This document shows, piece by piece, positions 1-64,000 of a stretch of DNA of 64,000 nucleotides; the stretch's first letter is position 1; every line of letters begins with the position of its first letter. Origin of the DNA: Caulobacter sp. (lineage in GTDB: Bacteria > Pseudomonadota > Alphaproteobacteria > Caulobacterales > Caulobacteraceae); NCBI RefSeq assembly GCF_017744445.1, contig NZ_JAGIBH010000011.1, positions 1 through 64,000 of the forward strand, in the 5' to 3' direction. Position numbers and translations under genes: made by a program. Under the pieces are notes generated by a model. That model had not been told where the DNA came from, ran no database searches, and worked only from the letters and a program-made list of their open reading frames with translations.

Positions 1-163
1 GCTCCAGCTCTTCGCCCTGATAGGTGAAGGCCATCTCGGCGCCCTGGGCGGCCAGCTGGCTGGCGATGCCCCAGGCGATCGAGTTGTGGTTGGCCACGCC
101 CATGACGAGGCCCTTCTTGCCCCGCATCAGCTCGCCCTTGGGGAACGCGTAATCGTCGGCCAT
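1..163 (-). CDS. fabI: Enoyl-ACP reductase (NADH), N-terminal part
   Basis: Partial gene cut by the window edge; only the first 54 codons are present. The translation begins [17 protein letters not shown] and contains [13 protein letters not shown] followed by [14 protein letters not shown]. This is the atypical short-chain dehydrogenase nucleotide-binding start of FabI, which performs the last reduction of each fatty-acid elongation cycle. The ATG is at 161-163, preceded on the minus strand by an AGAAGGGG ribosome binding site. It lies in the same direction as fabA and fabB but is separated from them by two unrelated genes. The family assignment is secure; the rest of the protein cannot be judged here. 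Confidence 0.9.
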
Positions 164-237
164 GTGTCGGGCCCCTTCTAGAAGTCGTTGACCGTGGTTA
201 GCAGGCGGCGCGACGCTTCGAAACCCGCAACCCGCGT

Positions 238-1140
238 TCAGTCGACCCGGACGATCCTTCCGACCTTGTCGCGCAGGGCCTGGGCCAGGGGCCGGGGACC
301 TAGCGGAACGGGCTTGCCGTCGCGCTTGGGCCAGACCACGCCGCCGGTGCGCACATCGGCCGGCAGGCGCAGATAGAGCTCGTCGGTCTCGGGCCGCGAA
401 TACAGCGGCGTGTAGTAGACGCAGTCCTCAAAGAAGAAGTGCGTCACCAGCGAGCGCCGGGTCGCGCCCGCCCGCTGGATGGCCAGCCCGCCGTGGGTGG
501 TGTTGGCGGCCCAGACCAGCACCTGGCCCTTGCGCAGCAGGGCCGGACGCGGCTCGCCGGCCACCTGGCGCGCGAAGGCGTCGACATAGTGGGCCGCATA
601 GTCGCCGCGCTTGGGACGGCGCCCCTCCACCCCGGCGTCGCGCATCTCGAAGATCCGCTGGCGGTGGCTGCCCGGATGGTAAAATAGCGGCCCCGCGTCG
701 GCCGTCACGTCCTCCAGCGCGATCCAGGCCCCGCACATGAAGCGCGGCGGCTGGCTGTGAAAGTGGGCGACGTCGGAATGGGCGTGCTGCTCGCTGCCTT
801 CGCGGAAATTCAGGGTCTGAAAGGCGAAGGGCGCGCGGCCATACGCCAGGGCCAGCATATCGGTCAGCTTGGTATGGCTGGCCAGGTCGCGGACGGCCCG
901 GGAGCGCCGCCAGACATCCTGGGCGCGGCGTTTTCCAGGGCGGAAAAACCGCTCGGCGTCGGCGGTGGCGCGGTCGATCAGGTCCGTGGCGTCCGGCCCC
1001 AGGTCGAACACGGCAACGCCGTCGCGGTGCAGGTCGGTGACGAAGCGGCGCTGCTCGGCGGTCGCGCTCGAGGCGTCGAGATAGGGGATCACGGACACGC
1101 CCTCGATCCACGGAACTTGCGGCAGATCGACGGGAGGCAT
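238..1140 (-). CDS. Phytanoyl-CoA dioxygenase (PhyH) family protein
   Basis: A 300-residue protein of the Fe(II)/2-oxoglutarate-dependent PhyH family. The HxD iron-binding pair is visible in [15 protein letters not shown], followed by the family-typical [11 protein letters not shown] stretch, the distal histidine region [10 protein letters not shown] and the basic [12 protein letters not shown] strand near the C-terminus. The family hydroxylates diverse small molecules or lipids and the substrate cannot be read from the sequence. It lies between the TPR glycosyltransferase gene and fabI on the same strand, with 62 bases separating it from the former and 74 from the latter. Co-transcription is possible but not shown. 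Confidence 0.8.
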
Positions 1141-1202
1141 GAGGGAACGCTCGCTAGACGGTAATGGCCAAGCTTACCGCCGAACGCGGAACACCATCAA
1201 CC

Positions 1203-2998
1203 TTAGGTGAGCATTTTCTCGAACGCTATCTCCAGCGATCGTGCGGAGGCGATCGGGTCGAACACCGGTGCGGTTCGGATCTGCCGCGACACCCGAGCCT
1301 TGAGCGCTGTCAAAGCCGCACGGTCGTTGGCGAGACGAACCGCTTGGGCGACATAAGCCTTTGTATCCGCAGCGATTAGCTCCGGCAGCTCGAGGGCGGT
1401 CAGCAGGCTAGCCCCAACGCGGCTAGCGAAACTCTTGCCTGGAAGGCTCAGTATCGGAATCCCATGCGCAGCGCGTCGCTCGCTGTCGTGTGGGCGCCAT
1501 AGGGCCAAGTGTCGAGGACCAGGTCGGCCAGGGCGTGGCGGGCCAGGTGCTGATCGTGCGGCGCGGGCGCGGCGAAGACCAGCCGCTCGGGATCCACCCC
1601 CGCCCCTTCCGCCTCGCGCCGCAGGTTCTCGGCCGCGCCGGGGGCGCCGTCATAGAGCCAGAGCACCGCTTGCGGCGCGGCCTTTAGGATCGCCATCCAG
1701 GCCGCGAAGGTCTGGGGCGTGATCTTGGCCGGGTTGTTGAAGCAGCACAGGACGACCGCGTCCTCGGGCAGACCCACCTCGGCCCTACCGGGCGGCGGCG
1801 CCGTCACACCGAGCGCGTCGTTAGGCTGGTATAACGGCAGCCGGACCACCGCCTCGGACCAGTCGGACTCCGCGCCCGGCGGGATGGTCACGGCGTCGGC
1901 CAGCACGACGTCAGCATGCGCGCCCAAGGTCCCTGGATAGCCCAGCCAGCTGACCTGAACCGGCGCCGCGCGATGGGCCAGGATCCCCGGCCGGCCGTCC
2001 TGGGTATAGCCCTTCAGGTCGACGGCGATGTCGATCCTGGTCTCGCGGCACAGGGCGGCGATGTTGGAATCGCTCAGGTTTCGCGCCTCGACCCAGTGCT
2101 CGCAACCCGCCTTCAGGCGTTCGCGCATAGCCCCGCCGGTCTCGGGGCCGTACGAGACGGCGAAGATCTCGAAGCGGTCACGGTCGTGCGCCTCCAGCAC
2201 GCCAGCCAACAGCCTGGCGGTGGCGTGCTCGTGCAGGTCGGCGGACAGATAGGCGATGCGGATCCGCGTCCCCGCCGGTCGCTCCGGCCACACCGGGGTC
2301 GGCGCCGGTGGCGGAGCCGACAGCTCGGCGCAGCGGCGGTGCACGACGGGCTCGTCGAAGATGGCCAGGGCCGCGAACGGCGTGATCGCGGCGCGGCCTA
2401 GCTTCAGCTCGGCCTTGACCAGCATGTCCAGGGCCGCGTCCTCGCGCCAGTCGCAGGTCTGGCGGCGGGCCCACATCAGGTCGCCGGCCAGACGGGGATG
2501 CAGCGGGTCGATCTCCATCACCGCTTCCAGGTCCCGCGCCGCGTCGGCCGGACGGTTCAGCAGCGACAGCAGCGCCGCGCGGCTGGCCAGCGTCTTGGCG
2601 TCGCCCGGCGAGGCCTGGACGGCATGGTCCAGCACCGCCAGCGCCTCCTCGAAACCGCCCAGGCGTTGCAGCGAGACGGCCAGGGCGCCCAGCACCGGCG
2701 GGTTGGCGGGGTCGGCCGCCAGGGCCGCACGACCGGCGACCACCGCCTCCACATCACGTCCCAAGCTATTGAGAGCCAAGGCTTTTGCCGACAATAAGCC
2801 AGGTCGCTTACTATCCAGCGCCAGGCCCTGATCAAGGGCGTCCAACGCCCCCTCGGCCCGCCCCAGCCCCAACCGCGAGACGCCCAGGATGTGCCAGGCC
2901 TCGACGCTGGGCGCGACCAGGACCAGCCGCTCGCACAGGGCGACGGCCTCGGCCAATCGGCCGGCCTTGTAGAGATCGAAAGCCTCGCGGGCGCTCAT
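1203..2998 (-). pseudogene. TPR/GT41 (O-GlcNAc transferase-like) glycosyltransferase, frameshifted
   Basis: Two overlapping frames together encode one protein of about 598 residues. The first (2998 to 1448) has TPR-like helices over residues 1-190 and then the GT41 catalytic domain, with RIRIAYLSADLHEHA, VSWLGYPGTLGA, CFNNPAKITPQTF and GAHTTASDALRMG. It then runs off into FRY and a stop. The second (1508 to 1203) resumes the same domain as IPILSLPGKSFASRVGASLL and ends normally. Restoring one G in the GGG run at 1461-1463 (CCC on the plus strand) rejoins them as RMGIPILSLPG. The lesion is therefore a one-base deletion in a short homopolymer, either a real mutation or a sequencing error. Caulobacter has a flagellin glycosyltransferase of this architecture (FlmG); this may be a relative with another target. 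It ends 15 bases from the fabB stop codon. Confidence 0.8.
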
Positions 2999-3013
2999 GA
3001 CGCCCGCTCCGCC

Positions 3014-4225
3014 CTAGACGCGGCTGAAGATCAGCGTGCCGTTGGTGCCGCCAAAGCCGAAGCTGTTGGACATCACCGTCTCCAGCGCCTTGTCCACGCG
3101 CTTTTGCAGGATCGGCAGGTCGGCGAACTCGGGGTCCAGCTCCTCGATATGGGCGCTCTCGGCCGCGAAGCCGTTGTTGAGCATCAGGATCGAGTAGATG
3201 GCCTCCTGCGCGCCGGCGGCGCCCAGGCTGTGGCCGGTCAGGGACTTGGTCGACGAGATCAGCGGGGCCTTGTCGCCGAAGACTTCGCGCACCGCGCCCA
3301 TCTCCTTGCTGTCGCCGACCGGCGTCGAGGTGCCGTGCGGGTTCAGATAGTCGATGGTGCGGTTGCCAGCCTCGGCCATGGCGATCTTCATGCAGCGCGC
3401 CGCGCCCTCGCCCGACGGGGCGACCATGTCGAAGCCGTCCGAATTGGCGGCGTAGCCAACCAGTTCGCCGTAGATCTTGGCCCCACGCGCCTTGGCGTGC
3501 TCGTATTCCTCGAGGACCACGATGCCCGCGCCGCCCGCGATGACGAAGCCGTCGCGGTTCTTGTCATAGGCGCGGCTGGCCACGGCCGGATTGTCGTTGA
3601 AGTGCGTGGACATGGCGCCCATGGCGTCGAACAGGTTCGACAGGGTCCAGTCCAGCTCCTCGCAACCGCCGGCGAAGATGATGTCCTGCTTGCCCAGCTG
3701 GATCTGCTCGGCGCCCGCGCCGATGCAGTGGGCGCTGGTCGCGCAGGCCGAGCTGATCGAATAGTTGATGCCGCGGATCTTGAACCAGGTCGACAGCACG
3801 GCCGACGGGCCCGAGCTCATGGCCTTGGGCACCGCGAACGGACCGATCCGCTTGGGACCCTTCTCGATCGTCGTGGCCGCGGCCTCGACGATGATGCTGG
3901 TCGAGGGACCGCCCGAACCGACGATCAGGCCGGTGCGCTCGTTGGAGATCTCGCCCTCTTCCAGCCCGGAATCGGCGATCGCCTGCTCCATGGCGACGTG
4001 GGCATAGGCCAGGCCCGGCGACAGGAAGCGCGCGGCGCGGCGGTCGACCAGCGACTCCCATTCGATCTGGGGCGCGGCATGGACCTGGCAGCGGAACCCG
4101 CGCTCGGCATATTCCGGCGCGGAGATCACGCCGGACTTGGCTTCCCGCAGGGACGCCAACACCTCATTGGCGTTGTTGCCGATGGACGAGACGATCCCCA
4201 GTCCGGTGACGACGACGCGACGCAT
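3014..4225 (-). CDS. fabB: Beta-ketoacyl-ACP synthase I
   Basis: A 403-residue condensing enzyme that elongates acyl-ACP with malonyl-ACP and is needed for unsaturated fatty-acid synthesis. All catalytic elements are present: the nucleophile cysteine in [13 protein letters not shown], the first histidine in [11 protein letters not shown], the lysine in [15 protein letters not shown] with the second histidine, and the glycine-rich C-terminal [10 protein letters not shown]. The ATG at 4223-4225 has a GGAGAAGAGG ribosome binding site upstream. It follows fabA by 71 bases, the classic fabA-fabB pair. Length and motifs are normal for the family. Confidence 0.95.
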
Positions 4226-4296
4226 ATCGTAAATCCTCTTCTCCCCCAGGCGATCCGCAAGGGACCGACTCTCGGGGGCCGGTCTCGTCTAACGGA

Positions 4297-4812
4297 TCAA
4301 GAAGCCATCTGTTCGGCGGTGAACGTGCCGACCTTCAGGTCCTTGGTTTCGTAGATCACCTTGCCGTCGGCTTCCAGAACGCCTTCGCCGATTCCCATGA
4401 CGAGTTTGCGCATGATCACCCGCTTCAGGTCGATCTTGTAGACGACTTTCTTGACGTCCGGGGTGACTTGGCCGGTGAATTTCACCTCGCCGACGCCCAG
4501 GGCGCGGCCACGGCCGGGCGCGCCCGACCAACCCAGGAAGAAGCCGACCAGCTGCCACATGGCGTCCAGGCCCAGGCAACCGGGCATGACGGGGTCGCCG
4601 ATGAAGTGGCAACCGAAGAACCAAAGGTCGGGATTGATGTCGAATTCAGCCTCGACATAGCCCTTGCCGTACTTGCCGCCGTCGGATTCGATCCGAACGA
4701 TACGGTCGAACATCAGCATCGGCGGGGCCGGAAGCTGGGCGTTGCCGGGGCCGAACAGCTCGCCGCGACCGCAGGCCAGGAGTTCTTCGTAGGTATAGGC
4801 GTTCTTCTGCAT
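4297..4812 (-). CDS. fabA: 3-hydroxydecanoyl-ACP dehydratase/isomerase
   Basis: A 171-residue single-hotdog enzyme that dehydrates 3-hydroxydecanoyl-ACP and isomerises trans-2 to cis-3-decenoyl-ACP, the branch point to unsaturated fatty acids. The active-site histidine lies in [17 protein letters not shown] and the aspartate in [15 protein letters not shown], spaced as in E. coli FabA. The N-terminal [18 protein letters not shown] is also typical. It is the first gene of the fabA-fabB pair; a promoter probably lies in the 70 bases between it and the SH3-like gene upstream. Confidence 0.96.
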
Positions 4813-4883
4813 AGGGGACGCCCTAGCACGGCGGCGGGTCAGGTCTCAACGTTTCCCTGAGGCAGGCCGTTCCTGAGATTAGC

Positions 4884-5408
4884 CTATCCCTTGCGGCATT
4901 GGACGGCGGGATCGGCGCCCCAGATGTCGGTTTCGCGCGCCCAGCCCGACGAGCCGTCGGCCCGCAGCTTGCACCAGCCCTCCTCGCACTTGTCCAGACT
5001 GGCGGTGGAGCGGCCCTTCAGATAGGCGCTGACCTTGGCCCCCGCCTTGGGGGCGCTGAGCAGGGCCAGGTTGGTCGGCTGCACCCGCATGGCCGAGCGG
5101 CGGCCGTCGATCACCCGGCGGTGCACCCAGGCCAGCCCGCCTTCGGGATCGCAGATCCGCCGCCACTCGCGGGTTTCGGCCACGATCTGCACCGGCATGC
5201 CCTTGGCGTGATAGATCCACAGCAGCTGGTGGGCCTCGTCCGGACCGTTGCGGGCGTTCACTTCCGCGTATTTTAGCGAGACGTAGCGCGGCACCTCCAG
5301 GCCCGAGGGCGTGATCTTGGGCCCGTCCGCCATCGCCGGCCCCGCCAGCAGGACGGCCAGCGCCCCAATAGCGACACGAAGCGAACGATGTTCTGTTTTC
5401 GACGGCAT
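4884..5408 (-). CDS. Secreted SH3-like domain protein
   Basis: A 174-residue protein with an N-terminal signal peptide (a basic start, then VAIGALAVLLAGPAMA with cleavage probably after AMA). Two bacterial SH3-like segments follow: about 45-105 (YAEVNARNGPD, GMPVQIVAE, EWRRICDPEGG, GWVHRR-like AWVHRRVIDG) and about 115-165 (KVSAYLKG, CEEGWCKLRADGSSGWARETDIWG). These folds commonly bind peptidoglycan or peptide ligands. The paired cysteines around the second domain suggest a periplasmic disulphide. The exact role is unknown. It is divergent from the 2-hydroxyacid dehydrogenase gene; the 72-base gap must hold both promoters. Confidence 0.75.
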   Translation of the reverse strand: MPSKTEHRSLRVAIGALAVLLAGPAMADGPKITPSGLEVPRYVSLKYAEVNARNGPDEAHQLLWIYHAKGMPVQIVAETREWRRICDPEGGLAWVHRRVIDGRRSAMRVQPTNLALLSAPKAGAKVSAYLKGRSTASLDKCEEGWCKLRADGSSGWARETDIWGADPAVQCRKG

Positions 5409-5480
5409 GTTGCTTGGCCCCCTCGGGCCCCTTTGCTACAGCTTTTAAACGCCCGTCAGTGAGAGCTTTTCAAACCGCCC

Positions 5481-6467
5481 ATGGCCGCTCGCAAGCTCAA
5501 AGTCATCGTCACCCGCAAACTCCCCGACCCGGTGGAGACGCGGATGTGCGAACTGTTCGACACCGAACTGAACGTCTCCGACAAACCCTTGACGGCGGAT
5601 GAACTGGTCGACGCCATGAGCCGCGCCGACGTGCTGGTGCCGACGATCACCGATCGTATCGACTCGCGTCTTCTGTCGCGATCCGGCGATCGGCTCAAGC
5701 TGATCGCGAATTTCGGCGCCGGCGTGGACAATATCGACGTCGCCACGGCCAATGCGCGCGGCATCATCGTCACCAATACGCCCGGCGTGCTCACCGAGGA
5801 CACCGCCGACCTGACCATGACCCTGATCATGGCCGCCTCGCGCCGCGTGGTCGAAGGCGCGGAGGTCGTGAAGGCCGGCGGCTTCCAGGGCTGGTCGCCG
5901 ACCTGGATGCTGGGCCGCCGCCTGTGGGGCAAGCGCCTGGGCATCATCGGCATGGGCCGCATCGGCCAGGCCGTGGCCCGCCGCGCCAAGGCCTTCGGCA
6001 TGCAGGTGCACTATCACAACCGCAAGCCCGTCAGCCCCCGCATCGCCGAGGAGCTGGGCTGCACCTACTGGGAAAGCCTGGACCAGATGCTGGCCCGGAT
6101 GGACTTCGTCTCGGTCAATTGCCCGCACACCCCGGCCACCTACCACCTGCTGTCGGCCCGCCGGCTGAAGCTGCTGCGACCCCATTCGGTGATCGTCAAC
6201 ACCGCCCGGGGCGAGGTGATCGACGAAGGGGCGCTGGCCAACATGCTGGCCAAGGGCGAGATCGCCGGCGCCGGCCTGGACGTCTACGAGCACGAGCCGG
6301 CCATCAATCCCAAGCTGCTGAAGCTGCCCAATGTCGTGCTGCTGCCCCACATGGGCTCGGCCACGGTCGAGGGCCGCATCGACATGGGCGAGAAGGTCAT
6401 CGTCAACGTGAAGACCTTCATGGACGGCCACCGGCCGCCGGACCGCGTCATTCCGGCGATGCTTTAG
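5481..6467 (+). CDS. D-isomer-specific 2-hydroxyacid dehydrogenase
   Basis: A 328-residue NAD(P)-dependent 2-hydroxyacid dehydrogenase. The Rossmann motif is IIGMGRIGQAVARRAKAFG (about residues 155-173). The catalytic arginine is in VNTARGEVIDE, the glutamate in AGAGLDVYEHEP and the histidine in LLPHMGSAT. The sequence resembles glyoxylate/hydroxypyruvate reductases more than phosphoglycerate dehydrogenase, since no C-terminal ACT or regulatory domain is present. A WSPTWMLGRRLWGK loop precedes the Rossmann domain. The ATG at 5481 is used. The true substrate cannot be fixed from the sequence. Confidence 0.85.
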   Translation: MAARKLKVIVTRKLPDPVETRMCELFDTELNVSDKPLTADELVDAMSRADVLVPTITDRIDSRLLSRSGDRLKLIANFGAGVDNIDVATANARGIIVTNTPGVLTEDTADLTMTLIMAASRRVVEGAEVVKAGGFQGWSPTWMLGRRLWGKRLGIIGMGRIGQAVARRAKAFGMQVHYHNRKPVSPRIAEELGCTYWESLDQMLARMDFVSVNCPHTPATYHLLSARRLKLLRPHSVIVNTARGEVIDEGALANMLAKGEIAGAGLDVYEHEPAINPKLLKLPNVVLLPHMGSATVEGRIDMGEKVIVNVKTFMDGHRPPDRVIPAML

Positions 6468-6541
6468 GCATTCCTCAGCTCAAGCTTGACCTGACGCCCC
6501 GAACCAAGCACCCGTCCCAGAGGTTGCATTGGGGGCTTTGC

Positions 6542-8530
6542 ATGATTTCCAGGCGTGGACTCCTGGCCGGCGGCGCGGTCGCGCCTGGCCTGCTGTCGGC
6601 CGCTTGCGCCGCGACGACCGCGCCGTCGATCGACGAGCTGACGGCGCCGTCCACCGTCCTGGGCGCGGCCTTGTCGCCCAACGGCGCTCAACTGGCCGTC
6701 CTGCATGTCGAACATGTGGGCGAGACCCTCAAGGCCTATGTCCTGCTTCAGGATGTCAGCAAGCCCAAGGCGCAGCCGATCCCGATCCTGATCGGCGACT
6801 ACGATGTCCAGAAAATCCAGTGGGCCAATGACGAACGGCTGCTGATCTGGGTGGACATCCACAAGGAGCTGGACGGTAAGCCCACCCGCGTCCGCTATGG
6901 CGACCTCTATTTCGACGCCCCCAAGAACCGCATCCTGTCGATGAACCTGGACGGATCCGAATCCGCCCTGCTGTTCGGCCAGGACGAGGTTCTGTTGCGG
7001 GAGTTCGACCTGGGCACGGTCGTCGACATCCTCCCCGAGGACCCGAACCTGATCCTGATGCAGGCCTGGGAGAGCCAGAAACTCCGCTACGCGCTCTACA
7101 AGGTGGACGTGCGCACCGGCGCGGCGACCCTGTTCGAGCGCGGCGAGACCTCGACCTACGGCTGGTTCACCCAGAATGGCGTACCGGTGGTGCGGTTCGA
7201 CGCCAATCGTCGCGGCACGGTCGTTTCGCTGTTCACTCGCGCCCCCGGCGCCAAGGACTGGACGCTTTATCGCAAGCTCCGGCGAGATGAGATGCGTCGA
7301 TTCTCTGACCTCGAGATCGTCGGGGCGACGTCGGAGGCCGGCGTGTTGCTGGTTTCATCCCAGCGCGACGGTGACGACGGCAGCGTCCTGCGCCGCTTCG
7401 ACCTGGCCAAGCTGGAACTGGGCGAGACCATCGCCGCCCGACCGGGGCGCGACATCACCGACGTGTTCATGGACGACCGGAGCCGCTTGATCGCCGCCGC
7501 CTTCACCGAGGACCGGCGCGACTACATCTTCTTCGAACCCGCGCTCAAGGCCGGCTTCGAACAGCTGTCGGCGGTCTTCAAGCATGACGCCAACCTGACC
7601 TTCATCGACGTCAGTCTGGATCACCAGCGGTTCGTCCTGCACACCAGCAGCCCAACCGATCCTGGCTCCTACTGGTTCTATGACGTGGCCGGTCGTCTGA
7701 GCCAGCTGGGCCAGACGCGTCCCTGGCTGAACAGTCGGCTGGCGGCCATGCGCACCCTGAAGCTCAAGGCCCGCGATGGCCTGGACCTGACCGCCTACCT
7801 TACCCTGCCCCAGAATGCCGCCGGCCCCTGCCCTCTGGTCGTCTATCCCCACGGTGGGCCCGAGATGCGGGATGCCTACAGCTTCGACCTGTTCGCCCAG
7901 GCCTTCGCCGCGCGGGGCTGGGCGGTCCTGCAGGTCAATTTCCGGGGTTCGGGCGGTTATGGCCGCGCCTTCGCCGACGCCGGCCGCAAGCATTGGGGCG
8001 TCGAGATGCAGAACGACGTGGAGGACGCCCTGGCCGCGGCTCTGGCCACCGGCAAGATCGATCGCGCCCGCGTGGCGATCTGTGGCGCCAGCTATGGCGG
8101 CTACGCCGCCTTGATGGGCGCCGTGAAGACGCCAGACGCCTATCGCGCTGTGGTGGCCATCGCCGGGGTCACCCATCTGGACGACTTCCTGGCCAGCGTC
8201 CGCAACGACGACGGCGCGGACGCCCCCAGCTATCAGTACTGGCTCAAGACGATCGGCGATCCGGTCGCCGACAAGACGCTGCTGGCCGCCGGCTCACCGG
8301 CGCTGCGGGCGCGGGAGATCCGCGCGCCCGTGCTGCTGATCCACGGCACGGTCGACTCGATCGTGCCGGTCGAGCAGTCCAAGACCATGGCCAAGGCCCT
8401 GAAATCGGCCGGCAATACCGCCAAGTACATTCAGATGGACTGGGTCGGTCACCGGGGTTGGGATCGCTTCACGACCACCAAGATCCTGACGGAGACCACC
8501 GCTCACATCGCCAAGGCTTTCGGCGCCTAA
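6542..8530 (+). CDS. S9 (prolyl oligopeptidase) family peptidase, Tat-exported lipoprotein
   Basis: A 662-residue protein. The open frame extends upstream through the previous gene, but the ATG at 6542 begins an obvious export signal: twin arginines (SRRGLLAGG) and a lipobox-like LLSAAC. Residues about 30-390 form the beta-propeller-like N-terminal half. The C-terminal alpha/beta hydrolase has the nucleophile in CGASYGGYAALMG, the aspartate in LLIHGTVDSIVP and a C-terminal histidine in WVGHRGWD. The DLFAQAFAARGWAVLQVNFRGSGGYG strand is typical of dipeptidyl/acylaminoacyl peptidases. It probably trims peptides in the periplasm. Its stop overlaps that of the convergent hydrolase gene by four bases. 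Confidence 0.85.
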   Translation: MISRRGLLAGGAVAPGLLSAACAATTAPSIDELTAPSTVLGAALSPNGAQLAVLHVEHVGETLKAYVLLQDVSKPKAQPIPILIGDYDVQKIQWANDERLLIWVDIHKELDGKPTRVRYGDLYFDAPKNRILSMNLDGSESALLFGQDEVLLREFDLGTVVDILPEDPNLILMQAWESQKLRYALYKVDVRTGAATLFERGETSTYGWFTQNGVPVVRFDANRRGTVVSLFTRAPGAKDWTLYRKLRRDEMRRFSDLEIVGATSEAGVLLVSSQRDGDDGSVLRRFDLAKLELGETIAARPGRDITDVFMDDRSRLIAAAFTEDRRDYIFFEPALKAGFEQLSAVFKHDANLTFIDVSLDHQRFVLHTSSPTDPGSYWFYDVAGRLSQLGQTRPWLNSRLAAMRTLKLKARDGLDLTAYLTLPQNAAGPCPLVVYPHGGPEMRDAYSFDLFAQAFAARGWAVLQVNFRGSGGYGRAFADAGRKHWGVEMQNDVEDALAAALATGKIDRARVAICGASYGGYAALMGAVKTPDAYRAVVAIAGVTHLDDFLASVRNDDGADAPSYQYWLKTIGDPVADKTLLAAGSPALRAREIRAPVLLIHGTVDSIVPVEQSKTMAKALKSAGNTAKYIQMDWVGHRGWDRFTTTKILTETTAHIAKAFGA

Positions 8531-9483
8531 CCCTTGGCCGGATGCGCCGCCAGCCAGGCCTTGAGGTCGGCGGCGGAGCGGTCGGGGATCTGCTCCATCG
8601 GCACGTGGCCCACGCCCGGATAGAGGATCAGGGTCGCGCCCGGTATGGCCTTGTGGAACTTCTCGCCATCGGCGGGTGGGATCAGGCGGTCCTCCTGGCC
8701 GAAGATGACCAGGGTCGGGACGTGAATGGTCGACAGGTCCGGCGCCGTGGCCACCCGGCGCGGCCGCTGGCCGAGCAAGACCGTGCGATGGCCGGGCGCG
8801 CGGGCCAGGTCGACATAGCGGTCGATCAGGGCGGGCGTGACCAGCTTGGGATCGATATAGGCCGCCTTCAGCGCCTGGGTCATCAGCGGGCGGATCTCGA
8901 TCTCCTTCAGCACTCGCCGGCCGACCGGATTGCCCATGAACTTGAAGATCGTCGCGCCGCCGCGCCCCTTGGTCGGCCAGCCGGCGGCGTCGACCAGGAT
9001 CAGACGCGAAACGCGGTCGGGGTGGTCCACGGCATAGGTCCAGGCCACCTCGCCGCCCATCGAATTGCCGCCCAGCGTGAAGCGGGTCAGGCCCAGGCCC
9101 CGGGTCACCTGGTCGACCACGTTCTCGAAGCTGTCGGGCTGGACGACATAGGCGTCATCGGTGCGGGTCAGGCCGTGGCCGGGCAGATCCAGCACCACGA
9201 CGCGATACTCGTCCGACAACGCCTTCACCCAGCCGTCCCAGGCGTGGGTCGAGGCGGCGAAGCCATGCACCAGCACGATGACCGGCGCGTCGCGCGGGCC
9301 GACGTCGCGATAATGCGCCCGCACCCCGCCGGGCAGGTCCATGTAGCGGCTGTCGGCGTAGCCATACTTGGCTTCCAGCGTGTCGTAGGGGATGTCAGGC
9401 CGCTGCAGCAACAGCCAGCCCGCCCCCGCCAAGACGATGATCAGCAGGAGAGCGGTCGCCAGACCGCGCAGCAGCATCTTCAT
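8527..9483 (-). CDS. Alpha/beta hydrolase, membrane-anchored
   Basis: A 318-residue alpha/beta hydrolase with an N-terminal hydrophobic segment (about residues 5-26, LATALLLIIVLAGAGWLLL), probably a membrane anchor or uncleaved signal. Catalytic features are the oxyanion HGFAAS, the nucleophile elbow GGNSMGGEVAW, the acid in FGQEDRLIPP and the histidine in YPGVGHVPMEQIP. This pattern is shared by epoxide hydrolases, haloperoxidase-like esterases and lipases; the substrate is unknown. It converges on the S9 peptidase gene with overlapping stop codons. Confidence 0.8.
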   Translation of the reverse strand: MKMLLRGLATALLLIIVLAGAGWLLLQRPDIPYDTLEAKYGYADSRYMDLPGGVRAHYRDVGPRDAPVIVLVHGFAASTHAWDGWVKALSDEYRVVVLDLPGHGLTRTDDAYVVQPDSFENVVDQVTRGLGLTRFTLGGNSMGGEVAWTYAVDHPDRVSRLILVDAAGWPTKGRGGATIFKFMGNPVGRRVLKEIEIRPLMTQALKAAYIDPKLVTPALIDRYVDLARAPGHRTVLLGQRPRRVATAPDLSTIHVPTLVIFGQEDRLIPPADGEKFHKAIPGATLILYPGVGHVPMEQIPDRSAADLKAWLAAHPAKG

Positions 9484-9542
9484 CCCCGCTCTCCCCCGAG
9501 AGATCTCATTAAAACGAAACGAACGCCGTTATGCGAAAGCCG

Positions 9543-10295
9543 TCAAGCGCCGCACGACGGACAATGGGGATCGGCCCCGATCCGCACCGTACGCGTTTCC
9601 GCCGCCAGGGCGTCATAGATCAACAGCTTGCCGGACAAGGGCTGGCCGGCGCCGGCGACCAGCTTGACCGCCTCCAGGGCCATCATCGAGCCGATCACCC
9701 CGGCCAGGGCGCCGACGACGCCGACTAGCGAGCAGGTCTCGGCGTCCGGCGGAACCTCGGGCACCAGGCAGCGGTAGCAGGGCTGGCCGTGGAACACTCC
9801 GACCTGACCGGTCCAGCGCCCCAGGGCCCCGCTGACCAGCGGCTTGCCGTGGGCCAGGCAGGCGTCGCTGACGGCGAAGCGGGTGGCGAAATCGTCGGTG
9901 CCGTCGAGGACGAGGTCATACCGCGAGACGATGTCGCCGGCGTTGACGGCGTCCAGCCATACCGGATGGGTCTCGATGGTCGTATGCGGGTTCAGGGCGC
10001 CCAGGCGCTCGACGGCTGCCTCGACCTTGGGGCGGCCCACGTCAGAGGCCGCATACAGCACCTGGCGCTGGAGATTCGACAGCGAGACGGCGTCGGGATC
10101 CACGAGGCCGATCGTGCCGATCCCGGCGGCCGCCAGATACAGCGACGCCGGCGCGCCCAGGCCGCCGGCTCCGACCACCAGAATGCGGGCGGCCTTCAGC
10201 TTCTGCTGCCCTGGCCCGCCGATCTCGCGCAGAACCAGGTGGCGGGCATAGCGCTCGACTTCGGCTTCCGAGAAAGGCTTGGGCGAAAAACTCAC
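9543..10295 (-). CDS. MoeB/ThiF family adenylyltransferase
   Basis: A 250-residue E1-like enzyme that adenylates the C-terminus of a ubiquitin-fold sulphur carrier (MoaD or ThiS type). It has [21 protein letters not shown] for ATP binding, the SNLQRQVLY arginine-containing motif, [10 protein letters not shown], and zinc-binding [11 protein letters not shown] with a second HCPSCGA pair at the C-terminus. The GTG at 10293-10295 is preferred as start. An ATG 150 bases further upstream would overlap hslV and add a low-complexity arginine-rich extension unlike the family. No rhodanese domain follows, so it resembles MoeB/HesA rather than longer forms. MoeB and ThiF cannot be separated here. Confidence 0.88.
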
Positions 10296-10336
10296 GGCGC
10301 TTGACCCTCCGGCCCGGCCTCGCCACATGCGAAGCC

Positions 10337-10900
10337 ATGCAAAGCTCGAACTCCTTCCCCGACTGGCACGGCACGACCATTCTGGCGGTGCGCAAGAACG
10401 GACAGACCGTGATCGCCGGCGACGGACAGGTCTCCATGGGCCCAACCGTCGTCAAGGGCAACGCCCGCAAGGTGCGCCGCCTGGCCGGCGGCAAGGTGGT
10501 GGCGGGTTTCGCCGGCGCCACGGCCGACGCCTTCACGCTCATTGAGCGTCTGGAGGCCAAGCTGGAACAGTATCCCGACCAGCTGGCCCGCGCCTGCGTG
10601 GATCTCGCCAAGGACTGGCGCACCGACCGCTACCTGCGCAAGCTGGAGGCCATGTTGCTGGTGGCCGACAAGACCGCCATCTACACCGTCACCGGCGTCG
10701 GCGACGTGCTGGAGCCGGGCGAGAGCCCTGGCGGCAACGCCGTGGCGGCGATCGGCTCGGGCGGCAACTACGCCCTGGCGGCCGGCAAGGCGCTGATCGA
10801 CCTGGATCTTTCCGCCGAGGAACTGGCTCGCAAGGCCATGGGCATCGCCGCCGAGATCTGCGTCTACACGAACGGCAACCTCACCGTCGAAGTGCTGTAG
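10337..10900 (+). CDS. hslV: ATP-dependent protease HslVU, proteolytic subunit
   Basis: A 187-residue threonine protease that forms the dodecameric core degraded-protein chamber with HslU. The active-site threonine follows a short propeptide, in [14 protein letters not shown], and the conserved [20 protein letters not shown] and [14 protein letters not shown] segments are present. The ATG at 10337 is chosen; another at 10301 would add 12 residues. The gene is divergent from the MoeB-like gene with 41 bases between the two starts and heads the cluster hslV, NTF2-like gene, hslU. Mature catalysis would need removal of the 12-residue leader. Confidence 0.95.
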
Positions 10901-11001
10901 ACGGCGGTTCAGCGCGCCGTCGAAGCGGCGCCGGCTTTCGTCGCAATTGAGATGCGTGGAAAGTTCATCGGCGTTTGCTGAGCGCAGGGGAGGATCCTGC
11001 C

Positions 11002-11840
11002 ATGCTCAAGACCGTTCTGACCGCCATCGTTGCGTTGACCGCCGCCAACACGGCTCTGGCCGAGACCAAGACGCCCGGCCGCCAGATCGAGGCGGCCGAG
11101 CGCGCCTTCGCCGCCGACGGCGCGGCGATGGGCATCCGCGCCTCGTTCCTCAAGCACATGGCGCCCGACGCCATCGTCTTTAGCCCGGGCCCGGTGAACG
11201 CCCGCGTCTTCTACGGCGCGCAATCGGGCGAGGGCGAGCCGAAGATCGCCTGGTGGCCCGCCTTCGTCGTGGCCTCCAAGTCGGGCGACCTTGGCCTGTC
11301 GACCGGCCCTACCCAGTTCGACGGCCGGCCGGGCGGCTGGTTCTCCAGCATCTGGCGCAAGGACGCCGACGGAACCTGGCGCTGGGTCTATGACGGCGGC
11401 GGCGTGGCCGATTCCACCTCGGCCCCGGCCCAGACGACGCCGGCGGTCATGGCCCCGGTCGCGACCCAGGGCGAGGCCTCGCCCGCCAAGGCCTTCGAGG
11501 CCGTGAGCGCGGCCGAGGCTGGCCTAGCCGCCGCCGCCCTGACCGACACGGCCGCCGCCTACCGCGCCGTGCTCAGCGACAACGCCCATATGCTGGGCCC
11601 GAACGGCATGCGGACCCTGACGCCGACGGCGACGAGCGAGCGGCTGGCCAAGCGTCCGGCGACCACCGCCCTGACCCTGCGCGGCGGCGGCGCCTCCAAG
11701 GCCGGCGACCTGGTCTGGACCCATGGCGAGGCCCGCTGGACGACAGACGCTCAAAAATCCGCCGCCGCGCACTATATGCATGTCTGGCAACGGCGCCCCG
11801 AAGGGTGGCGTCTGATCTTCGAGGCCCTGATCAACGACCG

Positions 11841-11844
<4 letters not shown>
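11002..11844 (+). CDS. Secreted protein with two NTF2/SnoaL-like repeats
   Basis: A 280-residue protein with a clear signal peptide ([20 protein letters not shown]). Two similar domains of about 110 residues follow: about 30-135 ([34 protein letters not shown], ending [16 protein letters not shown]) and about 165-280 ([35 protein letters not shown], ending [16 protein letters not shown]). Both look like DUF4440-type NTF2 folds. A strong AGGGGAGG ribosome binding site lies at 10986-10993. Its TGA overlaps the hslU ATG (ATGA), so translation of the two is probably coupled, which is odd for a periplasmic protein and a cytoplasmic ATPase. Function is unknown. Confidence 0.75.
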
Positions 11845-13136
<1,292 letters not shown>

Positions 13137-13139
13137 GGA

Positions 13140-14027
13140 TCAGGAGGCGGCGCGAACCGCCTCCATCCCCAGGATCGCGGCCTTGCGGGCCAAGCCCCAG
13201 TGGTAGCCGGTCAGCTTGCCACTCTTGCCGATGGCCCGGTGGCAGGGGATCAGCAGCGAGATCGGGTTGGCCCCGATGGCGCCGCCGGTGGCCTGGAAGG
13301 CCTTGGGCTTGCCGGCCCAGCAGGCGACCTGGCCATAGGTGGCCGTCTCGCCGGCCGGGATCTGCAGCAGCGCCTTCCAGACCTGCACGTGGTAGGGCGA
13401 GCCGATCAGCACGATCGGCAGCGGCCCCTCCCCGCCCGCGAAGGCGTGCAGGGCCGTGGCCTGGGCGGCCATGTCGTCGCGGGTCCAGTCGGCGGCCGGG
13501 AACCGGCGGTGCATGTCGGCGAAGGACGCCTCGTCATCGCCGTCCGAGAAGGCCAGGCCCGCCAGGCCGCGATCGGCCATCACGAACAGGCCCTTGCCGA
13601 ACGGCGTCGGGGCCCAGCCCCAGCGCAGCTTCATGCCCGCCCCGCGCCGACGCACCTCGCCCGGGGTCACCGCCTCCTGGGCGATGAACAGGTCGTGCAG
13701 GCGTGACGGCCCCGACAGCCCGGCGTCGAAGGCCGCGTCCAGCACCGTGCCGCCGGCCTCCAGCGAGCGCCGAGCCTCGGCATGGGCGATGGCCGAGACG
13801 AAGCTCTTGGGGCTGACCCCGGCCCAGCGGGTGAAGATGCGCTGGAAATGGAACGGCGACAGGCCCACGGCCTGGGCCGCCTCGTCCAGCGAGGGATGAT
13901 CGGACCACCGCTCGGCCAGCCAGTTCAGCGCCTTGGCCATGCGGTGATAGTCGACCGAGCGTTCCGCCAGGCGAACCAGCTCTTCGCTTTCGGTCTCAAA
14001 AGGGGTTGCGTCGTATGCCATGGTCAT
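13140..14027 (-). CDS. AraC-type regulator fused to methylated-DNA--cysteine methyltransferase (Ada C-terminal type)
   Basis: A 295-residue fusion. Residues about 30-130 form an AraC-type double helix-turn-helix (LNWLAERWSDHPSLDEAAQAVGLS, then FHFQRIFTRWAGVSPKSF). Residues about 135-290 form an O6-alkylguanine-DNA methyltransferase with the alkyl-accepting cysteine in IPCHRAIGKSG and the preceding GGAIGANPISLL. The N-terminal zinc/phosphotriester domain of E. coli Ada is missing, so sensing through methylphosphotriesters is not expected. It repairs alkylated guanine and may regulate its own or neighbouring genes. Forty-three bases separate it from the co-directional DUF2244 gene. Confidence 0.88.
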   Translation of the reverse strand: MTMAYDATPFETESEELVRLAERSVDYHRMAKALNWLAERWSDHPSLDEAAQAVGLSPFHFQRIFTRWAGVSPKSFVSAIAHAEARRSLEAGGTVLDAAFDAGLSGPSRLHDLFIAQEAVTPGEVRRRGAGMKLRWGWAPTPFGKGLFVMADRGLAGLAFSDGDDEASFADMHRRFPAADWTRDDMAAQATALHAFAGGEGPLPIVLIGSPYHVQVWKALLQIPAGETATYGQVACWAGKPKAFQATGGAIGANPISLLIPCHRAIGKSGKLTGYHWGLARKAAILGMEAVRAAS

Positions 14028-14070
14028 AGGCTAGGCGCCTCGCAGAACGGTGTCCGCCCGGTTCTTGCGG

Positions 14071-14547
14071 TCATGACCAACGTTCGCTCCTAGCTTTGCG
14101 GATAGCCGCCTCCAGGTCGCCGGCGAAGCGTTCCCGCTCGTCGGGTCCCAGCGATCGGGCCAGGGTCAGGCGCTTGCGATAGATCATCAGCCGCACGCGG
14201 GTCTCGTGGACACCAGGATGGTCGACGCCGACGCGTGTGAAGGCGGTGGGCGAGGTCCAGACGGTGCGGGCGCCCTTCTCGTCCTCGCGGCTGACGGTGA
14301 CGGCCTCGGCGGTGACCTGCACGCGCTCGACGCGGCGGGCGGCGCGATCGCTAGCCCTTAAGGCTAACCATAGGGCCAGCACATCCAGCCCCAGGAACGG
14401 CAGCACCACGGGCGCGCGCACCGCCAGCAGGAAGATCGCCACCATCACGTTGAACGCCATCATCACGCCCAGCAGCACCGCCGCCCCTTGCGGGCTCAGC
14501 GAGCGATGCGGCGCGATCACGCGGTCCATGTAGATGGGCAGGGCCAT
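14071..14547 (-). CDS. DUF2244 family membrane protein
   Basis: A 158-residue protein with a short N-terminal segment SPQGAAVLL and two adjacent transmembrane helices (about residues 20-62, LLGVMMAFNVMVAIFLLAV and VVLPFLGLDVLALWLALRAS). A cytoplasmic or periplasmic beta-rich region follows, with RVQVTAEAVTVSRED and LTLARSLGPDERERFAGDLEAAI. These features match DUF2244, whose function is not known. It is divergent from nth; the gap of 64 bases must hold both promoters. Confidence 0.78.
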   Translation of the reverse strand: MALPIYMDRVIAPHRSLSPQGAAVLLGVMMAFNVMVAIFLLAVRAPVVLPFLGLDVLALWLALRASDRAARRVERVQVTAEAVTVSREDEKGARTVWTSPTAFTRVGVDHPGVHETRVRLMIYRKRLTLARSLGPDERERFAGDLEAAIRKARSERWS

Positions 14548-14611
14548 GACGGGAATTTAGGAGCCCTTCCCGCGCTTGGCGAGGCGCCCGCATCACGGCA
14601 TGTTCCGGCCC

Positions 14612-15307
14612 ATGGCCAAGCCCGCTCTCGCTAAGAAAAAGAAGCCGCCCGTAAAGCGGATCAGCCCCGCCGAGCGGGAGCGCGTCGAGATCCTGTTCGC
14701 GCGTTTCGAGAGCCTGGACCTGCATCCCAAGACCGAGCTGAACTATTCCAACCCCTACGAGCTGGTCACCGCCGTGGCGCTCTCGGCCCAGGCCACCGAC
14801 GTCCAGGTCAACAAGGCCACCGGCCCGCTGTTCCAGGTCGCCGACAGCGCCGAGAAGATGCTGGAGCTCGGGGAAGAGGGGCTGATCAAATATATCGCCT
14901 CGATCGGCCTGTTCCGCACCAAGGCCAAGAACGTCATCGCCGCAGCCCATATCTTGATGGACAAGCACGGCGGGGAAGTGCCGCTGAACCGTACTGATCT
15001 CGAGGCTCTGCCCGGCGTGGGCCGCAAGACGGCATCGGTTGTGCTGAACGAGCTGGACATCGAACCGGCCATCGCCGTCGACACGCACGTCTTCCGGGTG
15101 TCCCACCGGCTGAAGCTGTCGGCGGGCAAGGTTCCCGATGCGGTGGAGCAGGACCTGATGCGGGTCGTACCCGGGCCCTACCAGACGCGGGCGCACCACT
15201 GGCTGATCCTGCATGGACGGTATGTCTGCGTGGCGCGCAAGCCCAAGTGCGAGATCTGCAAGATCAGCGACCTGTGTCCGTCGCGGGAGCTGTTCCTGGG
15301 GGTCTGA
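14612..15307 (+). CDS. nth: Endonuclease III, DNA glycosylase/AP lyase
   Basis: A 231-residue base-excision repair enzyme that removes oxidised pyrimidines and cleaves abasic sites. The helix-hairpin-helix with catalytic lysine is LPGVGRKTASVVL, the catalytic aspartate is in VDTHVFRVSHRL, and the iron-sulphur cluster cysteines are spaced C-x6-C-x2-C-x5-C in CVARKPKCEICKISDLC. The start at 14612 gives MAKPALAKKKKPP, a lysine-rich N-terminal tail; an ATG at 14600 would add four residues. The gene is followed by an inverted-repeat element that probably acts as transcript end. Confidence 0.95.
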   Translation: MAKPALAKKKKPPVKRISPAERERVEILFARFESLDLHPKTELNYSNPYELVTAVALSAQATDVQVNKATGPLFQVADSAEKMLELGEEGLIKYIASIGLFRTKAKNVIAAAHILMDKHGGEVPLNRTDLEALPGVGRKTASVVLNELDIEPAIAVDTHVFRVSHRLKLSAGKVPDAVEQDLMRVVPGPYQTRAHHWLILHGRYVCVARKPKCEICKISDLCPSRELFLGV

Positions 15308-15424
15308 CTTGCCCCCTCCGCGCCTTCGGCGCTCCTCCCCCGGAGGGGGAAGAAGGACGGCGCGAACCTTCTGCCCCCTCTGGGGGCGGACGACCTCGCA
15401 AAGCGAGGTCAGGTGGGGGCAAGT
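15308..15424. repeat. Intergenic inverted repeat, family D, copy 1
   Basis: The whole gap between nth and the ATP-grasp gene is one nested inverted repeat. The outer arms are ACTTGCCCCC near 15307 and GGGGGCAAGT near 15415-15424. Inner hairpins are GCGCCTTCGGCGC, CCTCCCCCGGAGGGGG and GACCTCGCAAAGCGAGGTC. It resembles copy 2 at 40338-40451 in layout (C-rich outer arms, small central hairpins) rather than in exact sequence. No T-run follows on either strand, so it is not a classical terminator, though it separates two convergent genes. Confidence 0.7.
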
Positions 15425-16281
15425 CAGCCGATCGCCCGCACCACCGCCGCCGCGAACGCCGCGCCATGATCATGCGCGTGCTCCAGGAACAGGTCCGGCT
15501 CGATCACCTCCAGTTCCATCAGCTGTGGCGTGTGTTCCAGACCCCGGATGAGGTCCACCCGCGCATAGGTCAGCGGCTCACCCGCCGCCTCCAGCACCAT
15601 TTCCGCCGCCCGCAGCGCCTCGCGTTCCGGCGCGATCTCGCTGACCTGGCCGCCGAACTGCGGCTGCACCCGGAAATCGCCCGCCACCGCGACCTTGGTC
15701 ACCGCATGGCTGAACTGGCCGTCGAAGAAGAACAGCGACAGCTCGCCCTCCTCGCCCACCGCCGGCAGGAACGGCTGGATCAGGGCCGGACCCGACGGGC
15801 CGCCCTCCAGCGAGCCGTGCCGCTTGACCCGGATGGTCTCGTGCGAGCCGGCCGAGACCTGCGGCTTGACCACCACCTCGTCGACCCCAAAGGCGTCGAA
15901 AGCCGCTTGGACATGCTCCAGGGTCAGCGCGTCATGCGCATGGGTCGGCACCACCGGCGCGCCCTTCCCGGCCAGTTCGACCAGGTAGGTCTTGGTCGAA
16001 TTCCAGCGCATCACATCAGCGGGATTGGCCACCCGGATCCCGTCGCGCTCGAGGCCGTCGAGGAAACCGAACCATTCGTCCTGGCGTCCGTGATAGCCCC
16101 AGGCCAGCGACGGCATGACAAGGCGCGCCTGGTCCTTCTCGACCTTGTCCGTCCAGGGCTGGGAGGCGACGCTCAGCCCCTTGGCGCGCAGCGGCGCGGC
16201 CAGGCGTTCGAACAGCGGGTTCCAGCTGTCGGCGAAGCGGGGCTCGTCGCGGGCGGGGACCAGGATCAGGACGTCGACCAT
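15424..16281 (-). CDS. ATP-grasp family protein (glutathione-synthetase-like)
   Basis: A 285-residue protein starting MVDVLILVPARDE at the ATG 16279-16281; an upstream in-frame ATG would add 19 residues without similarity. The ATP-grasp features are VDEVVVKPQVSAGSHETIRV (the lysine strand), PALIQPFLPAVGEEGELSLFFFDG and the metal-binding TYARVDLIRG with LMELEVIEPDLFL. This matches the RimK/glutathione-synthetase-like ATP-grasp group that joins a carboxylate to an amine. The substrate is unknown. It is divergent from the sugar/nucleoside kinase gene. Confidence 0.8.
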   Translation of the reverse strand: MVDVLILVPARDEPRFADSWNPLFERLAAPLRAKGLSVASQPWTDKVEKDQARLVMPSLAWGYHGRQDEWFGFLDGLERDGIRVANPADVMRWNSTKTYLVELAGKGAPVVPTHAHDALTLEHVQAAFDAFGVDEVVVKPQVSAGSHETIRVKRHGSLEGGPSGPALIQPFLPAVGEEGELSLFFFDGQFSHAVTKVAVAGDFRVQPQFGGQVSEIAPEREALRAAEMVLEAAGEPLTYARVDLIRGLEHTPQLMELEVIEPDLFLEHAHDHGAAFAAAVVRAIG

Positions 16282-16426
16282 TGGTTTACTCACGTGGCTT
16301 AGGGCTTCGCAGCTAGGATGTCGCAGTCCTTCGGGCAAGCCTTGCGTTGCCTTGAAGGTCCACTTCCTTTAATCGCCAAGTGTTGTGGCCTTTCGGCCCT
16401 GTTCTTTCAAAGGTTTGTCCCGCTCC

Positions 16427-17416
16427 ATGACCGCGCTCTACGACGTCGCCGGCATCGGCAACGCCATCGTCGATGTCATCGCCCAGTGCGACGACGCCTT
16501 CCTCGCCAAGGAAGGCCTGACCAAGGGCTCGATGGCCCTGATCGACCCGGCGCGGGCGGGAACCCTGTACGACGCCATGGCCGCGGGCATCGAGGCCTCG
16601 GGCGGCAGCGTCGCCAACACCATGGCCGGCATCGCCAGCTTCGGCGGCAAGGCCGCCTATATCGGCAAGGTCGCCGACGACCAGCTGGGCCGCGTGTTCC
16701 GCCACGACATGAAGGCCATCGGCTGCGTGTTCACCACCCCGGCCCTGGCCGAGGGCCCGGCGACCGCCCAGAGCCTGATCAACGTCACCCCCGACGCCCA
16801 GCGCACCATGTCGACCTATCTGGGCGCCTGCGTCGAGCTGACCAGCGCCGACGTCGACCCCGAGATCATCGAGGCCGCCCAGATCTCGTATCTGGAAGGC
16901 TATCTGTTCGACCCGCCGGAAGCCCGCCGCGCCTTCGCCAAGGCCGCCGCCCTGGCCCACGGCTCGGGCCGCAAGATCGCCATGACGCTGTCGGACAGCT
17001 TCATGGTCGACCGCCACCGCTCGGCCCTGCTGCCGTTCATCGAGACCCAGTGCGACATCGTCTTCGCCAATGACGCCGAGGTCTGCTCGCTGTTCGAGAC
17101 CGACGATTTCGACGCCGCCGTGAAGGCCCTGGCCGAACGCTGCGAGATCGCCGCCATCACCCGAGGCGAAAAGGGTTCGATCGCGGCCTCGAGCGGGCAG
17201 CTTTACGAAATCTCGGCTTACCCCGTCGAAAAAGTCGTGGACACGACCGGCGCGGGCGACCAATACGCCGCAGGTTTCCTCTACGGCCTGAGCCAAGGTC
17301 TCCCGCTGCCGGTCTGCGGTCAGCTGGGCTCTCTGGCCGCCGCCGAGGTCATCGACCACTACGGTCCGCGCCCGCAGGTCAACCTGCGTGAGCTGGCCGC
17401 CAAGAACGGACTTTAA
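16427..17416 (+). CDS. PfkB/ribokinase family kinase (probable adenosine kinase)
   Basis: A 329-residue PfkB-family sugar/nucleoside kinase. The N-terminal [11 protein letters not shown] and [24 protein letters not shown] are the substrate-lid signature, and the C-terminal [20 protein letters not shown] holds the catalytic aspartate and anion hole. The [16 protein letters not shown] and NDAEVCSLF segments are typical of bacterial adenosine-kinase-like members. It is separated from hisB by only eight bases and is probably co-transcribed with the his genes. A purine-salvage role beside histidine synthesis is plausible because the his pathway consumes ATP and releases AICAR, but this is inference. 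Confidence 0.8.
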
Positions 17417-17424
17417 GGATTCAG

Positions 17425-18015
17425 ATGGCCCGCACCGCTGAAGTGGTCCGCGAGACGAAGGAGACCCAGATCCGGGTCTGGATCGATCTCGACGGGACCG
17501 GCGTCTCGACGATCTCCACCGGCATCGGTTTCTACGACCATATGCTGGAGAGCTTCGCGCGCCACGGCGGCTTCGACCTCAAGGTCGAGACCAAGGGCGA
17601 CCTGCATATCGACATGCACCACACGGTCGAGGACACCGGCATCGTGCTGGGCCAGGCGATCAACAAGGCGCTGGATGGCTTCAAGGGCATCCGGCGCTTT
17701 GGCTCGGCCTATATCCCGATGGACGAGACCCTGACGCGCTGCGCCATCGACCTGTCCAACCGGCCGTACCTGATCTGGAAGGTCGAGTTCAAACGCCCCA
17801 AGGTCGGCGAGATGGACACCGAGCTCTTCAAGGAGTTCCACCACGCGTTCGCCATGAACTGCGGGGCGTGCATCCATCTGGAAACCCTGTACGGCGACAA
17901 CACCCACCATGTGGCCGAGAGCGGCTTCAAGGCCCTGGCCCGGGCGCTGCGTCAGGCGGTCGAGATCGACCCGAAGACCGGCGGCCAGGCGCCGTCCACC
18001 AAGGGCGTGCTGTAA
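17425..18015 (+). CDS. hisB: Imidazoleglycerol-phosphate dehydratase
   Basis: A 196-residue monofunctional HisB catalysing dehydration of imidazoleglycerol phosphate to imidazoleacetol phosphate. The metal-binding histidine clusters are visible in [18 protein letters not shown] and [18 protein letters not shown], with the second repeat in [13 protein letters not shown] and [21 protein letters not shown]. It lacks the histidinol-phosphatase domain of the E. coli enzyme, as usual in alphaproteobacteria. Nine bases separate it from hisH. Confidence 0.97.
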
Positions 18016-18024
18016 GGACATTCC

Positions 18025-18666
18025 ATGCAGACCGTCGCCCTGATCGACTACGGGTCGGGCAATCTGCGTTCGGCCGAGAAGGCCCTGCGTGAGGCGGCCC
18101 GCCGCCGCGCGCTGGACGCCGAGATTGTCGTCACCGCCGATCCCGACCTTGTCGCCAAGGCCGATCGCGTCTTCCTGCCCGGCGTCGGGGCCTTCGCCTC
18201 ATGCCGCGCTGGCCTGGACGCCACCGGCGTCTATGAGGCGATGAACCAGGCCGTCCATGGCCGCGGCGTGCCCTTCATGGGCATCTGCGTCGGCCATCAG
18301 CTCTTGGCCACCGAAGGCCTGGAGTTCGGCGTCACCCCCGGCCTCGACTGGATCGCCGGCCAGGTGAAGAAGCTCGAGCCCCACGATGCTTCGCTGACCA
18401 TCCCGCACATGGGCTGGAACGCCATCACGTTCGCCCGCGCTCATGCCCTGTTCCAGGGCATCGAGGACGGCGCCCACATGTACTATGCCAACTCGTTCGC
18501 CCTGAACGCGGCAGACCCGGCCGACATCGTCGCCACCACGGACCATGGTGGTCCGTTCACGGCGGCGGTGGCCAAGGGCAATGTCGCGGGCGTACAGTTC
18601 CACCCCGAAAAATCACAAAGTGCCGGGCTCGCCCTGCTCGCCAACTTCCTGGAATGGCGCCCATGA
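18025..18666 (+). CDS. hisH: Imidazole glycerol phosphate synthase, glutaminase subunit
   Basis: A 213-residue class I glutamine amidotransferase that supplies ammonia to HisF. The nucleophile cysteine is in [12 protein letters not shown] and the His-Glu pair in [12 protein letters not shown]; the N-terminal [17 protein letters not shown] is typical. It forms a heterodimer with HisF encoded two genes downstream. The stop overlaps the hisA start (ATGA), so translation is probably coupled. Confidence 0.97.
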
Positions 18667-19388
18667 TCCTCTATCCCGCCATCGACCTGAAGGACGGCCA
18701 GTGCGTGCGCCTGCTGCACGGCGACATGGAGAAGGCCACGGTCTTCAACAATTCGCCCGCCGACCAGGCCCAGCGCTTCGTCAAGGACGGCTTCTCGTGG
18801 CTGCACGTCGTTGATTTGAACGGCGCCATTGAGGGCAAGTCGGTCAACACCGCCGCCGTCGAGCAGATCCTGGAGTCGATCTCCATCCCCGTGCAGCTGG
18901 GCGGCGGCATCCGCACCCTGGAAGGCGTCGAGGCCTGGATCGAGGCGGGCGTGTCCCGCGTGATCCTGGGCACGGTGGCGGTGCACGACCCCGAACTGGT
19001 CAAGAAGGCCGCCCGCCTGTGGCCCGAGCAGATCGCCGTGGCCGTCGACGTCCGTGACGGCAAGGTCGCCGTCGATGGCTGGACCGGCCTGTCGGACCTG
19101 TCGGCGATCGACTTGTCGCGCCGCTTCGAGGACGCCGGCGTCGCCGCCCTGATCATCACCGACATCAGCCGCGACGGCGCCCTGACCGGCGTCAATGTCG
19201 AAGGCGTGGGCGAGCTGGCCGACGCCGTCTCGATCCCCGTCATCGCCTCGGGCGGCGTCGCCGCCGTGGCCGACATCGAGCGCCTCAAGGCCCGCAAGGG
19301 CGTCGAGATCGCCGGGGCCATCCTGGGTCGCTCGCTCTATGCCGGCACGATCAAGCCGGCCGAAGCCCTGATCGCGGCGGCCGCCTGA
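18663..19388 (+). CDS. hisA: ProFAR isomerase
   Basis: A 241-residue (beta/alpha)8 barrel that isomerises ProFAR to PRFAR. The catalytic aspartates are in [14 protein letters not shown] and [15 protein letters not shown], and the two phosphate-binding loops are [14 protein letters not shown] and [14 protein letters not shown]. The internal repeat typical of HisA and HisF is visible. The start at 18663 gives [12 protein letters not shown]; an alternative TTG/ATG upstream would add three residues. It overlaps hisH by four bases and its TGA shares one base with the hisF ATG. Confidence 0.97.
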
Positions 19389-20167
19389 TGCTGAAGACCC
19401 GGATCATTCCCTGCCTCGACGTGAAGGACGGGCGGGTGGTCAAGGGGGTCAATTTCGTCTCCCTGCGCGACGCCGGCGACCCGGTGGAGCAGGCGCGGGC
19501 CTATGACGCGGCCGGCGCCGACGAGCTGATGTTCCTGGACATCACCGCCTCCAGCGAAGGCCGCGGCCTGATCCTGGACGTCATCTCGCGCACGGCCGAG
19601 GTCTGCTTCATGCCCGTCTCGGTGGGCGGGGGCGTGCGGCAGGTGTCGGACATGCGCCGCCTGCTGCTGGCCGGGGCCGACAAGGTCTCGACCAACACCG
19701 CCGCCGTCGAGAACCCCGACCTGATCGCCCGCGGCGCCGACGCCTTTGGCAGCCAGTGCGTGGTGGTGGCCATCGACGCCAAGGCGCGCGAGGACGGCTC
19801 GGGCGGCTGGAACGTCTGGACCTATGGCGGCCGCAAGGACACCGGCATCGACGTGGTCGACTGGGCCGCCAAGGTCGTCGAGCGCGGCGCGGGCGAGATC
19901 CTGCTGACCTCGATGGACCGCGACGGCGCCAAGATCGGCTACGATATCCCGCTGCTGAAGGCCGTGACGGGCGCGGTGAACGTGCCGGTGATCGCCTCGG
20001 GCGGCGCGGGCAAGACCGAGCACCTGGTCGAAGCCGCCCGCGAAGGCCACGCCGCCGCCGTGCTGGCCGCCTCGATCTTCCACTTCGGCGAGATCAGCAT
20101 CGGCGAGGCCAAGCAGGCCATGGCCGACGCCGGCATTCCCGTGCGCCTTGATCGGAGCGCCGCATGA
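19388..20167 (+). CDS. hisF: Imidazole glycerol phosphate synthase, cyclase subunit
   Basis: A 259-residue (beta/alpha)8 barrel that cyclises PRFAR with ammonia from HisH to give imidazoleglycerol phosphate and AICAR. The catalytic aspartates are in [17 protein letters not shown] and [12 protein letters not shown]; the phosphate loops are [15 protein letters not shown] and [14 protein letters not shown]. It is tightly packed between hisA and hisE, with one-base and four-base overlaps. Confidence 0.97.
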
Positions 20168-20490
20168 GCCGCCTCAGCGAGGTCCTGGACCGCCTCTCGG
20201 CCACGATCGAAGCCCGCAAGGGCGGCGATCCGTCGGTGTCCTATACCGCCAAGCTGCTGAACGACCCGGCCCTGGCCGCCAAGAAGCTGGGCGAGGAAGC
20301 CGTCGAGACGGTGATCGCGGCTGTGGCCCAGGGTCCCGACGCCCTGGCGGCCGAGAGCGCCGATCTGCTCTACCACTGGCTGGCCCTGATGGCCGCCTCG
20401 GGCGTGTCTCTGGACGCCGTGGCCGAGAAGCTGGAAGCCCGTGAAGGCACGTCCGGCATCGCCGAAAAGGCTGCTCGGAAGCCCCAATAA
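20164..20490 (+). CDS. hisE: Phosphoribosyl-ATP pyrophosphatase
   Basis: A 108-residue all-alpha MazG-like hydrolase that removes pyrophosphate from phosphoribosyl-ATP. The family helices are visible in [28 protein letters not shown] and the acidic metal-binding EEAVE and [14 protein letters not shown]. The separate cyclohydrolase HisI is not encoded here, so this is the monofunctional alphaproteobacterial form. It is the last his gene of this operon; hisG, hisD, hisC and hisI are not in the window. Confidence 0.93.
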
Positions 20491-20523
20491 TCGACCGGTA
20501 AGGTTGGTGGCCCATGCTTGGGC

Positions 20524-20832
20524 ATGGTCCAGCTCGTCGGCCTCTATCTGCTCGTCATGAACGCGCTGACCTTCGCGGTCTTCGCGGATGACAAGCAGCG
20601 GGCGAGACAGGGCGATCGACGCGTGCCGGAGCGGATCCTCCTGCAACTGGCCCTGTTTGGCGGCACACCCGGCGCCTTCGCGGCTCAGCAGCTTCTTCGC
20701 CACAAGACCCGGAAGGAGCCGTTCCGCACCCTGCTGTGGCTCACCGCCTTCCTGCAGCTCGTCCTGGTGATCGGGGCGATCGTCTGGACGCACGGCGACG
20801 GGCCTCAGCTCTTGCGCTTCAGCGCCACGTAG
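20524..20832 (+). CDS. DUF1294 small membrane protein
   Basis: A 102-residue protein with two hydrophobic helices (about residues 2-20, VQLVGLYLLVMNALTFAVFA, and about 73-95, LLWLTAFLQLVLVIGAIVW). Between them is the conserved DUF1294 core: DDKQRARQGDRRVPERILLQLALFGGTPGAFAAQQLLRHKTRKEPFR. The family has no established function; a C-terminal copy of it is fused to a cold-shock domain in some bacteria. The ATG at 20524 is chosen over a TTG at 20518. Its 3' end overlaps the convergent Smr gene by 28 bases. Confidence 0.8.
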   Translation: MVQLVGLYLLVMNALTFAVFADDKQRARQGDRRVPERILLQLALFGGTPGAFAAQQLLRHKTRKEPFRTLLWLTAFLQLVLVIGAIVWTHGDGPQLLRFSAT

Positions 20833-21374
20833 AGCGCCCCTTCGCCGCCGTGCCGCTGGTCGGCCGTCGACACCCCGGCGATCATCTCGCGCACCGTCGG
20901 CCCCGCCAGCCATTCGGGCGTGCGTTGCCGCAGGACCCCATGCCCGATCTTGCCCTTGCCGGTGATGACCAGCACGGCGCGGTGGCCGTCGTCATAGGCG
21001 CGGCGGATGAAGCTCTCGAGCGTCGCGCGGGCCTGGTCCTGGTCCAGGCCGTGCATGTCCAGGCGCGCGCCGATCGGGTCGTGTTCCTTGGCGATGCGAC
21101 GCTTGCGGTTGGGCTCGATGCGGTCCGGCGCGTATTTCAGGGTCTTGGCCGGAGCCGGCTTCAGCTCCTCGGGCGACACGCGCAGAGGCGCGATCGAGGC
21201 CAGGCGCGTCGGCGGGTCGGCCGGTATGGCCGTGGCCGCCTTCAGCGACGGCCGGATCCGGGCCTTGGAGCGCATCTTCTCGGGCGCCACGGGCGCGCGC
21301 GGCGTCACGGTCGAGGCGACGAGCTTCCAGAGGCGCTTGTCGTCCTCAGGTCCGGGTGGCGGTTTCTTGGCCAC
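20805..21374 (-). CDS. Smr domain protein
   Basis: A 189-residue protein with a C-terminal Smr domain (about residues 110-189). The motif LDMHGLDQDQARATLESFI and the glycine-rich VLVITGKGKIGHGVLRQRTPEWL are diagnostic, as is the terminal GGEGALYVALKRK. Smr proteins are nucleases or nicking enzymes related to the MutS2 C-terminus, some acting on collided ribosomes. The N-terminal 100 residues are basic and probably disordered. The GTG at 21372-21374 (VAKKPPPG) is preferred since it lies one base past the mltA stop; the longer open frame upstream overlaps mltA entirely. Confidence 0.82.
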   Translation of the reverse strand: MAKKPPPGPEDDKRLWKLVASTVTPRAPVAPEKMRSKARIRPSLKAATAIPADPPTRLASIAPLRVSPEELKPAPAKTLKYAPDRIEPNRKRRIAKEHDPIGARLDMHGLDQDQARATLESFIRRAYDDGHRAVLVITGKGKIGHGVLRQRTPEWLAGPTVREMIAGVSTADQRHGGEGALYVALKRKS

Positions 21375-21375
21375 C

Positions 21376-22539
21376 TTACGACCGAGGAACCAGCCGATAG
21401 AGCCGCAGCGTGTGACGCACGCGGCCGGCCTCGGCCCCGGCGGCGTTGCCGCTGCCCATATAGAGATCGGCGCGGACCTCGCCCTTGATGGCCCCGCCGG
21501 TATCCAGCGCCACGGCCAGGCGGCGATAGGCCGGGAAGGCGCCCGCCAGCTTGGGCGCGGCGGCGTCCAGCCAGTACAGGCCGCCATAGGCGTGCTTGCT
21601 GGGGTCGACGGCGATGGCGCGACCGGCCGGCAGCGGCACGCCGGCGGCGCCGACCGCTTCCTTGCCGTCGTCGGCGGCCATCTTGAAGAACACGTAGCGC
21701 GGGTTCAGCCGCATGATCGCGTCGGCTTCCGGCCCGCGATGCGCGGCCAGCCAGGTGCGGATCGCGTCACCCGAGGTGTTGTTGTCGGGCAGCAGGCCCT
21801 GGTCGCGCATGGCGTTGGCGATGCCGACGAACGGCTTGCCGTTGTGGCCGGCGAAGGCCGCGCGCACCCGGCGACCGTCCGGCAGCACCAGAATGCCCGA
21901 GCCCTGGATCTGCAGGAAAAACAGCTCCTCGGGCCGCATCCAGGCCAGGGGCTTGTCGGTCGGAACCGCCTCGATCTCGGCGCGGGCCGGATAGGGCACG
22001 AAGGTCGGGCCTTCGACGTGGCCGGTGATCTTCTTGCCGACGAAGCCGGGCTCGAAATCGGCCAGGTCCAGCACCACCAGGTCGGCCGGCAGGCCGCGCA
22101 CCGGGGCGGTGAACTCGGCGTTGCGCGACATCCGCGCTTCGTACTGCGGGGCGAAATAGGCGGTCAGTAGGCCTTCGTCACCGACCGGCTCAGGCCGGAA
22201 ATTGGCTTCGAGGAACGCCCGGGCGCCCTGCTCGTCCTGGATCACGGTCGCCTTGGCCAGGCCGCAGACGCGGGCCAAGGCGGGATCCTTGGCGACCCCG
22301 CAACCGGCCCGGAAAGCGTTCAGCGCCGCCAGGTGGTCGTCCTCGCTCCAGCCGGCCAGGCTGGAGAACGACAGCGCCGTCGGCGGCGGCAGAACCGGCG
22401 GCGACGGTATGCCGCTCGTCGGAGGCGGCGGCGCTGGACCGGTCGCGACCGGCGGGGTCGGCGTGATCGCGCTGGCGCAGGCGCTCAGCAGCAGGCCCGC
22501 CAGAATTAGCGGAGCGAAGGAACGAACCCGGGTCATCAC
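21376..22539 (-). CDS. mltA: Membrane-bound lytic murein transglycosylase A
   Basis: A 387-residue peptidoglycan-cleaving enzyme that leaves 1,6-anhydro-muropeptides. It is a lipoprotein: the signal LAGLLLSACAS has a lipobox with the lipidated cysteine near residue 21. The MltA barrel domain spans about 110-290 (GLLTAYFAPQYEARMSR, MRPEELFFLQIQGSG). The C-terminal 3D domain contains the catalytic aspartate region ALDTGGAIKGEVRADLYMGSG. It shares a translational unit with the Tim44-like gene upstream (the stop and start overlap) and Smr downstream. Confidence 0.92.
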   Translation of the reverse strand: MMTRVRSFAPLILAGLLLSACASAITPTPPVATGPAPPPPTSGIPSPPVLPPPTALSFSSLAGWSEDDHLAALNAFRAGCGVAKDPALARVCGLAKATVIQDEQGARAFLEANFRPEPVGDEGLLTAYFAPQYEARMSRNAEFTAPVRGLPADLVVLDLADFEPGFVGKKITGHVEGPTFVPYPARAEIEAVPTDKPLAWMRPEELFFLQIQGSGILVLPDGRRVRAAFAGHNGKPFVGIANAMRDQGLLPDNNTSGDAIRTWLAAHRGPEADAIMRLNPRYVFFKMAADDGKEAVGAAGVPLPAGRAIAVDPSKHAYGGLYWLDAAAPKLAGAFPAYRRLAVALDTGGAIKGEVRADLYMGSGNAAGAEAGRVRHTLRLYRLVPRS

Positions 22540-23129
22540 GCCTCGGCGGCGGCGACGTAGGTCAGAAGCCAGTTCGGATTGCTGCTCTTGACCTCGCGCT
22601 CGAAGGTCCAGAGCTCGGCCGTGCGGCGGTCGTCGACGCCTTCGCCACGCTCGTCCTTGGTGCGGGTGCGCACCTCGGCCAGGATCCGCACGACGGCCTT
22701 GGCCAGATCGCCCACGACGTCGACCTTTTCCAGGTCCAGGCGCGGCGGGGTCAGGAACTCGACCTTCTCGCTACGGCCGGCGGCCTCGCGCGAGGCCATG
22801 GCCTGCTCGAAATTGTCCATGACCTCGGTCGCCAGCAGGGGCTTCAGCGTCTCGCGGTCGCCCTCGGCATAGGCCTTGACGATCTGCTCGTAGGCCGCGC
22901 GGGCCCCCGACAGGAACTTGGTCGGATCGAAGTCGGGCTGCTTGGCCTTGATCGCCGCCAGATCCTCGGCGCGGACATTCGGCAGGCTTTCCAGCACGCT
23001 CCCGTTAGCCGGCTTGATGGTCTTGTCGACAACCTCTTCCGGCTGGCGGCCGGTGCGGCGCCCCAGCGTGGCGTACAGCTGGTACAGGACGACGGCGGCC
23101 ACCGCGGCGAGGAACAGAATCTGGAGCAC
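22536..23129 (-). CDS. Tim44/TimA-like domain protein
   Basis: A 197-residue inner-membrane protein. A GTG at 23127-23129 starts it just before an N-terminal transmembrane helix (VLQILFLAAVAAVVLYQLYATLG). The longer open frame would put 39 unrelated residues ahead of it. The Tim44 domain (about residues 60-195) includes FLSGARAAYEQIVKAYAEGDRETLKPLLA and a terminal TAELWTFEREVKSSNPNWLLTYV. Bacterial TimA proteins are membrane-associated; the role is uncertain, though the divergent neighbour is secB and a link to protein export or membrane insertion is possible. It overlaps mltA by four bases. Confidence 0.85.
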   Translation of the reverse strand: MLQILFLAAVAAVVLYQLYATLGRRTGRQPEEVVDKTIKPANGSVLESLPNVRAEDLAAIKAKQPDFDPTKFLSGARAAYEQIVKAYAEGDRETLKPLLATEVMDNFEQAMASREAAGRSEKVEFLTPPRLDLEKVDVVGDLAKAVVRILAEVRTRTKDERGEGVDDRRTAELWTFEREVKSSNPNWLLTYVAAAEA

Positions 23130-23290
23130 TTCGAGGTCCGTTGACGGGCTTTTGGCCCAGCGAATGGTGTCTATATAGGCGAGACGCGTTCTCCCGTCAG
23201 GCGCCTGGCGTTGCGCCAGACCGGCCCTCATGGTAGCAGCGCCCACCTTTCTTACAGGCGTTCTAGCCGCCGATTACGGATTTTATCCTA

Positions 23291-23791
23291 ATGACCGACA
23301 CGACCGCCCCCAATGGCGCCCCCGCAGGGACCCCGGAAGAGGCCGCTGGGCAATCGGGCATCCGCATCCTGGCCCAGTTCGTCCGTGACTTCTCGTTCGA
23401 GAATCCGCTGGCTCCGGACAGCCTGCGCGCCGGCGCCGCCCAGCCCGCCATCGACATGGGCGTCGAGATGAACGCCCGCGGTCGCCCCGACGGCCTGTTC
23501 GAAGTGGACCTGAAGCTCTCGGCCCGCGCCCTGCGTGAAGAGCAAGCCGTGTTCCACGTCGAAGTGGTCTATGGCGGCCTGTTCCATATCGAAGGCGTGG
23601 CCGAAGCCGACCTTGAGCCGGTGCTGCTGATCGAGTGCCCGCGCTTCCTGTTCCCCTACGCTCGTCGCCTGATCTCGGACGTCACGGCCGAAGGCGGCTT
23701 CCCGCCCTTCCTGATCGACCCGATCGACTTCGCCGGCGTCTACGCCGCGCGCAAGGCCCAGGCCGAAGGCCAGCCGATCGGCAACGCCTAA
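23291..23791 (+). CDS. secB: Protein-export chaperone SecB
   Basis: A 166-residue tetrameric chaperone that keeps preproteins unfolded and hands them to SecA. Characteristic segments are [17 protein letters not shown], the [26 protein letters not shown] strand pair, [40 protein letters not shown]. The acidic N-terminus is normal for alphaproteobacteria. A rho-independent terminator lies at 23819-23851. It is divergent from the Tim44-like gene. Confidence 0.97.
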
Positions 23792-23818
23792 GCTTTTAGG
23801 TGGAAGTGTTTTGAGAGG

Positions 23819-23851
23819 GGCTCGGCCGAAAGGCCGGGCCTTTTTCTTTTT
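23819..23851 (+). terminator. Rho-independent terminator of secB
   Basis: GGCTCGGCC and GGCCGGGCC pair around a GAAA tetraloop, followed at once by TTTTTCTTTTT. It begins 27 bases after the secB stop. Confidence 0.9.
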
Positions 23852-23867
23852 GCCTCAAACAAACTTT

Positions 23868-23964
23868 GTCATCCCGGCCGCAGCGAAGCGGAGAGCCGGG
23901 ACCCAGGGACCAATGCAGTGCGGCTGCTCCTGGGTCCCGGGTCGGCTTCGCCGCCCGGGATGAC
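23868..23964. repeat. Intergenic inverted repeat, family B, copy 1
   Basis: Begins GTCATCCCGGCCGCAGCGAAGC and ends with the inverted CCCGGGATGAC; the arms are GTCATCCCGG / CCGGGATGAC with internal GGGTCCCGGG. The same sequence recurs at 50698-50782 and 52700-52797. It lies between convergent secB and cenR. Confidence 0.85.
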
Positions 23965-23987
23965 GAGATTGGATTTTCGACTGAGGC

Positions 23988-24674
23988 TTACGGCTGCAGG
24001 CGATACCCGCCCATCTCGGTGATCAGGATCCGCGCCACGGCCGGGTCGGGCTCGATCTTCTGGCGCAGACGGTAGACGTGGGTTTCCAGCGTGTGGGTGG
24101 TGACGCCGGCGTTGTAGCCCCACACCTCGGTCAGCAGCTCCTCGCGCGACACGGGCTTGGAGCCGGCGCGGTAGAGGTACTTGAGGATGTTGGTTTCCTT
24201 CTCGGTCAGCCGCACCTTCTTCTGCTTCTCGTCGACCAGCAGCTTGGCGGACGGGCGGAACTCGTACGGGCCGATGCGGAACAGCGCGTCTTCCGAAGCC
24301 TCATAGCTGCGCAGCTGAGCGCGGATGCGGGCCAGCAGCACGCCGAAGCGGAAGGGCTTGGTGACATAGTCGTTGGCCCCGGACTCCAGGCCCAGGATGG
24401 TGTCGCTGTCGCTGGCGGCGGCCGTCAGCATGATCACCGGGGCCGTGACCCCGTTCTTGCGCATCAGGCGGCAGGCCTCGCGGCCGTCCATGTCGGGCAG
24501 GTCGACGTCCAGCAGGATCAGGTCGGGCTTGAGCTCGCGCGACACCCGTACGCCCTCGCCGGCGGTCGAGGCCTCGGCGACCGCGAACTCCTCATGCAGG
24601 GCCAACTGCTCGGCCAAGGCGCCGCGCAGGTCATCGTCGTCGTCGATCAGAAGCAGGGTCTTACGTTGCGCCAT
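23988..24674 (-). CDS. cenR: Response regulator CenR, OmpR family
   Basis: A 228-residue regulator with a receiver domain (acidic pocket IDDDDDLRGALAEQL, phospho-acceptor aspartate in LILLDVDLPDMDG, the threonine in MLTAAASDSD and lysine in VTKPFRFGVLL) and an OmpR-type winged helix (about 130-225: LTEKETNILKYLYRAG, SREELLTEVWGY, THTLETHVYRLRQKIEPD). The start at 24674 gives MAQRKTLLLIDDDDD. In Caulobacter crescentus the essential envelope regulator CenR, partner of CenK, lies in this neighbourhood; sequence and location agree. It controls envelope integrity genes. It is divergent from the L,D-transpeptidase-type gene. The gene name rests on recall, not on a search. Confidence 0.85.
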   Translation of the reverse strand: MAQRKTLLLIDDDDDLRGALAEQLALHEEFAVAEASTAGEGVRVSRELKPDLILLDVDLPDMDGREACRLMRKNGVTAPVIMLTAAASDSDTILGLESGANDYVTKPFRFGVLLARIRAQLRSYEASEDALFRIGPYEFRPSAKLLVDEKQKKVRLTEKETNILKYLYRAGSKPVSREELLTEVWGYNAGVTTHTLETHVYRLRQKIEPDPAVARILITEMGGYRLQP

Positions 24675-24748
24675 AAGGCGAAACATGCACCGCTGCGGCC
24701 CCTCGGGACAACCCCGAGCGCGGCTTTAGTCTGAGGAGTCCCGGTTCC

Positions 24749-25258
24749 ATGCTGTTTCGCGCCCATGCCGATGGCCGTTTCGAGCTGGACGGACGGGTCC
24801 TGCGCTGCGCGATCGGCAAGGCCGGCGTGATCGCGGGGGCCGACAAGCGCGAGGGTGACAACAGGAGCCCACTGGGGACCTGGGTCATGCGCGAGGTCTG
24901 GTACCGGCCCGACGTCTATCCCGAGGGTCCGAAGACCGCCCTGCCCGTCCGCGCCACGCGGCGGGAGGACGGCTGGTGCGATGCGCCGGGGGATCCGAAC
25001 TACAACCGCCCCATCACCCTGCCCTATCCGGCCAGCGCCGAGCGGATGTGGCGCGACGACCACGTCTACGATCTGGTCGTGATCCTTGGCCACAACGATG
25101 ACCCGCCGGTTCCGGGCATGGGCTCGGCGATCTTCATGCACTTAGCGCGGGAGGGTTATCCCGGGACGGAGGGCTGCGTGGCGCTGGAACGGGCGGATAT
25201 CGAGGCGGTGTTGGCGGCGGCCAAGCCGGGCGACGCGGTGGAGATCGTGGCCGAATAA
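24749..25258 (+). CDS. L,D-transpeptidase (YkuD) family protein
   Basis: A 169-residue YkuD-fold protein. The catalytic signature is IFMHLAREGYPGTEGCVAL with the cysteine nucleophile preceded by the conserved histidine and glycines; the upstream GKAGVIAGADKREGDNRSPLG and the later VVILGHNDDPPVPGMGSA are also typical. There is no signal peptide and no LysM domain, so either it is exported by other means or it acts on non-peptidoglycan substrates. The position next to cenR suggests an envelope link, by inference only. It is followed by repeat family A copy 1. Confidence 0.85.
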   Translation: MLFRAHADGRFELDGRVLRCAIGKAGVIAGADKREGDNRSPLGTWVMREVWYRPDVYPEGPKTALPVRATRREDGWCDAPGDPNYNRPITLPYPASAERMWRDDHVYDLVVILGHNDDPPVPGMGSAIFMHLAREGYPGTEGCVALERADIEAVLAAAKPGDAVEIVAE

Positions 25259-25262
25259 TTCT

Positions 25263-25391
25263 CCGTCTCCCCGGCGAAAGCCGGGGCCGAGATCGAACCC
25301 AGAACCTATCCGTTTCAGGTCTGGGCCATTGGGCGCGAACACCCCAAACGCTCAGGATGAATCTGGGCCCCGGCTTTCGCCGGGGAGACGG
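25263..25391. repeat. Intergenic inverted repeat, family A, copy 1
   Basis: Two perfect 26-base arms, 25263-25288 and 25366-25391, built on CCCCGGCGAAAGCCGGGG, enclose a 77-base spacer. The same arms recur at 32199-32323, 55412-55537 and 60384-60509. It lies between two convergent genes, ending just before the yggS stop codon. Confidence 0.9.
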
Positions 25392-25397
25392 GGATTG

Positions 25398-26069
25398 CTA
25401 GGTCGTTTGGTAGGCCCGCGACCCGAAGATCGCCGATCCCACCCGCACCGAGGTCGCACCCTCTGCGATCGCGGTCTCGAAGTCCTCGCTCATCCCCATC
25501 GACAGCTTCCCGACTCCGTTGCGCTCGGCGATGGCCCGCAGGGCCGCGAAATGCGGCGCGGGGTCCTGGTCGACGGGCGGGATGCACATCAGACCCTCGA
25601 CCGTCAGGCCATAGGCCTCCCGGCAAGCGGCGATGAAGCCGTCAGCCTCCGCCGGCGCGATGCCGGCCTTTTGGGCCTCTTCGCCGATATTGACCTGGAC
25701 ATAGAGGCGCGGGGCCTGGCCGGCTCGCTGGATCTCGTCAGCCAGGACCCGGGCCAGCTTTTCGCGATCGAGCGTCTCGATGACATCGAAGAAACCCACG
25801 GCCTCGCGGGCCTTGTTGGTCTGCAACGGCCCGATCAGGCGCAGTTCCAGGCCTTCGCGGCGGTCGCTCCAGCGCTCCATGGCCTCCTGGACGCGGTTCT
25901 CGCCGAACACTCGCTGGCCGGCCTCGAGCACGGGCGCGACGGTCTCCCAGGGCTGGGTCTTGGACACGGCCACCAAAGTGACCGAACCCGCCGGCCGACC
26001 GGCTCGGATTTCGGCCTCTGCAATGCTAGCCTGGACCTGGGCGAGAGCGTGCGGCTTGCTTGAGGTCAT
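25398..26069 (-). CDS. YggS family PLP-binding protein
   Basis: A 223-residue single-domain alanine-racemase-like barrel that binds pyridoxal phosphate and buffers its level. The PLP lysine is in VTLVAVSKTQP; HRVQE-type recognition is FGENRVQEAMERW, and the C-terminal phosphate site is LSMGMSEDFETAIAEGATSVRVGSAIFGSR. Length is normal. Its start lies nine bases from that of the divergent ThiE-like gene. Confidence 0.92.
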   Translation of the reverse strand: MTSSKPHALAQVQASIAEAEIRAGRPAGSVTLVAVSKTQPWETVAPVLEAGQRVFGENRVQEAMERWSDRREGLELRLIGPLQTNKAREAVGFFDVIETLDREKLARVLADEIQRAGQAPRLYVQVNIGEEAQKAGIAPAEADGFIAACREAYGLTVEGLMCIPPVDQDPAPHFAALRAIAERNGVGKLSMGMSEDFETAIAEGATSVRVGSAIFGSRAYQTT

Positions 26070-26078
26070 GAGGGGGGT

Positions 26079-26708
26079 GTGGCCTTGGACGGAAACGTGA
26101 GCGAACTAGAAGTCCTGTCTAGTGCGACGGCGGCCTTCCCGCCAAGGACCGCGCGCGACCGGGCCCTGCCCGCCTTGCTATTCTTCACCGACCCGGCGCG
26201 GGTTGCGAACCCGGAGGCGGTGGCCGAGCGCCTGCCGGCCGGGGCCGGGATCGTCTTCCGCGCCTTCGGGGCCGAGGATGCGATCGACCGGGGCCGCCGT
26301 CTGCGGGCCATCGCCGACGCCCGCGGCCTGATCCTGCTGGCCGGGGCCCATGCCGGCCTGGCCGAGGGCATCGGCGCGGACGGCCTGCACCTGCCCGAGG
26401 CCAGCGTCGTCGCCATCCCGCGTTTGCGCGCCGAGCACGCCCGCTGGCTGATCACGGCCGCGGCCCATGACGTCATGGCCGTCCACGCCGCCGAACGCGC
26501 GGGCGCCGACGCGGTCGTGGTGTCGCCGGTCTTTCCCAGCAACAGCCCGTCGGCGGGCGAGCCGCTGGGGATCGAGGGCCTGAAGGGTCTGGTCGCGGCG
26601 ACGGCCCTGCCCGTCTACGCCTTGGGCGGCGTGCGGGCGCGCACGGTCACGCAGCTGATCGGCAGCGGAATCGTCGGCATCGCGGCGGTCGAAGCGCTCG
26701 CGGGGTAG
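26079..26708 (+). CDS. Thiamine-phosphate synthase/TenI-like protein
   Basis: A 209-residue (beta/alpha)8 barrel of the ThiE/TenI family. Recognisable parts are LLFFTDPARVANPEAVAERL, GADGLHLPEASV, ADAVVVSPVFPSNSPSAGEPLGIEGL and VYALGGVRARTVTQL with the phosphate loop. Some ThiE-specific residues are altered, so both thiamine-phosphate synthesis and an aminotransferase-like TenI role are open. The start is uncertain: GTG at 26079 is nine bases from the divergent yggS start, and GTG at 26097 would shorten it by six residues. Confidence 0.75.
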   Translation: MALDGNVSELEVLSSATAAFPPRTARDRALPALLFFTDPARVANPEAVAERLPAGAGIVFRAFGAEDAIDRGRRLRAIADARGLILLAGAHAGLAEGIGADGLHLPEASVVAIPRLRAEHARWLITAAAHDVMAVHAAERAGADAVVVSPVFPSNSPSAGEPLGIEGLKGLVAATALPVYALGGVRARTVTQLIGSGIVGIAAVEALAG

Positions 26709-26711
26709 CCT

Positions 26712-27122
26712 TTAGAACTTGAAGGCGGTTTCCAGACGCACGCGGGGCGCCGGATCGGCCTGCTGGGCCTTGCGGGCGGCCAGGGCCGGGTTGGTCTCGC
26801 CCAGGCTGACAGCGCCGCCGACGCGGATCGACGGGGTCACCTTGAAATAGGCGCCGGCCTGAACGTCCTGCAGTTCCATCTCGCGGCTGGACGGCTGGTC
26901 CAGGTCGAGCTTGAGACCCCAGCGGCCCTTCTTGGCGTCCCACTTCAGCGTGCGCTTGTCGTCGGTCGGGTACTGGACGCCGACCGGTGCGCTGGTGAAG
27001 TCGTTCTTGACCGAGAAATCGGGGGCGACGGCATGCGGCTTGGCCTGGGCAAACGCCGTCGCGGCCGATCCAGTGAGGATCAGCGCGGCTGCACCCGCCA
27101 GGAAATAACGCTTCGCGACCAT
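26712..27122 (-). CDS. ntrZ: Probable NtrZ-family periplasmic protein
   Basis: A 136-residue protein with a signal peptide (MVAKRYFLAGAAALILTGSAATAFAQ) and a short beta-rich mature part: FSVKNDFTSAPVGVQYPTDD, RWGLKLDLDQPS, QDVQAGAYFKVTPSIRVGGAVSLG, RVRLETAFKF. In Caulobacter crescentus a small periplasmic regulator of the histidine kinase NtrY, named NtrZ, lies a few genes downstream of cenR; size, export signal and position match. I recognise it from memory, so the symbol is tentative. It is divergent from the DUF3576 gene and ends next to the convergent ThiE-like gene. Confidence 0.65.
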   Translation of the reverse strand: MVAKRYFLAGAAALILTGSAATAFAQAKPHAVAPDFSVKNDFTSAPVGVQYPTDDKRTLKWDAKKGRWGLKLDLDQPSSREMELQDVQAGAYFKVTPSIRVGGAVSLGETNPALAARKAQQADPAPRVRLETAFKF

Positions 27123-27292
27123 CGCTACTCGCCGCCTATACAATGTCCCCACTCGCTCCATATAGGATCGAGCCCCTTGATTTGCGATTAAAGGCTTGGC
27201 CGGAACGCGGTCAACCGGGGTTTGGTCGCACTTCGGGCTGAATTGAGCGATTCAATCGAGTCCTGTGTCGATGAGGTCACGCGATTCCTGTT

Positions 27293-27318
27293 TTGAGGCG
27301 GCGTAGCCATGCTATAGA
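27293..27318 (+). promoter_or_regulatory. Candidate housekeeping promoter for the DUF3576 gene
   Basis: TTGAGGC, then 11 bases, then GCTATAGA resembles the Caulobacter housekeeping promoter (TTGACGS, 10-14 bases, GCTANAWC), with two or three mismatches. It lies 70 bases before the ATG. Confidence 0.45.
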
Positions 27319-27388
27319 CCGGCTCCCGGCCGCGGGGGCGCGCCAGGAAGCGCGTAATCGCGTCGGCGAGACATTGGAGCGAGGTACT

Positions 27389-27901
27389 ATGGCGTTTGAG
27401 CGTGGGTCTGTGATGCGCGGCGTCGCCGCGGGCGTCCTGGCTCTGTCGATGCTGGGCATGACCGCATGCGCCAGCAACAAGCCCCCCAAGACGTTTTCCA
27501 CGCAAAGCGACGAACCGGGCTTCAACCCGTTCAAGCGCTTCGGCGGCGGCAGCAAGGCCGCGCCCGCCGAGGCCGGCATCGGCGTCAACGGCTATCTGTG
27601 GCGCGCGAGCCTGGACACCCTGGCCTTCATGCCGCTGGCCTCGGCCGACCCGTACGGCGGCGTGATCGTCACCGACTGGTACGTGAACCCGGAAACCCCG
27701 GCCGAGCGCTTCAAGGCCACGGTCTACATCCTGGACACCCGCCTGCGCGCCGACGGCCTGAACGTCACGGTGTTCAAGCAGTCCAAGGACATCAACGGCG
27801 CCTGGGTCGACGCTCCGGTCGCCGACCAGACCGCCACCGACATCGAGAACGCGATCCTGACCCGCGCGCGTCAGCTTCGACTTTCGAACATCAAGAACTA
27901 A
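27389..27901 (+). CDS. DUF3576 domain lipoprotein
   Basis: A 170-residue protein with a lipoprotein signal (VAAGVLALSMLGMTACASN; lipidated cysteine near residue 25). The DUF3576 domain spans about 60-165 with GVNGYLWRASLDTLAFMPLASADPYGGVIVTDWYVNPETPAERFKATVYILDTRLRADGLNVTVF. It probably sits in the outer membrane or periplasm. Function is not established. The ATG at 27389 follows GGAGCGAGG; the frame is open upstream without a sensible start. A terminator follows at 27912-27941. It precedes leuS. Confidence 0.85.
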   Translation: MAFERGSVMRGVAAGVLALSMLGMTACASNKPPKTFSTQSDEPGFNPFKRFGGGSKAAPAEAGIGVNGYLWRASLDTLAFMPLASADPYGGVIVTDWYVNPETPAERFKATVYILDTRLRADGLNVTVFKQSKDINGAWVDAPVADQTATDIENAILTRARQLRLSNIKN

Positions 27902-27911
27902 GGTTCTTCGG

Positions 27912-27941
27912 AGGGTTCTCGCCGCAACCGGCGAGAACCCT
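27912..27941 (+). terminator. Hairpin terminator after the DUF3576 gene
   Basis: Perfect 12-base stem AGGGTTCTCGCC / GGCGAGAACCCT with a six-base loop, followed by a broken T-rich stretch (TTCAGACTTCCTATTTCT). Confidence 0.75.
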
Positions 27942-28041
27942 TCAGACTTCCTATTTCTCTGCGCGCTCCGGCCGCGAAACCGCATAGTCTTGCGCGGATC
28001 GCCCTCGGGGCGCGTTCCTGCATCTAGACACCTGGTTTCCG

Positions 28042-30627
28042 ATGGCCCGCTACAATCCCAAAGACACCGAGCCCAAGTGGCGTGAAGCCTGGGCGAAGGC
28101 CGACGTCTTCAAGACCGGCGAGATCAACGACGGCCGTCCGAAATACTATGTGCTCGAGATGTTCCCGTACCCGTCGGGCCGCATCCACATGGGCCACGTC
28201 CGCAACTACGCCATGGGCGACGTCGTGGCCCGCTACAAGCGCGCGCAAGGCTTCAACGTCCTGCACCCGATGGGCTGGGACGCCTTCGGCATGCCCGCCG
28301 AGAACGCGGCCATGGAGCGCGGCGTCCACCCCAAGGGCTGGACCTACGACAACATCGCCGCCATGCGCGAGCAGCTGAAGTCGCTGGGCATTTCGGTCGA
28401 CTGGTCGCGCGAGTTCGCCACCTGCGACCCGGAATATTACGGCAAGCAGCAGGCCTGGTTCCTGCGCCTGCTGAAGAGCGGCCTGGTCTATCGCAAGGAA
28501 GCCTCGGTCAACTGGGATCCGGTCGACATGACCGTCCTGGCCAATGAGCAGGTCATCGACGGCAAGGGCTGGCGCTCGGGCGCGACGGTCGAGAAGCGCA
28601 AGCTGACCCAGTGGTTCCTGCGCATCACCCAATATGCCGACGACCTGATCGAGGGCCTGAAGACCCTGGACCGCTGGCCCGACAAGGTTCGCCTGATGCA
28701 GGAGAACTGGATCGGCCGCAGCAAGGGCCTGCGCTTCAAGTTCCAATTCGAGGGTGAAGCCCCCGACGGCATGGCCGACGGGCTGGAGGTCTACACCACC
28801 CGTCCCGACACCCTGTTCGGCGCCAGCTTCGTCGGCATCGCGCCCGAGCACCCGCTGGCCGAGCGCCTGGGCATCGAGAACCCCGAGGTCCAGCAGTTCA
28901 TCGCCGACTGCCGCAAGGGCGGCACCTCGGAAGCCGAGATCGAGAGCGCCGAGAAGCTGGGCTACGACACCGGCCTGCGGGTGCAACACCCGCTGGACCC
29001 GTCGATCACCCTGCCCGTCTGGATCGCCAACTTCATCCTGATGGACTACGGCACCGGCGCGATCTTCGCCTGCCCGGCCCACGACCAGCGCGACCTGGAC
29101 TTCGCCCGCAAGTACGACCTGCCGGTGCTGCCGGTGGTGCTGCCCAACGGTGAGGACCCGGCGACCTTCACGGTCGGCAAGGAGGCCTATGTCGGCCCCG
29201 GCAAGATCTTCAATTCCGAGTTCCTGGACGGCATGGACGTCGAGGCCGCCAAGGCCGAGGCCGTGGCCCGCATCGAGGCGGCCGGTCAGGGCCAGGGCGC
29301 GACCGTCTACCGCCTGCGCGACTGGGGCGTCTCGCGCCAGCGCTACTGGGGCTGCCCGATCCCGGTGATCCACTGCGCCGACTGCGGCGTCGTGCCCGTG
29401 CCGGAAGACCAGCTGCCGGTCGCCCTGCCCGAGGACGTCACCTTCGACAAGCCGGGCAACCCGCTGCTGCGCCACCCGACCTGGCGCCACACCAGTTGCC
29501 CCTCGTGCGGCGGCAAGGCCGAGCGCGAGACCGACACGCTGGATACGTTCATCGACTCCAGCTGGTACTTCGCCCGCTTCGCCGACCCGACCGCGCAAGA
29601 GCCGGTCGGCAAGGAAGCGGCCGACTACTGGATGGCCGTCGACCAGTATATCGGCGGCGTCGAGCACGCGATCCTGCACCTGCTGTACGCGCGCTTCATC
29701 ACCCGCGCCCTGAAGGACGAGAACCTGCTGTCGGTCGAGGAGCCGTTCGCGGGCCTGTTCACCCAGGGCATGGTCACCCACGAGGCCTACAAGAACGAGG
29801 CCGGCGAGTGGGTCGAGCCCTCGGACATCCGCATCACCGTCGAGGGCAACAGCCGCACGGCCGTCCACGCCACGACCGGCGCGCCGATCATCATCGGCGA
29901 CGTCGAGAAGATGTCGAAGTCCAAGAAGAACGTCGTCGCGCCCGAGGACATCTTCGAGGCCTACGGCGTCGACAGCGCCCGCCTGTTCGTGATGAGCGAC
30001 AGCCCGCCCGAGCGCGACGTCCAGTGGACGAACTCGGGCGTCGAGGGTTCGTGGCGCTTCACGCACCGCCTGTGGAACGAGTTCGACGGCCAGCCGGCCG
30101 GCGACTTCGCCCACGACGACAGCGATGAAGCCGCCGTGGCCCTGCGCAAGTCGGCCCACAAGCTGATCGGCTTCGTCACCGACAGCATCGAGGGCTTCCG
30201 CTTCAACAGCGGCGTGGCGCGCCTGTACGAGTTCCTGAACGCCCTGAAGGCCGCTCCGGCCGAAGGCGCGTCGCAGGGCGTGCTGGCGGCTCGCAAAGAA
30301 GCCCTGAACATCCTGGCGCGCCTGGTCGCCCCCTTCACGCCCCACCTGGCCGAGGAAGCCTGGGCCAGCATCGGCGGCGAAGGCTTGGTCGTGAACGCGC
30401 CCTGGCCCAAGGCCGACCCGGCCCTGGCCGCGGACGACGAGCGTGTCCTGCCGATCCAGATCAACGGCAAGCGTCGCGGCGAGGTGAAGGTGAAAGCCGG
30501 CGCCCCCGAGGACGAGGTCCAGAAAATCGCTCTGGCGGATCCGAACGTCATGGCCCACCTTGAGGGCCTCACGGTCCGCAAGGTGATCGTGGTGAAGGAC
30601 CGGATCATCAACATCGTGGCCAACTGA
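28042..30627 (+). CDS. leuS: Leucyl-tRNA synthetase
   Basis: An 861-residue class I aminoacyl-tRNA synthetase charging tRNA-Leu. The HIGH-type motif is [15 protein letters not shown], the CP1 editing domain holds [22 protein letters not shown], and the KMSKS loop is [15 protein letters not shown]. The C-terminal domain ends in [23 protein letters not shown], as in the bacterial enzyme. Leads a leuS-lptE-holA operon with five-base gaps. Confidence 0.97.
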
Positions 30628-30632
30628 GACTG

Positions 30633-31133
30633 ATGAAACGCACCCTGGCGGCGGCCGCTCTCGCTCTTTCGACCCTCGCGCTCTCGGCCTGCGCCGGCTT
30701 TACGCCGCTGTATGGCCGTCCGGGCGTCGAGAGCGGTCTCTCCGGCATCGAGACCATCGCGTCCGAGGGCCGCGGCGGCTACCTGCTGCGCGAGCAGCTG
30801 GACGACGCCCTGGCCCATCGCGCCGACGATCCGGTGGCCTACAAGCTGCTGCTGTCGGTCAACGAACAGCGCTTCGCTCGCGGCGTGCGCCTGGACAACA
30901 CGGCCAACCGCTACGAGCTGAAGATGACCGTCACCTGGCGCCTGCTGGACGCCAAGACCACGGCCGAGGTCCATAAGGGCCTGACCGACGTCTCGGTGAC
31001 CTATGACTCGGCCGACCAGCCCTATGCGGCCATCGCGGCCCAGAACGACGGCCAGGAACGCGCCGCCGCCGAGGTGGCCCGCAAGATCCAGCTGGACATC
31101 GCCACCTGGATGGCGGGCCGGAAGCCGGCCTAA
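30633..31133 (+). CDS. lptE: LPS assembly lipoprotein LptE
   Basis: A 166-residue outer-membrane lipoprotein that plugs the LptD barrel for lipopolysaccharide export. The signal is LALSTLALSACAG with the lipobox cysteine near residue 20, followed by the family start FTPLYGR. The mature part has YKLLLSVNEQRF, NRYELKMTVTWRLLD and the C-terminal helix ERAAAEVARKIQLDIATWMA. The position between leuS and holA is the conserved LptE location in proteobacteria. Confidence 0.92.
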   Translation: MKRTLAAAALALSTLALSACAGFTPLYGRPGVESGLSGIETIASEGRGGYLLREQLDDALAHRADDPVAYKLLLSVNEQRFARGVRLDNTANRYELKMTVTWRLLDAKTTAEVHKGLTDVSVTYDSADQPYAAIAAQNDGQERAAAEVARKIQLDIATWMAGRKPA

Positions 31134-31138
31134 AGCCC

Positions 31139-32191
31139 ATGATCCTCTCCAAGCGTCCGGACGTCGAACGCTTCCTGCGGGAGCCGACCCCGGACATCCG
31201 GGCCGTGGTCATCTACGGCAAGGACCGGGGCGTGGTGCGCGATCGCGCCAACGCCCTGGCCAAGCGCGTGGTCGAGCGGCCGGACGACCCCTTCGACACC
31301 GCCATGCTGACCGACGGCGACCTGGACGCCGATCCGGCCAAGCTGGAGGACGAACTGTCGGCCATGTCGCTGATGGGCGGCCGGCGGCTGGTGCGCCTGC
31401 GCCTGAACGGCGACAAGGCCGGGCCCGACAAGCAGGCCTCTGAGGCCCTGACGCGCCATGTCGAGGGCCAGCTGAACCCCGACGCCTTCTTCCTGGTCGA
31501 GGCCGGCGCGCTGGACCGCAACTCCCTGCTGCGCAAGGTCGGCGAGAAGGCCAATGGCTGCGCCGTCATCCCTTGTTATGAAGACGAAGCGGGCGACCTG
31601 GCCCGCCTGGCGCGCGACACCCTGGCCAATGACAAGGTCAGCCTCAACAGCGAGGCCCTGGATCTCTTCGTTTCACGCCTGCCCAAGGAGCGCGGCGTGG
31701 CCCGCGCCGAGATCGAGCGCCTGGCGCTATACCTGGGCCCAGGCAGCGGCATCACCGCCACCGCCGCCGACCTGACCGACTTCCTGGGCGTGGAACCGGA
31801 GGCCTCGCTCAGCGACGCCGCCGCCGACGCGTTCGGCGGCAAGGCCGGTCTCGCGCAGCAGGCCCTGCGCCGCGCCGCCGCCGAAGGCGAAGGCGGCCCG
31901 GCCGCCGTCCGGGCGATCAGCTACTATCTGAACCGCCTGCGCCGGGTTCTGACTCTGCACAGGAACGGCGTCGACCTGCAGGCGGCCGCCAAGGCCTCCG
32001 GCGTGTTCTGGAAGCAAGAGCGCGAGTTCCTGCGCCAGGCTCGCGCCTGGAACCTGGAAGCCATCCTGGAGATCCAGGGCGAGGTCCTCACCGCCGACCG
32101 CGCCTGCAAGACCTCCGGCTCGCCCGACCAACTGATCTCCGAGCGCCTGGCGCTGATGATCGCTGGGCGCGCGAGGCGGCTGGGGCTGTAG
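31139..32191 (+). CDS. holA: DNA polymerase III subunit delta
   Basis: A 350-residue clamp-loader subunit that opens the beta clamp. The N-terminal AVVIYGKDRGVVRDRANALAKRV, the ADPAKLEDELSAMSLMGGRRLVRLR and the AAA-like VSLNSEALDLFVSRLPKERGVARAEIERL segments fit HolA. The C-terminal collar domain is rich in helices (AISYYLNRLRRVLTL, SERLALMIAGRAR). It ends the leuS operon and is followed by repeat family A copy 2. Confidence 0.93.
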   Translation: MILSKRPDVERFLREPTPDIRAVVIYGKDRGVVRDRANALAKRVVERPDDPFDTAMLTDGDLDADPAKLEDELSAMSLMGGRRLVRLRLNGDKAGPDKQASEALTRHVEGQLNPDAFFLVEAGALDRNSLLRKVGEKANGCAVIPCYEDEAGDLARLARDTLANDKVSLNSEALDLFVSRLPKERGVARAEIERLALYLGPGSGITATAADLTDFLGVEPEASLSDAAADAFGGKAGLAQQALRRAAAEGEGGPAAVRAISYYLNRLRRVLTLHRNGVDLQAAAKASGVFWKQEREFLRQARAWNLEAILEIQGEVLTADRACKTSGSPDQLISERLALMIAGRARRLGL

Positions 32192-32198
32192 CACCCAA

Positions 32199-32323
32199 AT
32201 CCGTCTCCCCGGCGAAAGCCGGGGCCTAGATGGAAAAACGCTGGAATGGGTTCTACGAGCTCTGAGCCCTTCCAATCATCTCAAACGCCTTGAGATCTGG
32301 GTCCCGGCCTTCGCCGGGAAATC
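32199..32323. repeat. Intergenic inverted repeat, family A, copy 2
   Basis: Left arm 32199-32224 and right arm 32297-32323 share the CCCCGGCGAAAGCCGGGG core of copy 1. The interior (GGGTTCTACGAGCTCTGAGC... GAGATCTGGG) is clearly related to that of copy 3 at 55412. It sits directly after holA. Confidence 0.88.
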
Positions 32324-32553
32324 GGATAGGGAAATCACCCAAAATAGCGCCTTTGCGCCACTGTGGATGGTTTCGAGGAAAGCCTTACACCACAAGGGTT
32401 TGGAGTCTGATCAGACTCAAACCGCCCTCCTCTCACGAAAACGGCGCCTCCCGGAGTACGGAAAGGCGCCGCTTGGTGCGCGACAGAGGCAATTTTCAGA
32501 GGCCGTTTTCGCGCCCCAAAAGCGCTCAAACGCACGCGCTTACGTGCGTCTGA
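32324..32553. other. Structured intergenic region between holA and parB
   Basis: No gene is visible. It holds a perfect 16-base palindrome GAGTCTGATCAGACTC at 32403-32418, an outer inverted repeat CGAAAACGG (32436-32444) / CCGTTTTCG (32503-32511) enclosing a hairpin CGGCGCCT / AGGCGCCG (32442-32471), and a 12-base palindrome GTCTGATCAGAC at 32548-32559 that overlaps the parB stop codon. No T-run supports a classical terminator. Confidence 0.6.
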
Positions 32554-33465
32554 TCAGACCCCTCGGCTCAGCCGGTTGCAGAGGTCGTCCAGCTGCTCGA
32601 GCGTCGCGTAGCTGATCGTCAGGGCGCCGCCGGCGCCGCGATGGTCGATCGAGACGTCCAGGCCCAGGACAGACGACAGGTCGGCTTCCAGCGCCTGCGT
32701 GTCGGTGTCCTTCACGCGCGGCGGACGACCGCCCTTGTTCTTGTTCGGCGTCGCGGTCGGCGCTTTGCGGGCCAGGGCCTCGGTCTCGCGGACGGACAGA
32801 CCGCCCTCGATGATCTGCTTGGCCAGGGCGACCGGATCGGCGGCGGCGGCGATGGCGCGGGCGTGACCGGCCGACAGCTCACCGCTGACCAGGTATGACT
32901 GCACCTCGTCCGGTAGGGCCAAGAGGCGCATCGTGTTGGCCACGTGGCTGCGGCTCTTGCCGATGGTCTGGGCGATGTTCTCCTGGGTGCGCTCGAACTT
33001 CTCCATCAGCACTTTGTAGGAAAGCGCTTCTTCCAGGATGTTCAGGTCGGCGCGCTGGACGTTTTCGATGATGCCGATTTCCAGCACCGCCAGGTCGTCC
33101 AGCTCGCGCACCATGATCGGCACGGTGCGCAGGCCCGCGCGTTGGGCGGCGCGCCAACGGCGTTCGCCGGCGACGATCTGGAATTCGCCGGGCGCGCCCG
33201 GCGCCGGACGCACCAGGATCGGCTGCAGGACACCCTTCTCGCGGATCGAGTTGGACAGGTCCTCCAGGTCTTCCTCGCGGAAGGTGCGGCGCGGCTGGTC
33301 GGGATTGCGCTTCAGGATCTCGATCGGCGCTTCGCGCGAACCGGCCGTGTTGTCGCCCGGCGCCTGGGCCGGCGCGGCGTCGACCTCGCCCAGCAGGGCG
33401 GAAAGACCGCGCCCCAGACCACGACGCCCCTCGGAACCACCAGCCTCAGCCACCACAGACTCCAT
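32554..33465 (-). CDS. parB: Chromosome-partitioning protein ParB
   Basis: A 303-residue parS-binding CTP-dependent clamp. The N-terminal LGRGLSALLGEV is the ParA-activating arm. The CTP-binding and spreading domain contains QILVRP-type VLQPILVRPAPG and GERRWRAAQRAGL; the helix-turn-helix is TQENIAQTIGKSRSHVANTMRLLALP, which recognises parS; the C-terminal dimer domain ends LEQLDDLCNRLS. It lies 43 bases downstream of parA. The parS sites that it would load onto are found at 35214-37407 and 49792. Confidence 0.97.
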   Translation of the reverse strand: MESVVAEAGGSEGRRGLGRGLSALLGEVDAAPAQAPGDNTAGSREAPIEILKRNPDQPRRTFREEDLEDLSNSIREKGVLQPILVRPAPGAPGEFQIVAGERRWRAAQRAGLRTVPIMVRELDDLAVLEIGIIENVQRADLNILEEALSYKVLMEKFERTQENIAQTIGKSRSHVANTMRLLALPDEVQSYLVSGELSAGHARAIAAAADPVALAKQIIEGGLSVRETEALARKAPTATPNKNKGGRPPRVKDTDTQALEADLSSVLGLDVSIDHRGAGGALTISYATLEQLDDLCNRLSRGV

Positions 33466-33508
33466 TCTTCTTCTCGTACAAACTCGGGTCGTTACTCAAA
33501 AAATCGGT

Positions 33509-34312
33509 TTAAGCAGCTTGGGCCTGACGGTCGCGCTCGCGGCTGATCACCTCGCGGGCCAGCTTCAGGTAGGCCTGGCTGCCGGCGCACTTCAGGTCAT
33601 ACAGCAGCACGGGCTTACCGAACGACGGCGCCTCCGAGACGCGGACGTTACGCGGGATGACCGCGTCATAGACCTTGTCGCCGAAGTACTCGCGCACGTC
33701 GCGGGCCACCTGCTCGGACAGGCTGTTGCGGCGGTCGTACATCGTCAGCACCACGCCCTGGATCTCCAGGCGCGGGTTCAGGCTGCCACGGATGCGCTCG
33801 ATGGTGCGCATCAGCTGGGTCAGGCCTTCCAGGGCGAAGAACTCGCACTGCAGCGGCACGAACACCGCGTCGGCGGCGGTCATGGCGTTGACGGTCAGCA
33901 CGTTCAGCGACGGCGGGCAGTCGATCAGCACATAGGTGTAGGGCCCGTTGACCCGGATCGACTCCAGGGCGTCGCGCAGGCGGTACGACCGGCGGGCGGT
34001 CTGGCCCAGCTCGATCTCGACGCCCGACAGGTCGGCGTCGGCCGGAATGACGTCCAGGCCGGGCAGCTCGGTCTTCACGGCGGCGTCCACCACCGGCGAC
34101 TCGCCCATCAGCACGTCGTACAGCGTGGTCCGGCGCTGGGTGCGGCCGATGCCCAGCCCCGTGGAACAGTTGCCCTGCGGGTCGGCGTCGATCAGCAGCA
34201 CCCGCTCGCCGCAAGCGGCCAGGGCGGTGCCCAGATTGATGGCGGTCGTGGTCTTGCCGACCCCGCCCTTCTGGTTGGCGATGGCCAGGACGCGGAGAGG
34301 ATTAGCGGACAC
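33509..34312 (-). CDS. parA: Chromosome-partitioning ATPase ParA
   Basis: A 267-residue Walker-type ATPase that forms a nucleoid-bound gradient moving ParB-parS. The deviant Walker A is ANQKGGVGKTTTAINLG, Walker A' is VLLIDADPQGNCSTGLG, and Walker B is YVLIDCPPSLNVLTVNAM. It starts at GTG 34310-34312, overlapping the rsmG stop by 11 bases, so its expression is probably coupled to the mnmG-rsmG transcript. Confidence 0.97.
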   Translation of the reverse strand: MSANPLRVLAIANQKGGVGKTTTAINLGTALAACGERVLLIDADPQGNCSTGLGIGRTQRRTTLYDVLMGESPVVDAAVKTELPGLDVIPADADLSGVEIELGQTARRSYRLRDALESIRVNGPYTYVLIDCPPSLNVLTVNAMTAADAVFVPLQCEFFALEGLTQLMRTIERIRGSLNPRLEIQGVVLTMYDRRNSLSEQVARDVREYFGDKVYDAVIPRNVRVSEAPSFGKPVLLYDLKCAGSQAYLKLAREVISRERDRQAQAA

Positions 34313-34952
34313 GGGAAAGCCTCTTCACTTGAACGATGCGGCCACGGGGGTCGCTTTGACTGGTGCTCAGCTCGCTGGCGAACGCCCAGGCCTTGGAGGC
34401 CTCGGTCAGTTCCGCAGCGACGTCCTGCCCCTTCAGGAACAGGCCCGTCGCGCCGCGATACAGATAGGGTTCGGCGAAGCCGAGCAGCTTGGTCATCGGC
34501 GCGCAGGCCCGCGCGGTGACGACGTCGACCTTCAGCTTCAGCTCTTCGGCTCGGACATTATGGATCTCGACCGGCAGGTCCAGATCCTTGGCGACGACTT
34601 CCAGGAAGCGGCAGCGCTTTGCCATCGACTCGACCAGGTGAACCTTGGCCCCAGCCCTACCCTTTAGCAGTATGGCCAGCACCACGCCGGGCAGACCCGC
34701 GCCGGCCCCGAGATCGGCCCAGGTCACCGCGTCGGGCGCCAGGGCCAGCAGCTGCGAGCTGTCCAGGGCGTGGCGGGTCCAGTAGGTGGCGATGGTCAGC
34801 GGACCGACCAGGTTCATCACCGCGTTCCACTCGGCCAGAAGCTCCTGGAAGCGCGCCAGGTCGGCCATCTGGACGTCGGTCGCGCCGGTAAGGGCTTGGT
34901 AACCAGCTGCGTCCAGCACCGGGGGTTCTACGGTCACGAGATCAGGCTGCAC
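34302..34952 (-). CDS. rsmG: 16S rRNA (guanine-N7) methyltransferase RsmG
   Basis: A 216-residue methyltransferase (GidB) modifying G527 of 16S rRNA. The SAM-binding motif is [19 protein letters not shown], followed by [21 protein letters not shown] and [14 protein letters not shown]. The start is GTG at 34950-34952 within the end of mnmG, an 11-base overlap; the same size of overlap is seen with parA downstream. Confidence 0.94.
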
Positions 34953-36798
34953 GGCCGCGCCTCACGTGAGCCAGCAGAGCCGTCAGCGCGCCCGGAGTGA
35001 CACCCTCGATCCGAGCCGCCTGGCCCAAGGTCAGGGGACGCACGCGCTGCAGCTTCTCGCGCACTTCGTTCGACAGGCTGCCGATGTCGGCATAGTCCAG
35101 GTCGGCGGGCAGACGCAGGTCCTCGTCCTTGCGCAGGCTTTCGGCGTCGGCGCGCTGGCGATCCAGATAGCCGGCATAGGCGGCCTCGATCTCGATCTGC
35201 TCGCGGACGTCAGTGTTCCACGTGAAAACCTCGGGCCAGATGCGGCCGAGATCATCCAGGGTCACGTCCGGATAGGCCAGCATGGCGAAGACATCCCGGC
35301 GGACGCCGTCGCTGTTGACCTTGAAGCCGGCCTTCACCGCCTCGTTCGGGGTCAGGGTGACGGAACGGGCGAAGGCGCGGGCCGCCTCCAGGCGATCCTT
35401 CTTCTCGGTCCAGGCCTTGGCGCGGGTCTCGCCCACCACGCCGAGCTCGATCCCACAATCGGTCAGGCGCTGGTCGGCATTGTCGGCGCGCAGGGTCAGG
35501 CGGAACTCGGCCCGGCTGGTGAACATGCGGTACGGCTCGGTGACGCCCCGGGTGACCAGGTCGTCGATCATCACGCCGATATAGGCTTCGTCGCGAGCGA
35601 AGGTGGCGGGCTCCCTGCCCTGCGCCGCCAATGCCGCGTTCAGGCCAGCGACCAGGCCCTGGGCCCCCGCCTCTTCATAGCCCGTGGTGCCGTTGATCTG
35701 GCCGGCCAGGTACAGGCCCGGCAGGCGCTTGGTCTCCAGCGTGGCGTAGAGCTCGCGCGGATCGACATAGTCGTATTCGATCGCATAGCCGTAGCGGATC
35801 ACCTCGACCTTCTCGAGGCCGGGGATCGTGCGCAGGAAGAGCAGCTGCGTTTCTTCTGACACCGACGTGGAGATGCCGTTCGGATAGACGGTGTCGTCGT
35901 CCAGGCCTTCCGGCTCCAGGAAGATCTGGTGGCTCGTCTTGTCGGCGAAGCGGACAACCTTGTCCTCGATCGACGGGCAATAGCGCGGGCCGATCCCCGT
36001 GGCGCGACCGCCATAGACCAGCGACTCGGTGAGCCGCTCGGCGATGATCCGGTGGGTCTCTTCGGTGGTGAAGGTGACGCCGCAGGCGATCTGCGGGACC
36101 TCGATCTTATCCGTCAGGTACGAGAACGGGACCGGCTCCTCGTCGGCCGCCTGGCTCTCCAGCTGGTCCCAGGCGATAGTCTTGCCGTTCAGGCGCGCGG
36201 GCGTGCCGGTCTTCAGGCGGCCCATCTGGAAGTCCAGGCCGTAGAGTCGATCGGCCAGGCCGATCGACGGCTGGTCGCCGACCCGGCCGGCGGGGAGACG
36301 GTCGTCGCCCCGGTGGATGACACCCTTCAGGAAGGTGCCGGTCGTCAGGATTACACGTGAAGCGCGGTACGCCCGCCCTTCCCCATCGACCGCGCCCGCG
36401 ACCTTACCGTCCTCAACGATCAGATCCTCGGCAGCGGCGGCGATGATGTCGAGGTTCGGCGTGGCGGCCAGCTCGGCCTGCATCGCCTCGCGATAGAGCT
36501 TGCGGTCGATCTGCGAGCGCGGGCCACGGACGGCCGGACCCTTCGAGCGGTTCAGCATCCGGAACTGGATGCCGGCCTTGTCGGCCAGGCGGCCCATGAC
36601 GCCGTCCAGGGCGTCGATCTCGCGGACCAGGTGGCCCTTGCCCAAGCCGCCGATGGCCGGGTTGCACGACATCTCGCCGATGGTCTCGAGCTTGTGGGTC
36701 AGCAGCAGGGTGCGCGCGCCCGTACGCGCCGACGCAGCGGCCGCCTCGCAGCCGGCGTGACCGCCGCCGATGACAATGACATCCCAGGTATCGGACAA
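34942..36798 (-). CDS. mnmG: tRNA uridine-5-carboxymethylaminomethyl synthase, FAD subunit
   Basis: A 618-residue FAD enzyme (GidA) that with MnmE modifies wobble uridines. The FAD motif is [21 protein letters not shown]; the conserved [21 protein letters not shown] and [22 protein letters not shown] are present, and the C-terminal helical MnmE/tRNA-binding domain ends [17 protein letters not shown]. The coding region contains a parS site at 35214-35229. It leads the transcript mnmG-rsmG-parA. Confidence 0.97.
35214..35229. promoter_or_regulatory. parS: parS site within mnmG
   Basis: TGTTCCACGTGAAAAC differs from the TGTTNCACGTGAAACA consensus only at the last two or three positions; the CACGTG core is centred at 35221/35222. 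Confidence 0.8.
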
Positions 36799-36816
36799 AA
36801 GACTCGCCTCAATGCG

Positions 36817-36843
36817 AACGCCCCCGGATCGTGCGGGGGCGTT
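36817..36843 (-). terminator. GC-rich hairpin upstream of mnmG
   Basis: AACGCCCCC / GGGGGCGTT stem with a nine-base loop, 19 bases before the mnmG start on the minus strand. No T-run follows, so it may instead be a leader structure or an imperfect terminator for mnmE transcripts. Confidence 0.45.
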
Positions 36844-36893
36844 GGACTCGATCTATACGCCAAACAGGCGAGCGGGTCGATGTGACTCAAAGG

Positions 36894-36909
36894 CGTTTCA
36901 CGTGAAACA
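36894..36909. promoter_or_regulatory. parS: parS site between mnmE and mnmG
   Basis: CGTTTCACGTGAAACA, a 15 of 16 match to the parS consensus, in the gap between the two genes. Confidence 0.92.
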
Positions 36910-36951
36910 CCCCCTCAGCAGCTGTGAGCCCGCTGTGGATAATATAGGGGA

Positions 36952-36967
36952 CGTTTCACGTGGAACA
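36952..36967. promoter_or_regulatory. parS: parS site at the end of mnmE
   Basis: CGTTTCACGTGGAACA; the two halves match parS and the site ends immediately before the mnmE stop codon at 36968. It lies 58 bases from the preceding site, both on the same helical side within about half a turn. Confidence 0.9.
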
Positions 36968-38308
36968 TCACTTGCCGATGCAGAAGGTCGAAAAGACGCG
37001 GCCGAGCACGTCCTCTGGATCCACGCGGCCCGTGATCTTCTCGAGAGCGCGGGCGGCGAGGCGAACATCCTCGGCGGCCAGCTCCACTTCCAGGCCAACC
37101 TCGGACAGAGCGCGAGCCAGATAGTCCTGGGCCTCGCGGAGCCGCTCGGCGTGGCGGAGGCGGGTGGCTGCTGGGAACTCCGCGCCAGACAGCGCGTCGG
37201 CGACATGATCGGCCAGAGCGCTCCGAACCTCATCGACGGCGGTGCTCGAACGAGCCGACAGTCGCAGGACCTTGAGTCCCTGCCCGGTCCACTTTTGAGC
37301 GGCTTCATCCAGCGCTGAGGCGTCGGCGATGTCGGCCTTGTTGAGCATAAACCAATCGCCCGGCCGGATCGCCTCCTCAAGCTTCACTGTATGTTTCACG
37401 TGAAACCCATCGACGACCCAAAGCCTTAGGTCAGCATCTTCAGCCCAGGCCCGCGCCCGGCGGACGCCCTCGGCTTCGATAGCGTCAGCCGTTTCGCGGA
37501 TGCCAGCCGTGTCGGCGACCAGAACCTTGTACCCACCGAGCACCAGTGGAACCTCGATCACGTCCCGGGTAGTACCAGGCGTATCCGTCACGATCGCCGC
37601 GTCGCGCTCGACCAGGCCGTTCAGCAAGGTGCTCTTCCCCGCGTTCGGCGCGCCGACCAGGGCGATGCGGAAACCGTCCCGCACCCGACGACCACGGGAA
37701 ACATCGGCCAGCGCGGCATCGAGTTCGGCGCTCAGCGTCCGCAGACCCGGACGCGCGCGCTCGGCCACCTCCTCCGGCAGATCCTCGTCCGGAAAGTCGA
37801 CCGCCGCCTCTAGCATCGCCAGGGATTGGACCAACAGATCGCGCCACCGGTCATAGCGCTGGCTCAGCGCGCCACCCACCTGCCCCAGGGCCTGCTTGCG
37901 CTGCGCCTCGGTCTCGGCGTCGATCAAGTCGGCGACGCCTTCGGCCTGGGCCAAGTCGAGCTTGCCGTTCTCGAAGGCGCGGCGGGTGAACTCGCCCGGC
38001 TCGGCCAGCCGCAGGCCCAGATCGACCAGGGCTGACAGCAGCGCCTCGACGACAGCGCGGCCGCCGTGCACGTGAAACTCGGCGCTGTCCTCGCCGGTAT
38101 AGCTGGCCGGTCCCTCGAACCGCAGGACCAGCGCCTCGTCCAGCTCAACGCCCTGGTGACGCAGTTTGCGCAGAGCCGCCAGGCGCGGCTTGGGCGGTTT
38201 TCCCGTGAGAGCCTCGACGACCGACAAGGTCGCCGGACCCGAGACGCGCACCACGGCCACCGCCGCTCGCCCGGCCGCGGTGGCCAGGGCGAAGATCGTA
38301 TCGGTCAT
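36968..38308 (-). CDS. mnmE: tRNA modification GTPase MnmE
   Basis: A 446-residue GTPase (TrmE) that works with MnmG on wobble uridines. The N-terminal folate-binding domain begins [22 protein letters not shown]; the G domain has [14 protein letters not shown] (G1), TTRDVIEV (G2), DTAG (G3) and NKAD (G4). The C-terminus CIGK is the conserved functional motif. A parS site lies inside the gene at 37392-37407. The small DUF6489-like gene precedes it by four bases. Confidence 0.96.
37392..37407. promoter_or_regulatory. parS: parS site within mnmE
   Basis: TGTTTCACGTGAAACC, a 15 of 16 match; the coding sense reads through it as part of the HVKHTVKL region of MnmE. Confidence 0.92.
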
Positions 38309-38312
38309 GTCG

Positions 38313-38555
38313 TCAGGGCTTCCCGACCGCCGCGCCGGCCGCCGCCGTCATCAGCTTGCGGAACTGTTCCTGCGCGCCCGTGCCGAACGCCATCCAGTTC
38401 TTCATCAGCTCCTCGGGCGCCAGCATGGCCATGTTGGCGTCCATGCGGTTCTGCATCTCTTTCACCAGATGCTCGTTCAAGGCGCTGACATCGGGGAGGC
38501 CTAGAAAGGCCCGCGCCTCGACGGGCGTGCAGTCGATCTCGATGGTCATTTTCAT
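38313..38555 (-). CDS. Small conserved protein (DUF6489-like)
   Basis: An 80-residue protein: beta start [45 protein letters not shown]-type sequence with a helical middle and an alanine-rich C-terminal tail ([13 protein letters not shown]). No signal peptide or membrane helix. It resembles the small DUF6489 family found beside mnmE in alphaproteobacteria, recalled rather than searched. It has ATG at 38553-38555 and ends four bases before mnmE, so the two are probably co-transcribed. Function is unknown. Confidence 0.7.
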
Positions 38556-38669
38556 CGGGGAAGTTCCCTTCGGTCAGGGCACGATATTGTTATGGGCCAA
38601 GGCCCGTCGGCGCAGGTTAGAGCGCTTTGGTCCAAAGTCACATTGGTCACGGAAGAGACGGAGTTCCCG

Positions 38670-39365
38670 ATGAGCGAGACCCTCACGATCACCACGCCGG
38701 ATGGCGACTTCTCGGCCTATGTGGCGCGTCCGCAAGCAGACAGTGCTCCGGCCATCGTCGTGATCCAGGAGATCTTCGGCGTCAACAAGGTGATGCGCGA
38801 TATCTGCGACGGCCTGGCCGCCCAGGGCTATGTCGCCATCTGCCCCGACCTCTTCTGGCGGATCGAGCCGGGCATCGACATCACCGACCAGTCCGAGGCC
38901 GAGTGGAAGCGCGCCTTCGAGCTGTTCAATCTGTTCGACGTGGACGCGGGTGTCTCGGACATCGGCGCGACGGTCGCCGCGGCCCGCAAGCTGGCCGGCG
39001 TCAACGGCAAGATCGGGGCGGTCGGCTATTGCCTGGGCGGCCTGCTGGCCTTCCTGACCGCGACCCGCACCGACGTCGACGCCTCGGTCTCGTACTACGG
39101 TGTCGGCATCGAGAAGTATGTCGGCGAGGCCGAGAAGCTGGAACGGCCGCTGCTGATGCACATCGCCGAGAAGGATCAGTTCGTCCCGCCAGAAGCCCAG
39201 CAAGTCATCCTCAACGCCCTGAAGGATCACCCGCAGATCGAGATCCATACCTATGCCGACCGCGACCACGCCTTCGCGCGCGAGGGCGGCGCGCACTATG
39301 ACGCCGGCGATGCGGCCAAGGCCAACGGCCGCAGCCTGACCTTCTTCCAGAAGGCGCTCGCGTGA
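38670..39365 (+). CDS. Dienelactone hydrolase family protein
   Basis: A 231-residue alpha/beta hydrolase. The nucleophile is a cysteine, in GAVGYCLGGLLAF; the acid is in AEKDQFVPPE and the histidine in YADRDHAFAREGG. The QEIFGVN segment with its conserved glutamate near residue 37 is diagnostic. These enzymes open lactones, often carboxymethylenebutenolide; the natural substrate here is unknown. ATG 38670 follows GGAAGAGACGGAG. Its TGA overlaps the start of the quinone oxidoreductase gene. Confidence 0.88.
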   Translation: MSETLTITTPDGDFSAYVARPQADSAPAIVVIQEIFGVNKVMRDICDGLAAQGYVAICPDLFWRIEPGIDITDQSEAEWKRAFELFNLFDVDAGVSDIGATVAAARKLAGVNGKIGAVGYCLGGLLAFLTATRTDVDASVSYYGVGIEKYVGEAEKLERPLLMHIAEKDQFVPPEAQQVILNALKDHPQIEIHTYADRDHAFAREGGAHYDAGDAAKANGRSLTFFQKALA

Positions 39366-40330
39366 TGCTGGCGATCCAGTTCGCACGCACCGGCGGCCCC
39401 GAGGTGCTCGAGGCTGTCCAGGTCGAAGTCCCCTCCCCGGCGGCCGGCCAGATCCTGATCCGCCACCAGGCGGTTGGGCTGAACTACATCGACACCTATC
39501 ATCGCTCGGGCCTCTATCCCTTGAAGCTCCCCTCCGGGATCGGGCTCGAGGCGGCCGGCGTGGTCGAGGCGATCGGCGACGGCGTCACCCGATTCCAGGT
39601 CGGCGACCGCGTCGCCTATAACGGGACCATGGGCGCCTACGCCGAGGCCGCCGTCGTTCCGGCCGAGCGCACGGTGAGGGTTCCCGACGGCGTCAGCCTG
39701 GAGACCGCCGCCGCCGTGCTGCTCAAGGGCATGACCGCCGAGTTCCTGGTCCGTCGGTGTTTCCACGTGAAACCTGGCGACCTCGTTCTGGTCCACGCGG
39801 CCGCCGGCGGCGTCGGCCAGATCCTGGTGCAGTGGTGCAAGGCCCTGGGCGCGACCGTGATCGCCACGGCCGGCGGCGAGGCAAAGCTGGCCCTCGCTCG
39901 CAGCCTCGGCGCGGACCATGTCATCGACTATGGCCAAGAGGATGTCGTCGCTCGCGTCGGCGAGATCACCGGCGGCAAGGGCGTGGCGGTCGTCTACGAT
40001 GGCGTCGGCAAGGACACCTGGGACGCCAGCTTCAAGAGCCTGGCCAAGCGCGGGGTGCTGGTCACCTTCGGCAACGCCTCGGGTCCGGTCCCACCGTTCG
40101 CGCCACTGGAGCTGTCGGCCAAGTCGGCCTTCGTCACCCGCCCTCGCCTGTTCGACTACATCGCCACGACCGAGGAACTGGACGAAAGCGCCGAGGCTCT
40201 GTTCGGCGTCCTGGCCTCCGGCGCGGTGAAGATCGACATCGGCCAGACCTTTCCCCTGGCCGAGGCCCGAGCCGCGCACGAAGCCTTGGAGGGTCGGAAG
40301 ACGACTGGGGCTACCCTGCTCATTCCGTAA
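39365..40330 (+). CDS. NADPH:quinone oxidoreductase (zinc-free MDR family)
   Basis: A 321-residue medium-chain dehydrogenase/reductase. The GHE-like region lacks the catalytic zinc cysteine (SGIGLEAAGVVEAIG), as in quinone oxidoreductases. The NADPH motif is VHAAAGGVGQILVQWCKALGA; NYIDTYHRSGLYP near the start is typical of QOR. Overlap with the upstream stop (TGATG) suggests coupled translation with the hydrolase. A degenerate parS-like site falls inside at 39759-39774. The physiological substrate is not known. Confidence 0.9.
   Translation: MLAIQFARTGGPEVLEAVQVEVPSPAAGQILIRHQAVGLNYIDTYHRSGLYPLKLPSGIGLEAAGVVEAIGDGVTRFQVGDRVAYNGTMGAYAEAAVVPAERTVRVPDGVSLETAAAVLLKGMTAEFLVRRCFHVKPGDLVLVHAAAGGVGQILVQWCKALGATVIATAGGEAKLALARSLGADHVIDYGQEDVVARVGEITGGKGVAVVYDGVGKDTWDASFKSLAKRGVLVTFGNASGPVPPFAPLELSAKSAFVTRPRLFDYIATTEELDESAEALFGVLASGAVKIDIGQTFPLAEARAAHEALEGRKTTGATLLIP
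39759..39774. promoter_or_regulatory. Degenerate parS-like site
   Basis: GTTTCCACGTGAAACC has a perfect right half (GTGAAAC) and a shifted left half (one extra T). About 13 of 16 positions fit parS. It lies within the quinone oxidoreductase coding region and may be weak or non-functional. Confidence 0.45.
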
Positions 40331-40337
40331 GCCAGAT

Positions 40338-40451
40338 GCTCCCCCGCGATGCGGGGGAGCTGTCACGAAGTGACTGAGGGGGCGAACTGGACGTATGCCG
40401 CGTTAGCCCCCTCCGGCCCTACGGGCCACCTCCCCCGCATCGCGGGGGAGG
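40338..40451. repeat. Intergenic inverted repeat, family D, copy 2
   Basis: Terminal hairpins GCTCCCCCGCGATGCGGGGGAGC (40338-40360) and CCTCCCCCGCATCGCGGGGGAGG (40429-40451) are inverted copies of each other. Between them are smaller hairpins including TCACGAAGTGA and GGCCCTACGGGCC. It lies between convergent genes. Confidence 0.85.
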
Positions 40452-40471
40452 ATCTACTCAGTACGACCAAA

Positions 40472-40504
40472 CAAAAAAGGCCCCGGGTAGAACCGGGCCT
40501 TTCT
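40472..40504 (-). terminator. Rho-independent terminator of rho
   Basis: On the minus strand AAAGGCCCGG and CCGGGGCCTTTTTT pair around a short loop, ending in a T-run. It begins 26 bases after the rho stop codon. The structure also has A-rich sequence on the other side, so it could act in both directions. Confidence 0.88.
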
Positions 40505-40530
40505 CGTATCGGCAGTGAGTCTGGTCGGAC

Positions 40531-41961
40531 TCAGGTGTTCATCGACTGGAAGAAGTCGCCGTTGGTCTTCGACTGACGCAGCTTGTCCAGCAGGAACTCG
40601 ATCGCGTCCGACGCGCCCATCGGGTTGAGGATCCGACGCAGGACGTAGGTCTTCGTCAGCTGGTCGCGCGGCGTGATGAGCTCTTCCTTGCGGGTGCCGG
40701 ACTTGAGCACGTCGATGGCCGGGAAGATGCGCTTGTCGGCCACCTTGCGGTCCAGGACGATTTCCGAGTTACCGGTGCCCTTGAACTCTTCGAAGATGAC
40801 TTCGTCCATGCGGCTGCCGGTGTCGATCAGGGCCGTGGCGATGATCGAGAGCGAGCCACCCTCCTCGACGTTACGCGCCGCGCCGAAGAAGCGCTTGGGA
40901 CGCTGCAGGGCGTTGGCGTCGACACCGCCGGTCAGCACCTTGCCCGACGACGGGACGGTGGTGTTGTAGGCCCGGCCCAGACGCGTGACCGAGTCCAGCA
41001 GGATGACGACGTCGCGCTTGTGCTCGACCAGGCGCTTGGCCTTTTCGATGACCATCTCGGCCACCTGGACGTGACGGGTCGCCGGCTCGTCGAAGGTCGA
41101 GGCGATCACCTCGCCCTTCACCGTGCGCTGCATGTCGGTGACTTCTTCCGGGCGCTCGTCGATCAGCAGGACGATCAGGTAGCACTCGGGGTGGTTGGTC
41201 TCGATCGACTTGGCGATGTTCTGCAGCATCACCGTCTTACCCACGCGCGGCGGGGCGACAATCAGGCAGCGCTGGCCCTTGCCGAGCGGGGCGACAATGT
41301 CGATGACGCGGCCCGAACGATCCTTGATGGTCGGATCGGGCAGTTCCATGTGCAGGCGCTCTTCGGGATAGAGCGGCGTCAGGTTGTCGAAGTGCACCTT
41401 GTGGCGCACGTTCTCGGGACTCTCGAAATTGATCTTCGAGACGTTGGTCAGGGCGAAATAGCGCTCACCTTCGCGCGGCGAGCGGATCGCGCCGTCGACG
41501 CTGTCGCCGGTACGCAGGCCATACTTCCGGATCTGCGACGGCGAGACATAGATGTCGTCCGGGCCCGGCAGGTAGTTGGCTTCCGGCGAGCGCAGGAAGC
41601 CGAAGCCGTCCTGCAGCACTTCCATGGTGCCCGAACCCGAGATCTCCACGCCTTCTTCGGCGAGGGTCTTCAGGATCGCGAACATCATGTCCTGCTTGCG
41701 CATGGAGTTGGCGTTCTCGACCTCGAAGGTCTCGGCGAACGCCAGCAGGTCGGCCGGGGATTTCTCCTTCAGCTCCTGCAGGGACATGGACTTCAGGCCC
41801 AGGGCCGCGACGGCTTCGGCGATGCCCGAACCGTCGTCCTCGCCCTCGCCTTCCGCTTCAGCGGCGGCTTCGGTCGAAGCTTCAGCGGTCGTATCGATGA
41901 CGACCTCTTCGGTGGTCGCTTCTTCGGCGGCCGGAATTTCGTTTTCGGTTTCTTCGGTCAT
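40531..41961 (-). CDS. rho: Transcription termination factor Rho
   Basis: A 476-residue hexameric RNA helicase. The N-terminal 60 residues are an acidic, disordered extension (rich in Glu and Ala); next comes the Rho N-terminal helix region [20 protein letters not shown], the RNA-binding cold-shock-like domain with [32 protein letters not shown], and the ATPase with the P-loop [15 protein letters not shown], Walker [12 protein letters not shown] and the Q- and R-loop regions. ATG 41959-41961 is preferred to a start four codons earlier. A 258-base leader/intergenic region precedes it. Confidence 0.97.
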
Positions 41962-42219
41962 GACAAGACTCAAGAGAGGGCTGGGCCTCCAGGACGGAGT
42001 CCGGCCGGTAGAACTTTATGGGTCATGCCGGCCGATCGGTCGGATGGCCAGCATGCGCGTCGATTGACGATGACGCGGGTCGTTCGGGGGACGGACCTTG
42101 GAGCGGATCGCTCGCGGGGCGCGCCAGGACGGGCGCCAGTCCGTGAAGAGAAATTCGCTGTGAGCGAACTTTCTCGATGCAAACCACGCGGCGGGCGGCC
42201 GGTCAAGCCGCCGACCGGA
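41962..42219. other. Intergenic region upstream of rho
   Basis: Between the rho start and hemJ end there is no gene. The minus strand offers a possible leader of over 100 bases; a TTGACCGG sequence near 42190-42205 may be part of a rho promoter, with no convincing -10 element found. Autoregulation of rho through its leader is usual in bacteria but cannot be shown here. Confidence 0.4.
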
Positions 42220-42687
42220 TCAGTGGTTCAGGAACTTGGTCGTCACCGACAGCACGATGACGATCGCCAGCACGAACGGGATCTCGTTCGTCGCCCGCCA
42301 GAACTTCTCCGAGCGGGTGTTCTCGCCACGCTCGAACTTCTTGCGCGAAGCCGACAGAAAGCCGTGCCAGCCATAAAGGCCAAACAGGCAGACCAGCTTG
42401 GACACCATCCAGGGCTGGGCCAGGAACCCCCAGCCGCGGATGGCGCCGTCAGCCATGATCAGGCACAGGCCGAACACGAAGGTCGCGATCGAGGCGGGGT
42501 TGATGATCCCGCGCAGCAGCCGGCGCTCCATGACCTTGAAGGTCTCGTCCATCTCCGAGCCGGGCGCGGCGCCCGTGTGATAGACGAACAGGCGCGGCAG
42601 GTAGAGCAGGCCCGCCATGAAGGCGATGACCGACAGGATGTGCAGGCCCCGAAACAGGTTGAAGTGGGCCACCAGGAAATCGGTCAC
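42220..42687 (-). CDS. hemJ: Protoporphyrinogen IX oxidase HemJ
   Basis: A 155-residue membrane protein with four predicted transmembrane helices. It oxidises protoporphyrinogen IX in haem synthesis. The conserved N-terminal LFRGLHILSVIAFMAGLLYLPRLFVYH contains the two histidines needed for haem-dependent activity, and the YGWHGFLSASRKKF region is typical. The GTG at 42685-42687 overlaps the hemH stop by four bases (GTGA). Both enzymes act in adjacent pathway steps. Confidence 0.9.
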   Translation of the reverse strand: MTDFLVAHFNLFRGLHILSVIAFMAGLLYLPRLFVYHTGAAPGSEMDETFKVMERRLLRGIINPASIATFVFGLCLIMADGAIRGWGFLAQPWMVSKLVCLFGLYGWHGFLSASRKKFERGENTRSEKFWRATNEIPFVLAIVIVLSVTTKFLNH

Positions 42688-43712
42688 GCCGAAGCCTCCG
42701 CGTTGCAGGGACAGTTTTCGGGCCCGCGCCACGCGCCGCCGGGAATGACCCCGCCAGCGTCCAGGGCCTTGCCAACCATGGCGGCCAGGCCGCCGATGAA
42801 CTCAGGCGCGACGCCCAACGCCGGCACGCGGATATAGGGGGCGACCCCTTCCCCTTCGGCCAGCTCGGCGTATTCGTGGTCCAGCTCGACCAGGGTCTCG
42901 ACGTGCTCGGAGACGAAGGCGATCGGGGTGACGATCACGCCCTTACCGTCGGCGCCCGCGCGGCGGATTTCGTCGTCGGTCGAGGGGCCGATCCATTTCA
43001 GCGGCCCGACCCGGCTCTGGTAGCAGACGACCCAGTCCAGATCCGCCGGCAGCTTGGCCGCCACCGCGGCGGCCGTGGCCTCGACCTGTTTCTGGTAGGG
43101 ATCACCGGCCAGAATGACCTTCTCCGGAAGGCCGTGGGCCGAGAACAGCAGCCGTACGCTCGCTGGCGAACCAGCCTTCTCCCAGGTCTCGCGGATCAGT
43201 CGGGCGTGCGCCTCAACCAGGCCCGCCTCGTCCGGATAGCAGCACACCGTCGTCTGGCGGCCCGGACCCTTGTAGGCCGAGCGCCAAGCCTTCAACGACG
43301 AGGCCGTCGTGGTCAGCGAATATTGCGGATAGAGCGGCAGCAGCACGATCTCGTCCGGCGCGAACGCACTGACCTTCTTGGCGGTCTCGCCGGTCAGCGG
43401 GTTCCAGTAGCGCATGGCGATGAAGCACTTGGCTTCAACGTCCGGCAGCGTCTTGGCCAGCTCGGCTTCCAGAGCCCTCGCCTGCTTCTCGGTTTCCGGC
43501 AGCAGCGGCGAGCCGCCGCCCATGATCGCGTAGTTGGCCTTGGCGGTCTTTTCGCGGGTCGTGGCGATCAGGGCCGCGATCGGATAGCGGATGATCGCCG
43601 GCGCGCCGATGATCGAGCCATCCCTAAACAGGTTGAACAGGAACGGTCGCACCGCGCGCGGACCATCGGGCCCGCCCAGATTGAACAGGACGACGGCGAG
43701 CTTCTTGGCCAC
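42684..43712 (-). CDS. hemH: Ferrochelatase
   Basis: A 342-residue enzyme that inserts iron into protoporphyrin IX. The start is GTG 43710-43712 (VAKKLAVVLFNLGGPDGP), sharing one base with the hemE stop; the open frame upstream runs inside hemE. The active-site histidine lies in LLFSAHGLPEKVI, the glutamate in AFVSEHVETLVELDHEY, and YQSRVGPLKWIGPST is typical. The C-terminal CPCN could form an iron-sulphur ligand, though only two nearby cysteines are visible. Confidence 0.94.
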   Translation of the reverse strand: MAKKLAVVLFNLGGPDGPRAVRPFLFNLFRDGSIIGAPAIIRYPIAALIATTREKTAKANYAIMGGGSPLLPETEKQARALEAELAKTLPDVEAKCFIAMRYWNPLTGETAKKVSAFAPDEIVLLPLYPQYSLTTTASSLKAWRSAYKGPGRQTTVCCYPDEAGLVEAHARLIRETWEKAGSPASVRLLFSAHGLPEKVILAGDPYQKQVEATAAAVAAKLPADLDWVVCYQSRVGPLKWIGPSTDDEIRRAGADGKGVIVTPIAFVSEHVETLVELDHEYAELAEGEGVAPYIRVPALGVAPEFIGGLAAMVGKALDAGGVIPGGAWRGPENCPCNAEASA

Positions 43713-44767
43713 TAGCCGCCGACCTTCTGACCGGTGACCCGCTCGAGCACCAGCTCGACATTGGCGATCGGCGTGTCGGGCAGGATGCCGTGACCCAGGT
43801 TGAAGATGTAGGGACCCTGGTTCCACTGTTCCAGCATCTGGTCGACGCGGCGCAGCAGCTCATCCCCGCCGGCGCGCAGCAGCAGCGGATCCAGCGCGCC
43901 CTGGATGGTCTTCGATTTCTGGATCGATTGGCCGAGCTTCGCCGAAGCCGAGGTATCCAGCGCCACGCCCTGCACCGGGACCTTGGCCGCATAGTCCTCG
44001 ACCAGCGTGCCGGCCCCACGCGGGAAACCGAGGATCGGAACCGTCACGCCCCGGGCGCGCAGGCCTTCGATGATCCGAATGTGCGGCTGGGTGACCAGGC
44101 GATCAAACAGCGGCTCGGACAGGCCCTCGGCCCAGCTCTCGAACAGCTTCACGGCCTGGGCCCCGGCGTCGACCTGCATGGCCAGGTAGTCGACCGTCGA
44201 GTCGACCAGCACCTGGATCAGGGCGTCCAGCTTCTCGGGGTTCTGGTAGGCATAGGTCCGCGCGCCGCTGCGATCGCTGGAACCGCCTTCGATCATGTAG
44301 GTCGCCACCGTCCACGGCGCGCCGGCGAAGCCGATCAGGGCCTTGGACGGATCGAGCGCCGAACGAACCCGGGTCAGCGTCTCCCCGACGAGCTTGAGGG
44401 CGTTACCCGCCTCACCGGCCTTTTCGGCCATCGACTCGATCGACGGCATCTCGCCCAGCTTCGGGCCTTCGCCGGCCTCGAACCAGACCTTCTGGCCCAG
44501 CGCGCCGGGGATCAGCAGGATGTCGGCGAAGACGATCGAGGCGTCGTACGGAAACCGCCGCATCGGCTGCAGGGTAACTTCGGCCGCCTTCTCGGGATCG
44601 AAGCAGAACGAGATGAAGTCCGGCGCGGTGGCCCGCACCGCCCGGTACTCCGGCAGATACCGTCCCGCCTGACGCATGAACCAGACCGGCGGGTTCGCGT
44701 GCGTCTCTCCGGCCAGGGCCGAAAGGAATTTAACCGTTTGTTGGGACTTTGGGGCCGATGACGTCAT
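43712..44767 (-). CDS. hemE: Uroporphyrinogen decarboxylase
   Basis: A 351-residue enzyme converting uroporphyrinogen III to coproporphyrinogen III. Signatures are PPVWFMRQAGRYLPEYRAVR near the start and IGFAGAPWTVATYMIEGGSS; the conserved aspartate is in YDASIVFADIL. Its ATG at 44765-44767 faces Cori, so its promoter lies inside the origin. In Caulobacter crescentus hemE is the origin-flanking gene and its strong promoter overlaps origin elements, which fits. Confidence 0.97.
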   Translation of the reverse strand: MTSSAPKSQQTVKFLSALAGETHANPPVWFMRQAGRYLPEYRAVRATAPDFISFCFDPEKAAEVTLQPMRRFPYDASIVFADILLIPGALGQKVWFEAGEGPKLGEMPSIESMAEKAGEAGNALKLVGETLTRVRSALDPSKALIGFAGAPWTVATYMIEGGSSDRSGARTYAYQNPEKLDALIQVLVDSTVDYLAMQVDAGAQAVKLFESWAEGLSEPLFDRLVTQPHIRIIEGLRARGVTVPILGFPRGAGTLVEDYAAKVPVQGVALDTSASAKLGQSIQKSKTIQGALDPLLLRAGGDELLRRVDQMLEQWNQGPYIFNLGHGILPDTPIANVELVLERVTGQKVGG

Positions 44768-44836
44768 GACCGGGTTAAAGCCCGGCCCGAGCTTCGGCTC
44801 AAGCCCGTAGGACCCTTAAGACCCTTCCTTCATATC

Positions 44837-44851
44837 TTAATAAGAATTTAA
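44837..44851. promoter_or_regulatory. CtrA box 1 of Cori
   Basis: TTAA TAAGAAT TTAA, perfect nine-base-type CtrA site in the AT-rich side nearest hemE; it may also regulate the hemE promoter. Confidence 0.85.
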
Positions 44852-44959
44852 GAAATGAAAGAGGATGTGACTGGGCAATTGCATAGTGGGGAAAACGCCT
44901 GACGGGCGAGTGACTCCCACACTCCATCCCCCTTTGCCCCCAGGCCTTCCCACATGTGG

Positions 44960-44974
44960 TTAAGGGTCTGTTAA
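44960..44974. promoter_or_regulatory. CtrA box 2 of Cori
   Basis: TTAA GGGTCTG TTAA, perfect spacing of seven bases. Confidence 0.88.
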
Positions 44975-45007
44975 TCATGTGGATGGTCCGGCAGCGCTTT
45001 GAAGACC

Positions 45008-45022
45008 TTAATGAATTCTTAA
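45008..45022. promoter_or_regulatory. CtrA box 3 of Cori
   Basis: TTAA TGAATTC TTAA, perfect spacing; lies 48 bases from box 2 and contains an EcoRI-like GAATTC in the spacer. Confidence 0.88.
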
Positions 45023-45213
45023 CTCGCGATGGCGGGACAAAGACCCCTCACGGGACTCTGTCCGCAGCTTTGGACAGCCGGGATTCACTTGATGGGGGAT
45101 GCGGGGCGAGCCTGGGGATGATACGCGAGCAATGCGACCGTTGATCACAGCGGCGCCGTGTCACGACGTCGAAAGGGCCTTTTGGCGCCCAGGCGTCCCC
45201 AGGGGCGAGGCAA

Positions 45214-46119
45214 GTGGTTAAGCAACCGTTAACGGATGATCCACAGGAGAGTCTGGGCCAGGGGGACGGCGAACGGCTGCCGCCGCGCTTCGCCACCTAC
45301 TTCCATATTCACCTGGTGTCGGACTCCACGGGCGAGACCCTGAACGCCATGGCGCGCGCGGTGTGCGCCCGTTTCACCGATATCCTGCCTATCGAACACA
45401 TCTACGCGTTGGTTCGTTCCACCCGGCAACTTGACCGGGCATTGGAAGAGATCGGCGGCGCGCCGGGTGTCGTCATGCACACCATTGTCGATCCCGGCCT
45501 GCGCGCGGCGCTGGAAGAAGGCTGCCGCAAGCTGGAAATGCCCTGCATCGCGGCGCTGGATCCGGTGATCAGCGCCATGTCGCGCTATCTGGGCGCGCGG
45601 ATCTCGACCCGCGTCGGCGCCCAGCACGCTTTGACCAACGACTATTTCGACCGCATCGAGGCCCTGGATTACGCCATCGCCCACGATGACGGCCAAGGCG
45701 GCCAGGACCTGACCCAGGCCGATGTCATCCTGGTCGGCGTGTCGCGCACCTCCAAGACCCCGACCTGCATCTATCTGGCCCATCGGGGCGTGCGCGCCGC
45801 CAATGTGCCGCTGGTGCCGGGCCGCCCGCCGCCGCCCGAGCTGTTCGAGCTGAAGAACACGCTGATCGTGGGCCTGATCACCTCGCCCGACCGGCTGATC
45901 CAGATCCGCCGCAACCGCCTGCTCTCCCTCAAGGAGAATAGAGAGAGCGACTATGTGGACGGCGACGCCGTGCGCCAGGAGATCATCGCCGCTCGCCGGC
46001 TGTTCGAGCGCATGAACTGGCCGACCATCGACATCACCCGGCGCTCGGTCGAGGAGACGGCGGCGGCGATCATCAATCTCTTGTCCGGTGGTCGCGGCAA
46101 GGTCGAGGTCCTGGGATGA
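45214..46119 (+). CDS. ppsR: Pyruvate, phosphate dikinase/PEP synthase regulatory kinase-phosphatase (DUF299)
   Basis: A 301-residue bifunctional kinase/pyrophosphorylase that switches PEP synthase or PPDK on and off through a threonine. The conserved YFHIHLVSDSTGETLNAMARAV start and the P-loop LVGVSRTSKTPTCIYLA are present, with PLVPGRPPPPELFEL downstream. GTG 45214 is the only start codon upstream of the conserved core in this frame, after an AGGGGCGAGG ribosome binding site; its first codons hold a CtrA box and a DnaA box. It is the first gene rightward of Cori and overlaps maf by four bases. Confidence 0.9.
   Translation: MVKQPLTDDPQESLGQGDGERLPPRFATYFHIHLVSDSTGETLNAMARAVCARFTDILPIEHIYALVRSTRQLDRALEEIGGAPGVVMHTIVDPGLRAALEEGCRKLEMPCIAALDPVISAMSRYLGARISTRVGAQHALTNDYFDRIEALDYAIAHDDGQGGQDLTQADVILVGVSRTSKTPTCIYLAHRGVRAANVPLVPGRPPPPELFELKNTLIVGLITSPDRLIQIRRNRLLSLKENRESDYVDGDAVRQEIIAARRLFERMNWPTIDITRRSVEETAAAIINLLSGGRGKVEVLG
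45218..45232. promoter_or_regulatory. CtrA box 4, overlapping the ppsR start
   Basis: TTAA GCAACCG TTAA lies from codon 2 to codon 7 of the ppsR reading frame and four bases before the DnaA box. Confidence 0.85.
45237..45245. promoter_or_regulatory. DnaA box (G-box type) of Cori
   Basis: TGATCCACA, one base from the E. coli TTATCCACA consensus and the form described as a G-box in Caulobacter. It is within the ppsR coding region. Confidence 0.8.
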
Positions 46120-46709
46120 CCCCTGTAACGCTCGCGTCTAAGAGCTCGGCCCGGCAGATGATCCTGAAGAACGCCGGCGTCGCCTTCGAGGCGGTCAGCC
46201 CTGGCGTGGATGAAGAGGCGGCCAAGGCCGGCCTGCTGGCCGAAGAGATCACGCCCCGCGACATCGCCGACGCGCTGGCCGAGATGAAGGCGGTCAAGGT
46301 CTCGACCAAGCGCCCCGGCCTGGTGATCGGCGCCGACCAGACCCTCGATCTCAAGGGCAAGCTGTTCGACAAGGCTAATTCACTGGAAGAGGCCCGCGAT
46401 CATCTGCTCGAATTACGCGGCCAGACCCACAAGCTGCACTCGGCCGTGGTCGTGGCCCGCGACGGCCAGCCGATCTGGCGGATCGTCGAGAGCGCCAAGC
46501 TGTCGGTGCGCCCGTTCAGCGAGGCCTGGCTCGACCAGTATATAGAGCGACGCGGCGAGGCCCTGCTGTGGTCGGTCGGCTGCTACGAGCTTGAGAGCGA
46601 AGGCGTGCAGCTGTTCGACGCGGTCGACGGCGACTATTTCACCATCCTGGGCCTGCCGCTGATCGGCCTGCTCGACTTCCTGCGCCTTCACGGAGCTCTG
46701 GCCGCATGA
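46116..46709 (+). CDS. maf: Maf-family nucleoside triphosphate pyrophosphatase
   Basis: A 197-residue house-cleaning nucleotide hydrolase. The start [19 protein letters not shown] is the Maf phosphate loop, with [16 protein letters not shown] and the later [28 protein letters not shown]. The E. coli YceF/YhdE groups act on modified pyrimidine triphosphates; the subgroup here is not assigned. It overlaps ppsR by four bases and aroE by four bases (ATGA at both joints), making a tightly coupled operon. Confidence 0.9.
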
Positions 46710-47557
46710 CGATCTCTGGAGCCGCCATCGTCGGCGGCGTCTGCGGCGCGCCGATCAAGCACTCGATGAGCCCGCTCATCCACAATGCCTGGATCGCGGC
46801 GGCCGGCCTCGACGCGGTCTATGCGCCGTTCGCGCCGACGCTCGAGAGCTTCGAAGCCTTCGTGAACGGCCTGCGCGGCGGAGCGATCAAGGGCCTGAAC
46901 GTCACCATCCCCTTCAAGGAGCGGGCCCTGGCCTGCGCCGACACCGTCAGCGACTTGGCTAGGATGGCCGGGGCGGCGAACCTGCTGGTCTTCAAGGAAG
47001 ACGGCTCGGTCCACGCCGACAATACCGACGGCCCTGGCATGCTCGGCGCCATCGCCGCCCAGGCTCCCGGCTTCGACGTCACCGCCGCGCCGGTCGTGAT
47101 CCTGGGCGCCGGCGGCGCGGCCCGCGGCGCGGTGGCGGCCCTGCTGCTGGCCGGCGCGCCCCAGGTGGCGATCGTCAATCGCACCCTGGCGCGGGCTCAG
47201 GAGCTGGTCGATGCGTTCGGCGACAAGGTGGTCGCCGCCGATGAAAGCGCCCTGCCCGATCTGTTGGCGCAGGCTGGCTTGATCATCAACGCCACCTCCC
47301 TGGGCCTGGCCGGCGGCGACGGTCCGGCGGCGGATTTCGCCCTGACCCCGGAAACCGCCGTGGTCATGGACATGGTCTACAAGCCGCTGCGCACCGAGTT
47401 CCTTCAACGCGCCGAGGCCGCCGGCCGTCGCACGGTGGACGGACTCGAGATGCTACTGCGCCAGGCGATCCCCAGCTTCGAGGCCTTCTACGGCGTGGCG
47501 CCGTCGCCCGAGGTCGACGTGCGCGGCATGGCCTTGAAGCTGCTCGGCGAGGCCTGA
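46706..47557 (+). CDS. aroE: Shikimate dehydrogenase
   Basis: A 283-residue NADPH-dependent enzyme of the shikimate pathway. The substrate site is [13 protein letters not shown] and [11 protein letters not shown] with the catalytic lysine; the nucleotide loop is [16 protein letters not shown] with [15 protein letters not shown]. It overlaps maf and is three bases from coaE. Length is normal. Confidence 0.95.
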
Positions 47558-47560
47558 GCC

Positions 47561-48160
47561 ATGCTGATCTTGGGCCTGACCGGATCGATCGGCATGGGCA
47601 AGTCGACGACGTCGACCCTGTTCCAGGCCGAGGGTGTTCCCGTCTACGACTCCGACGCGGCGGTTCACGCGCTTTACGCCACCGGCGGCGCGGCGGTCGC
47701 CCCGGTCGAGGCGGCGTTTCCGGGCGTGGTCGTGAACGGCGCCATCGACCGGGCCAGGCTCAGCGCCCAGGTCGTCGGCAATTCCGAGGCCCTGGCCAAG
47801 CTGGAGCAGATCGTCCACCCGCTGGTCGGCGCCCATCGGATCGGCTTCTTCGAAAAGGCCCAGGCCGAGGGCCACGAGATCGTCGTCCTGGACATCCCGC
47901 TGCTGTTCGAGACCGGCGGCGAGAAGAAGGTCGACAAGGTGGTCGTGGTCTCGGCCCCCGCAGACGTCCAGCGGGCTCGCGTCCTGGCTCGCCCCGAGAT
48001 GACCCCGGAGAAGTTCGAAGCGATCCTGGCGCGCCAGACCCCCGACGCCGAAAAGCGCGCCCGCGCCGATTTCGTCATCGATACGAGCCGGGGCGTTGAA
48101 GCGGCTCACCAACAGGTCCGCGACCTTCTGACTCTGTTGAGAACTCCCGGCTCCGCTTGA
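47561..48160 (+). CDS. coaE: Dephospho-CoA kinase
   Basis: A 199-residue P-loop kinase performing the last step of CoA synthesis. Walker A is [17 protein letters not shown]; the [10 protein letters not shown] and [19 protein letters not shown] segments are typical. Start ATG 47561 lies three bases after the aroE stop. Confidence 0.95.
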
Positions 48161-48191
48161 AGCGGCGCTCGAAGCGCTCCATTGAAGGGCC

Positions 48192-48902
48192 ATGGCCCGG
48201 GAAATCATCCTCGACACCGAAACCACCGGCTTCGATCCGAAGACGGGCGACCGCCTGGTCGAAATCGGCTGCATCGAGGTGGTCGAATTCATGCCGACCG
48301 GCCGCAACTTTCACGAATATTGCGACCCGCTGCGCGACATGCCGGCCGAGGCCGAGAAGGTCCACGGCCTGTCGTCGGCCTTCCTGACCGGCAAGCCCAA
48401 GTTCCACGAGATCGCCGACAAGTTCCTGGAGTTCGTCGGCGACAGCGTCGTGGTCGCCCACAACGCCGCCTTCGACCGCTCGTTCATCAATTTCGAGCTG
48501 GAAAAGTGCGGCCGCGCGCCGATCGCCGAGGAACGCTGGATCGACACCTTGGCCATGGCCAAGAAGCGCTTTCCGGGCATGTACAATTCGCTCGACGCGC
48601 TGTGTAAGCGTTTCAAGATCAGCCTGGACAGCCGCGACAAGCACGGGGCGCTGATCGACTCGCACCTGCTGGCCGAGGTCTATCTGGAACTGCAGGGCGG
48701 CAAGGAACGCGCCCTGGAACTGACCCATGTCGAGGCCCTGTCGGTCTCGGCCGCGGTGCAAGGCTCGTACGGCGCCCGTCCGCGTCCCCTGCCCTTCCGC
48801 TCGACCGACGCCGAACGCGAAGTCCACGCCGCCTGGATCCGCAAGAACCTCAAGGACGGTGCGCTCTGGATCAAGCAGGGCGTCGTCGCGGCCGAAGGCT
48901 AG
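48192..48902 (+). CDS. dnaQ: DNA polymerase III subunit epsilon
   Basis: A 236-residue proofreading exonuclease of the DEDDh type. Exo I is IILDTETTGFDPKTGDRLVEIG, Exo II is VVAHNAAFDRSFINFEL, and Exo III is KHGALIDSHLLAEVYLEL with the catalytic histidine and aspartate. It is the last gene of the ppsR-maf-aroE-coaE-dnaQ group and overlaps the convergent regulator gene by four bases. Confidence 0.95.
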   Translation: MAREIILDTETTGFDPKTGDRLVEIGCIEVVEFMPTGRNFHEYCDPLRDMPAEAEKVHGLSSAFLTGKPKFHEIADKFLEFVGDSVVVAHNAAFDRSFINFELEKCGRAPIAEERWIDTLAMAKKRFPGMYNSLDALCKRFKISLDSRDKHGALIDSHLLAEVYLELQGGKERALELTHVEALSVSAAVQGSYGARPRPLPFRSTDAEREVHAAWIRKNLKDGALWIKQGVVAAEG

Positions 48903-49729
48903 ACCAGCAAGGTCTTGACCGCCGCCAGGTCCTCCGGCGTCGCCGGGTTGTAGACGATCATCGCCAGGTCCGGTCGGCCGTCGACGCCGAAGGCCGAGTA
49001 CTCGAACGCTACCGCGCCCAGCACCGGATGGCGCAGGCGCTTGATCCCTTCGCCATAGTGGCGGACGTCGTTGTCGGCCCACATCGTTGCGAAGTCGGGA
49101 CTGCGGGCGGTCAGCTCGGCGATCAGGGCCTGGACCCCGGCCTCGTTTCCCGCCCCCACCCGCGCGACGTCGGCGCGGAAGGCGGCGACGACGAAGCGGC
49201 CTACGCTTTCCCACTCGGTGTTGAACGCTCGTGAGCGCGGATCGCAGAAGATCCGTCGCAGGATGTTGCGCTCCTCGACCGGCAGTTCGCCATAGTCGGC
49301 CAGCACCAGGGTCGCGGCGCGGTTCCAGGCGACGACGTCCCAGGTCGGGGTCTTGATCAGGGCCGGGCTGGGCGACAGCGCGTCCAGCACGCGTTGCAGG
49401 CGTGGGGTCACGCCCTGGGCCTCGCGGTAGCGGACATCCGGTGCGCGGCCCAGGCCCAGCAGGAACAGGTGCTCGCGCTCGACCTCGGTCAGCATCAGGG
49501 CGCGGGCGATGCGGTCCAGCACGTCGGCCGAGGCCGCCCCGCCCCGGCCCTGCTCCAGCCAGGTGTACCAGGTGGCGCTGATATGGGCGCGCTGGGCGAC
49601 CTCTTCGCGGCGTAGGCCTGGCGTACGGCGGCGCGCGCCGGAAAAGCCGAGCGCCGCGGCGTCCAGCCTGGCCCGGCGGTCGCGCAGGAAAGCCCCTAGA
49701 GGGTTCTCGGTCGAGATCGGCGCGTTCAT
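48899..49729 (-). CDS. XRE-family regulator with MmyB/MLTR ligand-binding domain
   Basis: A 276-residue regulator: an N-terminal helix-turn-helix (about residues 10-80; RRRTPGLRREEVAQRAHISATWYTWLEQGRG) and a C-terminal PAS-like MLTR domain (about 105-270; VVAWNRAATLVLADYG, WADNDVRHYGEGIKRLRHPVLG, LAMIVYNPATPEDLAAV). Members of this group sense fatty acids or small hydrophobics and often repress a divergent dehydrogenase gene, here the epimerase-type gene at 49823. A perfect inverted repeat at 49740-49755 lies just upstream of its start. Confidence 0.85.
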   Translation of the reverse strand: MNAPISTENPLGAFLRDRRARLDAAALGFSGARRRTPGLRREEVAQRAHISATWYTWLEQGRGGAASADVLDRIARALMLTEVEREHLFLLGLGRAPDVRYREAQGVTPRLQRVLDALSPSPALIKTPTWDVVAWNRAATLVLADYGELPVEERNILRRIFCDPRSRAFNTEWESVGRFVVAAFRADVARVGAGNEAGVQALIAELTARSPDFATMWADNDVRHYGEGIKRLRHPVLGAVAFEYSAFGVDGRPDLAMIVYNPATPEDLAAVKTLLV

Positions 49730-49739
49730 CCTGTTAGAC

Positions 49740-49755
49740 CTTATACCCGTATAAG
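49740..49755. promoter_or_regulatory. Probable operator between the MmyB regulator and epimerase genes
   Basis: CTTATAC CC GTATAAG is a perfect 16-base inverted repeat, 11 bases ahead of the regulator start and 67 bases ahead of the epimerase start. It is the best candidate for binding by the neighbouring regulator. Confidence 0.55.
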
Positions 49756-49791
49756 CTCACGACTTTAACAGGATGATCATAGCGCCCAGGA

Positions 49792-49807
49792 TGTTCCACG
49801 TGAAATC
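49792..49807. promoter_or_regulatory. parS: parS site on the right side of Cori
   Basis: TGTTCCACGTGAAATC matches the parS consensus at about 14 of 16 positions, 15 bases before the epimerase ATG and 4.6 kb to the right of the origin. Confidence 0.82.
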
Positions 49808-49822
49808 CCCGGAGATATCCCC

Positions 49823-50689
49823 ATGCGTATTTTTGTCACCGGCGCCACCGGCTTCGTCGGCTCGGCCGTCGTCCAGGAGCTGATCGCCCATGGCCACCAG
49901 GTGCTGGGCCTCTCGCGCTCGGAACTCGGCCTGGCCCAACTGAAGGCGGCCGGCGCCGAGGCGGTGCTCGGCACGCTCGACGATCATGATGTCCTGACCC
50001 AAGGCGCGGCCGCCTGCGACGGTGTCATCCACACCGCCTTCAACCACGATTTCTCGAAGTTCTCCGAGAACGCCCAGCAAGACGGCCGGGCCATCGGCGT
50101 TCTGGGCGCGGCGCTGGAAGGCACGACCAAGCCGATCCTGGTGACCTCGGGCACGGCCATGCTGGCCGTCGGCCGGGTGGCGACCGAAGACGATCGGCCC
50201 GGCGGTCACTCGCCGCGTATCTCCGAGCCCTCGGCCGACGCTCTGGTTGCCAAGGGTGTCCGGGCTTCGGTCGTGCGCCTGGCGCCGACCACCCATGGGG
50301 CCGGCGATCATGGCTTCGTGCCGATGCTGATCGACCTGGCGCGTGAGAAAGGCGTCGCGGCCTATATCGGCGAAGGCGACAACAGGTGGTCGGCGGTCCA
50401 TCGCAGCGACGCCGCCCGGCTCTACCGTCTGGCGATCGAGCGTGGCGCGGCCGGCGAGCGTTATCACGCCGTGGCCGAGGAGGCCGTGCCGATGAAGACG
50501 ATCGCCGCCGCCATCGGCAAGGGTCTGGGCCTGCCGGTCGAGAGCCGGCCGGCCGAGCACTTCGGGTGGTTCGCGATGTTCGCCGGCATGGACGCGGCGA
50601 CCTCGGCGGTTTGGACGCGCGAGACCCTGGGCTGGACCCCGACCGGGCCGAGCTTGGCGGAGGATCTGGAAGGCGCCGGATACTTCTAA
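49823..50689 (+). CDS. NAD-dependent epimerase/dehydratase (SDR) family protein
   Basis: A 288-residue extended short-chain dehydrogenase. The NAD(P) motif is IFVTGATGFVGSAVVQELIAHGH; the nucleotide-sugar or isomeric NAD(P)-binding family signature ends in VRLAPTTHGAGDHGFVP and AVAEEAVPMKTIAAAIGKGL. The typical YxxxK is not obvious, so the catalytic chemistry is unclear. The gene is divergent from the MmyB-type regulator and probably its target. It is followed by repeat family B copy 2. Confidence 0.82.
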   Translation: MRIFVTGATGFVGSAVVQELIAHGHQVLGLSRSELGLAQLKAAGAEAVLGTLDDHDVLTQGAAACDGVIHTAFNHDFSKFSENAQQDGRAIGVLGAALEGTTKPILVTSGTAMLAVGRVATEDDRPGGHSPRISEPSADALVAKGVRASVVRLAPTTHGAGDHGFVPMLIDLAREKGVAAYIGEGDNRWSAVHRSDAARLYRLAIERGAAGERYHAVAEEAVPMKTIAAAIGKGLGLPVESRPAEHFGWFAMFAGMDAATSAVWTRETLGWTPTGPSLAEDLEGAGYF

Positions 50690-50697
50690 CCCAGCTT

Positions 50698-50782
50698 GTC
50701 ATCCCGGCCGCAGCGAAGCGGAGAGCCGGGACCGCCGGAAGCGCTGAGCCTGTTGCGGTCCCGGGTCTTCGCCCGGGATGAC
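50698..50782. repeat. Intergenic inverted repeat, family B, copy 2
   Basis: Begins GTCATCCCGGCCGCAGCGAAGC and ends CCCGGGATGAC like copies at 23868 and 52700; the centre is shorter here. It separates the convergent epimerase and xthA genes. Confidence 0.88.
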
Positions 50783-50790
50783 AAAGGTGG

Positions 50791-51597
50791 TTAGACCTTC
50801 AGGTCCGCCGTCACCGGCGCGTGGTCGCTGGGGCGTTCCCATTCGCGCACCGTGTCGTGGACGCGCGAGCTGACCTTGCCGTCCACGATCGCCGCGTCGC
50901 GCAGGCCGGGGCTCGCGAGAATATGGTCCAGGCGCAGGCCGCGGTTGGACTTGCGGAAGTCGGCGGCGCGGTAGCTCCACCAGGAAAACAGCTTCTCGGG
51001 CTCGGGCGTGGCCAGGCGCGGCAGATCCAGCAGGTCCATCGACTTCATCATGGCGTCGAAGGCTTCCAGCTCGGGCGGGGTGTGGCTGACCACCTTCAGC
51101 ATCTGGCGGTGGCTCCAGACGTCGTTCTCGCCGGGCGCGATGTTCAGGTCGCCGGTGACGATCAGCGGCGCCTTGGGGTCGCGCTTTTTCAGGGCGGCGG
51201 TCAGGGTCTCGTAGAAGTCCAGCTTGTGGTCGAACTTCGGATTGCCGATGCGGTCGGGCGTGTCGCCGCCAGCCGGGATGTAGAAGTTCTGGATATCGAC
51301 GCCGGCCACCTTGACCGCCACGCAGCGGGCATGGCCCTCGCGGCAGTTCATCAGGGTCGGCACATCCTCGAACGGCAGGCGCGAGGCGATGGCCACCCCA
51401 TGCCAGCCCTTCTGGCCGGCGATCTTCAGGTGCGACAGGCCCATGGCCTCGAAGGCCTCACGCGGGAACTCGCCGTCCTGGCACTTGATCTCCTGCATGC
51501 ACAGGACGTCCGGAGCCTGCTCGTCGACGAAACGGGCGGCCTGTTCGGCGCGGAGGCGGACGGAATTGACGTTCCAGGTGGCGATACGGAGGCGCAT
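50791..51597 (-). CDS. xthA: Exodeoxyribonuclease III
   Basis: A 268-residue AP endonuclease/3'-exonuclease of base-excision repair. The N-terminal metal site is RIATWNVNSVRLRAEQ with CMQEIKCQDGEFP; later GWHGVAIASRLPF, FYIPAGGDTPDRIGNP, GDLNIAPGENDVW, and the C-terminal RLDHILAS and SDHAPVTADL are conserved. A possible leader ORF with its own terminator lies upstream at 51683-51840. Confidence 0.95.
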   Translation of the reverse strand: MRLRIATWNVNSVRLRAEQAARFVDEQAPDVLCMQEIKCQDGEFPREAFEAMGLSHLKIAGQKGWHGVAIASRLPFEDVPTLMNCREGHARCVAVKVAGVDIQNFYIPAGGDTPDRIGNPKFDHKLDFYETLTAALKKRDPKAPLIVTGDLNIAPGENDVWSHRQMLKVVSHTPPELEAFDAMMKSMDLLDLPRLATPEPEKLFSWWSYRAADFRKSNRGLRLDHILASPGLRDAAIVDGKVSSRVHDTVREWERPSDHAPVTADLKV

Positions 51598-51682
51598 GGC
51601 TTGGCTCTAAAGCCTTTGCCGAACCCTGAAAAGGGAAACGCCAGCGCTTCAGGACTGACGCCCGGCCAGCGGCCGGTCACCC

Positions 51683-51721
51683 AAAAGAAAAACGCCCCGG
51701 ACGCCTTAGCGTCCGGGGGCG
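51683..51721 (-). terminator. Rho-independent terminator downstream of the 25-codon ORF
   Basis: On the minus strand a 12-base GC-rich stem with one bulged base (GCCCCCGGACGC / GCGTCCGGGGC) and a TAAG loop is followed by TTTTTCTTTT. It lies 5 bases after the stop of the 25-codon ORF and 86 bases before the xthA start. Confidence 0.88.
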
Positions 51722-51726
51722 AAAGT

Positions 51727-51804
51727 CTAGTCTCTCATGCCGCCGCCGGGAGGGGATAGGATCCGGCACGGTTCGCGAAGAGCGGGTCGGTCGCTCATCG
51801 CCAT
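51727..51804 (-). CDS. Candidate 25-residue leader peptide or small protein
   Basis: The minus strand reads MAMSDRPALREPCRILSPPG and then GGMRD before a TAG stop. The ATG at 51802-51804 lies only 6-7 bases after the candidate -10 element, implying a leaderless message; a second ATG two codons later gives 23 residues. The terminator at 51683-51721 starts immediately after it. A promoter, short ORF and terminator in this order, upstream of xthA, look like a transcriptional attenuator or an independent small gene. An untranslated small RNA from the same promoter is equally possible. Confidence 0.4.
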   Translation of the reverse strand: MAMSDRPALREPCRILSPPGGGMRD

Positions 51805-51810
51805 GCGTGT

Positions 51811-51840
51811 TAAATATGCCACTTCAAAACTTTTAGTCAA
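51811..51840 (-). promoter_or_regulatory. Candidate promoter for the small ORF upstream of xthA
   Basis: On the minus strand TTGACT (51835-51840), an 18-base spacer, then TATTTA (51811-51816). The expected start of transcription falls on or beside the ATG of the 25-codon ORF. Confidence 0.5.
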
Positions 51841-51903
51841 CCCCGAAGCGGGTTGATTCTTGCCTGTTGTGGTAATGTCACATTCACGACCAACGGACAG
51901 GCT

Positions 51904-52545
51904 CTAGGGCTTCCCGACCTTGCGGCGCGGATCCGTCAGCACGAACAGCGCCGGATCCAGGCCCGAGGTCTCGGAAAACTCGCTGAGGCGCACGCGGGTC
52001 GTGCCGCCCTTCAGGTCGGTGATCGTCCAGCCCATCAGGCCTATCGGCGAATTGGAAAAGTCGATCGAGATCCGGCCCAGGGCCTGACGGCGGGCGTCCT
52101 GCGCGACGATCGTGAAGCCGTCGGCCAGCGGGCGAATGTCGGTGATGGTCACGCCGCGATCCAGGCGGACTTCGCGCGCCAGCAGCAGATTCAGCGGCGT
52201 CTTGCTGAGCGGATAGCTCTGGAAGGTCTTCAGCCGGCTGTCGAAGATGTTGACGTTGTTGCCGTTGCTGACCACCAGCAGGCCGGCCGGCGGATCATAG
52301 GCGAACCGCGCCTTGCCCGGACGCTGCAGATAGAGCGTGCCCGTGGTCTGGGTCCCGCGCGCGTCGGTCTGCACGAAGCGACCCTTGGCCGACGACAGGC
52401 CCTGGATATAGGCGGTGGCCTTGTCCAGCAGCGCCTGCTGCTCGGCGTTCAGCTTGGCCGGAGCGGGCGCGGCCTGCTGGGCGAAAGCGGGGGAAGCGAT
52501 GGCGGCGGCCAGGCCGGCCGCGAGAAGGAAACGGCGATTGGTCAT
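51904..52545 (-). CDS. lolA: Outer-membrane lipoprotein carrier LolA-like protein
   Basis: A 213-residue periplasmic protein with a signal peptide (FLLAAGLAAAIASPAFAQ). The LolA beta-sheet framework is seen in KGRFVQTDARGTQTTGTLYLQRPGKARFAYDPPAGLLVVSNG and KTFQSYPLSKTPLNLLL; it shuttles lipoproteins to the outer membrane. It stands alone with ftsK upstream, separated by a family B repeat. Confidence 0.88.
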   Translation of the reverse strand: MTNRRFLLAAGLAAAIASPAFAQQAAPAPAKLNAEQQALLDKATAYIQGLSSAKGRFVQTDARGTQTTGTLYLQRPGKARFAYDPPAGLLVVSNGNNVNIFDSRLKTFQSYPLSKTPLNLLLAREVRLDRGVTITDIRPLADGFTIVAQDARRQALGRISIDFSNSPIGLMGWTITDLKGGTTRVRLSEFSETSGLDPALFVLTDPRRKVGKP

Positions 52546-52699
52546 TCGGACTCCTTAAGCCCAACCTTGGCCGCCGCGAAGGCCGCCGCGAGGCCATTTT
52601 CCGGCGCCCCGATGAAGCGCCGTTCAGGTTGGGCTCTAGATTGGGACGTGAGGAACGCCTGCTCAAGGTGAAGGTTGCCCTTCCCCTACACCAGACCCT

Positions 52700-52797
52700 G
52701 TCATCCCGGCCGCAGCGAAGCGGAGAGCCGGGACCGCGGAAAGCTCAGCGCTTCCGGCGGTCCCGGATCGGCGCGCGGCGCGCTTGTCCGGGATGAC
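52700..52797. repeat. Intergenic inverted repeat, family B, copy 3
   Basis: GTCATCCCGGCCGCAGCGAAGC at one end and GTCCGGGATGAC at the other, with GGCGCGCGGCGCGC in the interior. It lies downstream of the ftsK stop, which is only six bases away. Confidence 0.88.
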
Positions 52798-52802
52798 AGT
52801 TT

Positions 52803-55274
52803 TTAGAGCGGCGGCGGTGGCGGAGCCAGGATCTCGCGCTTGCCCGCGTGGTTGGCGGCGCCGACGACGCCTTCCTTCTCCATCCGCTCCATCAAGGAGG
52901 CGGCGCGGTTGTAGCCGATCTGCAGGCGGCGCTGGATGTAGCTGGTCGAGGCCTTGCGGTCGCGGGTGACCACGGCCACGGCGTGGTCGTAGAGGTCGTT
53001 GGCCCCGCCCTCGCCCGAGAACGCGCCCTCGATCGCCTCTTCCTGCTCTTCGTCGCCGCCGGCGGTGACTTCTTCCAGGTATTGCGGAATGCCCTGGTCG
53101 CGCAGGAACTTGGCCACGGCCTCGACCTCGCCATCGCTGACGAACGGGCCGTGCAGGCGGGTGATGCGGCCGCCGCCGGCCATGTAGAGCATGTCGCCCT
53201 GGCCCAGCAGCTGCTCGGCGCCCTGCTCGCCCAGGATGGTGCGGGCGTCGATCTTCGACGTGACCTGGAAGCTGATCCGGGTCGGGAAGTTGGCCTTGAT
53301 GGTGCCGGTGATGACGTCGACCGACGGGCGCTGGGTGGCCATGATCAGGTGGATGCCGGCGGCGCGGGCCATCTGGGCCAGACGCTGCACGGCGCCTTCG
53401 ATGTCCTTGCCGGCCACCATCATCAGGTCGGCGACCTCGTCGATGACGACGACCAGATAGGGCATCGGCTCGGGACGGATCTGCTCGGTCTCGTAGATCG
53501 GCCGGCCGGCGTCGTCGAAGCCCGTCTGCACGGTGCGCTCGAAGTGCTCGCCCTTGGCCGCGGCCTCGTTGGCCTTTTCGTTGTAGCCGCCGATGTTGCG
53601 CACGCCGATCTTGGACATGCGGCGATAGCGGTCCTCCATCTCGCGCACGGTCCACTTCAGGGCCACGACGGCTTTCTTGGGATCGGTCACGACGGGGGCC
53701 AGCAGGTGCGGGATGCCGTCATAGACCGACAGTTCCAGCATCTTGGGATCGACCATGATGAAGCGGCACTTCTCGGGCGGCAGCTTGTACAGGATCGACA
53801 GGATCATGGCGTTGACGCCGACCGACTTGCCCGAGCCGGTCGTACCGGCGATCAGCAGGTGGGGCATCTTGGCCAGGTCGGCGATATAGGGCTCGCCGCC
53901 GATGGTCTCGCCCAGCGCCATGGGCAGGATCTGGCTGGCCTTTTCGTAATCGGCGCTGGACAGCAGGTCGCGCAGATAGACCGTCTCGCGCTTGGAGTTT
54001 GGCATTTCGATGCCGATGGCGTTGCGGCCCTGGGCCACGGCGACGCGGCACGAGATCACGCTCATCGAGCGGGCGATGTCGTCGGCCAACGCCACGACGC
54101 GGGCGGTCTTCACGCCCGGAGCCGGCACCAGCTCGTACATGGTGACCACCGGGCCGGGGCGGATCTGGTCGATCTGGCCCTTGACGCCGAACTCGGCCAG
54201 CACGCTTTCCAGCAGGCGGGCGTTCTGGCGCAGGGCGCCGGCGTCGACTTCCGACGAGCGCGGCTTGGACTTGGCCAGCATGGCCAGTTCCGGCAGCTGG
54301 AAGCCCTCGTTCTCTTCGAAGTCGAAGGTCTTCTGCTGTTCGCGCTGCTCGCGGCCGCTTTCCTTGACGGGGGCTTTCGGCTTGGCGATGGCCATCGGAC
54401 GGGCGTCGAGCATGTCCTCGAACTCGTCCTCGTCGTCCTGAGGCGGCGGCGGGGTATAGGCGCGTTCGGGAGAGGCGACGGCGGCGGGCGCGGCGACGAT
54501 CATCCCGTCGTCCTCGTCCTCGTCCTCGTCGTCGATCGGCGGCAGGCGGCGTTCGCGCTTGGGGGCGGCTTCGGCCTTTTCCTTCTTGGGGCGAGCGGCT
54601 TTCGGCGCCGGCGTGGCGACAGGTTCCGGCTCGGCGCGCATGCGCGGCTGCAGGGCGTTGCTGACGGCGGTGTGGATGGCGTCGGGATCGACCTCGCGCA
54701 CGCCGATGGCGAAGCCCAGGGCGACGATGGCGGCGACGGCGAACAGGATGGCGGCGATGACGGTCGCGCCGGGGATGTGGGCAAAGCCCAGGACGCCGGC
54801 CACGCCGTGCAGCAGCGCGTCACCCCAAAAACCGCCCAGGCCCTTTTCCAGCTGCCAGATCGCCGGCGGCGGGGGGGCCGCCAGGGTGGCCGACAGCGCC
54901 AGAAGACCCAGCGCGCCGACGACCGCGCGCTGGCGCAGGTCCTTGCGCTCGGCGTCCGGGTCGGCCTGGGCCACGCGGGTGACGCCGAACACCAGCATCA
55001 GCAATGCGACCCCCCAGGCCGACAGGCCCAGAGATTGCATGAGCAGGTCGGAGATCACCGCGCCGACGCTGCCCAGCGCGTTGCGGGCCGGCTCGCCGGT
55101 GGCGGCGTTGATGCTGGGATCGGTGGCGTTGTAGGTGGCGATGGCCAGCAGCAGGCCGGCCCCGATCACGGTGACGACCCCGCCCCGGAACCGGGCGGTC
55201 CAGGGCTGGACCCAGCCGTAACGGACCGCATCCCACAGGAGCTCCGTCGTGGATCGCCGCGCGGCTCGCGCCAT
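52803..55274 (-). CDS. ftsK: DNA translocase FtsK
   Basis: An 823-residue septal DNA pump for chromosome dimer resolution and terminus segregation. Four transmembrane segments occupy about residues 25-190; a Pro/Ala/acidic linker (about 200-350) follows; the RecA-like motor has Walker [15 protein letters not shown] and Walker [14 protein letters not shown]; the C-terminal gamma winged helix ([29 protein letters not shown]) recognises KOPS. ATG 55272-55274 is preferred to a TTG 18 bases upstream. It is shorter than the E. coli protein because of a short linker. Confidence 0.95.
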
Positions 55275-55350
55275 GAAAGTCTCCGAACTCAACTTCGTAT
55301 CCCGGGCCCTGCCGAAACAGGGCGAACCGCGATGTTGTGCCCGAAGAGGG

Positions 55351-55365
55351 TTAAGAGCCGTTTAC
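55351..55365. promoter_or_regulatory. Imperfect CtrA-like box upstream of ftsK
   Basis: TTAA GAGCCGT TTAC has one mismatch from TTAA-N7-TTAA and lies 77 bases before the ftsK start. With chance matches common, the call is weak. Confidence 0.3.
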
Positions 55366-55411
55366 GGCGTTCGTCAGGAAATGATTCAGAATGTCGCGGA
55401 TCATTCCAAAA

Positions 55412-55537
55412 CCCGTCTTCCCGGCGAAAGCCGGGACCCAGCTGGAAGAGCGCTGGGGCGGGTTCTATGAGCTCAGCGCTCTTCCGGTCATCCCCAACGC
55501 CATGAGATCTGGGCCCCGGCTTTCGCCGGGGAAACGG
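55412..55537. repeat. Intergenic inverted repeat, family A, copy 3
   Basis: Arms 55412-55438 and 55511-55537 share the family A core; the interior GGGTTCTATGAGCTCAGCG... GAGATCTGGG matches copy 2. It lies between ftsK and murI and ends seven bases before the murI stop codon. Confidence 0.9.
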
Positions 55538-55543
55538 AGAACG

Positions 55544-56392
55544 TTAAGCCGCCTCGAAACTCACCGGACCGCCCCAGAACCCCTGCACCAGGCCGTTCTG
55601 CGGTCCGGGCGTCCCGGTGGTCAGGAACACGCGCCCGCCGCCCGTCCCCGTCACATATTCCGGATGCCGTTCCAGATAGAGCTCCAGCGCGTCGGCGGTG
55701 GCTTCGGGCTGCTGGATCAGCGGCGTGCCGGCCGGCAGGGCGGCGCGGAAGATGTCGGCGATGATCTCGTAGTGGGTGCAGCCCAGCACCACGCGGTCGG
55801 GGAAGCGGCCGATGCGGGTCTTCAGGGCCTGGACGTGGCCCTCGACGGCCTTGGCCAGCTCGACGGCGCTGGCGTCGCCCTCGATCAGCGGCACCAGTTC
55901 CGGGCAGGCCTCGGAAAACACCGCCAGATCCTGTTTGCGCTTGTCGATTTCGATCTCGTAGACGCGCGAGCGCACCGTGGCCTGGGTGGCGAAGACGCCC
56001 AGGATGTCCAGCGCCTGGACCTTGTCGCCGCGCCGCTCGGCCTCGTGCTCCCACGGCAGGCCGGTGGCCTTCTCGATGGTCGGGACGATGATGCCCAGGA
56101 TGTTGACCGGCCGGCCGATCTCTTTCCGGTAGCCGGGCAGCCAGGTCTGCTGCAGGCGGCGCAGGGCGATGGCCGAGGCGGTGTTGCAGGCCAGGACGAC
56201 CAGGCTGGCGCCGCGGTCGAACAGGCGCACGCAGCCGGCCTTGGTCAGCGCGACGATCTCCTCGCCGGTCCGCACGCCATAGGGCGCATTGGCCTGGTCG
56301 GCCAGATAGGTGAAGTCCGCCTGGGGCAGACGCTGCACGAGGGCGCGGTGGACCGAGAGGCCGCCCACGCCGGAGTCGAAGACGCCGATCAT
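55544..56392 (-). CDS. murI: Glutamate racemase
   Basis: A 282-residue racemase making D-glutamate for peptidoglycan. Both catalytic cysteines are visible: VVLACNTASAIAL and VLGCTHYEIIA; the N-terminal GVFDSGVGGLSV is diagnostic. ATG 56390-56392 (MIGVFDSG) is chosen over an in-frame upstream ATG that adds 14 residues without similarity. It is divergent from the M3 peptidase gene. Confidence 0.95.
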   Translation of the reverse strand: MIGVFDSGVGGLSVHRALVQRLPQADFTYLADQANAPYGVRTGEEIVALTKAGCVRLFDRGASLVVLACNTASAIALRRLQQTWLPGYRKEIGRPVNILGIIVPTIEKATGLPWEHEAERRGDKVQALDILGVFATQATVRSRVYEIEIDKRKQDLAVFSEACPELVPLIEGDASAVELAKAVEGHVQALKTRIGRFPDRVVLGCTHYEIIADIFRAALPAGTPLIQQPEATADALELYLERHPEYVTGTGGGRVFLTTGTPGPQNGLVQGFWGGPVSFEAA

Positions 56393-56514
56393 GAGCAAAG
56401 CTGTAGCCCGCCAACCGGGCATCGTCCACGCCACACGAAAGGTTACGGTCCTGTCATGTGACGTGATCGGAGCCTTGTCCTAGGGTCGGCCCAAACCTTC
56501 ACCGGAGACACTCC

Positions 56515-58641
56515 GTGCAACGTCGTACGTTTCTAGCTTCGGCCGCCGCCACCGGCGCGGTCGCAGCCCTCAATCCGAGCTTCGCATTGGCCCAAAACAC
56601 CAATCCCCTGCTGCAAAAGTGGACCGGCCCCTATGGCGGCGTGCCGGCCTTCGACAAGGTCAAGGTCGCTGACTTCAAGCCGGCCCTGGAAGCGGCCATG
56701 GCCAAGAACCTGGCCGAGATCGACGCGATCACCGCCAACAAGGCCGCGCCGACCTTCGAGAACACCATCGCGGCCTTGGAAGACTCCGGCCGGACGCTGG
56801 GCGACATCCAGACCTATTACGGCATCTGGGGCTCCAACATGAGCACCCCGGAATTCCAGGCCGTGGAAGAGGTGATGGACCCGGCCCTGTCGGCCCATGG
56901 CGACAAGATCACCCAGAACGCCGCCCTCTTCGCCCGCGTCGAGGCCGTCTACAATTCGCCGGACAAGGCCAAGCTGACGCCCGAGCAGCAGCGCGTCCTC
57001 TGGATCTATTACCGCAACTTCGTGCGGTCGGGCGCCAAGCTGTCGCCTGAAGCCAAGGCCCGGGTCGGCGCGATCAACACCGAGCTGGCCGGCCTCTACA
57101 CCAAGTTCAGCCAGAACCTGCTGGCCGATGAGAACACCTGGATCGAGCTCAGCGACGCTGATCTCGTCGGCCTGCCCGAGGGTCTGAAGGCCGCCGCCGC
57201 CTCGAACGCGGAGTCGCGCAAGCTGCCGGGCAAGTTCATCGTCGTGAACACCCGCTCCAGCGTCGACCCGTTCCTGACCGAGAGCCCGGTGCGCGGCGCG
57301 CGCGAGAAGGTCTGGCGCGCCTTCGTCAACCGCGGCGATAACGGCGGCGCGACCGATAACAACCTGATCATCAGCAAGATCCTGAAGCTGCGCGTCGAGC
57401 GCGCCAAGCTGCTGGGCTACAAGACCCACGCCCACTGGCGCCTCGAGAACGCCATGGCCAAGACGCCCGAAAACGCCATGGCGTTGATGGAAGCCGTCTG
57501 GCAGCCGGCCATCGCCCAGGTCGCCATCGACGTGGCCGACATGCAGGCGATCATCGACAAGGAGGGCGGCGGGTTCAAGCTGGAGCCCTGGGACTACCGC
57601 TTCTACGCCGAGAAGGTTCGCAAGGCGAAGTACGACCTCGATATGAACGAGGTGAAGCCCTACCTGCAGCTGGACAAGCTGCGCGAGGGCATGTTCTGGG
57701 CCTCGGGCCAGCTGTACGGCTTCCAGTTCAAGAAGCTGGAAGGCATCCCCGTCTATCACGAGGACATCACCGTCTATGAGGTGACCCGCGCCGGCAAGCA
57801 CGTCGGCCTGTGGTACTTCGACCCCTATGCCCGCCCTGGCAAGCGCTCGGGCGCGTGGATGAACGCCTACCGCACGCAAGAGCGGTTCAAGGGCGAGATC
57901 ACCACGATCGTCTCGAACAACTCCAACTTCATCAAGGGCAAGCCCGGCGAGCCCCTGCTGATCTCGTGGGACGACGCCACCACCCTGTTCCACGAGTTCG
58001 GCCACGCCATCCACGGCCTGAACGCCAACGCCACCTATCCGTCGGTGTCGGGCACCAACGTGGCGCGCGACTATGTCGAGTTCCCCAGCCAGCTGAACGA
58101 GCACTGGCTGCCGACCAAGGAAGTGCTGAACCAGTTCGCCCTGCACTATCAGACCGGCAAGCCGATCCCGCAGGCCCTGGTCGACAAGATCGAAGCGGCC
58201 GGCAAGTTCGGTGAAGGCTTCGGCACGACCGAGTACCTGGCCTCGGCCCTGATCGACATGAAGCTGCACCTAGCTGGCGACGTCGACATCGATCCGGACA
58301 AGTTCGAGCGCGAGGAGCTGGCCAAGCTGAACATGCCCAAGGAGATCGTCATGCGGCACCGCACGCCGCAGTTCGGTCACGTGTTCTCGGGCGACGGCTA
58401 TTCGGCCGGCTACTACAGCTACCTGTGGTCCGACACCCTGACCGCCGACGCGGCCGAGGCCTTCGCCGAGGCCCCCGGCGGCTTCTACGACAAGGCCGTC
58501 GCCAAGCGCTTGCACGACGACATCATGTCCAAGGGCAACACCGTCGATCCGGTCGACCAGTTCCGCGCCTTCCGCGGCCGTGACGTCAAGATCGGCGCCC
58601 TGATGCGCAAGCGCGGCTTCCCGGTTCCGCCGGGGGCTTAG
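56515..58641 (+). CDS. M3 family metallopeptidase (peptidyl-dipeptidase Dcp type), Tat-exported
   Basis: A 708-residue zinc peptidase. The signal is twin-arginine (MQRRTFLASAAATGAVAALN, then FALAQ) so it is likely periplasmic. The zinc motif is FHEFGHAIHGL with the third ligand glutamate in the following VEFPSQLNEHW region. The N-terminal helical domain and C-terminal lid SAGYYSYLWSDTLTADAAEAFAE and GGFYDKAVAKRLHDDIMSKGNT fit Dcp/oligopeptidase A. GTG 56515 follows an ACCGGAGAC ribosome binding site. Confidence 0.92.
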   Translation: MQRRTFLASAAATGAVAALNPSFALAQNTNPLLQKWTGPYGGVPAFDKVKVADFKPALEAAMAKNLAEIDAITANKAAPTFENTIAALEDSGRTLGDIQTYYGIWGSNMSTPEFQAVEEVMDPALSAHGDKITQNAALFARVEAVYNSPDKAKLTPEQQRVLWIYYRNFVRSGAKLSPEAKARVGAINTELAGLYTKFSQNLLADENTWIELSDADLVGLPEGLKAAAASNAESRKLPGKFIVVNTRSSVDPFLTESPVRGAREKVWRAFVNRGDNGGATDNNLIISKILKLRVERAKLLGYKTHAHWRLENAMAKTPENAMALMEAVWQPAIAQVAIDVADMQAIIDKEGGGFKLEPWDYRFYAEKVRKAKYDLDMNEVKPYLQLDKLREGMFWASGQLYGFQFKKLEGIPVYHEDITVYEVTRAGKHVGLWYFDPYARPGKRSGAWMNAYRTQERFKGEITTIVSNNSNFIKGKPGEPLLISWDDATTLFHEFGHAIHGLNANATYPSVSGTNVARDYVEFPSQLNEHWLPTKEVLNQFALHYQTGKPIPQALVDKIEAAGKFGEGFGTTEYLASALIDMKLHLAGDVDIDPDKFEREELAKLNMPKEIVMRHRTPQFGHVFSGDGYSAGYYSYLWSDTLTADAAEAFAEAPGGFYDKAVAKRLHDDIMSKGNTVDPVDQFRAFRGRDVKIGALMRKRGFPVPPGA

Positions 58642-58649
58642 TGAGCTAG

Positions 58650-58772
58650 CCCTCTCCCCTTGTGGGAGAGGGTGGCCCACGCAGTGGGTCGGGTGAGGGG
58701 TTTCTCGGCGCGTCCGGTGCGACCCCTCATCCGTCGCCCGCGGCGACACCTTCTCCCGCAAGGGGAGAAGGG
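58650..58772. repeat. Intergenic inverted repeat, family C
   Basis: CCCTCTCCCCTTGTGGGAGAGGG at the left and CCTTCTCCCGCAAGGGGAGAAGG at the right form inverted arms; inner pair GGGTGAGGGGT / ACCCCTCAT. One copy in the window. It lies after the M3 peptidase gene. Confidence 0.8.
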
Positions 58773-58803
58773 TTAAGTCAGGACGGGGGCTGAAGGAGTT
58801 TTG

Positions 58804-59775
58804 ATGGTCGCGTCCGCCGCTCTGGCTCTGTCCCTGCTGCTTGCCGGTCAAACCACCCCACCCCCGCCGACCGTCGACCTTGGCGCGGCCCCGGCCCAGG
58901 ACGAGAGCGCGGTGGTCGCCGAGCTGACCATCATGGCCAAGCCGCCCGGCCCCGCCGTCTGGCTGGTCGAGAAGGACGGCGCCAAGCTCTACGTGCTGGG
59001 CTCGGCCCAGCCCCTGCCCCATTCCCTGAAGTGGTCCAGTCCGCGCCTGGAAAAGGCCCTGGACAAATCCGACCTCGTTTTAGTGCCGCCCCAGGCCTCG
59101 GTGGGCGTGACCCAGATCGCCGGCTTCATCCTCAAGTTCGGCGGCGGCCTGCGCCAGCCGATGGGCAAGAACCTCGAGGACCAGCTGCCGCCCGACCTGA
59201 AGGCGCGTTTCATCGAGTCCCGCAACCAGGCTCGCAAAGGCGCCGGCGACTACAAGAACTGGAAGCCGGCCGTGGCGGGTTTCCTGCTGCTGTCGGATTT
59301 CCGCCAGGCGGCGGGCCTGTCGGAAGCCAAACCGATCAGCACGATCGAGCGCATGGCCAAGGCCCGCAAGCTCAAGGTCAAGGCCGTCGGCCAGTACCGG
59401 ATGAGCGCGGTGACGACGATCGCCTCCAAGCTCTCGCCGGAAGATCAGCTCTATTGCCTGAAAGTGGCCCTGGACGAGATCGCCTATGACGGCGCTCACT
59501 CGACCACCATCGGCCGCGACTGGGCCGAAGGCGAGCTGGGCTCGGTCCGCGCGCGCTACAGAGAGAGCGCCGCCCAGCGCTGCCTGCTGCGCGCCCCCGG
59601 CGGCGCGGCTCTGCTGGACAAGGGCGTCGCCCAGACCACCGACGCCATGACCGAGGCGCTGAAGCGTCCCGGCGTCACCGTGGCGGTGGTGGATCTGGGT
59701 TTCCTGCTGCCGGCCAACGGCGTGCTGGACCGGCTGAAGGCCGGCGGCGCGACGGTCAGTTCGCCGGTCGAATAG
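58804..59775 (+). CDS. TraB/GumN family protein
   Basis: A 323-residue protein with an N-terminal signal (VASAALALSLLLAGQ) and a GumN/TraB-like domain: AVWLVEKDGAKLYVLGSAQPLPHSLKWSSPRLEKAL, then the STIERMAKARKLKVKAVGQY and C-terminal YRESAAQRCLLRAPG and VAVVDLGFLLPANGVLDRLKAGGATV. The core is related to TIKI-type metalloproteases, but the expected GX2H-type histidine is replaced by GSAQPLP, so catalysis is doubtful. Function is unknown. Confidence 0.7.
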   Translation: MVASAALALSLLLAGQTTPPPPTVDLGAAPAQDESAVVAELTIMAKPPGPAVWLVEKDGAKLYVLGSAQPLPHSLKWSSPRLEKALDKSDLVLVPPQASVGVTQIAGFILKFGGGLRQPMGKNLEDQLPPDLKARFIESRNQARKGAGDYKNWKPAVAGFLLLSDFRQAAGLSEAKPISTIERMAKARKLKVKAVGQYRMSAVTTIASKLSPEDQLYCLKVALDEIAYDGAHSTTIGRDWAEGELGSVRARYRESAAQRCLLRAPGGAALLDKGVAQTTDAMTEALKRPGVTVAVVDLGFLLPANGVLDRLKAGGATVSSPVE

Positions 59776-59851
59776 GCCCCCAAGACAGGGTCAAGTTGAC
59801 GCCTAGGCTTCCCTGCCCTCACCCTCGCGGCGAAGGTTCGGGAGGAACGCC

Positions 59852-60376
59852 ATGAAGACCAAGATGATCGCCGCCCTGGCGTTGCTGGCCGCCGCCGGCG
59901 CGGCGCGGGCCGAGGTGACCGACGCCGGTCCCACCGGCTTTCAGGTCAAGCACGAGGTCGTGGTCGCCGCTCCAGCCAGCGCGGTCTGGGCCATCCTGGT
60001 GACGCCGTCGAAATGGTGGGCCTCGGACCACACCTGGTCGGGCTCGGCCGCCAACCTGTCGCTGGGCGCGGCCTCGGGCGGCTGCTTCTGCGAACGTCTG
60101 CCCAATGGCGGCTCGGTGCTGCACGCGACCACGGTCTATGCCGCGCCCGGCCAGAAGCTCGTTTTGTCCGGCGCCCTGGGTCCGATGCAGAGTTCCGGCG
60201 CCACGGGGGCCCTGACCGTCCTGCTGGCCGAGAAGGACGGGCGGACGACGGTGACCGTCACCTATGACGTCGGGGGTTACTTCCGGGGCGGCATCGACAA
60301 GATCGCCGGGCCGGTGGATGGGGTGCTGGGGCAGCAGGTCCAGGGGCTGAAGCGGGCGGCGGAGGTCGCGAGGTAA
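59852..60376 (+). CDS. SRPBCC (polyketide cyclase-like) protein with signal peptide
   Basis: A 174-residue protein: signal MKTKMIAALALLAAAGAARA, then a START/SRPBCC domain (about 35-165): HEVVVAAPASAVWAILVTPSKWWASDHTWSGSAANLSLG, EKDGRTTVTVTYDVGG, and a terminal helix DGVLGQQVQGLKRAAEV. Such proteins bind hydrophobic ligands. The CFCE pair of cysteines is unusual for the fold. Function is unknown. It is followed by repeat family A copy 4. Confidence 0.75.
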   Translation: MKTKMIAALALLAAAGAARAEVTDAGPTGFQVKHEVVVAAPASAVWAILVTPSKWWASDHTWSGSAANLSLGAASGGCFCERLPNGGSVLHATTVYAAPGQKLVLSGALGPMQSSGATGALTVLLAEKDGRTTVTVTYDVGGYFRGGIDKIAGPVDGVLGQQVQGLKRAAEVAR

Positions 60377-60383
60377 CTCCTCC

Positions 60384-60509
60384 CCCGTTTCCCCGGCGAA
60401 GGCCGGGGCCCAGATCGTAGAGCTGTGAGGCGAACGCAAAAACGCCCGCGATCCTGTCCGGAACGCGGGCGCTCTTGCATCTGGGTCCCGGCTTTCGCCG
60501 GGAAAACGG
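60384..60509. repeat. Intergenic inverted repeat, family A, copy 4
   Basis: Arms CCCGTTTCCCCGGCGAAGGCCGGGGCC (60384-60410) and their inverse (60483-60509). Its interior differs from other copies and carries the creS terminator. Confidence 0.88.
60438..60471 (-). terminator. Rho-independent terminator of creS
   Basis: On the minus strand CGCCCGCG / CGCGGGCG pair around a 13-base loop, followed by TTTTT. It starts 50 bases after the creS stop, inside repeat A copy 4. Confidence 0.78.
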
Positions 60510-60520
60510 ATCTGAAAACT

Positions 60521-61894
60521 TTACGCGCTCTCGGCGACGCCTTCGTCCGAAGCCCCCAGCAGGGCCATCTGCAGGCGCGAGCGGTCGCGGCGGGCCGCTT
60601 CCAGGGCGCCTTCGGCCAGGGCGGCTTCCGAGGTGAGGCGTTCGATCGTGGCTTGCAGGTCGGAGATCTTCTCCTCGTGCTCGCGACGCAGCTGGTCCTG
60701 GGCTTCCTGCATGGCGTCCAGGCGCTGGCGCAGTTGCTGCGAGCGTTCCTCGGCGCGCTTGAGGGCCTTGTCCTGGGCGACGGCGCCCTTGGCCAGCTGG
60801 TCGGCGCGCTCGATGGCGGTGGCGCGGGCGGTGTCGACGCCGGCGTGGCGCTGACGCAGGCCGTCCGACTCTTCTTCCAGCGTACGGATGCGGTCCAGGG
60901 CGCGCTCCAGGGCGACATTGAGGTCGCCAGCGCGGCGCTCGACGGCCTTCTGGTGGGCCGAGGATTCAGCCAGACGGGCCGAGATCTGGCCGTTCATCTC
61001 TTCCAGCTTGTCGGCGCGGCCGGTGGCGGTCTCCAGGCGGGTCTGCAGGGCCGAGATCTCGGCGCGCGAGGCTTCGACCTGGCTTTCCAGGCCACGGATG
61101 ACGCGGCCGCTGTCGGTCTGGGTGGCGTGCAGGGCGTTCTCGATCGCCTGGACGCGGGCGCGCTCGGCGGCGACCTGGGCCTCGAGGTCGGTCTCGATGC
61201 GCGACAGGCGGGCCACGTCCAGGCCGGCCTGGTCGACGCGCTTCTTCAGGGTCGCGGCTTCTTCGCCCAGCAGGGCGTTGTCCTGGTTTGCGCGGGCGAG
61301 AGCCGCCTCGGCGTCGCCGCGACGGGTATCGATGTCCTGGGCCTGGGTGCGCAGGCCTTCGACGTCCTGCACCAGGTGCTCGATGCGGGCGGTGGCGTCG
61401 CGCAAGGAGGCGTCAAGGCTGGAGACCTTCAGGTCCGACTGCAGCAGGGCGTTGCGCAGGCGGTCGATCTCGAGGGCGTTGTCTTCCAGCGCCGCGTCCT
61501 GAGTCTGGCGGCGGGCGTCGGATTCGCCAAGAGCGGTTTCGGCGGCGGCCAGGCGGGCGCTGACTTCGCGCTCCTCGGCCTGGATGTGGGCGACCTGGCG
61601 CTGGGCCTGGTCATAGTTGGCGCGCAAGGCGATCAGCTCGGCGTGCTCGGCGCGGCGTGCTTCGAACTCCTGGCCGACGGGGCCGCGGATCTCGGCGATC
61701 AGCGGCTCGATGGCCTTCAGGTGCTCCATCACGCGGCCGATGCTGTCGAGGCCGCCGTGGATGGTCTCGTAGCGTTGGCCGATGGCCTGGGTGGACTCGA
61801 TCTGGTGCTGAACGGTTTCGTTCTGGACGTCATCGCCCAGGACGGTCGGCTTGCCGTTCTTGTTCTCGCGCGAATTCTTCGACAGCAGTCTCAT
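60521..61894 (-). CDS. creS: Crescentin, intermediate-filament-like curvature determinant
   Basis: A 457-residue coiled-coil protein, the length of crescentin. The N-terminus MRLLSKNSRENKNGKPTVLG and the following GLDSIGRVMEHLKAIEPLIAEIRG are the crescentin head segment. Long heptad arrays follow from about residue 80 to 430 with a stutter-type layout (QTQDAALEDNALEIDRLRNALLQ, ARIEHLVQDVEGLRTQAQDIDT, AALARANQDNALLGEEAATLKKRVDQAGLDVARL), and a short tail GASDEGVAESA. Crescentin lines the inner curve of the cell and gives Caulobacter its shape; this identifies the genus. It ends in its own terminator and stands alone. Confidence 0.97.
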   Translation of the reverse strand: MRLLSKNSRENKNGKPTVLGDDVQNETVQHQIESTQAIGQRYETIHGGLDSIGRVMEHLKAIEPLIAEIRGPVGQEFEARRAEHAELIALRANYDQAQRQVAHIQAEEREVSARLAAAETALGESDARRQTQDAALEDNALEIDRLRNALLQSDLKVSSLDASLRDATARIEHLVQDVEGLRTQAQDIDTRRGDAEAALARANQDNALLGEEAATLKKRVDQAGLDVARLSRIETDLEAQVAAERARVQAIENALHATQTDSGRVIRGLESQVEASRAEISALQTRLETATGRADKLEEMNGQISARLAESSAHQKAVERRAGDLNVALERALDRIRTLEEESDGLRQRHAGVDTARATAIERADQLAKGAVAQDKALKRAEERSQQLRQRLDAMQEAQDQLRREHEEKISDLQATIERLTSEAALAEGALEAARRDRSRLQMALLGASDEGVAESA

Positions 61895-62039
61895 CTAGCC
61901 CACCTTCGCCCCGTGCGAGCCCGCCGCGTCCTGAACGACGCTCTTGCGGAAGCCGCGAATCTCTTACCCAGAGGTTAACAACTTAGTTTACGGACAAGAT
62001 GAATGTCGAGGGGCGCACACCGCGACCGGGCGTCGCGGA
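61895..62039. other. creS upstream region
   Basis: Between the creS start and the ahpD stop. The minus-strand sequence near 61970-61990 (TTGTCCGTAAACTAAG...GTTAACC) could hold a creS promoter, but spacing to a -10 element is unclear. Nothing else is recognisable. Confidence 0.35.
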
Positions 62040-62582
62040 CTAGGTTAAAACGCCCGAAAATGGGGGATGATCCACAGGTTCGGTCGCCAGGACCCGAGCG
62101 ACGGCGTTCACCACGGCGCCGATTCGTAAGGCGGCCTGGATCTGGACGGGCTCCACGCCCCTTCGCCGCAGCTCCGCTTCGTGGCTGTCGAGGCAGGCGC
62201 CGCAGCCGTTGATCGCCGACACCGCCATGCAGCACAGCTCGTAGGCCGTCGAGTGGTCGCGGCTGAAACGCAGGCGCGACGGCAGGTGTTCGTACTCCCG
62301 CGCGGTTATCAGATGGACGGCGCGGAAATAGACATTGGTCATCGCCATGGTCGCCGCCGCTGTCTTGGCGTCCTCGAAGGCTTCCGGCGTCAGGCCTGCC
62401 TCGTGCGCGGCGTCGTTGACGGCTTTCAGGGTCCTTGGCTCGCCGACCGCGAGGGCGCTGGCGACGAAGCAGCTCCACTTGGCGGTTTCGTCCAGGACGG
62501 TCTCTTCGGCCAGGACCTCGAGGTTGCGGGCCATGGCGTGGGCGTAGGCGGGCAGAATGGCGCGCAGGGCCTCGATCGACAT
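62040..62582 (-). CDS. ahpD: Alkyl hydroperoxidase AhpD
   Basis: A 180-residue AhpD-fold peroxidase. The redox pair is CGACLDSHEAEL (CxxC followed by the histidine), with the helical ALVGEP-type AVGEPRTLKAVNDAAHEAGL and RAVHLITAREYEHLPSRLRF segments. ATG 62580-62582 begins MSIEALRAILPAYA; the longer open frame is a low-complexity extension. It is divergent from oxyR, which probably activates it under peroxide stress. Confidence 0.9.
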   Translation of the reverse strand: MSIEALRAILPAYAHAMARNLEVLAEETVLDETAKWSCFVASALAVGEPRTLKAVNDAAHEAGLTPEAFEDAKTAAATMAMTNVYFRAVHLITAREYEHLPSRLRFSRDHSTAYELCCMAVSAINGCGACLDSHEAELRRRGVEPVQIQAALRIGAVVNAVARVLATEPVDHPPFSGVLT

Positions 62583-62778
62583 GGGAAGACGCTCCGTCCG
62601 AATGGGACTTGAGGCTTTAGCATCGTGGGGAGGGTTAGTCCCGGTCCGCGCCAGCTGGGCTGGGGAGGGGGCGGCGCGAACCGGGATCGGGCGGAATGTT
62701 TCGGCGTCGGTGGGGGGAGACACGCCGGAACATCACCGTGAAATAGGGATACGCGTGGGCCTCGAACTTATCCAATCG

Positions 62779-62811
62779 ATAGTTTTTGGAAGTTCGATAG
62801 AAGCGACCTAT
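62779..62811. promoter_or_regulatory. Candidate OxyR operator
   Basis: ATAG at 62779, then ATAG-N7-CTAT at 62797-62811, resembling the spaced ATAG/CTAT half-sites of OxyR boxes. Only half the expected elements fit exactly. It overlaps the oxyR promoter, so would allow autoregulation. Confidence 0.5.
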
Positions 62812-62814
62812 ATT
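62786..62814 (+). promoter_or_regulatory. Candidate oxyR promoter, leaderless
   Basis: TTGGAA (62786-62791), 17 bases, TATATT (62809-62814). The ATG at 62822 is seven bases downstream, so the transcript would start at or next to the start codon. Confidence 0.55.
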
Positions 62815-62821
62815 GCCGGCC

Positions 62822-63724
62822 ATGCTTCTCCCGACCCTTCGCCAGCTGCAATATCTGAAGCTCCTGTCCGAGCACGGCTCGTTCAGTCGCGCCGCCGAGA
62901 GCGCCTATGTCACCCAGCCCACCCTGTCGGCCGGGATCCAGGAGCTGGAGAAGATCCTGGGCGCGCCGGTCGTCGACCGGGCCCGCTCGGGCGTGATCCT
63001 GACCGCCGCCGGCCAGGAAGCGGTTCGCCGGGCCGAGGACATTCTGGCCCGGACCGAAGACCTGGTTCAGGCCGCGCGCGGCGCCGGCCAACCGCTGGCG
63101 GGGCGTTTCCGGCTGGGCGTGATCCCCACCGTGGCCCCCTACCTCTTGCCCCGCGCCCTGCCCGTGCTGCGTGACCGCTTTCCCAAGCTGAAGCTCTTCC
63201 TGCGCGAGGACCTGACCCAGCGGCTGATCGCGGCCCTGAAGACCGGGGCCCTGGACGCGGCCCTGATCGCCCTGCCCTATGACATGAGCGGCCTGGACTG
63301 GGCCCATGTCGAGGATGACGAACTGCTGGCCGCCGCGCCCGCCAACCACCCGATGGCGGCCCAGGCGCGGGTCGATCCCGACAGCCTGCGGGCCGATGAT
63401 TTGATCCTGCTGGAAGACGGCCACTGCCTGCGGGATCACGCTCTGGCGGCTTGTGGGCTCGAGCCTCCGAAGGGCCTGGGCGACGAGGAGAGCTTCGCGG
63501 CCACCTCGCTGCCGACCCTGGTGCAGATGATCGGATCGGGCCTGGGCGTATCGTTCCTGCCGGCCATGGCCGTCCAGGCGGGCCTGACCGAAAAGACCGC
63601 CCTCACCATCCGGCCCCTGGCCACCGAGCATCCCAGCCGCGAGATCGTCGTGGCCTGGCGCGCGGGCTCCAGCCGTGGCGTGGAGGGGCGGCTACTGGCG
63701 GAGACGCTGCAAGTGGCGGCTTAG
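62822..63724 (+). CDS. oxyR: Hydrogen peroxide-inducible activator OxyR
   Basis: A 300-residue LysR-type regulator. The helix-turn-helix is YLKLLSEHGSFSRAAESAYVTQPTLSAGIQELEKILG (about residues 10-45). The peroxide-sensing cysteines are in LEDGHCLRDHALAACG, eight residues apart as in E. coli OxyR (C199 and C208), which distinguishes it from ordinary LysR proteins. It is divergent from ahpD. The start at ATG 62822 is preferred over a TTG nine bases upstream. Its stop overlaps the next, convergent gene. Confidence 0.9.
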   Translation: MLLPTLRQLQYLKLLSEHGSFSRAAESAYVTQPTLSAGIQELEKILGAPVVDRARSGVILTAAGQEAVRRAEDILARTEDLVQAARGAGQPLAGRFRLGVIPTVAPYLLPRALPVLRDRFPKLKLFLREDLTQRLIAALKTGALDAALIALPYDMSGLDWAHVEDDELLAAAPANHPMAAQARVDPDSLRADDLILLEDGHCLRDHALAACGLEPPKGLGDEESFAATSLPTLVQMIGSGLGVSFLPAMAVQAGLTEKTALTIRPLATEHPSREIVVAWRAGSSRGVEGRLLAETLQVAA

Positions 63725-64000
63725 CCGATCAGCCAAGGATAGTAGAGCTGTTGGTCGTTGGCCGGCTCGATGGCGAAGCTGAGGAACGCCAGCGCCACCG
63801 TCACGGCATTGGCGCCCAACCAGAGGCCCCATCGCATTCGGCTCCAGGGCAGTTTGAACCCTATGCGCAGACAAGCGGCCTCGATCCCGGTGGTGATGGC
63901 GACGGCGAGCAGGAAATTGGCCGTCCAAGTGAACGGATTGAACGTTCCCAGGTCAAAAATGGCGTACAGAACTTGGCCGGGGAAGAACTCCCAGGCGATG
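63721..64000 (-). CDS. Partial membrane protein, C-terminal part
   Basis: The minus strand reads continuously from the window edge to a TAA at 63721-63723, 92 codons: IAWEFFPGQVLYAIFDLGTF, NPFTWTANFLLAVAITTGIE, AACLRIGFKLPWSRMRWGLW and LGANAVTVALAFLSFAIEPA, ending NDQQLYYPWLIG. It contains two or three hydrophobic stretches and looks like an inner-membrane protein. Codon use is like that of its neighbours. The start lies outside the window and no family is recognised. It overlaps oxyR by four bases. Confidence 0.6.
   Translation of the reverse strand, partial: IAWEFFPGQVLYAIFDLGTFNPFTWTANFLLAVAITTGIEAACLRIGFKLPWSRMRWGLWLGANAVTVALAFLSFAIEPANDQQLYYPWLIG

What the first reader, a model, noticed from the sequence alone, without database searches (positions are those of the whole stretch)
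44768..45245. Replication origin Cori with CtrA and DnaA sites
Four perfect TTAA-N7-TTAA boxes, a G-box type DnaA site and an AT-rich segment lie between hemE and ppsR, the known Caulobacter origin locus. The layout can be compared with the five CtrA boxes of C. crescentus: here I find four perfect boxes and one half box, so one site may have decayed or been repositioned.
Basis: partly seen in the sequence, partly recalled or inferred. Interest (0 to 1): 0.7.

Follow-up and report, generated by a model that had tools for sequence, protein, structure and literature searches.

The report
Caulobacter chromosome replication origin (Cori)
This is most likely the place where a Caulobacter species starts copying its chromosome, built like the well-studied origin of Caulobacter crescentus; it is an ordinary relative of a known thing, though its fixed internal spacing and one unexplained conserved stretch are worth a test.

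Summary
The hemE-ppsR gap carries the window's only four perfect TTAA-N7-TTAA boxes (none expected by shuffling; 14 in the 5.34 Mb assembly), one TGATCCACA G-box and the least stable 50-bp stretch of the window. It aligns with the same gap in other Caulobacter genomes. In the 30 compared in full (own included), box e starts 19 bp before the DnaA box in 30 of 30, and boxes b to e span 378-381 bp although parts between are poorly conserved. The 'lost' fifth box is not peculiar to this genome: box a is imperfect in all 30, one mismatch at best (9 of 30); here its left half remains in place. So: an orthologous Cori, a new member of a known kind. The published origin-encoded RNA CcnA should lie between boxes d and e (about 45040-45227). 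Inside it an 18-bp run (45138-45155) is invariant in 20 of 20 close relatives and matches no site named in the texts I could see. Covariation gives CcnA no convincing support as a folded RNA; the constraint looks like origin DNA. Origin activity, CtrA/DnaA binding and CcnA transcription in this species are inferred.

The parts
43712..44767 (-). hemE, uroporphyrinogen decarboxylase, left border of Cori
   Evidence: PF01208 E 3e-102
44774..44807 (.). GTTAAAGCCCGG (44774) and GGCTCAAGCCCG (44796), conserved repeated motif next to hemE; GCTCAAG (44797-44803) invariant in 20 of 20
44816..44830 (.). degenerate CtrA box a (TTAA-N7-CCTT), 21 bp before box b
   Evidence: alignment with relatives where it reads TTAA-N7-CTAA
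44816..44865 (.). least stable 50-bp duplex of the window: candidate unwinding element
   Evidence: nearest-neighbour scan of the whole window
44837..44851 (.). CtrA box b, perfect (perfect in 25 of 30 genomes)
44887..44892 (-). W-box type DnaA hexamer (TGGGGA on + strand)
   Evidence: W-box consensus TCCCCA from PMC4285127
44960..44974 (.). CtrA box c, perfect (19 of 30); overlaps the position of the C. crescentus IHF site (10 of 12 letters)
44978..44984 (-). DnaA-type heptamer ATCCACA (TGTGGAT on + strand) beside box c; relatives read TGTGGA, TGGGGA or close variants
   Evidence: (column cflank)
45008..45022 (.). CtrA box d, perfect (21 of 30); position expected for the ccnA promoter box
45040..45227 (+). 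inferred ccnA (CcnA ncRNA, 182 nt in C. crescentus), ends uncertain by about 10 nt
   Evidence: positions of boxes d and e against the published ccnA layout, PMC8959179; alignment A1; no transcript data here
45113..45118 (-). W-box, TGGGGA on + strand, invariant in 30 of 30
45138..45155 (.). unassigned element CCGTTGATCACAGCGGCG, longest invariant run of the 20-genome alignment
   Evidence: altered in the more distant group
45196..45201 (+). W-box TCCCCA, invariant in 30 of 30; also the only CCCC in the inferred ccnA of this genome
45218..45232 (.). CtrA box e, perfect (29 of 30)
45237..45245 (+). DnaA G-box TGATCCACA (exact in 28 of 30, CGATCCACA in 2), 19 bp from the start of box e in 30 of 30
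45214..46119 (+). ppsR (kinase/pyrophosphorylase), right border
   Evidence: PF03618 E 1.4e-90
32554..34312 (-). parB (32554-33465) and parA (33509-34312)
   Evidence: PF02195 E 1.7e-37, AAA_31 E 9e-63
35214..37407 (.). parS-like sites at 35214 (3 mismatches), 36894 (1), 36952 (2) and 37392 (1), 7.4-9.6 kb from Cori
   Evidence: expected 0.02 for the whole window; the pattern was recalled

Best explanation
The interval 44768-45248 is Cori, the chromosomal replication origin of this Caulobacter species. DnaA loads at the G-box (45237) and spreads over the weak W-boxes to open the AT-rich stretch at about 44816-44890. Phosphorylated CtrA, bound at boxes b-e, excludes DnaA and keeps non-replicating cells silent; the closest contact is box e, which starts 19 bp before the G-box. 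A CtrA-activated RNA, ccnA, probably starts behind box d and ends at box e. Shown here: site content, synteny, fixed spacing and orthology. Inferred from C. crescentus: binding, competition, unwinding, ccnA transcription.
For: Four perfect boxes against none expected and 14 genome-wide. 43 of 61 genomes searched in the genus match by DNA, own genome included. In the 30 genomes compared in full: b-c 122-123, c-d 48-49, d-e 208-210, b-e 378-381, e to G-box 19 bp in 30 of 30. In 26 further genus genomes found through ppsR (27 searched), TCCACA stands at the same offset in 22: 17 of 20 with a perfect box, 5 of 5 whose box e has one mismatch, 0 of 1 without a box near ppsR. That is 52 of 56 in all. 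Lowest duplex stability of the window. parS-like cluster and parAB 7-12 kb away, as in C. crescentus where parS is within 8 kb (PMC4468827). GC skew averages -0.016 in the 45 kb to the left and +0.013 in the 45 kb to the right, and the cumulative minimum of the 269-kb contig is at 50075. Two single-contig relatives (G027, G040) have their record start inside this sequence. In G051, where ppsR lies elsewhere, a perfect box stays next to hemE.
Against: No functional data. GC skew is weak: the minimum misses Cori by 4.8 kb and other split points on the contig score as well or better; on the single-contig relative G047 the best step fit lies 220-320 kb from Cori (correlation 0.58 against 0.41 for Cori), and 26 of 259 tested places fit better than Cori. 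Only one exact TGATCCACA is present, against two G-boxes reported for C. crescentus. The assembly holds two dnaA loci 81% alike where six relatives have one full match each, so it may be mixed; the window itself lies on one contig.
Confidence: 0.95

Rival explanations
1. The boxes are only promoter sites: a CtrA-regulated divergent hemE/ppsR/ccnA control region, and replication starts elsewhere.
For: CtrA activates roughly 100 genes through such sites (abstract start of PMC11264516, listing); [quoted passage not shown] crescentus (PMC8959179); GC skew is weak and imprecise.
Against: Spacing fixed over 381 bp with W-boxes and G-box at fixed places; AT minimum; parS-like cluster near by; the C. 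crescentus origin has the same site types and hemE beside it (PMC4468827 and PMC8959179).
Confidence: 0.03
2. Most of the conservation between boxes d and e comes from the ncRNA CcnA acting on ctrA and gcrA mRNAs, not from the origin.
For: CcnA is reported to be 182 nt long, its promoter deletion is almost entirely rescued in trans, and its CCCC loop matters (PMC8959179). The consensus fold of all 30 sequences is somewhat better than column shuffles (10 of 200 as good, z -2.06).
Against: In the 20 close relatives 1 of 43 predicted pairs shows a two-sided change and the covariation term is -0.19 of -44.2 kcal/mol. The fold is no better than shuffles for the 20-row alignment (36 of 200 as good) or for the single sequence (z -0.90). 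The hairpin formed by the invariant element keeps 6 of 6 pairs in 21 genomes but only 3-4 of 6 in the other 9. The stretch just behind box d is the least conserved of 22 segments (58% mean pairwise identity) while two W-boxes and the box e/G-box block reach 98-100%. The only CCCC of this ccnA is the W-box TCCCCA, which origin function alone would keep.
Confidence: 0.15

Closest known systems
Cori of Caulobacter crescentus (C. vibrioides)
   Same: hemE beside it, CtrA boxes b-e, G-box beside box e, TCCCCA/TGGGGA W-boxes, AT-rich region, box c over the IHF position, room for ccnA between two CtrA boxes, parS within about 8 kb.
   Different: Box a keeps only its left half; box c centre differs at 2 of 12 letters of the published IHF site; one exact TGATCCACA (two G-boxes reported). 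dnaA is not in the window; in the five relatives where both places are known it lies about 40-60 kb from Cori. In NA1000 it is about 50 kb closer to the origin than in K31 (PMC4221894, passages).
   Same: Perfect boxes b and e in 8 of 9, DnaA box 19 bp from box e, two W-boxes, b-e distance 378-381 bp.
   Different: Box c degenerate in 9 of 9; box d reads CTAA-N7-TTAA in 8 and is lost in G004, where b is degenerate and e has one mismatch; the 18-bp element begins CCGTTTAACACAGG in 8 and CCGTTTATCACAGG in G004.
CcnA ncRNA (CCNA_R0094)
   Same: Position between two CtrA boxes and room for a 182-nt transcript.
   Different: Not shown to be transcribed here; no convincing structural covariation.

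Membership tests
Caulobacter Cori | located between hemE and ppsR (hemE beside Cori: PMC8959179; ppsR as the right neighbour: recalled) | tested here: met
Caulobacter Cori | five CtrA sites, four of them conserved among freshwater species (PMC4468827) | tested here: met
   four perfect plus a degenerate box a at the orthologous place
Caulobacter Cori | two G-boxes TGATCCACA | tested here: inconclusive
   one exact copy; a second ATCCACA beside box c differs in the first two letters; which site is the other published G-box could not be checked
Caulobacter Cori | five W-boxes TCCCCA | tested here: inconclusive
   three exact hexamers in the gap: 44887, 45113, 45196, the last two in 30 of 30; the other two published places are not known to me
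Caulobacter Cori | IHF site overlapping box c (TAACGCTCTGTT) | tested here: inconclusive
   10 of 12 letters at 44961-44972; exact in 3 of 30 genomes
Caulobacter Cori | AT-rich unwinding region | tested here: met
   least stable 30-, 50- and 80-bp segments of the window
Caulobacter Cori | autonomous replication and replication start in vivo | not testable with these tools
   needs marker-frequency sequencing or a plasmid assay
Caulobacter Cori | CtrA and DnaA bind and compete | not testable with these tools
   needs ChIP-seq or footprinting
CcnA ncRNA | 182-nt transcript from behind a CtrA box, ending in a CtrA box | tested here: inconclusive
   geometry fits (d-e start distance 210 bp); no Rfam match; no expression data
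CcnA ncRNA | conserved fold with CCCC in Loop A | tested here: inconclusive
   no convincing covariation, a weak hint with 30 rows; CCCC present but it is also the W-box

The most novel reading that the evidence does not exclude
Cori is a rigid, phase-locked nucleoprotein scaffold: box e and the DnaA box are fixed 19 bp apart and b-e is held to 378-381 bp while weakly constrained spacers drift. The invariant 18-bp element at 45138-45155 is a further, uncharacterised protein-binding or bending site of the origin. What looks like conservation of the CcnA RNA, its CCCC loop included, is mostly conservation of origin DNA.
Probability: 0.3. Interest if true: 0.55.

Novelty: new member of a known kind. 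Interest (0 to 1): 0.35.

Why it matters
It gives a comparative map of the best-studied cell-cycle-controlled bacterial origin. Among 30 genomes the outer boxes b and e, the DnaA box at a fixed offset and two W-boxes are the stable core; boxes a, c and d turn over. It also makes a test possible: whether the CcnA RNA function and the origin function of the same DNA can be told apart, because in this genome the RNA's only CCCC is a DnaA W-box.

Tried and rejected
RNA fold of the inferred ccnA as the cause of conservation: RNAalifold on 20 rows (that alignment runs from box d to just past the G-box), column shuffles of the ccnA part on 20 and 30 rows, a single-sequence fold and the element's hairpin in 30 genomes; not convincingly supported (10 of 200 shuffles as good with 30 rows is the only hint in favour). 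Rfam: nothing at E <= 1 in 44600-45400. Chromosome-wide GC skew as an independent locator: 40 samples of 20 kb from the relative G047; too weak to place the origin. dnaA as a neighbour: not in the window. The element's core TTGATCACA together with 'Caulobacter' in papers: 2 hits, neither about Cori by title or abstract start. Primary Cori papers asked for and not held: PMC305652, PMC193745, Shaheen 2009; Taylor 2011 was not asked for. I saw none of them and relied on passages of PMC4468827, PMC4285127, PMC6399470, PMC4221894 and PMC4287350, and on passages plus sections 6 and 12 of PMC8959179. A test of CcnA pairing with ctrA and gcrA leaders was not done. The hemE loci L031-L110 (80 kept of 588 relatives, capped) were only scanned for motifs.

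Full report
What was checked. The window is the first 64000 bases of contig C22 (269066 bases) of an assembly of 5.34 Mb in 170 contigs; that it is a Caulobacter follows from its relatives, some of which have named records. Four perfect TTAA-N7-TTAA in 396 bp is far beyond chance (0 in 100 shuffles; 14 in the genome against 3 for the reversed pattern; Poisson about 5e-14).

Orthology. A DNA search with 44700-45300 found a match in 43 of 61 genomes searched in the genus, own genome included. Loci were kept for 30. Twenty of these (own included) align over the whole gap; the other ten were added in later alignments. G001, G045 and G056 carry the exact published C. crescentus IHF/box c letters TAACGCTCTGTT; I had no genome labelled C. 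crescentus to read, so the comparison with that species rests on this and on papers.

Boxes. Perfect copies among 30 genomes: a 0, b 25, c 19, d 21, e 29. Box a has one mismatch in 9 of 30 (TTAA-N7-CTAA), keeps a TTAA left half in 13 of 30, and is cut by a deletion in G058, G050 and G038; in the nine most distant genomes its alignment is uncertain. The five-box count of the literature therefore probably includes an imperfect box a (PMC8959179 speaks of five full boxes, so this needs checking against the primary papers). The review PMC4468827 (passages) says four of five sites are conserved among freshwater Caulobacter, which agrees with what is seen here.

Geometry. Box e start to G-box start is 19 bp in 30 of 30; b-e is 378-381 bp in 30 of 30. 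In G004 boxes b, c and d are degenerate, so its distances are read from the alignment only. In 26 further genomes reached through ppsR (27 searched, one without a match), TCCACA sits at the same offset after the last box in 22; the others are G028 and G034 (ATGCACA), G060 (shifted by one) and G051 (no box near ppsR). Of the 20 with a perfect last box, first-to-last box distance is 379-387 bp in 11, 358-361 bp in 6, and 3 have a single perfect box; I took the last box as box e without further proof. Related sequences share ancestry, so these counts are not independent events.

In C. crescentus a 182-nt RNA, CcnA, is transcribed from behind one CtrA box and ends in another, and contains three weak DnaA boxes (PMC8959179: passages and sections 6 and 12; also PMC4287350 passages). 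By geometry this is box d to box e here. The alignment shows very uneven constraint (mean pairwise identity among 20 genomes): 58% for 45023-45084, 59% for 45170-45182, 100% for each of the two W-box stretches 45113-45120 and 45194-45202, 99.5% for 45138-45157, 98% for 45215-45248; boxes b, c and d have 94, 86 and 90%. Most predicted pairs in the conserved part never vary, so they say nothing for or against a fold; the covariation term is about zero. The shuffle test gives no support with 20 rows (36 of 200 as good) and a weak hint with 30 rows (10 of 200). The published active loop is a CCCC; in this genome the only CCCC of the inferred ccnA is the W-box TCCCCA, which is present in 30 of 30. 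Other CCCC runs exist in a number of relatives, so which one is Loop A could not be settled from the text.

Unassigned element. CCGTTGATCACAGCGGCG (45138-45155) is the longest invariant run in the 20-genome alignment, longer than the run at box e (14). G006 keeps it too; of the nine other distant genomes eight begin CCGTTTAACACAGG and G004 CCGTTTATCACAGG. It contains an inverted repeat, 6 of 6 pairs in 21 genomes, but 3-4 of 6 in those nine, which speaks for a DNA site rather than an RNA hairpin. I found no name for it in the passages read, and a paper search with nine of its letters gave nothing on Cori by title or abstract start. The primary papers were not available, so it may already be described.

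Surroundings. parB, parA and gidA and a cluster of parS-like sites lie on the hemE side. dnaA is on other contigs; in five relatives where both positions are known (G047, G003, G058, G032, G042; two of them counted across the record start) it is about 40-60 kb from Cori. The right side of the window carries a crescentin gene.

Verdict. An orthologous Cori, known kind. The mechanism is carried over from C. crescentus: CtrA-DnaA exclusion and weak W-boxes (PMC4468827; PMC4285127). All functional claims for this species remain untested.

Noticed in passing
G000 contigs C91:5627-6109 and C83:10761-11243 (loci L133, L134): Two full-length dnaA loci, 81% identical in DNA and 82% in protein, where six relatives have one full-length match each (G032 also a weak partial one); ppsR and parB are single. 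The assembly may hold DNA of a second Caulobacter, or there is a true second dnaA.
   Followed up: partly
G000 contigs C115, C126, C80 (loci L135-L137): Three GcrA-family matches over the Pfam cut-off in the assembly.
   Followed up: no
window 36894-36967: A perfect E. coli-type DnaA box TTATCCACA (36934-36942, minus strand) lies between two parS-like sites; a review says DnaA binds parS in C. crescentus (PMC6399470, passages).
   Followed up: no
window 60521-62076: A crescentin gene (PF25217, PF19220) with a one-mismatch CtrA box at 61964 just upstream and a TGATCCACA at 62068.
   Followed up: no
G051 C1:94719-96216 and C1:4381923-4382759 (L207, L209, L194): hemE with a perfect CtrA box stays together while ppsR lies elsewhere in the record (about 0.3 Mb away if circular): a rearrangement seems to have broken the gap at the origin. 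The hemE match also has one in-frame TGA.
   Followed up: partly
window 44912, 45054, 45082, 45249: Four GANTC sites (CcrM target, recalled) in 44768-45260 against 1.17 per kb over the window.
   Followed up: no
window 49792-49807: An outlying parS-like site (3 mismatches) on the other side of Cori.
   Followed up: no
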